A DNA stretch of 27,107 nucleotides from a virus. Numbering within the stretch: position 1 is the stretch's first letter; each line of letters opens with the position of its first letter. Of this stretch, positions 1 through 27,107 are shown piece after piece. A model generated the notes under the pieces. That model saw only the letters and a list, made by a program, of their open reading frames with translations. It was not told the DNA's origin and made no database searches. Location: positions 1-27,107 of IMG/VR virus record IMGVR_UViG_3300030450_002231; one strand, 5' to 3'. The position numbers were made by a program, and so were the translations under genes.

Positions 1-35
1 AAGGTATTATTAAATTAAGACTTCTAGCCACTAGC
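1..35. repeat. Terminal direct repeat, left copy (circular assembly overlap)
   Basis: Bases 1-35 match 27073-27107 at 32 of 35 positions, with mismatches at 11, 34 and 35. The shared segment encodes GIIKLRLLAT in the same frame at both ends. This is what a circular or circularly permuted genome gives when the contig closes on itself, with small strain variation. Confidence 0.85.
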
Positions 36-416
36 CTTTTACAGCCACTCAGGAATGAAGTAGGTTCTATTAGGATTACAAGTGGCTATAGAAGTCCAGA
101 ACTCTCAGAGGTCATAGGATCATCTTCTAATTCACAGCATTGCAGATATGAAGCCATTGATTGTCAATACGTTAAGCGTGGCTCAATGGACAACTTAAAA
201 ATTTACAAAGCATTAATAGATTTAGACTTAGACTTTGATCAATGTATTTTAGAGTTCGGTAATCCTGCACCAACGGAAAGGTTAGATACTACTCATCCTG
301 CTTGGATTCATTTAAGTTGGAAAATAAGTGACAATAGAAAACAGGTTCTAGTTGCATATAAAGACAAGAACAATAAAACTAAATATCGTTCACCAATAGA
401 TTATAATTGTTTATGA
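1..416 (+). CDS. Peptidase M15-family endolysin, C-terminal part (gene crosses the contig join)
   Basis: This is the open reading frame from base 3 to the TGA at 414-416; its start lies at 26985 at the other end of the window. Joined across the repeat the protein is 167 aa. It carries the M15 D-Ala-D-Ala carboxypeptidase signature: TSGYRSPEL, then SQHCRYEAID with His76 and Asp83 (bases 138 and 159), then WIHLSW with His133 (base 309). These are the expected three zinc ligands. Known family members cut peptidoglycan peptide cross-links, so this is the likely lysis enzyme, acting in the periplasm. No signal peptide is visible on the joined protein, so it would depend on a holin. Its stop overlaps the ATG of the 3-TM holin at 413, which supports a lysis cassette. 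Confidence 0.9.
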   Translation, partial: GIIKLRLLATSLLQPLRNEVGSIRITSGYRSPELSEVIGSSSNSQHCRYEAIDCQYVKRGSMDNLKIYKALIDLDLDFDQCILEFGNPAPTERLDTTHPAWIHLSWKISDNRKQVLVAYKDKNNKTKYRSPIDYNCL

Positions 417-793
417 GTTTCTTAAAAAATATATTTGGCAATATGTCTTTGGATGTTAATAAGTTGGTTGATAACGTTGTTACTACTGACGAAGAACGAA
501 AAGAATTAAAACTTAAATTTAAGCAAATGGTTTTAGATGCTCAAGCAAGTGCAGAAGAGCAAATCACTAGAAGGTGGGAAAGTGATAATAAAGCAGGGTG
601 GTTACCTGCTAACATTAGACCACTAACCTTAGCCTTCTTAATTGTTTCAACAGTATTATTAGTATTTGTTGATAGTGGTACAATAAATTTTAACGTAGAT
701 GACAAGTGGAAATCTTTACTAGAAATATGTCTAATAACAACTATAGGAGCATATTTTGGAAGTAGAGGATTTGAAAAAATTAAAAAGAAATAA
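413..793 (+). CDS. 3-TM-type phage holin
   Basis: This 126-aa protein has a soluble, charged N-terminal half (about residues 20-55) ending in the motif RRWESDNKAGWLPANIRPLT. Hydrophobic segments follow at about 70-85 and 98-112, and the tail is basic (KIKKK). The R-W-x(n)-W-L-x-x-N-I-R-P-L-T pattern is typical of the Holin_3TMs / GTA holin family, which permeabilises the inner membrane and releases the endolysin. I chose the ATG at 413 over a TTG at 407 because it forms an ATGA overlap with the endolysin stop, the usual junction in this genome. The gene sits between the endolysin and the phosphoesterase. A second holin-like membrane protein lies at 26079-26315. Confidence 0.8.
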   Translation: MSFLKNIFGNMSLDVNKLVDNVVTTDEERKELKLKFKQMVLDAQASAEEQITRRWESDNKAGWLPANIRPLTLAFLIVSTVLLVFVDSGTINFNVDDKWKSLLEICLITTIGAYFGSRGFEKIKKK

Positions 794-1527
794 AACAACT
801 CAAAGAATATCGTCTTAGACTAACAAAGTCGGAACACGACTTAATAACAGATTTACGCCAATCTGAAGGCAACTCATTAAATAACGTTCTAGTTATTGGA
901 GATTTACACGAACCTTTTTCATTAGATAAATACTTAGAATTTTGTATTTCTAAATATGATGAATTTGACTGCAATGAAGTTGTTTTTATTGGTGATGTGA
1001 TCGACAATCATTATGCTAGTTATCACGAAACTTCTGCTGATGGTATGGGTGGTGCAGATGAATTAGAGTATGCGATCCAAAGAATAGCACGTTGGTATAA
1101 AGCATTTCCTAAAGCAACTGTTATAATAGGTAATCACGATAGAATGGTAATGCGTAAAGCACAGACTTCTGCTATCCCTAGCAAATGGATTAAATCATAC
1201 AAAGAAGTCTTAGAAGTTCCTGGTTGGAATTTTGTTGAAAGATATGTAAAAGACGGAGTTCAATATATACACGGAGAGGGTGGTACTGCAAGAACTAAGT
1301 GCAGAGCAGATATGATGAACACAGTGCAAGGACACTTACACACTCAGGCATATTGTGAACACTATGTAGGTCAAAATTTTAGAATCTATGGTTGCCAGGT
1401 AGCCTCGGGCATAAACTTCTCAAAATATTCGTTTGCATATGCTAAAGCGGGAAAAAAACCCGCAATAGGTTGTGCGGTCATTTTGAATAATGGAAAATTA
1501 CCTATAAATTTGTTAATGAAACTATGA
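790..1527 (+). CDS. Calcineurin-like metallophosphoesterase with an ATA in place of its start codon
   Basis: The 245-aa frame holds every metallophosphoesterase motif in order: GDLH (37-40), GDVIDNH (68-74), GNHD (114-117), HGEGG (161-165) and GHLH (181-184). These bind the two metal ions in this fold, which hydrolyses phosphoesters; the substrate cannot be told. The first in-frame GTG, at 997, would delete the first two motifs, so it cannot be the true start. No ATG, GTG or TTG exists between the in-frame stop at 781 and 997. ATA at 790-792 sits exactly where an ATGA overlap with the holin stop would be expected. Either AUA is used, or a G-to-A change or base error removed the ATG, turning the holin stop from TGA to TAA. 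A frameshift from the holin is a weaker option. Confidence 0.8.
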   Translation: MKQLKEYRLRLTKSEHDLITDLRQSEGNSLNNVLVIGDLHEPFSLDKYLEFCISKYDEFDCNEVVFIGDVIDNHYASYHETSADGMGGADELEYAIQRIARWYKAFPKATVIIGNHDRMVMRKAQTSAIPSKWIKSYKEVLEVPGWNFVERYVKDGVQYIHGEGGTARTKCRADMMNTVQGHLHTQAYCEHYVGQNFRIYGCQVASGINFSKYSFAYAKAGKKPAIGCAVILNNGKLPINLLMKL

Positions 1528-1667
1528 GTAAATTAAATCACATATATAAGGAAAAGTTATCTCTAGGTGCTTATTATACTTATGACAAAAACAATAAAAA
1601 AGTTTATGATATAAAAGGAATAAGAGAAGACTTTAGAGAGTTAATAACTAAACTTAAAGATAGATAA
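1524..1667 (+). CDS. Small hypothetical protein, 47 aa
   Basis: The ATG overlaps the phosphoesterase stop as ATGA, and the frame runs to TAA at 1665-1667. The product is lysine-rich and charged (MSKLNHIYKEKLSLGAYY at the start, ending ITKLKDR), with a predicted helical C-terminal third and no membrane segment or known motif. It is the last gene of the plus-strand operon before a hairpin region and a convergent minus-strand gene. The coupling and ordinary composition make it a likely real gene. Its function is unknown. Confidence 0.6.
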   Translation: MSKLNHIYKEKLSLGAYYTYDKNNKKVYDIKGIREDFRELITKLKDR

Positions 1668-1725
1668 GCGCCTGTATACAGGTGATCTCCTTAATCCTGT
1701 GTTAATGTGTTCAATGCAGGTGCTT
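1666..1725. terminator. Long-loop stem between convergent genes, probable two-way terminator
   Basis: AAGCGCCTGTAT (1666-1677) pairs with ATGCAGGTGCTT (1714-1725) as a 12-bp stem with two G-T pairs and a loop of about 36 bases; T-rich sequence follows. Within it lies a perfect 12-base palindrome, CCTGTATACAGG (1671-1682), that would compete with the long stem. It separates the plus-strand operon ending at 1667 from the minus-strand gene ending at 1728. A related structure lies at 3576-3638. Confidence 0.5.
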
Positions 1726-1727
1726 TT

Positions 1728-2168
1728 CTAGTCTCTATTCTTATGTAACCAATCTTGTAGCGTACTCACATCTCTATCATCATCAATTCTAGTACCCTTC
1801 ACAGTATGTCTATGCTTAGATTTAAGATAGTTTTTGGTGGATTCTTGTATTGGAGTATTTTCGCAAAAGTCTTCCCACTCTGCTTGTTCTTCTGCTGTTC
1901 TAAAGGTCCATATCTCACAGTCATCTTCTTGTTGACCTAAACTATACTCTTTAACATAGGCATACTTAGGAGATCCATCTGCTTTAGTATATCTAGTACT
2001 AACTTTTTTATTTACTGTTCTAATACTAATACCAGCATTTTTAAGATTACGAATCACCCCCTGAAGGTCTGCAAATCCTAATTCTGTTATTGCTGTTTTA
2101 GTTGTTATAGATTTACCTGTTAAAAGATAATCGTATAGTATCTGTTTTTGTGTTCCTTTTTTAAACAT
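1728..2168 (-). CDS. Helix-turn-helix DNA-binding protein, 146 aa
   Basis: The N-terminal region (about residues 1-65) reads as a winged-helix domain: TQKQILYDYLLTGKSIT, then TELGFADLQGVIRNLKNAGI and a basic wing (RTVNKKVSTRYTK). The pattern is typical of small phage and Bacteroidota helix-turn-helix proteins. The rest is charged, with WTFRTAEEQAEWEDF, and shows no recognised fold. A TTG 30 bases upstream could extend it. I prefer ATG at 2168 because it overlaps the stop of the preceding small gene by eight bases. It is the last gene of the minus-strand operon, so it probably regulates phage transcription, perhaps early or late timing. The target site is not known. Confidence 0.7.
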   Translation of the reverse strand: MFKKGTQKQILYDYLLTGKSITTKTAITELGFADLQGVIRNLKNAGISIRTVNKKVSTRYTKADGSPKYAYVKEYSLGQQEDDCEIWTFRTAEEQAEWEDFCENTPIQESTKNYLKSKHRHTVKGTRIDDDRDVSTLQDWLHKNRD

Positions 2169-2304
2169 TGTGTTCTTTTTTTTCGTAGTACCAAACAAAG
2201 TCTAGTCTACTGGTTATTAATTTATATTGAGGATTTTGTTTTTCAAACTCTATGGCTTGTTTCCATCCTGTAGGCGTAGTTGTGTCAAATGTTCTTATTT
2301 CCAT
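2161..2304 (-). CDS. Small hypothetical protein, 47 aa
   Basis: On the minus strand, ATG at 2304-2302 opens a frame to TAA at 2163-2161. The start MEIRTFDTTTPTGWKQAIEF is followed by LITSRLDFVWYYEKKEHNV. It overlaps the upstream gene by ten bases and the downstream helix-turn-helix gene by eight, the same packing as its neighbours, which supports a translated gene. It has aromatic and charged residues but no membrane segment or known motif. Function unknown. Confidence 0.6.
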   Translation of the reverse strand: MEIRTFDTTTPTGWKQAIEFEKQNPQYKLITSRLDFVWYYEKKEHNV

Positions 2305-2510
2305 TGTAATTGTTTTAGTATATTATTAACTGCGTCTAGTTGTGTTCTTTCTCCTTCTATAAGGTGATTGTACCACTTAACATCATCTGTGCTTTTAGAA
2401 GCGTTTAAACACTCTATATACTTAGTTATAGTTTGTTCGTTTTTTTGACGCTTTTCTAATAGTGCTATAGTTAGCATTGCTTGTTCCTGTGTAGTTAGTT
2501 CTATTTTCAT
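2295..2510 (-). CDS. Hypothetical protein, 71 aa, helical
   Basis: The sequence (MKIELTTQEQAMLTIALLEK at the start, GERTQLDAVNNILKQLQWK at the end) predicts two long amphipathic helices. It contains no motif I recognise. It is the second gene of the four-gene minus-strand operon. Four bases separate it from the gene before, and it overlaps the gene after. A small phage regulator or host-takeover peptide is possible from position alone, but nothing in the sequence proves it. Confidence 0.65.
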   Translation of the reverse strand: MKIELTTQEQAMLTIALLEKRQKNEQTITKYIECLNASKSTDDVKWYNHLIEGERTQLDAVNNILKQLQWK

Positions 2511-2514
2511 TTTC

Positions 2515-2751
2515 TTATTTCTTTTCTATTACTTCTCTAAAATCATCTAAATAAGATAAAAATTCACTTTGCTTTTTTATAGCCATAGCAACCACTCTAT
2601 CTTGTTCCCAATCTAAACTTTCTTTTTTAAGTTGTGGAATTAATTTATTCTCAAAATAAGTGTAGAGTTCATTAGAGAAATAGTCGTAAACTTTTAATAG
2701 ATCATTTTTTTCTAAATCTAACATTTGGTTTTTATATAATTCTTTTTTCAT
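2515..2751 (-). CDS. Hypothetical protein, 78 aa, first gene of the minus-strand operon
   Basis: This is a charged, probably all-helical protein (MKKELYKNQMLDLEKNDLLK at the start). Repeated aromatic positions (YDYF, YTYF) lie in the middle and the tail reads DFREVIEKK. No known domain is visible. Its start lies 188 bp from the divergent XRE-like gene, so it would be the first product of the leftward transcript. The operon has only small proteins, as is usual for early phage genes. Function unknown. Confidence 0.65.
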   Translation of the reverse strand: MKKELYKNQMLDLEKNDLLKVYDYFSNELYTYFENKLIPQLKKESLDWEQDRVVAMAIKKQSEFLSYLDDFREVIEKK

Positions 2752-2939
2752 AATTTCTATATTTTATTTAATACTTGTTTTAATTGATTATGACACAAAT
2801 ATATATAAAATAAAATTAACACGAAATAAAGAATTGTTTTTATTTATTAACAATCAGAATGTTAATAACTATTAAATTAATTTACTGGTATATTAAAATA
2901 AATTAACTATTATTGGCTTGTAATTTTAAATAAATAATT
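2752..2939. promoter_or_regulatory. Divergent control region between leftward and rightward operons
   Basis: These 188 bases are very AT-rich and carry no gene. On the minus strand, 2803-2796 reads TATATTTG, a match to the Bacteroidota -7 consensus TAnnTTTG. It lies 45 bases before the leftward start; the -33 box (TTAA instead of TTTG) is weak. A 9-bp inverted repeat sits between the two genes. For the rightward gene, TAATTTTA about 20 bases before the ATG is only a weak -7 candidate. Confidence 0.5.
2844..2868. promoter_or_regulatory. Perfect 9-bp inverted repeat, candidate operator
   Basis: TTATTAACA (2844-2852) and TGTTAATAA (2860-2868) are exact reverse complements with a 7-base spacer. 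The centre lies 84 bases before the XRE-like ATG and about 105 bases from the leftward start. A dyad of this size in a divergent control region is what a dimeric Cro- or CI-like protein would bind. The adjacent XRE-like protein is the obvious candidate. Confidence 0.45.
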
Positions 2940-3146
2940 ATGAATGATAAATTGAAAAATATCATAGAATATGAGATGTTCAGGAAAAGAATTAATAAGA
3001 TTGAAATGGCAGAGTATATGCAAATGAGTTATCCTACAATGCTTTCAAAAATAAAATCTCCTGGCACTTTTAAAATAAGTGAAGCAGATCGACTATGTAA
3101 AATACTAAATATAGAATTAACCGAATTATTAAATATAAAAAATTAA
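2940..3146 (+). CDS. XRE/Cro-like transcriptional regulator, 68 aa
   Basis: The protein is a single helix-turn-helix domain. KIEMAEYMQMSYPTMLSKIK (about residues 20-39) matches the helix 2-turn-helix 3 pattern of XRE proteins, and ISEADRLCKILNIELTELL matches the last two helices. The 68-residue length fits a Cro-type regulator with no separate dimerisation or cleavage domain. It is the first gene of the rightward early operon, facing a four-gene leftward operon across a region with an inverted repeat. That is the arrangement of a phage regulatory switch, although no integrase is present. The SSB-like gene starts three bases after its stop. Confidence 0.75.
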   Translation: MNDKLKNIIEYEMFRKRINKIEMAEYMQMSYPTMLSKIKSPGTFKISEADRLCKILNIELTELLNIKN

Positions 3147-3149
3147 AAG

Positions 3150-3569
3150 ATGAAAACAGCGAAAATTACTAACATACAAAAGAAGCCAGACTTTATAACT
3201 AATGACAATAAGACTCTTTATGTTTTTGAGTTAAGTTTAGATAATGGAGATACTGGTGCTATCTTTAAGCAAAAAGATAATGCTTATGTAGAAGTAGGGC
3301 AAGAAATATCCTATGAACTAACTGAAAGAGGTACTATTAAAATACAGAGAGAAAATTCTAATTTTTCAAGCAATAGACCTGCTCCAGATAATGATAGACA
3401 ATTAAGTATTATAAGACAGAGTTCTCTAAAGGCAGCAATAGATTTAGTAGTACACGAAAAGATAGAAATTCACGAACTTATAAAAACAGCTGATAGTTTC
3501 GTAGATTGGGTACAAGGTAAAAAACAAGCGGAATATACTAATAACAGTACCGATAAAGCCCCCTTCTAA
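3150..3569 (+). CDS. Single-stranded DNA-binding-like protein with SSB-type C-terminal tip
   Basis: Residues 1-70 look like a beta-rich OB fold (KTLYVFELSLDNGDTGAIF, then VEVGQEISYELTERGTIKI). A Ser/Asn/Pro linker follows. The helical segment IIRQSSLKAAIDLV with a later FVDWVQGK is a pattern I associate with phage and archaeal SSB-like proteins. The protein ends in DKAPF, like the acidic Pro-Phe tip by which bacterial SSBs recruit partners. It lies in the early operon directly before the replication protein, which fits a role in phage DNA replication. I infer the fold from pattern, not from a search. Confidence 0.6.
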   Translation: MKTAKITNIQKKPDFITNDNKTLYVFELSLDNGDTGAIFKQKDNAYVEVGQEISYELTERGTIKIQRENSNFSSNRPAPDNDRQLSIIRQSSLKAAIDLVVHEKIEIHELIKTADSFVDWVQGKKQAEYTNNSTDKAPF

Positions 3570-3575
3570 TTTTCT

Positions 3576-3638
3576 TAGTGCCTATGCATCATACTTGTTT
3601 TATTCCTTTATTTTGTTTTCTTTTGTGTGTAGGCACTA
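3576..3638 (+). terminator. Long-loop stem after the SSB-like gene, possible terminator or RNA element
   Basis: TAGTGCCTATGCA (3576-3588) pairs with TGTGTAGGCACTA (3626-3638) as a 13-bp stem with two G-T pairs. The loop is about 37 bases and T-rich, and six T (3639-3644) follow the stem. The layout and stem sequence resemble the structure at 1666-1725. It could attenuate transcription before the replication gene. Confidence 0.5.
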
Positions 3639-3656
3639 TTTTTTAAACTTTAACTT

Positions 3657-4424
3657 ATGAAAAAGACTTTTTTTAATCACGACTCTAATGCTAGAAATGA
3701 CCTTAAATTAATTAGGCTCAGAAAATTTGGTGGCTGGGAATTTTATGGAATCTACTTTGCAATACTAGAACTATTGTTTAGTGAAGAAAATAAACTATGT
3801 ATAGAAGACTATGAAACCCTAGCATTTGGATTGCAATGTGATGCAGACAAATTAAAACAGATTATAGAAGATTTTGACTTATTTGTAGTTGAGGATAATT
3901 GTTTTTATTCAAGAAGACTATATGAACATATAGAAGAGATAAATTTAAAGTCACAGAAAGCAAAAGAAAGTATAAATAAAAGGTGGAATAATACGGACGT
4001 AATACGCTCGAATAAGGATAGTACTACTAGTATAAGTATAAGTAAAGCAAAAGTAAAGAAGAGTAAAAGTATAGAAAATAGAATAGAGGACTTTAAAAAG
4101 TCCATCCACTCAATTAAAGATATAAGTGATGAAGATAAAAATGACTTCTTCTTATATTGGACAGAAAGAAATAAAAGTGGTTCTAAGTTTAGAGCCGAAC
4201 TACAGAAAACATTTGATATAAACCTAAGGCTTAAAAGATGGGCGGCGAACGGATTTAATAAGAATACTAAATCAAAGTATTTGGATTACTGGGATGAATA
4301 TGCATATAAAAAATTAGATGCTAGTAGTAGATTAGAATATACAGAATATTTAAAGTCATTAGGATTTGAGACAGTTTATTCACCAACAGCAGGAACAACT
4401 TGGCGTAAAAAGCATAAAGTATGA
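3657..4424 (+). CDS. DUF4373 (Lin1244/Lin1753-like) replication protein
   Basis: The 255-aa protein begins FFNHDSNARNDLKLIRLR followed by GGWEFYGIYFAILELL, the signature of the DUF4373 / Lin1244 N-terminal domain found in phage replication initiators (about residues 1-95). A Ser/Lys-rich linker (about 110-145) follows. The C-terminal part (about 150-255) has FFLYWTERNKSG and NLRLKRWAANGF, common in replication proteins of Bacteroidota phages. No helicase or polymerase is in the window, so this protein probably loads host replication enzymes at the phage origin. The linker DNA contains short iterated repeats that may be that origin. The gene overlaps the next by ATGA. Confidence 0.75.
   Translation: MKKTFFNHDSNARNDLKLIRLRKFGGWEFYGIYFAILELLFSEENKLCIEDYETLAFGLQCDADKLKQIIEDFDLFVVEDNCFYSRRLYEHIEEINLKSQKAKESINKRWNNTDVIRSNKDSTTSISISKAKVKKSKSIENRIEDFKKSIHSIKDISDEDKNDFFLYWTERNKSGSKFRAELQKTFDINLRLKRWAANGFNKNTKSKYLDYWDEYAYKKLDASSRLEYTEYLKSLGFETVYSPTAGTTWRKKHKV
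4029..4073 (+). repeat. Iteron-like AGTAWA repeats inside the replication gene
   Basis: AGTATA or AGTAAA occurs six times in 45 bases, starting at 4029, 4035, 4041, 4052, 4062 and 4068; one more AGTATA lies at 3969. The repeats encode the Ser/Lys linker of the DUF4373 protein. Repeats inside an initiator gene recall the lambda origin within gene O. Simple codon use for a Ser/Lys-rich linker is the alternative. Confidence 0.4.
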
Positions 4425-4624
4425 AATATAAAATATCACTTTTATTATTTTGGTTAATTACATTATCAATGTTAATATATACAAATAACACAATTAATGA
4501 ATTTAATGAGGTTATTAAAAATGTTGAGAATAATTCTCAATACATACTAATAGACTCATTGCAATTACAAATAATGCAAATAGGAGCAGAACTTGATTCA
4601 ATGTATTTAAAATATGATTTATGA
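4421..4624 (+). CDS. Small single-pass membrane protein, 67 aa
   Basis: Residues 4-21 (KISLLLFWLITLSMLIYT) form one hydrophobic segment that could be a membrane anchor. A polar helical domain (NTINEFNEVIKNVENNS onward) follows and is probably periplasmic or coiled-coil. No lipobox is seen. It overlaps the replication gene and the nuclease gene as ATGA at both ends, so it is translated with early genes. An early membrane protein may act on the host envelope or exclude other phages, but that is a guess from position. Confidence 0.6.
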   Translation: MKYKISLLLFWLITLSMLIYTNNTINEFNEVIKNVENNSQYILIDSLQLQIMQIGAELDSMYLKYDL

Positions 4625-4959
4625 AAGAATATCAATTACAAAAGGCAGTGTGTAAATATCTAGAACTACAACAGGTTTTATATTGTGGATCAATGGGGGG
4701 ACAGTATCAAGTGCATATGTCACAAAGAATAAAGGCAAAAAAGTCAGGATACAAAAAAGGATTCCCAGATTTATTTATTTATGAACCAAAAGGAATTTAT
4801 CACGGACTAGCCATAGAATTAAAGACAGGATACAATAAAGCAAGTAAGCCACAATTACATTGGCAAAAGGAACTAATTAAAAGGGGATATAAAGCAGAAA
4901 TATGCACAGGAATAGATGAGGCATTAGATGCAATTAATACTTATTTAAATGAAAGTTAA
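4621..4959 (+). CDS. VRR-NUC domain nuclease, 112 aa
   Basis: The motifs of the PD-(D/E)XK VRR-NUC family are visible in order: N-terminal EYQLQKAVCKYL, GFPDLFI (47-53) with catalytic Asp50, ELK with Glu66 and Lys68, and Gln78 in KPQLHWQ. The length fits a stand-alone VRR-NUC protein. Such phage enzymes cleave structured or damaged DNA and often sit in replication modules; some are thought to resolve junctions before packaging. It lies three genes after the SSB-like protein, in line with a role in replication or recombination. Confidence 0.85.
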   Translation: MKEYQLQKAVCKYLELQQVLYCGSMGGQYQVHMSQRIKAKKSGYKKGFPDLFIYEPKGIYHGLAIELKTGYNKASKPQLHWQKELIKRGYKAEICTGIDEALDAINTYLNES

Positions 4960-5230
4960 GAGAACATTTTTTAATAGTAGGCGTGATAGATTGTTTGAAA
5001 ATTATGTAGATACTAACAACTATTTGTTTACAATTTTATTTGATAGTGGTGCTAACTTATCTTTTATTTTAAGAGATTTGAAAAAAAATGAAAATATATT
5101 AAATTATATTTATAAGAGATTGCACAATAGATTTGATAACATAGCAGAGATAGATACAAGCAAAGTTTCTGATGTAGAATACAATTTAATGAAACAGGAA
5201 AAAATACCCTCAGTAGTCAAAATATGTTAG
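4949..5230 (+). CDS. Hypothetical protein, 93 aa
   Basis: The protein starts MKVKRTFFNSRRDRLFENYV and continues with FTILFDSGANLSFILRDLKK. It appears helical and charged with no membrane segment. It overlaps the nuclease gene by 11 bases and the sigma-like gene by seven, so it is part of the same transcript. I do not recognise the family. Confidence 0.65.
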   Translation: MKVKRTFFNSRRDRLFENYVDTNNYLFTILFDSGANLSFILRDLKKNENILNYIYKRLHNRFDNIAEIDTSKVSDVEYNLMKQEKIPSVVKIC

Positions 5231-5754
5231 ATGAATACCTTATAGAGAACTATGATAAGTTGAAAGACATTGCTTATAATATAGCAGGTGTTAAAGAAAA
5301 AGATGACTTATTAAGTTTTGTTATTGAGGAACTATATAAATGTGATCCTGTTAGAATAAGAGAGATCATAGAAAATAAGCAGATGACGTTTTATGTGGTT
5401 AGAGTAATGTTAAACCAGTATCATTCTAAAACAAGCAGATACTTCTACAAGTATAAAAAGTATTATCAATATCACCTCACAAGACCTCAACTAGAATCTA
5501 TTAGTGCAGATGATTATAAAAGCAATAAAAAGAATAAAGAAGAAGTAGAAGAGAAACTACAATGGATAGAGGATAAACTAAAAGACCTGTATTGGTTTGA
5601 TGCAGAAATCTTCCGCATCTATTATAAGGGTGTTGATAAAAATGGAAAATCATTTAGCCTGTCACAAATGGCTAAAGAAACTAGGATAAATAAAAACACG
5701 ATATATAAAGCAATTAAGAATGTAAAAAACTATTTAATAAATGAAAAAGAGTAG
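5224..5754 (+). CDS. Sigma-70-like transcription factor, 176 aa
   Basis: Residues 10-40 (DKLKDIAYNIAGVKEKDDLLSFVIEELYK) recall sigma region 2, with the acidic DLL..V...L pattern. Residues 143-170 (SFSLSQMAKETRINKNTIYK, then AIKNVKNYL) form a clear helix-turn-helix like sigma region 4. A charged helical linker lies between. The layout matches small phage sigma-like proteins that redirect RNA polymerase to late genes. It lies in the early operon, ahead of the terminase and structural genes, the right place for a late-gene activator. A conserved sequence before four structural-region genes may be its target. Remote homology only. Confidence 0.6.
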   Translation: MLDEYLIENYDKLKDIAYNIAGVKEKDDLLSFVIEELYKCDPVRIREIIENKQMTFYVVRVMLNQYHSKTSRYFYKYKKYYQYHLTRPQLESISADDYKSNKKNKEEVEEKLQWIEDKLKDLYWFDAEIFRIYYKGVDKNGKSFSLSQMAKETRINKNTIYKAIKNVKNYLINEKE

Positions 5755-5983
5755 AATACTAAGAGCCTTAAAAAATTATAATAGTGAAGATTTAAGAAGG
5801 CATAAGATTTGTAAATTTAAAGACGAAAAGGGCAAGAGTTATTTTTTAGGTGAAGAATCAATGTATATGGAAACAATGAGAGATGGAATAAATTTAATGC
5901 TACACAAGGTTTTTGAAATACTAGATAATGATAAATTAAAAGAAAAAATACTTAAAGGATTTAAAGATGACCAAAAAAAGTAA
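5741..5983 (+). CDS. Hypothetical protein, 80 aa
   Basis: A charged protein starting MKKSRILRALKNYNSEDLRR and ending LKEKILKGFKDDQKK. The central part (KFKDEKGKSYFLGEESMYM) could be a short beta hairpin and the rest helical. It overlaps the sigma-like gene by 14 bases and the next gene by 17, so it is in the early operon. No family recognised. Confidence 0.6.
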   Translation: MKKSRILRALKNYNSEDLRRHKICKFKDEKGKSYFLGEESMYMETMRDGINLMLHKVFEILDNDKLKEKILKGFKDDQKK

Positions 5984-6329
5984 AGGCTTAGGAGACACTA
6001 TTGAGAAAGCACTAAAGGCAACAGGAATAGACAAGGTTGCAAAGAAAGTCTTAGGTGATGATTGCAATTGTAGTAAAAGACGTGATACTTTAAATAAAAT
6101 CTTTCCTTATGCAACTGTCAGACAATTTACAGAAGATGAGATGAAGATATATGAAGAAGTTATTGACAGAACAAAAGGAACTATAACAGGACAAGATCAA
6201 TCTATAATGGTTAAGTTATATAACAAAGTGTTTAACTCTAATAAACAAACTAGCAGTTGTGGTCCTTGTGTTAGAGAAACATTAGCAAAATTAAAAAAAG
6301 TATATCAAAATAGTTGTTCAAATGAGTAA
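5967..6329 (+). CDS. Cysteine-motif phage protein (GLGDTIEK family), 120 aa
   Basis: The start KGLGDTIEKALKATGIDKVA and the following DDCNCSKRRDTLNKIFP are features I know from uncharacterised proteins of Bacteroidota phages. Two cysteine pairs (DCNC near residue 34 and CGPC near 99) could bind one zinc ion. Although CGPC equals the thioredoxin active-site motif, the surrounding sequence is helical and has no thioredoxin fold. The location between the sigma-like gene and zinc-finger and HNH genes suggests a nucleic-acid role, but this is inference. Confidence 0.7.
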   Translation: MTKKSKGLGDTIEKALKATGIDKVAKKVLGDDCNCSKRRDTLNKIFPYATVRQFTEDEMKIYEEVIDRTKGTITGQDQSIMVKLYNKVFNSNKQTSSCGPCVRETLAKLKKVYQNSCSNE

Positions 6330-6486
6330 TCAAACATTTAGATTCTGTTGTAGTTGTGGTACAATGACACTAATGCAAAATAATGGCTGTTATTTTTGTG
6401 GTGGTAATTTCGTTGTAAGTTCTCCAAGAGATGATTTTAATAACAGAAAGAAAAAAAATGCAGAAACATACGAAAGTATATCTTGA
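6322..6486 (+). CDS. Zinc-ribbon micro-protein, 54 aa
   Basis: ATG at 6322 overlaps the previous stop by eight bases and the frame runs to TGA at 6484-6486. The product has FCCSCGT and GCYFCGG: Cys9-x2-Cys12 and Cys23-x2-Cys26, a compact zinc ribbon, followed by a polar tail. The ribbon is glycine-rich and resembles rubredoxin-like zinc knuckles. The gene overlaps the start of the HNH gene by 29 bases. Small zinc ribbons in phage early regions often bind nucleic acid or RNA polymerase; here that is only inference. Confidence 0.6.
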   Translation: MSNQTFRFCCSCGTMTLMQNNGCYFCGGNFVVSSPRDDFNNRKKKNAETYESIS

Positions 6487-6769
6487 TTTCTTTGGGTATG
6501 ATATAAGCGACACAATTTATTGCGAGATGTGCAATTCTGTCGCTCAGGATATTCATCACCTAGAAAGACGAACAAGAAACAAAGTGACTAATGACTATAT
6601 AGAGAACCTTGTTTCTTTGTGTAGAGATTGTCACATAAACGCAGAAAGTGATAAGTCATTTAATATGTATACAAGAATAAAACATTTAGAAAACGTATGT
6701 GCGCAAGTATATGCTTTAATTCATATAAATAAGAAATTAGATGAACATAGAAAAAATAGAAATAAGTAA
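6458..6769 (+). CDS. HNH endonuclease-like protein, 103 aa
   Basis: The HNH layout is clear: Cys22-x2-Cys25 (YCEMC), DIHHLERR with His33 and His34, Asn50 in ENLVSLC, and CRDCH with Cys55, Cys58 and His59. The four cysteines would hold a structural zinc and the histidines and asparagine the catalytic metal. Two starts are possible: ATG 6431, or ATG 6458 after an A/G-rich stretch. I favour 6458 since it gives the shorter overlap and a more typical N-terminus. HNH proteins next to terminase genes are common in phages and in some systems are needed for packaging cleavage. Here the ParB-like gene lies between, and the terminase genes follow. Confidence 0.8.
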   Translation: MQKHTKVYLDFFGYDISDTIYCEMCNSVAQDIHHLERRTRNKVTNDYIENLVSLCRDCHINAESDKSFNMYTRIKHLENVCAQVYALIHINKKLDEHRKNRNK

Positions 6770-7229
6770 ATTAAAACCTGCTAGATATAACCCCAGACAA
6801 ATTAGCACTAAGCAGTATAATGATTTAAAGAAGTCAATAGAACGCTTTGGACTTGTTGATCCTATTATAGTAAATAAAGACTTTACCATAATAGGCGGAC
6901 ACCAACGCTATAAAATATGTAAGGAATTAAAACACAAAGAAATAGATTGTGTTGTGTTAGATTTAACTAAAGAACAAGAAAGAGAACTAAATGTAAGACT
7001 AAATAAAAACACAGGTGAGTTTGATTTTGATATATTAAGCACAGAATTTGATATAGATGAATTAGTAGACTGGGGATTTAAACACATAGACTTAGGATTG
7101 AACATAGATAAGATAGATGAAGATAAAGAAGATATTGCTACTATTACTATAAAAGAAGAGGACCTAATTAAGGCACAACAACTGTACAACGAGTTAAAGG
7201 AAAAGGGTTATAATATAAAGATAAAATAA
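6741..7229 (+). CDS. ParB/Srx-like nuclease-fold protein, 162 aa
   Basis: Residues 1-90 match the ParB N-terminal domain: ISKLKPARYNPRQIS, then SIERFGLVDPIIVNKD and IIGGHQRYKICKEL (GGHQR at 52-56, the phosphate-binding box). Residues 91-162 continue with NVRLNKNTGEFDFDIL and an acidic region typical of ParB-like proteins often fused to or beside DNA methylases. No methylase is found in the window. Plasmid-type partition is unlikely without ParA; a nuclease, CTPase or DNA-binding role near packaging is more plausible. It overlaps the HNH gene by 29 bases and is followed after five bases by the small terminase gene. Confidence 0.8.
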   Translation: MNIEKIEISKLKPARYNPRQISTKQYNDLKKSIERFGLVDPIIVNKDFTIIGGHQRYKICKELKHKEIDCVVLDLTKEQERELNVRLNKNTGEFDFDILSTEFDIDELVDWGFKHIDLGLNIDKIDEDKEDIATITIKEEDLIKAQQLYNELKEKGYNIKIK

Positions 7230-7234
7230 TACAA

Positions 7235-7582
7235 ATGGCACAGAATAAAAAAGAAAAACTATTAAAGGCGTTAGAAGAAACGCAAGGACTTATTTATCAC
7301 GCTTGTAAAAAGGCAGGTAATATAAGCCGATCTACATACTATCGTTATATGCGAGAAGATGAAGAGTTTGCAAAAGCAGTAGAAGATATTAAGGAAGCAC
7401 AGATAGACTATGTAGAAGGACAATTAATAAAAAACATATCTAGTGGTAAAGAAACAAGCATTATATTCTATCTAAAGTCTAAGGCTAAAGAGAGAGGCTA
7501 TGCAGAGAAACTAGATATAACAAGTGGGGGTAAGCCACTTACTGAACTTAAAATAGAGGTTATTGATACAGGCAAAGATTAA
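7235..7582 (+). CDS. terS: Terminase small subunit (phBC6A51-like helix-turn-helix)
   Basis: The 115-aa protein starts with KKEKLLKALEETQGLIYHAC and SRSTYYRYMREDEEF, the helix-turn-helix of insertion-element-like small terminases. A helical oligomerisation region (FAKAVEDIKEAQIDYVEGQL) follows, then NISSGKETSIIFYLKSKAKE and a short tail. Small terminases recognise the packaging site on phage DNA and feed it to the large subunit. The gene directly precedes and overlaps the large subunit gene by 20 bases, which makes the call firm. Confidence 0.85.
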   Translation: MAQNKKEKLLKALEETQGLIYHACKKAGNISRSTYYRYMREDEEFAKAVEDIKEAQIDYVEGQLIKNISSGKETSIIFYLKSKAKERGYAEKLDITSGGKPLTELKIEVIDTGKD

Positions 7583-8720
7583 AACCACGAATGTATTTCA
7601 CAAGGCGTATAGGTCTACAACTAGAGTGACGTGCTTACAGGGGGGCACCCGTTCTAGTAAGACCTACTCGCTTTGCCAGTTGTTTATTGTTAAATGCTTA
7701 GAAGAAACAGGTAAAGTATTTACTATATGCAGGAAGACACTCCCTGCTCTTAAAGGTACTGCTTATAGAGATGTTCTTAATATCTTAAAAGAACTAGAAT
7801 TATATTCAGAAGAAAATCACAACAAATCCGAATTGTCTTATATGCTTAACGGTAACATTTTAGAGTTTATAAGTGTTGACCAACCTCAAAAGATTAGAGG
7901 GCGTAAAAGAAACTATTTATGGTGTAATGAAGCCAATGAGTTTACTTATGAAGATTGGCAGCAGTTAATACTTAGAACAACAGAAAAGATATACTTAGAC
8001 TATAATCCTTCAGACCCTTATTCGTGGATATATGAGAAAGTACATACTAGAGATGATTGCACATTCTTACAATCTACATATAAAGCAAATCCATTCTTAG
8101 ATGAAGATACTATTGCAGAAATAGAAAGGTTAAAAGATATTGATCCAGACTACTGGCGTGTTTATGGACTTGGTGAAATAGGAACAATACAAACAATGAT
8201 ATTCAGAAACTTTAATTTAGTAGATGATGTACAAGGTAGATTAATTGGCTATGGCTTAGACTTTGGCTTTACTAATAGTCCTACAGCACTTGTAGAAGTA
8301 AGGCAGTTAGATGATAGTTTATATATTAGAGAATTACTTTATGAAAAGCGTTTAACTAATACAGACCTAGCAAACAAAATGAGAGAACTCGGAGTAGACA
8401 GACAAACAGAAATAGTAGGTGATAGTGCAGAACCTAAATCAATAGAAGAAATATACAGGCAAGGATTTAATATAAAACCTGCTAAGAAAGGCGCAGGAAT
8501 ACATTTAGGGATTGACATAATGAGAAGATATAAACTTAATATAACCAAAGACAGTCTAAATGCAATTAAAGAATTTAGAGGTTATAAGTGGGCTACTGAT
8601 AAAAATGGTGATGTATTAAATACGCCTGTAAAAGTAAACGATCATCTCGTTGATGCAACGCGGTATCTATGTTTAAATAAACTTTCTATCAATCACAGTG
8701 GGAAGTATTATATATTATAA
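7563..8720 (+). CDS. terL: Terminase large subunit
   Basis: The 385-aa protein has the packaging ATPase and nuclease motifs. Walker A is GGTRSSKT (27-34) and Walker B is YLWCNEAN with Glu123 as likely catalytic residue. The RNase H-like nuclease carries Asp233 (GLDFGF), Asp287 (VGDSAEPKS) and Asp364 (HLVDATRY). This resembles the PBSX/Terminase_3 type. It powers DNA into the prohead through the portal and cuts the concatemer. The only usable start before Walker A is TTG at 7563, inside the small subunit gene; an internal GTG would leave only a few residues before the motif. The stop forms part of the candidate promoter before the next gene. Confidence 0.95.
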   Translation: MIQAKIKTTNVFHKAYRSTTRVTCLQGGTRSSKTYSLCQLFIVKCLEETGKVFTICRKTLPALKGTAYRDVLNILKELELYSEENHNKSELSYMLNGNILEFISVDQPQKIRGRKRNYLWCNEANEFTYEDWQQLILRTTEKIYLDYNPSDPYSWIYEKVHTRDDCTFLQSTYKANPFLDEDTIAEIERLKDIDPDYWRVYGLGEIGTIQTMIFRNFNLVDDVQGRLIGYGLDFGFTNSPTALVEVRQLDDSLYIRELLYEKRLTNTDLANKMRELGVDRQTEIVGDSAEPKSIEEIYRQGFNIKPAKKGAGIHLGIDIMRRYKLNITKDSLNAIKEFRGYKWATDKNGDVLNTPVKVNDHLVDATRYLCLNKLSINHSGKYYIL

Positions 8721-8748
8721 AAAACGAATTATGAACTTTTATATTTAT
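8718..8748 (+). promoter_or_regulatory. Candidate phage promoter, copy A
   Basis: TAAAAAACGAATTATG is followed at 8734 by AACTTTTATATTTAT, 20 bases before the ATG at 8754. The second half is identical to that in copy D at 20554, and related copies lie before 17071 and 18108. The A-rich box and the TATATTTA box have promoter-like spacing. The motif starts with the terminase stop codon and fills the only gap in this stretch. Confidence 0.5.
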
Positions 8749-8753
8749 TAGTA

Positions 8754-9341
8754 ATGAAAGAGGTTAAATTAACTATTCCTGATAATTGGAATGATATAAC
8801 TATCAGCACTTATCAAAAGTATGTAGATATTCAGGAGGGTAAAGGAACTGAGAAAAACAAGGTAATAAAAAGCCTTGCTTTATTATGCAACACCAGCCCC
8901 TTCGTAGTAAAGAAAATGGCTTATAATGATCTCAAGGAGATTATGGGTATTATCAAAAAAATGATAGATACAGAGCCTACAGAAGAGGATTTTAAAAAGA
9001 TATTTAATTTAAAAGGTATAGAATATGGATTCTGCCCTAACTTAAATAACTTAACTACAGGAGAATATATAGATTTGGAAGCGTATTGTAAAGAGCCTAT
9101 TAAAAATCTTCATATAATTATGAGTATACTATATAGACAAGTAACTAACAAATTAAATGAAAGATATGCTATAGAACCTTACAATCCTGAAGAGTTTAAA
9201 GAAGAGGTTTTTAAAGATTGCCCAATGAGTATAGCATTAAGTTCGTTAGGTTTTTTTTTGAGTTTAGGAGAAAGATTAGCGAAGATTTCGCACCGTTATT
9301 TAGCCCATCAGAAAACGACACCACAAAGGGTGCAACAATGA
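8754..9341 (+). CDS. Tail assembly chaperone-like protein, zero-frame product (195 aa)
   Basis: The protein starts MKEVKLTIPDNWNDITISTY and is mostly helical, with PFVVKKMAYNDLKEIMGII and FCPNLNNLTTGEYIDLEAY. I know this pattern from uncharacterised proteins of flavobacterial phages. The frame contains nine T in a row at 9251-9259, read GGT TTT TTT TTG, a strong -1 slippery site. The -1 frame beyond it stays open to 9499 with protein-like sequence. Two products sharing an N-terminus, made in a fixed ratio, are the hallmark of tail assembly chaperones such as lambda gpG and gpGT. Position is unusual, directly after the terminase rather than next to the tape measure, so the chaperone call rests on architecture. 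Confidence 0.6.
   Translation: MKEVKLTIPDNWNDITISTYQKYVDIQEGKGTEKNKVIKSLALLCNTSPFVVKKMAYNDLKEIMGIIKKMIDTEPTEEDFKKIFNLKGIEYGFCPNLNNLTTGEYIDLEAYCKEPIKNLHIIMSILYRQVTNKLNERYAIEPYNPEEFKEEVFKDCPMSIALSSLGFFLSLGERLAKISHRYLAHQKTTPQRVQQ
9251..9260 (+). promoter_or_regulatory. Probable programmed -1 ribosomal frameshift site (T9 run)
   Basis: In the zero frame the ribosome reads GGT TTT TTT TTG, so both T TTT TTT (9251-9257) and T TTT TTG (9254-9260) fit the X XXY YYZ slippery pattern. A -1 shift gives TTT GAG TTT AGG and an open frame to 9499, making a product of about 248 aa. Confidence 0.6.
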
Positions 9342-9499
9342 GTTCTAAGTGGGGTTGGTACAATGTCCTTTTTGGATTGAGTAACAGCATACTAGACATA
9401 GAAAAAATAACAAGACTACCTATTTTAGAAGTCTTAACATATTTGGCATATAGCCAAGATTATAACAATAAACAAAGAAGTAACTATGATAAGTTTTAG
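9257..9499 (+). CDS. -1 frame extension of the chaperone-like gene (or separate 53-aa protein from 9338)
   Basis: After the shift the frame reads FEFRRKISEDFAPLF, then MSSKWGWYNVLFGLS and KITRLPILEVLTYLAYSQDY. The last part is compact and looks like a real domain. Two ways of expression are possible. One is the -1 frameshift at 9251-9260, giving a fusion of about 248 aa. The other is independent translation from ATG 9338, which forms an ATGA overlap with the zero-frame stop at 9339-9341. A TTG further up at 9218 exists but has no support. Both routes may operate. The frame ends 14 bases inside the next gene. Confidence 0.6.
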   Translation, partial: FEFRRKISEDFAPLFSPSENDTTKGATMSSKWGWYNVLFGLSNSILDIEKITRLPILEVLTYLAYSQDYNNKQRSNYDKF

Positions 9500-9977
9500 A
9501 AATGTAGTAGGATATTTTGAAACAATAGCCAGTAAACACTATCAAATAAGTAGTTTTCATTCAGGAATGATGGATGAAGTAGACATCAATAAATTAGGTG
9601 CTACTGATTATATTATACTATATGCAGAGCCAGGAAGTGCGGTGATTAATCAAGGTGTGTTAACTTACAATTTTACTATCTATGTAATGGATATGATAAA
9701 TGATGAAGTAGGTGATGCTCCTAACAAAGAAAGAACAGGTAGAATTAATTCATACTCAGAAAACCTAGAAATACTACAAGATGTTGTAGCAGAATTTAAA
9801 CACGCTTTATATTCTACTTCTTGGGTAGATGGTGAGGTAGTTCTTCAGTTACCTATAACAGCAGAACCTTTCACAGCACGTTTTAACAACCTTTTGACAG
9901 GATGGAGTGCTAGTATTAGTTTAGATGTAAATAATAAGAATAACCTATGTATTGCACCAGTAGATCCTAATTCATAA
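9486..9977 (+). CDS. Tail terminator/neck-like structural protein, 163 aa
   Basis: The protein reads MISFRNVVGYFETIASKHYQ at the start and later DYIILYAEPGSAVIN, TYNFTIYVMDMI and AEPFTARFNNLLTGWSAS. The alternation of helix with beta strands and the phrase YVMD are like the tail terminator / tail completion proteins of Bacteroidota phages. Such proteins cap the tail tube and join it to the head. It overlaps the previous gene by 14 bases, and its stop shares a base with the start of the next gene. Confidence 0.5.
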   Translation: MISFRNVVGYFETIASKHYQISSFHSGMMDEVDINKLGATDYIILYAEPGSAVINQGVLTYNFTIYVMDMINDEVGDAPNKERTGRINSYSENLEILQDVVAEFKHALYSTSWVDGEVVLQLPITAEPFTARFNNLLTGWSASISLDVNNKNNLCIAPVDPNS

Positions 9978-10519
9978 TGGAATTTAAAAATACCATACAA
10001 TCATTACAGAAACTTGGCACAAGTGTTGTTAAGGAGGGAAAAGGTATTCTTAGGAGTAAAAAGAAAACTACTAGCCCTAATACATTATATAATGATTTTG
10101 ATTATCTAGTAACATCAGGAAAAAACTCAGTAACACTAGAATTTGAGTTTGGTGGTGCAGAAGATTATTGGCAGTTCGTTGATGAGGGTGTTAGAGGTGC
10201 AGGAGGATTTAAAGGATCTGGAAGAGCAAGAGGACAAGGTAGTCCATTTAAGTATTCTACTAAGATGCCTCCTAGAAGATTTATAGATAAATGGATTGTT
10301 AGCAAACCTTTAAAGGCTGGAAGAGATGCAAAAGGTAGATTTATAGCAAGAAAGAGTTTAGCCTTTTTGATTCAACGTTCTATATTCCAAAGAGGACTTG
10401 AAAGAACACAATTCTTCAGCAAACCATTTACACAACAATTAGATAAACAATTAGAAAATATAACTAAAGCATTTGCAGATGATTTAGAACTGGCTTTAGA
10501 AAAAACATTAAAAGATTAA
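9977..10519 (+). CDS. HK97 gp10-like neck/tail completion protein, 180 aa
   Basis: Recognisable features are YWQFVDEGVRGAGGFKG (about residues 64-80) and MPPRRFIDKWIV, followed by a helical tail with LAFLIQRSIFQRGL. The YW.FVDEGV pattern occurs in gp10-like (minor tail / neck) proteins, which are basic and help to join head and tail. The protein is rich in Lys, Arg and Gly in the middle. It fits with its neighbour, the terminator-like protein, and precedes the large tail proteins. Starts with TAATG overlap. Confidence 0.55.
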   Translation: MEFKNTIQSLQKLGTSVVKEGKGILRSKKKTTSPNTLYNDFDYLVTSGKNSVTLEFEFGGAEDYWQFVDEGVRGAGGFKGSGRARGQGSPFKYSTKMPPRRFIDKWIVSKPLKAGRDAKGRFIARKSLAFLIQRSIFQRGLERTQFFSKPFTQQLDKQLENITKAFADDLELALEKTLKD

Positions 10520-10522
10520 AAT

Positions 10523-12013
10523 ATGGCATCAGCATTAGAATGGCAACAGAAACCAGTAAACACAACTTCAAAAGTTCCAGTTATAACAAATTGGACGCCC
10601 GTAATCGGTTATATGTTATTTCAAGATGACGCAACTACTGCTTCTTATTTTTACTACAAATTAGTTTTAGAAGTTAGATTAAATGACGCTTCGGGTACTC
10701 TATTGGCTAAGATAAAACAAAGAAGAAACGGATATAGTTCTGACGTAACTAATAACAAGGCAAGAGCGTTTTTTGATTTAAGAGAAATTGTTAATAGTCA
10801 GTTAGTACATACAGTATTTGACCAAAATGACAGTGGGGTTCCATTTAGAACTCTTCATAAGGTAGGAGCAAACACAGCAACTCTTCCCTTTAGTGTAAAT
10901 GGCGATAGAAATACTGACGAAACACAGATTCAAAAAATATATGTTAAGGGATACCAAGAATACAGCACGTCAGCATCAGCGAGTCCAAGCGAAGTAACAA
11001 GTGATTCAGTCAATGATACCTTATATTATTTACAGGCTTCTTTACCACTTATGACTCCTAGAAGTACAGACGCCAACTACATTCAAGGCACTGACTTTAA
11101 TGTCTATAATTCTTCAGGAGCAACAGATAAATTTTTAAGTGATGTAGAAACAGATTCTGGAGATTATAATACAAGTGGATATATTAATTATGTTCAATGG
11201 AATGACACAACAGAAGTTGGTGATTATCATACTGTTGCGTTTTTAAATGATAATTCTAATTTTGATAGTGCTTTAACACAAATACAAATAGCATACTATA
11301 ACTCTTCAAATGCTCTTATAGGTGACGCTGAATATATAGCCAATACTAATACAAATGGTGGAGAAGTTCCTACAGATGGTTCTTTAACTAATAGTGAAAG
11401 ACTACTGTACTTTGGATGTGGACCTGCAAACTTAGAAGCACAGTCAAGGAATACAGATGCTAGACCGTCTAATAAATCGGGATGGGCTTACTATACTATA
11501 AGAGGAACAAGTGACACACCAACAAACCCTGCAACTTCAACAAATAAAACTGCTGCTTATTATTTTATAAAACAAGATGGAAGTTGTAAAGGTTACAATG
11601 TTAGAAGATTAGCGTGGATTAATAGCAAAGGTGGTTATGACTATTTTAATTTTAAGTTAAAATCTACTCAAACAGTAAATGTAGAAAGAAACAACTACAA
11701 TAAAATGCTAGGTACTTTTAGCGGTTCTAAATGGAGATATAACAACACACAAAGAGGAAAAACCACAAGACAAACTACGGCTACTTTAAAAGAAATAATT
11801 AACACAGACTATATATCAGAACAACAAGCAAATTTGATAGAGAAATTGATAATGAGTTCAGACGTTCAAGTAGTAGAAAATTCTGATACTACATACACTC
11901 AAGCAGTTATGATAACAAGTTCTAGCCACGTTAGGAAAACAGTTGCTAATGATAAACTGATACAATATACTATAGAAATAGAATACGCTAACCCTTTAAA
12001 TACTAACTCCTAA
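10523..12013 (+). CDS. Virion tail structural protein, 496 aa
   Basis: The protein is Asn/Ser/Thr-rich and beta-predicted, starting MASALEWQQKPVNTTSKVPV. The C-terminal third contains VRRLAWINSKGGYDYFNFKL and TTRQTTATLKEIINTDYISE, ending with VRKTVANDKLIQYTIEIEYA. I know these patterns from tail or baseplate proteins of Bacteroidota phages. Its exact place in the tail is not certain: distal tail, baseplate hub or tube-associated are all possible. Its stop overlaps the next gene by one base (TAATG), and the two large genes together cover 5 kb before the tape measure. Confidence 0.6.
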   Translation: MASALEWQQKPVNTTSKVPVITNWTPVIGYMLFQDDATTASYFYYKLVLEVRLNDASGTLLAKIKQRRNGYSSDVTNNKARAFFDLREIVNSQLVHTVFDQNDSGVPFRTLHKVGANTATLPFSVNGDRNTDETQIQKIYVKGYQEYSTSASASPSEVTSDSVNDTLYYLQASLPLMTPRSTDANYIQGTDFNVYNSSGATDKFLSDVETDSGDYNTSGYINYVQWNDTTEVGDYHTVAFLNDNSNFDSALTQIQIAYYNSSNALIGDAEYIANTNTNGGEVPTDGSLTNSERLLYFGCGPANLEAQSRNTDARPSNKSGWAYYTIRGTSDTPTNPATSTNKTAAYYFIKQDGSCKGYNVRRLAWINSKGGYDYFNFKLKSTQTVNVERNNYNKMLGTFSGSKWRYNNTQRGKTTRQTTATLKEIINTDYISEQQANLIEKLIMSSDVQVVENSDTTYTQAVMITSSSHVRKTVANDKLIQYTIEIEYANPLNTNS

Positions 12014-15000
12014 TGAATGTAAGATTAGTTGCATATAGGAAGGCTACAACTGCTGCTACTTCAGAAACTACTTATCAATTAGACCTACAAGAAGCACCAA
12101 ATGTAAGTTTAAATTTTCAGTTTGCAGATATTAAAGAACCTGAAACAAGAAAAGGTAGTTATTCACAAACATTTAAATTGCCATTCACAGACAATAACAA
12201 TGAATTCTTTCAGAATTGGTTTAATGTAAATTTAGATACTTTAGTATTTAGCACAAGAAAGAAATTTGATGCTGTTTTATATGTTGGAACAGTTCCACAG
12301 ATGGAGGGATTTATCCAATTAAAATCAGTGTATAAAAAAGCACAAGTTTATGAAGTTGTATTAATGGCTAATACTGCTTCACTATTTAGCACTATTGGAG
12401 AGCAAAGATTAAAAGATGCATTTTTAGATAGCAATGGAAGTTATAATGATGAGTTTAACCACGTTTTTAATGAGTCTAATCTGGCTGCATCTTGGTCTAA
12501 TTCATTACAAAATACTGCTGGTGCTTCACTATATGACAGTGGTGCTTCGGTTTCTAAAATAGTTTATCCTATCTCTGTAATAGATCCAAACTTCTATTTT
12601 AATCCTAATGAAGTAGATGCTACTGGTAGTGCAACAAAAAAATTCTTAAGGCTAGATAGTTCAGCAATTAGTTCTATAAATGACTCTGATATATCATCAG
12701 AACTAAGTGTTAGAATGTCACAATTTAGACCTGCTATACAATTAAAAAGCCTTATAAAATTAATTATTGCTAGAGCAGGGTTTTCTTATACTTCTACATT
12801 TATAGACGGCTCTTATTTTGGTAAGTTATTTATGACTACTTGTGGTCATTTAGGTATAGGAGTAACTCCTACAGCAAATAGTAATGCTAACCCTAGTGGG
12901 GTTATGGATGTTGGAAATAATGCAGAATGGGGAATTGTAACAACTACATCTACTTCATCACAGAGCAGCCAACATATAGTGCCTGCAAATACAGTAACTC
13001 CTACAACGAATAACACTGCACCGATAGACGCTGACAATATATGGAATGAAACCTATAACTATTTCACTAGATCAGATGTAAATATGACACAAGTAAGTGT
13101 TAGGCATATAATGAGTGCAAGTAATATCGCTCCAGCAACTGGTTCTGTGATAACTTTCCAAGCGATTTTAAGACGTTTTGACACTACCACTAATACTCCT
13201 GATTTAAACTATAACTATGCACAGAGTCCTGTTTGGGAAGCAACAACAACAGGTAGCAATACATTAAACTGGGGATGGATGGTATGGCAATTAGACCTAT
13301 CTGCAATGCCAACTGGAGCATCAGCTCAAATAGTAATACTAGTAGACAATTATAAAAGTTCTGGAGGAACTATGACACTTACACTAGGTAAGTTTACGGA
13401 AGATGCTGCTTTAATATTTCCTGTTGGTAATGATTTATACAGCAATATAAGAATAGATTGGGTTGGATATTCTAATGACATATATGGAGCGACTGTAGAT
13501 ATTCCTTCGTGCATAGATCCTGAAATAACACAAAAAGCATTTTTAAAAGACATTATAGAGAGATTTAACTTATTAGTAGTAACAGACCCTGATGATGCAG
13601 GAAACTTAATAATAGAGCCTTACAACGACTATCTAGCAGCAGGTGACATAAAGTATTGGACAGACAAGATAGATACTTCAAAAGAGATAATAGTAAAAGA
13701 CACTACAACTATCCAAAAAAAGACTATTCATTTTACAGATCAAGAGGATGTAGATATGTATAACAAGGAATTTAAGGAAAAATTCCCTAACCTTAATGTG
13801 TATGGTCATTTAAAAATAGATGATTTTGGCAATGATTTTGCTACAGGAGAATTAAAAAATAACTCTATATTTTCTCCTTTCATTAATAGTCAAGTATTTG
13901 TAAACGAAGATACTCAAGGAGGCACATATTTACCTAACTTTTCTCCGCAGTATGAATTTTCTTATACTGAGCAAGATGGACAATTTAAAAACGAAATAAA
14001 AGAAACAAAGCCAAAACTATTTTTCTACAATGGTTCTCCAACAACAGTTCTGGGTGTTACAGGTTCTTCTACATCTTATAACCTTCATAGAGTTTTTAGC
14101 AACTCTGGAACTGTTACTGTCACTGCTTACAACTTCACTACTTATCCTGTGTGCAGTCCTTTTGATATAACTCCTAGTAGTAATGTTTACTCTTTAACAG
14201 AAGCAAATAAGTCACTATACTGGAATTCTTCACCACCTGTAGTTGGAAATCTTTCTGTTTTTAACTATAACAATGGCACTGGTAGTTGGTTTAATAACTC
14301 ATTATACGGCTTATATTGGCAGCAGTATATAAATGACATATATAATAGCGAGGCTAGAATAATGGAGTGCTATTTGAATTTAGATGAAGTAGATATTTTA
14401 AACTTTAAATTCAATGATGAAATTTTTATAAAAGATACTTATTGGAGAGTCTTAAATATATCAAATTATCAAGTAGGAGCAAAAGCAAGTACTAAAGTAA
14501 CCCTTTTAAAAGTTGTAGACACTCTTGTCCAGTGTGAAGGATGTGACTATGTTTTAGGAGAAATTAACAATAACAACCTCTATGCAAATACGCTTTACTT
14601 ATGGTGTCCTGAAGATACACCTGGCTGCACACCTGATATAAGTTCTGGAGATGTTCTGGGTATCTATGCTAATCCAAATTGCTGTACTTGTAATGGTGGA
14701 CAGGTCTTATGGAATGCTACAAACCAAGCAGCCAATGGCTTATACCCTTGTATAGCAAACGCAGGTAGTTTACCAATTAGAATACAAAGCATTTTTTCTA
14801 ATACATCTATCTTTAGTTCAGTACAAACCAAATCACTTATATATAACAAGTTTGGAGGTTCAAATAGACCTTTAGTCATAGGCGATAATAACACCAAATA
14901 TAGTAAAGCCCTTATTCCTTTGCACGGTGATGATATGGTTATCAAATACAAAACTAAAAACCGTGACATTCCACAACTAGAAGGAGAATCACATAAAATA

Positions 15001-15489
15001 GTGCTTATAGGAAATACATCAGCAAGGGCTAGAGGTTATGCTTATGCACAGGGTGACTTGTATGCTAAGCCTGTTTCAATACCTAATAATTCAAATATGA
15101 TTATAAGAGTTAAAGGTGTTGCTACTGTTGTAGGGGGAACTAGCACTACTTATCCATTAGGATACACAGAGGGATTTGCTTATTATACTGTCTTTCAAAA
15201 TATAAATGGAACAATAAGGCAAATAGGAACAGCAGGAGGGACATTTGATTTCAATGTTAGAGATACTGGATCTGCTACTTGCACTCTTTACATTACTGGC
15301 TCAAGTGGATCGGTTCAGTTTGGATTAGATGATACTGAACTAGATACTAAAAGAATTTGGCAACTATCAGCAGACATAGATGTCAACAGACTTAACAATA
15401 TGAGTTTAGGATATGATGAGAATTGGGCTTTATATCAAAACGGACAAAATATAGAATTACAAAACGGAGATTATTTACTATGGAACTAA
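12013..15489 (+). CDS. Large tail/baseplate protein, 1158 aa
   Basis: This is the largest protein of the phage. The N-terminus (QLDLQEAPNVSLNFQFADIK, then ETRKGSYSQTFKLPFTDN) resembles the start of large virion proteins of flavobacterial phages. The central part is Thr/Ser/Asn-rich and beta-predicted. ITQKAFLKDIIERFNLLVVT with LIIEPYNDYL (about 510-540) looks like a baseplate hub-type motif. At about 837-915 (bases 14521-14760) there is a cysteine-rich segment with CEGC, CPEDTPGC and NCCTC, perhaps disulfide or metal bound. The C-terminal 200 residues are beta-rich and may touch the host. Probably baseplate or tail-tip with receptor-binding function; it precedes the tape measure gene. Confidence 0.65.
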   Translation: MNVRLVAYRKATTAATSETTYQLDLQEAPNVSLNFQFADIKEPETRKGSYSQTFKLPFTDNNNEFFQNWFNVNLDTLVFSTRKKFDAVLYVGTVPQMEGFIQLKSVYKKAQVYEVVLMANTASLFSTIGEQRLKDAFLDSNGSYNDEFNHVFNESNLAASWSNSLQNTAGASLYDSGASVSKIVYPISVIDPNFYFNPNEVDATGSATKKFLRLDSSAISSINDSDISSELSVRMSQFRPAIQLKSLIKLIIARAGFSYTSTFIDGSYFGKLFMTTCGHLGIGVTPTANSNANPSGVMDVGNNAEWGIVTTTSTSSQSSQHIVPANTVTPTTNNTAPIDADNIWNETYNYFTRSDVNMTQVSVRHIMSASNIAPATGSVITFQAILRRFDTTTNTPDLNYNYAQSPVWEATTTGSNTLNWGWMVWQLDLSAMPTGASAQIVILVDNYKSSGGTMTLTLGKFTEDAALIFPVGNDLYSNIRIDWVGYSNDIYGATVDIPSCIDPEITQKAFLKDIIERFNLLVVTDPDDAGNLIIEPYNDYLAAGDIKYWTDKIDTSKEIIVKDTTTIQKKTIHFTDQEDVDMYNKEFKEKFPNLNVYGHLKIDDFGNDFATGELKNNSIFSPFINSQVFVNEDTQGGTYLPNFSPQYEFSYTEQDGQFKNEIKETKPKLFFYNGSPTTVLGVTGSSTSYNLHRVFSNSGTVTVTAYNFTTYPVCSPFDITPSSNVYSLTEANKSLYWNSSPPVVGNLSVFNYNNGTGSWFNNSLYGLYWQQYINDIYNSEARIMECYLNLDEVDILNFKFNDEIFIKDTYWRVLNISNYQVGAKASTKVTLLKVVDTLVQCEGCDYVLGEINNNNLYANTLYLWCPEDTPGCTPDISSGDVLGIYANPNCCTCNGGQVLWNATNQAANGLYPCIANAGSLPIRIQSIFSNTSIFSSVQTKSLIYNKFGGSNRPLVIGDNNTKYSKALIPLHGDDMVIKYKTKNRDIPQLEGESHKIVLIGNTSARARGYAYAQGDLYAKPVSIPNNSNMIIRVKGVATVVGGTSTTYPLGYTEGFAYYTVFQNINGTIRQIGTAGGTFDFNVRDTGSATCTLYITGSSGSVQFGLDDTELDTKRIWQLSADIDVNRLNNMSLGYDENWALYQNGQNIELQNGDYLLWN

Positions 15490-15653
15490 AAAAGTATATA
15501 GAATCAACAACTAAACTTATAATACCTACTATAGACCACATTCAGTTAGTAGAGTATAAAGATAAAGAACTAGACTTTGCTTATGGTATGGAAGAATATC
15601 ACACAAGTTTTAGAAGAATGTTTAAACAATTAATAAGAATAGTATGGCGGTAG
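15480..15653 (+). CDS. Small hypothetical protein, 57 aa
   Basis: ATG at 15480 lies ten bases inside the large tail gene and the frame ends in the first codons of the tape measure gene. The protein (MELKKYIESTTKLIIPTIDH, then YGMEEYHTSFRRMFKQLIRI) is helical and ends with basic residues. An in-frame upstream start at 15423 would overlap the large gene much more, so I reject it. Unknown function; position just before the tape measure might suggest a tail chaperone, but nothing in the sequence confirms this. Confidence 0.55.
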   Translation: MELKKYIESTTKLIIPTIDHIQLVEYKDKELDFAYGMEEYHTSFRRMFKQLIRIVWR

Positions 15654-17038
15654 AGAAAAATATAAAAATAAATGTAGACGCAAAAAACGCTATAAGAGAC
15701 GTACAGGCTTTAGATAAGGGTGTTAAAGATACTTCTAGGTCTGCAGCAGGTACAAAAGGTGCTTTTGGTAAAATGACGGGCGCAGTAAAAGGATTAGGTG
15801 TTGCATTTAAAGCACTTGGTATTGGGCTTATTGTTGCAGCACTAATGAAATTAAAAGATATATTTAGTGGCAATATAGAAACTGCTAGAAAATTTGAAGT
15901 AATTACTTCGCAATTAAGTGCAGCGTTTGATGTTATTAGAGATAGGGCTGAAGATTTTATCAACGCACTTATAAGACTTAAAAACCCTCTACAAGCATTT
16001 AAAGAAGCATTTACAGGAACTACAGCAGAGATTAAAGAAGAAACACAAGCAATGGCAGACCTTACTAGACAACTTCAAGCAGTAAGGGATTCAGAAATGG
16101 AAATGGTAGTTGTAAGAGCAGAAGCAAATAGAATAATTGCAGAATCTAGGTTGTTGGCAGAAGATGAAACTAAAAGTTTAGAAGATAGACTTGTTGCACT
16201 AAAAGCAGCAATAGCAGAGGAGCAAAGAGTTGCAGAAATAGAGTTAGATATACAGCAAAGGAAAGTGGATGCTTTACAGGCAGTAATTGACTTGGGAAAA
16301 TCTAGTGAAGAAGATCTACAAAATTTAGCAAATGAGAGAGCCAGACTAATTGATTTACAAACATCTTCTACTCAAAGACAATTAAGAGTAACTAGAGAGT
16401 TAAATACAATGGAGAGAGAGTTACTTGCTGATGCTAAAAAGAAAGGAGATCAAGAAAAGGCTATAACTATGGAACAAATAGATAGTCAAACCGCTCTACA
16501 GAATTCTATAAAGAAAACAGGTATTATTAGAGTACAAACTGCACAACAAACAGCAGATGCAGAAATCCAAATAGAAAGGTATAAAAATAATACAGTTAGA
16601 GGTATTGTTTCTAGTGCGATGGGTGATATTGCTAGTCTAGTAGGAGAAGAATCTAAAGCAGGTAAAGCATTAGCAGTAGGTCAGGCATTAATAAATACTT
16701 ACTCAGCAGCAACCGCAGCATTAGCACCACCACCTGTTGGAGCAGGTCCTATCTTTGGACCAATAGCAGCGATAGGAGCAGTAGCCGCAGGTATGGCTAA
16801 TGTGAAAAAAATAATAGCAACTAAATTGCCTGGAGTCACAGGTGGAGGCGATGATGGACCTTCACCAGATGTTCCTTCACCACAAGCAATGATGGGGATG
16901 GGTGGTCTTACTCCTAATTTAGAAGCCATATCTCCACCTGATATTGGAACACAACCTGTTCAAGCGTATGTTGTAGAAACTGACATTTCTGATGCTCAAG
17001 CATTACAAGAAGAGTTAGAAATACAAGCCACTTTATAA
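15644..17038 (+). CDS. Tape measure protein (short, 464 aa)
   Basis: The 464-aa protein begins with ALDKGVKDTSRSAAGTKGAF and a hydrophobic segment GVAFKALGIGLIVAALMKL (about 53-71). A long helical, Gln/Glu/Ala-rich coiled coil follows (about 130-310). A second hydrophobic region with Ala/Pro/Gly (350-388: AALAPPPVGAGPIFGPIAAI) comes next. It ends YVVETDISDAQALQEELEIQ, an ending I know from tape measures of Bacteroidota phages. Tape measures set tail length and may pass through the host membrane. At about 1.5 angstrom per residue this implies a tail near 70 nm, short for a siphovirus. The stop TAA begins candidate promoter B. Confidence 0.8.
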   Translation: MAVEKNIKINVDAKNAIRDVQALDKGVKDTSRSAAGTKGAFGKMTGAVKGLGVAFKALGIGLIVAALMKLKDIFSGNIETARKFEVITSQLSAAFDVIRDRAEDFINALIRLKNPLQAFKEAFTGTTAEIKEETQAMADLTRQLQAVRDSEMEMVVVRAEANRIIAESRLLAEDETKSLEDRLVALKAAIAEEQRVAEIELDIQQRKVDALQAVIDLGKSSEEDLQNLANERARLIDLQTSSTQRQLRVTRELNTMERELLADAKKKGDQEKAITMEQIDSQTALQNSIKKTGIIRVQTAQQTADAEIQIERYKNNTVRGIVSSAMGDIASLVGEESKAGKALAVGQALINTYSAATAALAPPPVGAGPIFGPIAAIGAVAAGMANVKKIIATKLPGVTGGGDDGPSPDVPSPQAMMGMGGLTPNLEAISPPDIGTQPVQAYVVETDISDAQALQEELEIQATL

Positions 17039-17063
17039 ACAAAAACAAGAACTTTATATTTAT
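17036..17063 (+). promoter_or_regulatory. Candidate phage promoter, copy B
   Basis: TAAACAAAAACAAG is followed at 17050 by AACTTTATATTTAT, 21 bases before ATG 17071. Over the whole 38-base gap it closely matches copy C before 18108, including the shared TATATATGTTATG at the start codon. Confidence 0.5.
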
Positions 17064-17070
17064 ATATGTT

Positions 17071-18075
17071 ATGAAGAAAAAACGAAAATTAATAGAACTA
17101 ATCATAGATGAAACAGCTGATCACTTTGGGGTAGACGCAATCAGCATTGTGAAATTTCCAGCAATAGAAGAAAACTTTGTGTTTTTTAACAATGACTTTC
17201 TAAGTCTTGCTAAAGCAGATGAAGAAAAGAAACAGTTAATAGGTGCTATACTTATACCAGAAAAGCGTATTCCTAGACTAGACAAAGATACTAATGAAGA
17301 GTATGATGTTTACTTTACTAAAGAAACAATAAAACAAGCACAGAAGTTATTTATGGCTAGTTTAAACAACAATAACCACACACTAGAACACAAAGAGCCA
17401 ATTCAAGGTTTAACTGTCGTAGAGTCGTGGATTAAGGAGGATAAGAAATACGATAAATCTTTAATGTATGGATTTAAGAATATGCCACTTGGAACTTGGT
17501 TTGTACAAGTATCTGCTGAAAACAATCCTGAAATATGGGATGCTATTAAGAATAAGGAGGTTAGAGGTTTTTCCATCGAAGGATATTTTACGGATAAACT
17601 AATTGAAGCATCTAAGAGTGTAGACATATTAGACGAAGTATGTGAAGAATGTCCTGATGAAGTATTAATGGGAAAAATAAAAGACGTAATACTACAAAAT
17701 GAACTTAATCCTGTAGGTGCTTTAGATGGTGAGCCTTTATTTAGAAATAAAGAAGAAGCAGATTTATATGCAGAAATGTTTAAAGGTTGTTCAGGTAGCC
17801 ATGCTCATACTGTTGATGGTGTTAAGTTATATATGCCTTGTGCAGATCATTCTTCTGCAACAATGAGAGAAGAACACGCTGAAACAGGTAGAAAGAAACG
17901 CAAAAGAAGATACAAGATGCTAGAGTATATTGCTTATGGTAAAAGAAAAGCAATGTTAAAATACTCTTGGGATGATTGTATGAGAGATCAAATGAAGGAA
18001 TATGGCAACAAAGAAACTGCTGCAAAAGTGTGTGCTGCTATCAAAAATAAGACTGTTAGGTACTCAAAGAAATAA
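17071..18075 (+). CDS. XkdF-like prohead serine protease with a cysteine-rich C-terminal extension
   Basis: The first 175 residues carry the XkdF-type protease pattern: DAISIVKFPAIEENFVFF, LIGAILIPEKRIPRLD, then TLEHKEP with His107, VVESWIKEDKKYDKS, PLGTWFVQV and VRGFSIEGYF with Ser168. His107 and Ser168 are the likely catalytic pair. Such enzymes trim scaffold and capsid during head maturation. Residues 238-268 (KGCSGSHAHTVDGVKLYMPC) and 297-326 (KYSWDDCMRDQMKEYGNKET, then KVCAAIK) are Cys/His-containing motifs seen in phage head proteins. The extension is basic (RKKRKRRYK) and may bind DNA or the capsid. Gene lies before scaffold and capsid, as expected. Confidence 0.8.
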   Translation: MKKKRKLIELIIDETADHFGVDAISIVKFPAIEENFVFFNNDFLSLAKADEEKKQLIGAILIPEKRIPRLDKDTNEEYDVYFTKETIKQAQKLFMASLNNNNHTLEHKEPIQGLTVVESWIKEDKKYDKSLMYGFKNMPLGTWFVQVSAENNPEIWDAIKNKEVRGFSIEGYFTDKLIEASKSVDILDEVCEECPDEVLMGKIKDVILQNELNPVGALDGEPLFRNKEEADLYAEMFKGCSGSHAHTVDGVKLYMPCADHSSATMREEHAETGRKKRKRRYKMLEYIAYGKRKAMLKYSWDDCMRDQMKEYGNKETAAKVCAAIKNKTVRYSKK

Positions 18076-18100
18076 ACAATAATAACACCTTTATATATAT
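18073..18100 (+). promoter_or_regulatory. Candidate phage promoter, copy C
   Basis: TAAACAATAATAAC is followed at 18087 by ACCTTTATATATAT, 21 bases before ATG 18108. The A-rich box, the T-A-rich box and the start-proximal ATATGTTATG match copy B at 17036-17073. It precedes the scaffold and capsid genes, which need strong expression. Confidence 0.5.
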
Positions 18101-18107
18101 ATATGTT

Positions 18108-18809
18108 ATGGGAACACTAGAAAAAATTTTAAATCTTATAAAAATGAAAAACGAAGTTAAATCTTATAGCGTCAAAATGTACGCTGAAATGAAATTAGAT
18201 GACGGTCGTATTATTGCTACAGAAGATGAGCAATTTATGATTGGCTCTAAAGTCTTTGCTATTTCTGATGATGGCGAGGCAAATCCATTAGAATCAGGTA
18301 ATTATACTATGGAAAATGGAAACAAAATGACAATAGGGGATTCATCTGAAATCTTAGATTTAGGCGAAGAAAAAGAAGCAGAAGACGTTGAAGCATCTGA
18401 AGAAGTTGAGGAAATGTCTGAAGAAAACAAAGAAGAGTTCGATGAGCCAGGTGAAACACCTGCAGAAAAAGCAGATTGGGCAGAAACTTACGAAAAGTTA
18501 AAAGATAGAGTAGCAGAATTGGAAGATAAAGTTTTTGGTAAAAAAGCAGAAGAAGAAACAGAAGAACTTTCAGAAGAAGTATCTGAAGAAGATTCTGTTG
18601 AAGAAGAAAAAACTGAAATGAGTTCTGAAATAATTGGTGAATTAACAACACAAATAGAAGAACTTAAAGGTAAAATAGTTGAATTAAGTGGACAACCTGC
18701 AGAGGAGGGTATTGCATACAATCCTGAAGGCGAACACTTTGGCTCAACTATTGATTTGGCTAAACTTTCCAGTAGTGAAAGGGCAGCGTATTATATTAAC
18801 AATAAATAA
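18108..18809 (+). CDS. Acidic coiled-coil scaffolding-type protein, 233 aa
   Basis: Residues 13-85 form a beta-rich domain (VKMYAEMKLDDGRIIATEDE, MIGSKVFAISDDGEANPLES). Residues 86-185 are very acidic and coiled-coil (long runs of Glu, DRVAELEDKVFGKKAEE, ELTTQIEELKGKIVEL). The tail (STIDLAKLSSSERAAYYINN) is typical of scaffolds that dock on the capsid. It sits between protease and major capsid protein, where scaffolds are found. An internal ATG at 18144 is possible, but 18108 fits the candidate promoter spacing. High Glu content gives unusual GAA-rich DNA here. Confidence 0.7.
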   Translation: MGTLEKILNLIKMKNEVKSYSVKMYAEMKLDDGRIIATEDEQFMIGSKVFAISDDGEANPLESGNYTMENGNKMTIGDSSEILDLGEEKEAEDVEASEEVEEMSEENKEEFDEPGETPAEKADWAETYEKLKDRVAELEDKVFGKKAEEETEELSEEVSEEDSVEEEKTEMSSEIIGELTTQIEELKGKIVELSGQPAEEGIAYNPEGEHFGSTIDLAKLSSSERAAYYINNK

Positions 18810-18817
18810 TTTAAAAG

Positions 18818-19819
18818 ATGGCAAATAAAAAATCTGCTCTATTGAGCAAAAGAAGAGATTTTAATATCTCTATAAATCCTGCTACTACTTATGCAGGAGA
18901 ACAAGCGTTGCCTTATGTTACTGCTGCAGTCAAATCTAATGATACGATTGCTAAAGGTTATGTAAGACAAATGGATGGTTTAACAAGTAAAGCGGTGATT
19001 AGTAGTCTAGTAACAACTGACCCTATTGTGTCGGCAGCGTGTGCTTTTAATGACGCAGGTACTACTACACTTGGTGAAAGAGTGCTTACTGTAACTGATT
19101 TAAAAGTAAATCGTGAGGTGTGCCGAAAAACTCTTTATCCTACATGGGTTGGAAAAAATATGACACAAAACGGAGGACTTCCACAATCATTTGAAGACTT
19201 CTTATTACAAGTTGTAGCAGGTCAGGCTTCAGCACAAATAGAGAATGGTATTTGGGTTGCAGATGCAGGTCCTATCTTTGGTGCAGGTTTCTTGTCTAAC
19301 GATGGTGTTTTTGACCAATTAGGTCTTAATGCTTCTGCTTGTGCTGATTTTACACAAGTGACAATGGCTGGTGTAGGTACTGCTATTGATGCTACTAATA
19401 TCGATGATTGTCTAAAAGCAGTTTACGATAAAGTTGTATCAGACCACCCAGGATTAGAATTTAAGCAGGGTTTTGGTTTTTATATGAATAATAAAACTTT
19501 TAGTTTTTACTCACAATTCTTAGCAGGTACTGCTTCAGGGCAAGGTATTAATATGTTAGGTTTAACACTTAATCCTGAAGGTCTTAGTTATTTAGGCCAC
19601 CCCATTTTCAGGTGTCCAGGTATGCCAGATGATGCTATTGTTGCAACATATAATGATAACTTAGTAGTAGGTTCTAATTTAGGAACTGATATGTTAGAGG
19701 CTTCTATCATACCAACCTATTTATATGATGGCTCAGACAACATTAGAGTTGTAATGAACTTTGGAATTGGTGTACAGACAGGAATTGGAACTGACGGAGT
19801 TGTTGGTGTGACGTTCTAA
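18818..19819 (+). CDS. Major capsid protein
   Basis: The 333-aa protein begins MANKKSALLSKRRDFNISIN and ends FGIGVQTGIGTDGVVGVTF. Other landmarks are REVCRKTLYPTWVGKNMTQN, GIWVADAGPIFGAGFL and HPIFRCPGMPDDAIVATYND. The ending and the RCPGMPDDAIVATY segment are features I know from capsid proteins of flavobacterial phages, probably of HK97 fold. Length and place between a scaffold and a strong terminator agree. It forms the icosahedral head shell. Eight bases separate it from the scaffold gene; no own promoter is visible. Confidence 0.8.
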   Translation: MANKKSALLSKRRDFNISINPATTYAGEQALPYVTAAVKSNDTIAKGYVRQMDGLTSKAVISSLVTTDPIVSAACAFNDAGTTTLGERVLTVTDLKVNREVCRKTLYPTWVGKNMTQNGGLPQSFEDFLLQVVAGQASAQIENGIWVADAGPIFGAGFLSNDGVFDQLGLNASACADFTQVTMAGVGTAIDATNIDDCLKAVYDKVVSDHPGLEFKQGFGFYMNNKTFSFYSQFLAGTASGQGINMLGLTLNPEGLSYLGHPIFRCPGMPDDAIVATYNDNLVVGSNLGTDMLEASIIPTYLYDGSDNIRVVMNFGIGVQTGIGTDGVVGVTF

Positions 19820-19833
19820 ATAATACTTTAAAT

Positions 19834-19859
19834 GGGGAGTAGTAATTTACTCCCCTTTT
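19834..19859 (+). terminator. Intrinsic terminator after the major capsid gene
   Basis: GGGGAGTA (19834-19841), a six-base loop and TACTCCCC (19848-19855) form a perfect 8-bp stem followed by TTTT. It lies 15 bases past the capsid stop, a classic Rho-independent terminator. Confidence 0.85.
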
Positions 19860-19884
19860 ATTAACACTTTAAAAATAAACAATT

Positions 19885-20484
19885 ATGGCTTGTGATATTA
19901 CAAGAGGACGTTTAATAGATTGTAAGGATGCAATAGGTGGTCTAAAAGCCATTTATATTTGTAAAAATTACAATAATAACATTTCTGCCGTAGCAACTAT
20001 TAATGCAACTGAAATGACTACTGCAGGTTTTGCTACTTGGAGTGGTGCTACAGGAAGTGCTACAACAGTATTTAAATATGACTTAGTGCCTAATTTATCT
20101 AGTATGACTGTTAATATAAATTCAGACAATGCAAATGGAACTACATTTTTTAATCAAACATTATCTGTAACACTACAAAAGATAGACCACGATATGACTA
20201 ATGAGTTAAGATTGATGGCTTATAGTAGAGCGCAAATCTTTGTTCAAGATGAAAATGACAATGTATTTTTATTAGGTATTGATGGTGGTTGCTATGTTAC
20301 TGGAGGAACTGTTATTTCAGGCGTTTCAAAGGGGGACTTAACAGGATACACACTAGAATGGGGAGCAGAAGAAAGAAATGCTTTAATTCAGTTACCTGCT
20401 AGTTCAGGTGCTGGTACTACTGACTATCCATTTGATGGCTTATCAGATGCAGACGCAGCGTTGACTATTACAGTTGGAACTTAA
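19885..20484 (+). CDS. Tail tube-like virion protein, 199 aa
   Basis: The start MACDITRGRLIDCKDAIGGL and the middle NGTTFFNQTLSVTLQKIDHD, followed by MAYSRAQIFVQDENDNVFLL and SGVSKGDLTGYTLEWGAEER, form a beta-rich pattern I associate with abundant virion proteins of Bacteroidota phages, probably the major tail tube protein. It has its own terminator behind and the capsid terminator in front, so it is a separate cistron. No copy of the candidate promoter is present before it, only an A-rich leader (AAAAATAAACAATT), so either another promoter or read-through must serve it. Its place among head genes is unusual for a tube protein. Confidence 0.55.
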   Translation: MACDITRGRLIDCKDAIGGLKAIYICKNYNNNISAVATINATEMTTAGFATWSGATGSATTVFKYDLVPNLSSMTVNINSDNANGTTFFNQTLSVTLQKIDHDMTNELRLMAYSRAQIFVQDENDNVFLLGIDGGCYVTGGTVISGVSKGDLTGYTLEWGAEERNALIQLPASSGAGTTDYPFDGLSDADAALTITVGT

Positions 20485-20507
20485 TCGTTACTCAAAATAG
20501 ATAAAAG

Positions 20508-20531
20508 AGGGGGTTTTTGCCCCCTTTTTTT
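20508..20531 (+). terminator. Intrinsic terminator after the tube-like gene
   Basis: GGGGG (20509-20513), loop TTTTTG and CCCCC (20520-20524) form a tight stem, extended by A-T pairing, followed by seven T (20525-20531). It lies 24 bases past the stop at 20484. Candidate promoter D starts seven bases later. Confidence 0.85.
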
Positions 20532-20537
20532 GTACAC

Positions 20538-20568
20538 TAAAAAACAATATCTTAACTTTTATATTTAT
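20538..20568 (+). promoter_or_regulatory. Candidate phage promoter, copy D
   Basis: TAAAAAACAATATCTT is followed at 20554 by AACTTTTATATTTAT, the same 15 bases as in copy A, with the same spacing. It sits directly after a strong terminator and 26 bases before ATG 20580, so a new transcript has to start about here. This is the best evidence that the motif is a promoter. Confidence 0.6.
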
Positions 20569-20579
20569 AGTAAACTACT

Positions 20580-20753
20580 ATGACTTGGAAATTAAAAAAA
20601 GAATGGGAAGGCAAAAGCGTTGATAATATCAATATCCCATTAAATGACTTAACACAAAAGCAAATAGAAGGACTTAATGAAAGTGTTAGAGAGAGTTTAT
20701 TTATAAAAGAACAACCTAAAAAGCAAAAGAAGGATGTGGCAACTGAGAAGTGA
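20580..20753 (+). CDS. Small protein, 57 aa, first of a tandem paralogous pair
   Basis: ATG at 20580 to TGA at 20751-20753 encodes MTWKLKKEWEGKSVDNINIP and LNDLTQKQIEGLNESVRESL, ending in a Lys-rich tail. The pattern W-x-L-x-x-E-aromatic-E-G-K is repeated in the next gene, so the two are likely duplicates. A short beta strand, then a helix with L.DLTQKQIEGL, is typical of small head or connector accessory proteins of Bacteroidota phages. It is the first gene after candidate promoter D. The next gene starts 20 bases before its stop. Confidence 0.65.
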   Translation: MTWKLKKEWEGKSVDNINIPLNDLTQKQIEGLNESVRESLFIKEQPKKQKKDVATEK

Positions 20754-20856
20754 ATATGAGGGCAAAATTCTTCTTCCAGACTTAACAGAACAGAATGTTG
20801 CAGTAATGGAAGAATGTTTGCTTAGTGTGTTAGAAAAATACTGTGAAAAAATATGA
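20734..20856 (+). CDS. Small protein, 40 aa, second of the tandem paralogous pair
   Basis: ATG at 20734 to TGA at 20854-20856 encodes MWQLRSEYEGKILLPDLTEQ followed by NVAVMEECLLSVLEKYCEKI. MWQLRSEYEGK aligns with TWKLKKEWEGK of the gene before, and LPDLTEQNVAVMEE with LNDLTQKQIEGLNE. It is a shorter copy lacking the Lys-rich tail and containing two Cys. The stop overlaps the next ATG as ATGA, so it is coupled to the virion genes. Function unknown. Confidence 0.6.
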   Translation: MWQLRSEYEGKILLPDLTEQNVAVMEECLLSVLEKYCEKI

Positions 20857-21305
20857 TACAATCAAAATACACTGGTTCTCAGACTACTAATAATATGTAT
20901 TTGCGTTTTACCGATGCTGATCCAGACTTTTATGCAGGGGGTGATCGTCCATTAATATCCATTCAAAGTCAGCAAACAAAAAAGTTCAAATACTTTATGC
21001 CTAGTACTATTACTACTGTAACAACAGGAGATAGATATAGTAAATTAACATATTCTACAACTCCTACCTATAATGAACTCGGTAATTTATTAGGTGTAAT
21101 ACAAGTAGGCACTACTGACTTTCCATTTGGTTTTTATGATCTAGTCATATATAAAAATAGTAGTAACGCCAATTTAGACCCTGCTAATGTAAGCGTTGTT
21201 TTATATACTGGTTTATTTAATTTAATATCTACAACAGCAGCAACTCAATACACTGAATACACTACAAACGACTCAGATACAGAGAGCGTTTATTTAACAA
21301 TATAA
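20853..21305 (+). CDS. Virion-associated hypothetical protein, 150 aa
   Basis: A beta-predicted protein: NMYLRFTDADPDFYAGGDRP, FKYFMPSTITTVTTGDRYSK, then DFPFGFYDLVIYKNSSNANL and VVLYTGLFNLIST. Its Thr-rich makeup and its place directly before the portal gene suggest a head accessory or decoration protein, but I do not know the family. Starts by ATGA overlap with the micro-paralogue and ends two bases before the portal ATG. Confidence 0.55.
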   Translation: MIQSKYTGSQTTNNMYLRFTDADPDFYAGGDRPLISIQSQQTKKFKYFMPSTITTVTTGDRYSKLTYSTTPTYNELGNLLGVIQVGTTDFPFGFYDLVIYKNSSNANLDPANVSVVLYTGLFNLISTTAATQYTEYTTNDSDTESVYLTI

Positions 21306-21307
21306 TT

Positions 21308-23116
21308 ATGAAACTAGACTTAGTAAAATTATCACATTATAACATCCCGCACTTAGTAGAAGATACTAGAAATGACTGGGTGAACTTTGGACAAGATAAC
21401 CTTTATCCTAACTACTTGCTTGATCTATTCTTAGGAAGTGCTATAAATGGTGCTTTAATTAAGTCAATAGGAGCAATGATTTATGGTGAAGGATTAGCAG
21501 CCACTAATGTAGATGATAATACAGATACTAAAGAAAGTTGGTTAAGGCTAAACGAATTATTACACAACTCAGATGATGACGTATTAAAAGACCTAGCAAT
21601 GGACTTAAAACTATTTGGAGGGTGTTACGTCAATGTAATATGGAGCAGAGATAGAAGTCGTATTGCTAAAATGAAACATATACCTGCACAATATATCCGT
21701 TCAGGTAAAATGATAGACGGTGAAATTGATACTTACTATTATAGTGCTAATTGGGCTAAACATAAAAAGGGAGAATACAGACCAAGACCTTATAGAGCGT
21801 TCTCAACAGAAGACAGAAGTAGTGCAAGTCAGATCTTAATGATCCGAGATAAAAACCCTGCTCTTTTCTATGGTTTTGCACCAGATTATGTTGCTGCTAC
21901 CGATTGGATTCAAATGGAACTAGAAATAGCACAATTTCACCTATCTAATATCACATCAGGAATGACACCGAGTATGCACGTTGGTTTTTCTAATGGAGTT
22001 CCTACAGACGAGGAAAGACGTACTATAGAAAGACAATTAAACGCTAAGTTTGCTGGTAGTGGTAATGCAGGTAAAATACTTATTACTTTTAATGATGGCA
22101 AGGAAACAGCACCTATTATTGAACCTATACAAATGAATGATGCACAAAGTGCTTGGGAAGGAATGTCTAAACAGGCAGTAAATCAAATCCTTGCAGGTCA
22201 TAGGGTGACAAGTCCAATTCTTTTTGGAATACGTGCAGAAGGCGGTGGGTTAGGTAATAATGCAGATGAATTGCGTGATGCTTTTTCACTTTTTTCAAAT
22301 ACTGTAATCATTCCGTTCCAACACACGCTTTTAAAAGGTTTAGAGAAGATATTTAGAGTTAATGACATAAACCTTGATTTGTACTTTAAATCGCTTAAAC
22401 CTGCTGATTTCATAGACTTAGAAGTTACTAAGACACAATCAGAAGAAGATCAAGAAAAAGAAGGTGTTTCAAAAGAAGATATAGATTCTGATGATTTTAT
22501 AGAAATGTCAGATGATGATTTAAACTTAGTATTTGAAGAATTAAAGGGTGAGCAAATTGATAGTGATATTTGGGAAATCGTAGATGAACAAGATGAAGGA
22601 CAAGTAGATGATTATGAAGAATGGGCGAACAGTTTAATAAAAGAAACTAAGAGCAAGTTTGCAGACGAAATAATAAGCAAAGAAGATCAACCAAGTCAAT
22701 TAGATAAATCTTTTTATAGAGTTAGATTTAAGTATATTAAAAAGAGCAGAAAACCTAGCAAATCAACTAGAACATTCTGCAAGAATATGATGAGATTAGC
22801 GAGAGGGGGATTTGTTTATAGACTAGAAGATATAGATAAAGCAAGTCGTGAAGGTGTTAATAAACAATTAGGACACAAAGGGAAACCGTACGATCTTTTC
22901 CGCTTCAAAGGAGGGGTTTATTGCAGACACGCTTGGAAGATTATTCTATATAGATTAAAAGAAGGAACAGAATTAAGAGAGGGGCAAAGCATGGATGACT
23001 ATAGTAAAACAGATAGTATTCCTAAGTCCTACACACCAAAACCAAGAGGAATTAAAGACGCAGTAATAGCACCTGAGAATATGCCAAATCAAGGACATTA
23101 TCCAGGAGTAAAATAA
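21308..23116 (+). CDS. Portal protein with a C-terminal Cys/His domain
   Basis: Residues 1-370 are a portal protein: NFGQDNLYPNYLLDLFLGSA, INGALIKSIGAMIYGEGL, LKLFGGCYVNVIWSRD, then MSKQAVNQILAGHRVTSPIL and GNNADELRDAFSLFSNTVII. The last two are the typical dodecamer-forming core of SPP1/HK97-type portals of this phage group. An acidic linker (376-440) follows. Residues 469-550 form an extra domain, FCKNMMRLARGGFVYRLEDI with GVNKQLGHKGKPYDLFRFKG and YCRHAW (Cys491, Cys539, His541), which recalls head-associated modules in similar phages. The portal is the DNA gate bound by terminase. Here it comes after capsid and tube, unlike the usual terminase-portal order. Confidence 0.8.
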   Translation: MKLDLVKLSHYNIPHLVEDTRNDWVNFGQDNLYPNYLLDLFLGSAINGALIKSIGAMIYGEGLAATNVDDNTDTKESWLRLNELLHNSDDDVLKDLAMDLKLFGGCYVNVIWSRDRSRIAKMKHIPAQYIRSGKMIDGEIDTYYYSANWAKHKKGEYRPRPYRAFSTEDRSSASQILMIRDKNPALFYGFAPDYVAATDWIQMELEIAQFHLSNITSGMTPSMHVGFSNGVPTDEERRTIERQLNAKFAGSGNAGKILITFNDGKETAPIIEPIQMNDAQSAWEGMSKQAVNQILAGHRVTSPILFGIRAEGGGLGNNADELRDAFSLFSNTVIIPFQHTLLKGLEKIFRVNDINLDLYFKSLKPADFIDLEVTKTQSEEDQEKEGVSKEDIDSDDFIEMSDDDLNLVFEELKGEQIDSDIWEIVDEQDEGQVDDYEEWANSLIKETKSKFADEIISKEDQPSQLDKSFYRVRFKYIKKSRKPSKSTRTFCKNMMRLARGGFVYRLEDIDKASREGVNKQLGHKGKPYDLFRFKGGVYCRHAWKIILYRLKEGTELREGQSMDDYSKTDSIPKSYTPKPRGIKDAVIAPENMPNQGHYPGVK

Positions 23117-23124
23117 ATTAAACT

Positions 23125-23709
23125 ATGGCAATACAACACACATTATTTATAAGTAGTACAAGACTAAAGAAAGATACGGCTTTAGGGGGTTCAGTAGATG
23201 ATAACCTTATTATGCCTTATATCTTATTAGCACAGGATATGAATATACTTCCTGTTCTTGGAACTGATTTATATGAAGCACTAAAAACTAAAATACAGGC
23301 TGGCAGTTTAGCAGGTGACTATAAGACCTTAATGGAAACCTATATACAACCTGCACTTGTTCAATTTTCTTTTGCTCAGTTAGCACCTTATTTAAGGCTA
23401 AGATTTGTAAACAATGCAGTTGTAGTAATGGGAGCAACAGAACAATCTTCTAGTGCTACTTATGATGATATAAAGCCACTAATGGACACCGCTACAGATG
23501 CAGCACAGTTCTACAGACAAAGATTGATAGATTACTTAACAGATAAAGGTAGTAGTGCATTCCCTGAATACGCTAGTAATAATGATGCAGGAGAAATGTC
23601 GCCTACAGTTAGAAACTACTACGCAGGTATGAATTTAGATGTAGCACCATTAAGCAATAGAATGAAGAACTTTTTACAGGGAGCAAATATCACAACATAT
23701 GACTGTTAA
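23125..23709 (+). CDS. Head-tail connector/completion protein (DUF6712-like), 194 aa
   Basis: The helical protein has FISSTRLKKDTALGGSVDDN, LIMPYILLAQDMNILPVLGT, then YIQPALVQFSFAQLAPYLRL and FYRQRLIDYLTDKGSSAFPE. The repeated L.P..G..LY pattern is that of gp6-like head completion proteins in Bacteroidota phages (DUF6712 type). Such proteins form a ring below the portal to which the tail joins. Position right behind the portal supports this. A possible small ORF overlaps its end. Confidence 0.65.
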   Translation: MAIQHTLFISSTRLKKDTALGGSVDDNLIMPYILLAQDMNILPVLGTDLYEALKTKIQAGSLAGDYKTLMETYIQPALVQFSFAQLAPYLRLRFVNNAVVVMGATEQSSSATYDDIKPLMDTATDAAQFYRQRLIDYLTDKGSSAFPEYASNNDAGEMSPTVRNYYAGMNLDVAPLSNRMKNFLQGANITTYDC

Positions 23710-23830
23710 GAGGCGAACATATCCAAGTAGTTTGGAAAACTTTAAAAAGTTAAAAAATTATATTAAAAAATTAAACAATGGCAGGACAAAGACTAACAGA
23801 CAAGTCGGCACTAGAGAATCACACAGGTAG
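23699..23830 (+). CDS. Possible small basic protein, 43 aa (uncertain)
   Basis: ATG at 23699, in the last codons of the connector gene, opens a frame to TAG at 23828-23830. The first half (MTVKRRTYPSSLENFKKLKN, then YIKKLNNG) looks protein-like, Lys-rich and helical; the second half overlaps the start of the next gene by 53 bases in another frame. It would fill the 68-base gap 23710-23777. The overlap may only be chance, and no homologue is known to me. Confidence 0.3.
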   Translation: MTVKRRTYPSSLENFKKLKNYIKKLNNGRTKTNRQVGTRESHR

Positions 23831-24305
23831 TGGTGATCTCTATATGGTGGTTGACGTATCAGATACGAGTTCATCCGCAGCAGGAACTTCAAAAAAATTA
23901 GATAGCAAATTTGTTATCCAAACAGACAAAATATCTCTAAGTAATGCAGAAATAGTGGATTTACATAATACACCTAAACTATTAATAACTGCTCCTGGCA
24001 GTGGGTATTTTGTTCAAATAATAAACGCTACTTTTCACTGTACTTATGCTTCTTCTACTGAAACTTCATCTAATAATGCTTATATACGATACGGTAACAC
24101 AGCAAGTACTACTTTTTATTGGCAATGGTTTAGAGATATAATGAATGGAGATGTTGCCGACAGAGTGTTTTATCCTTCTGGATCAAATATTGGTGGTAAT
24201 TCTACAGTAGACAATGAAGGGGTGTATGTTTTTAGTAATGCTGCTTTTAATGGAGGTTGGAGTGGCGATATTTATATTACTTATCAAATAGTAAAACTAT
24301 CATAA
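23778..24305 (+). CDS. Beta-rich virion/fibre-associated protein, 175 aa
   Basis: The sequence contains TDKSALENHTGSGDLYMVVD, KLDSKFVIQTDKISLSNAEI and TPKLLITAPGSGYFVQIINA, ending GGWSGDIYITYQIVKLS. This predicted beta sandwich, with the phrase P.LLI.APG.GYF.QI, is a pattern I know from small fibre or decoration proteins of flavobacterial phages. The N-terminus resembles adapter segments that hook fibre proteins to the virion. Its TAA overlaps the ATG of the next gene by one base. Receptor contact is possible but not shown. Confidence 0.5.
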   Translation: MAGQRLTDKSALENHTGSGDLYMVVDVSDTSSSAAGTSKKLDSKFVIQTDKISLSNAEIVDLHNTPKLLITAPGSGYFVQIINATFHCTYASSTETSSNNAYIRYGNTASTTFYWQWFRDIMNGDVADRVFYPSGSNIGGNSTVDNEGVYVFSNAAFNGGWSGDIYITYQIVKLS

Positions 24306-25315
24306 TGATTAAATATATATTTTTATTATTACCATTTTTAACACTTGGACAAAGTGGCTTTTTTAAGTATTCTACTTTTTATACTTCTATGAGTATGAAT
24401 ACAAGTATGGTAGAGCAAGAAGACTACATAGCAGTAGATAAAGGTTATGAGGATGTAACTCAAGTCAATCCTTATGACTACAATTTAACTATAGGCTTGA
24501 GAAAAATAGCACGATTTGACTATGAGTACAAAGTTAAAACTTGGTATTACGGTACTGAGAAATCTGTTAGCGATAATGTTACTATTGGTAATAGCATTGG
24601 CTGGGAGTATCTATTTAATTATTCATTTATCCGTCATAGGGGTGACAAGTTTACTAATCAAGATTTTTGGCTTAGATATCTTGGACAGAAATGCGTGACT
24701 AAAATACAATTAAAAAACGATGAAAGACGTAATATGGAGTTTATTTCGTTTGATACGAGATATAGACTACAAAAAGGTAACTTTGATTTTACTTTGGGTG
24801 CTGTGGCTCGTCAGCATCCTGTTTATCACATTAATCCTATTGAAGACTTTTGGGTAAGCGGAGAAAGTACATTTAATGATTTAGCAGAAGATTTCGGCTA
24901 TTCTAGTGAATATGTATTTGGAGAGTGGCACTGGTTTAATAATGGCGAATTAATAGCAACTTCAAATGATGAGTTCTACAAGCATTATTTTGGTGAGGCT
25001 ATAGCAAACTATAACAGAGAGCAATTAAACGCATTAGGAAGCGTCTATGAGGTTTCTATGGCTATTGGAGTGGCTTACTACAAATATCATAATAAGGCTT
25101 GGCTACATACTTGGGTTAATTTAATGCCTTTACACTATGGTTTGAGTGATTATAGTTATGAGTATGATGGACCAAGTGTAGACTTAGATGCAGGTATAGT
25201 AGGAGGGCTTAGAATAACAAAACATTTAGGTGTATTTGTAGAGGGAACTTATTTGAATTACTGGGAAAAGCCCATATATGAGTGTAAGTTTGGTTTTAAT
25301 TATTTAATATTTTAA
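24305..25315 (+). CDS. Exported barrel-like outer-membrane protein, 336 aa
   Basis: ATG at 24305, overlapping the previous stop, gives a signal peptide MIKYIFLLLPFLTLGQSG with the Bacteroidota-type G-Q cleavage region. An in-frame start at 24257 would bury it, so I reject that start. The mature part has many alternating amphipathic strands: DYNLTIGLRKIARFDYEYKV, SFDTRYRLQKGNFDFTLGAV, SMAIGVAYYKYHNKAWLHTW and LGVFVEGTYLNYW. It ends CKFGFNYLIF with a C-terminal Phe, a barrel-insertion feature. It is not a virion enzyme type I know. An outer-membrane position in the infected cell is likely, for example in superinfection exclusion or late lysis, but this is inference. Confidence 0.6.
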   Translation: MIKYIFLLLPFLTLGQSGFFKYSTFYTSMSMNTSMVEQEDYIAVDKGYEDVTQVNPYDYNLTIGLRKIARFDYEYKVKTWYYGTEKSVSDNVTIGNSIGWEYLFNYSFIRHRGDKFTNQDFWLRYLGQKCVTKIQLKNDERRNMEFISFDTRYRLQKGNFDFTLGAVARQHPVYHINPIEDFWVSGESTFNDLAEDFGYSSEYVFGEWHWFNNGELIATSNDEFYKHYFGEAIANYNREQLNALGSVYEVSMAIGVAYYKYHNKAWLHTWVNLMPLHYGLSDYSYEYDGPSVDLDAGIVGGLRITKHLGVFVEGTYLNYWEKPIYECKFGFNYLIF

Positions 25316-25317
25316 GT

Positions 25318-26082
25318 ATGAAGAAAGTATTATCATTATTATTTTTTATTGCTTCTTTTGCTTTTGGTCAAGATTATGACTATCAGCAATTATGTTTAAC
25401 CTGTTCACAAGCACAAGGCTTTTACTGTGGAGATGATCCTTCTAATTGGACTCAATACGCTCCCAATGGATGTGTTCAAAATGGTTGGATTAATGACGGA
25501 TGGGAAGATTGTGTCGATGCATCAGATGAGAATGGAGCAGTTCCTACTTCAGTTGCTGATTGTGTACCACCACCACCTAACTGTGATACTGTGTTTATTG
25601 AAATTCCTTTTGTAGAATGGATATATGACACTATTCAAGTTCCATTTTATATATATGAAACCATCATCCAATTAGATACAATAATAGAAACAGAATACAT
25701 AACTCAAATAGTTATAGATACGGTAGAGATAGAAACGCTAGTGCCTGAATATATATATATAAGTGATACGGTTACTGTATATGAGGATGTTTTAGACACA
25801 CTCTATGTAGATGTAATAGAAGAAGTAGAGGTAGTTGTTTTTGATACTATAATAGAAACTGAATACGTTGAATTTTTTATAAATGATACTGTGGTAGAAT
25901 ATCAAGAAATAGTAATAACAGAGTATATTGATTGTGCTACTGGATTGCCTTGTAACTCAGGCATAGAAGAGGTTGTTGAGAAATCAAAGAAAAATAATTT
26001 AATTTACAATATATATGGTCAAGCAATAAGAAAGCCTGAAGGTATATACATAGAAAACGGAAAAATAAAATATAAATTATGA
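25318..26082 (+). CDS. Secreted protein with LDL-receptor-A-like motif, DT repeats and sorting-domain-like tail, 254 aa
   Basis: Residues 1-17 are a signal peptide (MKKVLSLLFFIASFAFG, cut before QDY). Residues 25-90 hold many Cys, with GWINDGWEDCVDASDE (56-71) like the calcium-binding end of an LDL receptor class A module. Residues 90-192 repeat D-T-(I/V/L) at 90, 104, 120, 134, 150, 160, 176 and 190, spaced mostly 14 and 16, in beta-rich acidic sequence; IIETEY occurs twice. Cys206 and Cys212 follow. The end (NLIYNIYGQAIRKPEGIYIE and KIKYKL) resembles a type IX secretion sorting domain, but it is shorter than the usual 70-80 residues. Likely a surface-exposed protein; its role is unknown. 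The stop overlaps the next ATG as ATGA. Confidence 0.6.
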   Translation: MKKVLSLLFFIASFAFGQDYDYQQLCLTCSQAQGFYCGDDPSNWTQYAPNGCVQNGWINDGWEDCVDASDENGAVPTSVADCVPPPPNCDTVFIEIPFVEWIYDTIQVPFYIYETIIQLDTIIETEYITQIVIDTVEIETLVPEYIYISDTVTVYEDVLDTLYVDVIEEVEVVVFDTIIETEYVEFFINDTVVEYQEIVITEYIDCATGLPCNSGIEEVVEKSKKNNLIYNIYGQAIRKPEGIYIENGKIKYKL

Positions 26083-26315
26083 TGAATATATTTAAAGATG
26101 ATAATAATTGGAATGAAAAAGCGATAATAGGTTTTGTTGCTTTTACAATTATGTGTTTAATAATGATCGCTGATCTACTTACAGGGTGGATAGGTAAAGA
26201 CCTAGTTATAAATGAATTTGTTTATGATTCTTTTGTATGGGTTGTACTTGGTTGTTTTGGTATTAGTGGAGTAGAGAAGTTCTCTGGTAAAAAATGTGAT
26301 AACTCCTGTAAATAA
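26079..26315 (+). CDS. Two-TM holin-like membrane protein, 78 aa
   Basis: Two hydrophobic segments, at about residues 15-33 (AIIGFVAFTIMCLIMIADLL) and 48-63 (YDSFVWVVLGCFGISG), flank a short loop. The N-terminus is short and polar, and the C-terminal tail (EKFSGKKCDNSCK) is basic and has two Cys. Size and topology fit a class II holin, and the gene lies four genes before the 3-TM holin in the lysis region. ATG at 26079 forms ATGA with the previous stop; a second ATG at 26082 is possible. There may be two holins, or one may be an antiholin. Confidence 0.6.
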   Translation: MMNIFKDDNNWNEKAIIGFVAFTIMCLIMIADLLTGWIGKDLVINEFVYDSFVWVVLGCFGISGVEKFSGKKCDNSCK

Positions 26316-26599
26316 TGAAAAAAGAACTTTCTGAAAATTCAAAAGTAGAAGTTAGCCTAAAGACATTAGGCGGCATTGGTGTGCTTATAGCAACGCTAGT
26401 AGGTATGTGGTTTCAACTAAATGCTTCAATAGAAGAGGCTAAGATGTTGCCAGAACCACCACCGCCAGAAGTTACTAAGATGGAGTTTGATATGAAAGAT
26501 CAAATGATCCGTGCTACAATTATGACAACACAGGAAGATGTTACAGAAATAAAAGAGGATATGAAGTATCTTAGAAACAAGATAGACAATATGCAATGA
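26315..26599 (+). CDS. Single-TM coiled-coil protein, spanin-like topology, 94 aa
   Basis: The protein has a short polar N-terminus, a membrane segment at about 18-36 (TLGGIGVLIATLVGMWFQL), a proline-rich hinge (LPEPPPPEV, 45-53) and a helical coiled-coil tail (TQEDVTEIKEDMKYLRNKID). This N-in, tail-in-periplasm form resembles Rz inner-membrane spanins, though no overlapping lipoprotein partner is visible in the gene. It lies between the holin-like and thioredoxin-like genes in the envelope cluster. Starts by TAATG and ends by ATGA overlap. Spanin function is inference from topology. Confidence 0.5.
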   Translation: MKKELSENSKVEVSLKTLGGIGVLIATLVGMWFQLNASIEEAKMLPEPPPPEVTKMEFDMKDQMIRATIMTTQEDVTEIKEDMKYLRNKIDNMQ

Positions 26600-26985
26600 A
26601 TATAACTAACTATTTATATATCTTAATCTCATTGTTGTTCTTTATTGTTGGAATAGCAAGTGGTCAAGACTTTTTAACAGAGGCTAATTTTGAAGATAAA
26701 ACAGCCAAAGATATAGTAGCAGTAGAGTTTTGGGTTGAGTGGAATAAGTCTAATGAGTTTGCTGAATTTGTTAAGTTAGATGATTGTGAAAAATATAGAG
26801 TAGACATAGGTAGTTTTCCTAGTCTACAGAAAAAATATAATGTTACTTGTATACCTACTGTAATTATCTTTGAAAGCGGTGAGGAAAAAGAAAGATTTAA
26901 AGCAAACATAATGTTTAAACTAGATGCTACTAAAAAGGATGTTCAGAAAAGTATAGACAGGATAATGTTAGCAAAATTTGAATAA
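26596..26985 (+). CDS. Exported thioredoxin-fold protein without active-site cysteines, 129 aa
   Basis: Residues 1-23 form a hydrophobic signal or anchor that ends in SGQDF. The rest fits thioredoxin: VAVEFWVEWNKSNEF (42-55), YRVDI, SFPSLQKKYNV, then CIPTVIIFESGEE with the cis-Pro at 87. The normal W-C-x-x-C is W-N-K-S-N (49-53), so it cannot do disulfide exchange by the usual mechanism. Only the Cys at 64 and 85 remain. Proteins of this type occur beside lysis genes in flavobacterial phages I know. It could bind a protein partner, for instance like T7 polymerase with host thioredoxin, but in the periplasm. Its stop overlaps the endolysin ATG by one base. Confidence 0.7.
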   Translation: MNITNYLYILISLLFFIVGIASGQDFLTEANFEDKTAKDIVAVEFWVEWNKSNEFAEFVKLDDCEKYRVDIGSFPSLQKKYNVTCIPTVIIFESGEEKERFKANIMFKLDATKKDVQKSIDRIMLAKFE

Positions 26986-27107
26986 TGCGATTAACTAAAA
27001 ACTTTACATTGCAGGAACTGATTTATTCATCAACTGCATTGCGTAGAAACATAGACAATACCCCAACAAAAGAAGGTATTATAAAATTAAGACTTCTAGC
27101 CACTACT
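26985..27107 (+). CDS. Peptidase M15-family endolysin, N-terminal part (continues at base 1)
   Basis: ATG at 26985 overlaps the stop of the thioredoxin-like gene (TAATG). The 41 codons read MRLTKNFTLQELIYSSTALR and on to IIKLRLLATT. The phrase F.LQEL..S is typical of the N-terminus of M15 peptidases. The frame passes through the terminal repeat into base 3 of the window, where the zinc-binding motifs lie. With the join at 27072/1 the whole protein is 167 aa. Confidence 0.85.
   Translation, partial: MRLTKNFTLQELIYSSTALRRNIDNTPTKEGIIKLRLLATT
27073..27107. repeat. Terminal direct repeat, right copy
   Basis: Matches 1-35 at 32 of 35 bases in the same orientation and the same reading frame. See the left copy. 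The three differences (27083, 27106, 27107) may be population variants or end-of-contig errors. Confidence 0.85.

Follow-up and report, generated by a model that had tools for sequence, protein, structure and literature searches.

Phage-encoded cargo of the type IX secretion system was reported in 2020 for Cryophage, where two enzymes and a PA14 protein, all with type A sorting domains, were proposed to be exported by the host machinery (PMC7468147). On the bacterial side, Prevotella intermedia has many cargos per genome with short C-terminal tails (short CTDs) of 40–55 amino acids (aa), built of motifs B, D and E with a gap of 1–6 aa between B and D, cleaved at experimentally determined PT/GI sites in which isoleucine is the most conserved residue, and associated with C-terminal glycosylation (PMC11969387). 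As the same paper points out, GFP could not be secreted and attached without the last 22 residues of Hbp35 (PMC11969387).

The gene described here has points in common with both systems. Like the Cryophage cargos, its product is phage-encoded and proposed to use the type IX system of the host, whereas instead of an enzyme or a PA14 protein with a type A domain it is a protein with a short CTD and no enzyme domain, accompanied by a constant barrel partner throughout a large phage group. The tail is similar to those of P. intermedia in length, in motifs B, D and E, in the short B–D gap and in the predicted cleavage ahead of Gly-Ile, while each phage has a single cargo, whose head is LDL-A-like and is followed by a DT stalk. 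An earlier note on this locus had regarded phage use of the type IX route for surface display as new, which is only partly right given the report on Cryophage (PMC7468147); relative to Cryophage, the present case adds a short CTD on a phage protein, joined to an LDL-A-related head, a barrel partner that is almost always present, a broad family (more than 200 matches in IMG/VR) and a Lys/Arg desert.

The window, that is the whole analysed stretch of 27,107 nucleotides, is phage DNA, with identifiable genes for portal, tape measure, head protease and terminase. An M15 peptidase (endolysin) gene begins at 26986–27107 and is cut by the window end, leaving only the N-terminal part (the full-length homologue from another locus, L003, matches PF08291 at 5.2e-9); the first ORF of the window (186–416) resembles the C-terminal end of the same peptidase, and the contig is therefore probably a nearly complete, circularly permuted genome. 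The family relationships, the matches of motifs and profiles, the linkage of the genes and the composition are observed directly; on their basis we consider it quite probable that ORF 25318–26082 specifies a cargo of the host type IX system displayed on the infected cell, with export, calcium binding, cleavage, timing and purpose being inferred.

Family, head module and stalk

The ORF at 25318–26082 (plus strand, as are all features given below) starts with ATG and encodes 254 aa comprising a signal peptide, an LDL-A-like head, a Lys/Arg-free DT stalk and a short type IX CTD, an assignment based on the reading frame and viral homologues. Scanning IMG/VR with a single-sequence query gave 43 viral loci with cargo relatives, and alignment-based scans gave 227 stretches with relatives of the cargo and 221 with relatives of the barrel, from which the fetched loci provided 141 unique full-length cargo proteins. 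These span 148 to 314 aa, differing in length mainly by the stalk (16–178 aa across relatives). By pattern matching, 141/141 of them begin with a signal peptide and a Q right behind it, have their ligand positions laid out as in LDL-A and end in the tail motif. In the window protein the signal peptide occupies residues 1–17 (25318–25368) and lacks a lipobox Cys, while Q18 behind it is invariant in 30 aligned members; signal peptides were judged by sequence pattern, without a dedicated predictor. No family was matched by the cargo protein in the NCBIfam scan, PHROGs gave no match for either the cargo or the barrel gene, and tblastn against isolate phage genomes detected no relative of either. 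Several of the metagenome series with cargo matches are presumably marine.

The head module extends from C26 to C82 (25393–25563) and is supported by invariant cysteines, profile matches in the PDB and a model (pLDDT ~84). In the 30-member alignment the invariant positions are Cys 26, 29, 37, 52, 65, 82 and 89 together with N59, D60, W62, D64, D70 and E71. The segment GWINDGWEDCVDASDE, in which the earlier note had seen the calcium-binding layout of LDL-A modules, is located where it was placed, at residues 56–71 (25483–25530), and W57, D60, D64, D67, D70 and E71 make up what we take, from established structural knowledge of LDL-A, to be the calcium-cage layout. The ligand positions of this putative cage are present by pattern in all 141 relatives.

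The proposed comparison with the LDLa profile gave a divided answer. The window protein scores 12 bits with Pfam LDLa (PF00057), under the gathering cut-off of 24.1, and 21 of the 30 members match at E<1 (best 4e-4), whereas the profile of the head finds LDL-A proteins in the PDB, namely LRP2 with its many repeats (4.7e-17), VLDLR (~1e-6) and the single-module entry 2knx (6e-5). In structural comparisons, Foldseek matches of the model, mostly LDL-A modules, all belong to the LDL receptor family or to complement entries apart from four YcfD, none being significant, and the VIA comparison gave LDL-A modules in 5/5 rows at Z 2.0–2.3. The canonical six-Cys pattern is unmet, with Asn59, invariant in the 30-member alignment, in place of the fourth Cys. 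What the module shares with LDL-A (PF00057) is its C-terminal half and the arrangement of calcium ligands, while its N-terminal half adds CxxC and YCGDDPxNWTxY, the motifs YCGDDP and NWTQY being absent from ordinary LDL-A. Because the PDB profile matches are accompanied by a missing Cys and a Pfam score below the cut-off, the head is, judged by its sequence, a distant LDL-A-related module and not a canonical LDL-A domain. A limited literature search for LDL-A in phages of Bacteroidetes found nothing.

Beyond phages, the same module is found twice in a protein from a Crocinitomicaceae MAG (locus L045) and in single copy in two further Flavobacteriales MAGs. At its C-terminus the L045 protein has a type A CTD (TIGR04183, 41.5 bits against a cut-off of 23, within a 1143-aa frame also holding the modules), and for this reason the head module is, as far as such sequence matches can tell, at home on type IX cargo. 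The bacterial cargo (1138 aa) has in common with the phage protein the head, the signal peptide, a Lys/Arg-free ectodomain and a type IX CTD, and differs from it by a long TIGR04183-type CTD, far greater length and the lack of a DT stalk.

The acidic stalk extends from C89 to C206 (25582–25935) and contains neither Lys nor Arg. DT(I/V/L) was said to recur in it eight times, mostly 14 and 16 residues apart, and both count and spacing are confirmed: the motif stands at residues 90, 104, 120, 134, 150, 160, 176 and 190, separated by 14, 16, 14, 16, 10, 16 and 14 residues, and eight copies were not reached in any of 20,000 shuffles of the segment (mean 0.6). Naming these repeats beta found no support, as the stalk is modelled at very low confidence (pLDDT ~30), the AlphaFold model being uninformative there, and a simple alternating beta strand was rejected by the anti-correlation of hydrophobicity at lag 2 (-0.38). 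The stalk leads to DCATGLPC (residues 205–212, 25930–25953), where two cysteines right ahead of the CTD, Cys206 and Cys212, are invariant in the 30-member alignment.

The C-terminal tail and the nearly Lys/Arg-free ectodomain

The last 40 aa, from Gly215 to Leu254 (25960–26079), carry the GI cleavage motif, motif B (IYNIYGQ), motif D (GIYI) and a Lys-rich motif E, and thus agree with the studied short CTDs in motifs, short B–D gap, length and GI site. YNIYGQ and GIYIENGKIKYKL, pointed out previously as looking like a shortened type IX tail, are present at the C-terminus as described, with the tail motif retained throughout the 141 members. The residues ahead of the cleavage-site Ile are mostly small (TG, SS, SN, SA, SG), and the Ile itself is sometimes Met or Leu among members. 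The suggested comparison with TIGR04183 failed: there is no match to the window protein in the NCBIfam scan and none in 20 virus records.

The interpretation of the tail as a short CTD rests on comparison with bacterial counterparts, which were retrieved by a consensus query; as we composed it from the published motifs already knowing the phage tail, some of the similarity was selected. For profile comparison 27 bacterial short CTDs were extracted, all located at C-termini. Aligned with them by hhalign, the phage tail gave a probability of 97.65 and E 2.6e-12, and its score of 51.9 was reached by 0/200 column shuffles (best 16.4; 8.2 for the reversed profile), which supports the proposal of a shortened type IX tail. 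A profile match for either end of the protein had been set beforehand as the test, and it was obtained for both head and tail. Of the phage proteins in the first set, 41 of 42 are matched by the HMM of bacterial short CTDs, the single miss (L029) being truncated ahead of its tail, as are 137/141 of the larger set at E<1e-3. Short and long bacterial CTDs match each other at E 1.9e-5; the phage tail compared with long CTDs gives only a weak score of 15.0, and in an earlier 30-column test against long CTDs of one genome 3/200 shuffles were equally good.

The occurrence of short CTDs follows that of the translocon: SprA/Sov was detected in 13/14 checked genomes with short CTDs versus 2/19 without them (Fisher 2.3e-6). 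One genome, G721, has 48 short-CTD matches and no SprA match, due to either an assembly gap or a divergent translocon. In one Bacteroidota family short CTDs number up to 63 per genome, while each virus record has exactly one such tail (30/30). A search of 395 Bacteroidota genomes with the tail profile yielded only short chance matches and is judged insensitive, because the consensus query then recovered true tails. Short CTDs were found in none of 339 genomes of the order housing the head relatives, and the host is therefore not identified.

Composition supplies a line of evidence independent of the tail comparison. The mature ectodomain, from signal peptide to tail, contains one Lys/Arg in 22,609 residues over the 141 phage proteins, while their tail region has 16.7% of these residues. 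In the window protein residues 4–221 form a Lys/Arg-free run of 218, compared with 89 as the longest in the other 32 window ORFs. The L045 cargo likewise has zero Lys/Arg from residue 18 to residue 1079, and in 20 regions of the same Crocinitomicaceae genome the median Lys/Arg content ahead of the CTD is 2.5% for 33 type IX cargos versus 10.4% for 187 other proteins (p 2.4e-17). Since this depletion is common to phage ectodomains and Crocinitomicaceae cargos, the phage protein is composed like the type IX surface cargos of these bacteria, although the reference for Lys/Arg content is a single bacterial genome. Lys/Arg-free runs of Crocinitomicaceae type IX cargos reach 1015 residues (L045 7941–11357; loci L271–L290, G001). 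A limited literature search found no paper describing such a desert.

The barrel partner and the neighbouring genes

Directly ahead of the cargo gene lies a gene (24305–25315) for a predicted 12-strand outer-membrane beta-barrel with a signal peptide, assigned by linkage and by an AlphaFold model of ~12 strands (pLDDT 73); the cargo gene begins 2 bases behind it. A barrel gene is found upstream of the cargo in all 43 loci of the first scan, within ~1 kb and mostly directly adjacent, and the cargo is the next ORF in 76 of 79 barrel loci, with a small ORF intervening in the other three. Other neighbours shift across loci, and the pair stays together. Small ORFs starting with MAFKM are located between barrel and cargo in a few relatives (L012, 5397–6000; L176 and L183, just after the barrel). 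The barrel family has no recognised relatives, and ~60–70% identity is kept across the phage group. Neither Pfam nor NCBIfam provides a family for it, and no relatives were found in 395 Bacteroidota genomes by a search without positive control. The model resembles Tsx (Z 15.5 over 188 residues), KdgM, NanC, FapF and autotransporter barrels, a generic likeness as Tsx, KdgM and porins score as well as translocating barrels.

In gliding bacteria the SprF/PorP outer-membrane proteins are linked to type B cargos, with the barrel gene beside the cargo gene. The phage pair has the same adjacency, whereas its barrel has no profile match to these families, and an assignment as PorP/SprF was rejected in the absence of any Pfam or NCBIfam match among 30 members.

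On the other side the pair adjoins lysis genes. A holin-like small membrane protein (26079–26315), recognised by position and a hydrophobic segment only, and a small membrane-anchored protein with a charged C-terminal part (26315–26599), both conserved in many loci, are followed by a thioredoxin-fold protein with a signal peptide (26596–26985; Pfam Thioredoxin 2.2e-6) and by the M15 peptidase. The thioredoxin-fold protein is without CxxC, FWVEWNKSNE standing at the expected place; it is conserved downstream in many loci, a redox-dead thioredoxin near a nine-cysteine cargo.

Proposed export route and its possible purposes

In the route that we propose, the signal peptide would direct the cargo to Sec passage, and the head, stabilised by disulfides and probably by calcium, would fold in the periplasm. 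The short CTD would be recognised by the PorV/Sov machinery of the host, allowing the cargo to cross the outer membrane, and the tail would probably be cut before Gly-Ile, leaving the ectodomain on the cell surface, or releasing it from there, on its acidic stalk. Production is probably late in infection, because the gene lies 2 bases behind the barrel gene and beside lysis genes. Remodelling of the infected-cell surface appears to be the most likely purpose, for instance through receptor masking or superinfection exclusion: with receptors covered or exchanged, neither later phages nor the progeny of the phage itself would bind. In Flavobacterium columnare, gld and spr mutations result in phage resistance (PMC9233685), and type IX adhesins may act as phage receptors (PMC13288928). 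A late phage cargo which crowds or replaces such adhesins would limit adsorption, whether by competitors or by progeny meeting dying cells.

A stronger version of this proposal, which we put forward only tentatively and which is possible rather than probable, is that barrel and cargo constitute a dedicated two-gene system for rebuilding the surface, where the type IX-exported cargo would be held by the barrel and its strongly acidic, Lys/Arg-free, calcium-set coat would block phage adsorption, the desert being a general type IX rule in these bacteria copied by the phage.

Export by the type IX route may also serve lysis or release and not exclusion, for instance if the cargo weakened the outer layer or helped progeny to detach. 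The adjoining genes for the holin-like protein and the M15 peptidase are in line with this reading, which is nevertheless unlikely: the cargo has no likeness to a spanin or an enzyme, and in some relatives it is separated from the lysis genes by other genes, with the barrel still adjacent. The exported protein could instead benefit the living host through adhesion to particles or calcium-dependent aggregation, given that LDL-A modules are binding modules in general and that the head is also carried by large bacterial surface cargos. Integrase matches, however, are absent from 20/20 virus records, which speaks against a role in lasting lysogeny; although the records could be incomplete, long-term carriage seems improbable, and we rate this explanation as quite unlikely. 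In a reading which dispenses with type IX, the cargo would be exported or anchored by the phage barrel itself, on which its tail, as an adapted peptide, would dock. The adjacency in those 76 of 79 barrel loci, closer than for any other pair here, speaks for this reading, as does the resemblance of the barrel model to translocating barrels (FapF and autotransporter domains); yet that resemblance is generic, shared at equal scores with Tsx, KdgM and porins, and the bacterial tails to which the phage tail is homologous occur where the SprA translocon does, so that little credence is left to this alternative. Finally, a virion fibre or decoration protein with incidental signal peptide and tail, as the late-region position after portal and structural genes and the familiar virion shape of a stalk with a binding head could suggest, is highly improbable: virions are assembled in the cytoplasm, which fits poorly with a family whose members all bear a Sec signal peptide; the tail belongs to the secretion-signal class; and Lys and Arg are at normal levels in the window's structural genes.

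For the type IX cargo interpretation, the Lys/Arg desert common to bacterial cargos offers a rule of composition for proteins exported by this system that can be tested directly, and a minimal export tag of 40 residues on a small single-copy cargo could serve the study of type IX recognition. That a widespread phage group keeps a type IX cargo and an outer-membrane barrel as a near-fixed pair points to remodelling of the host surface as a common function in phages of Bacteroidota.
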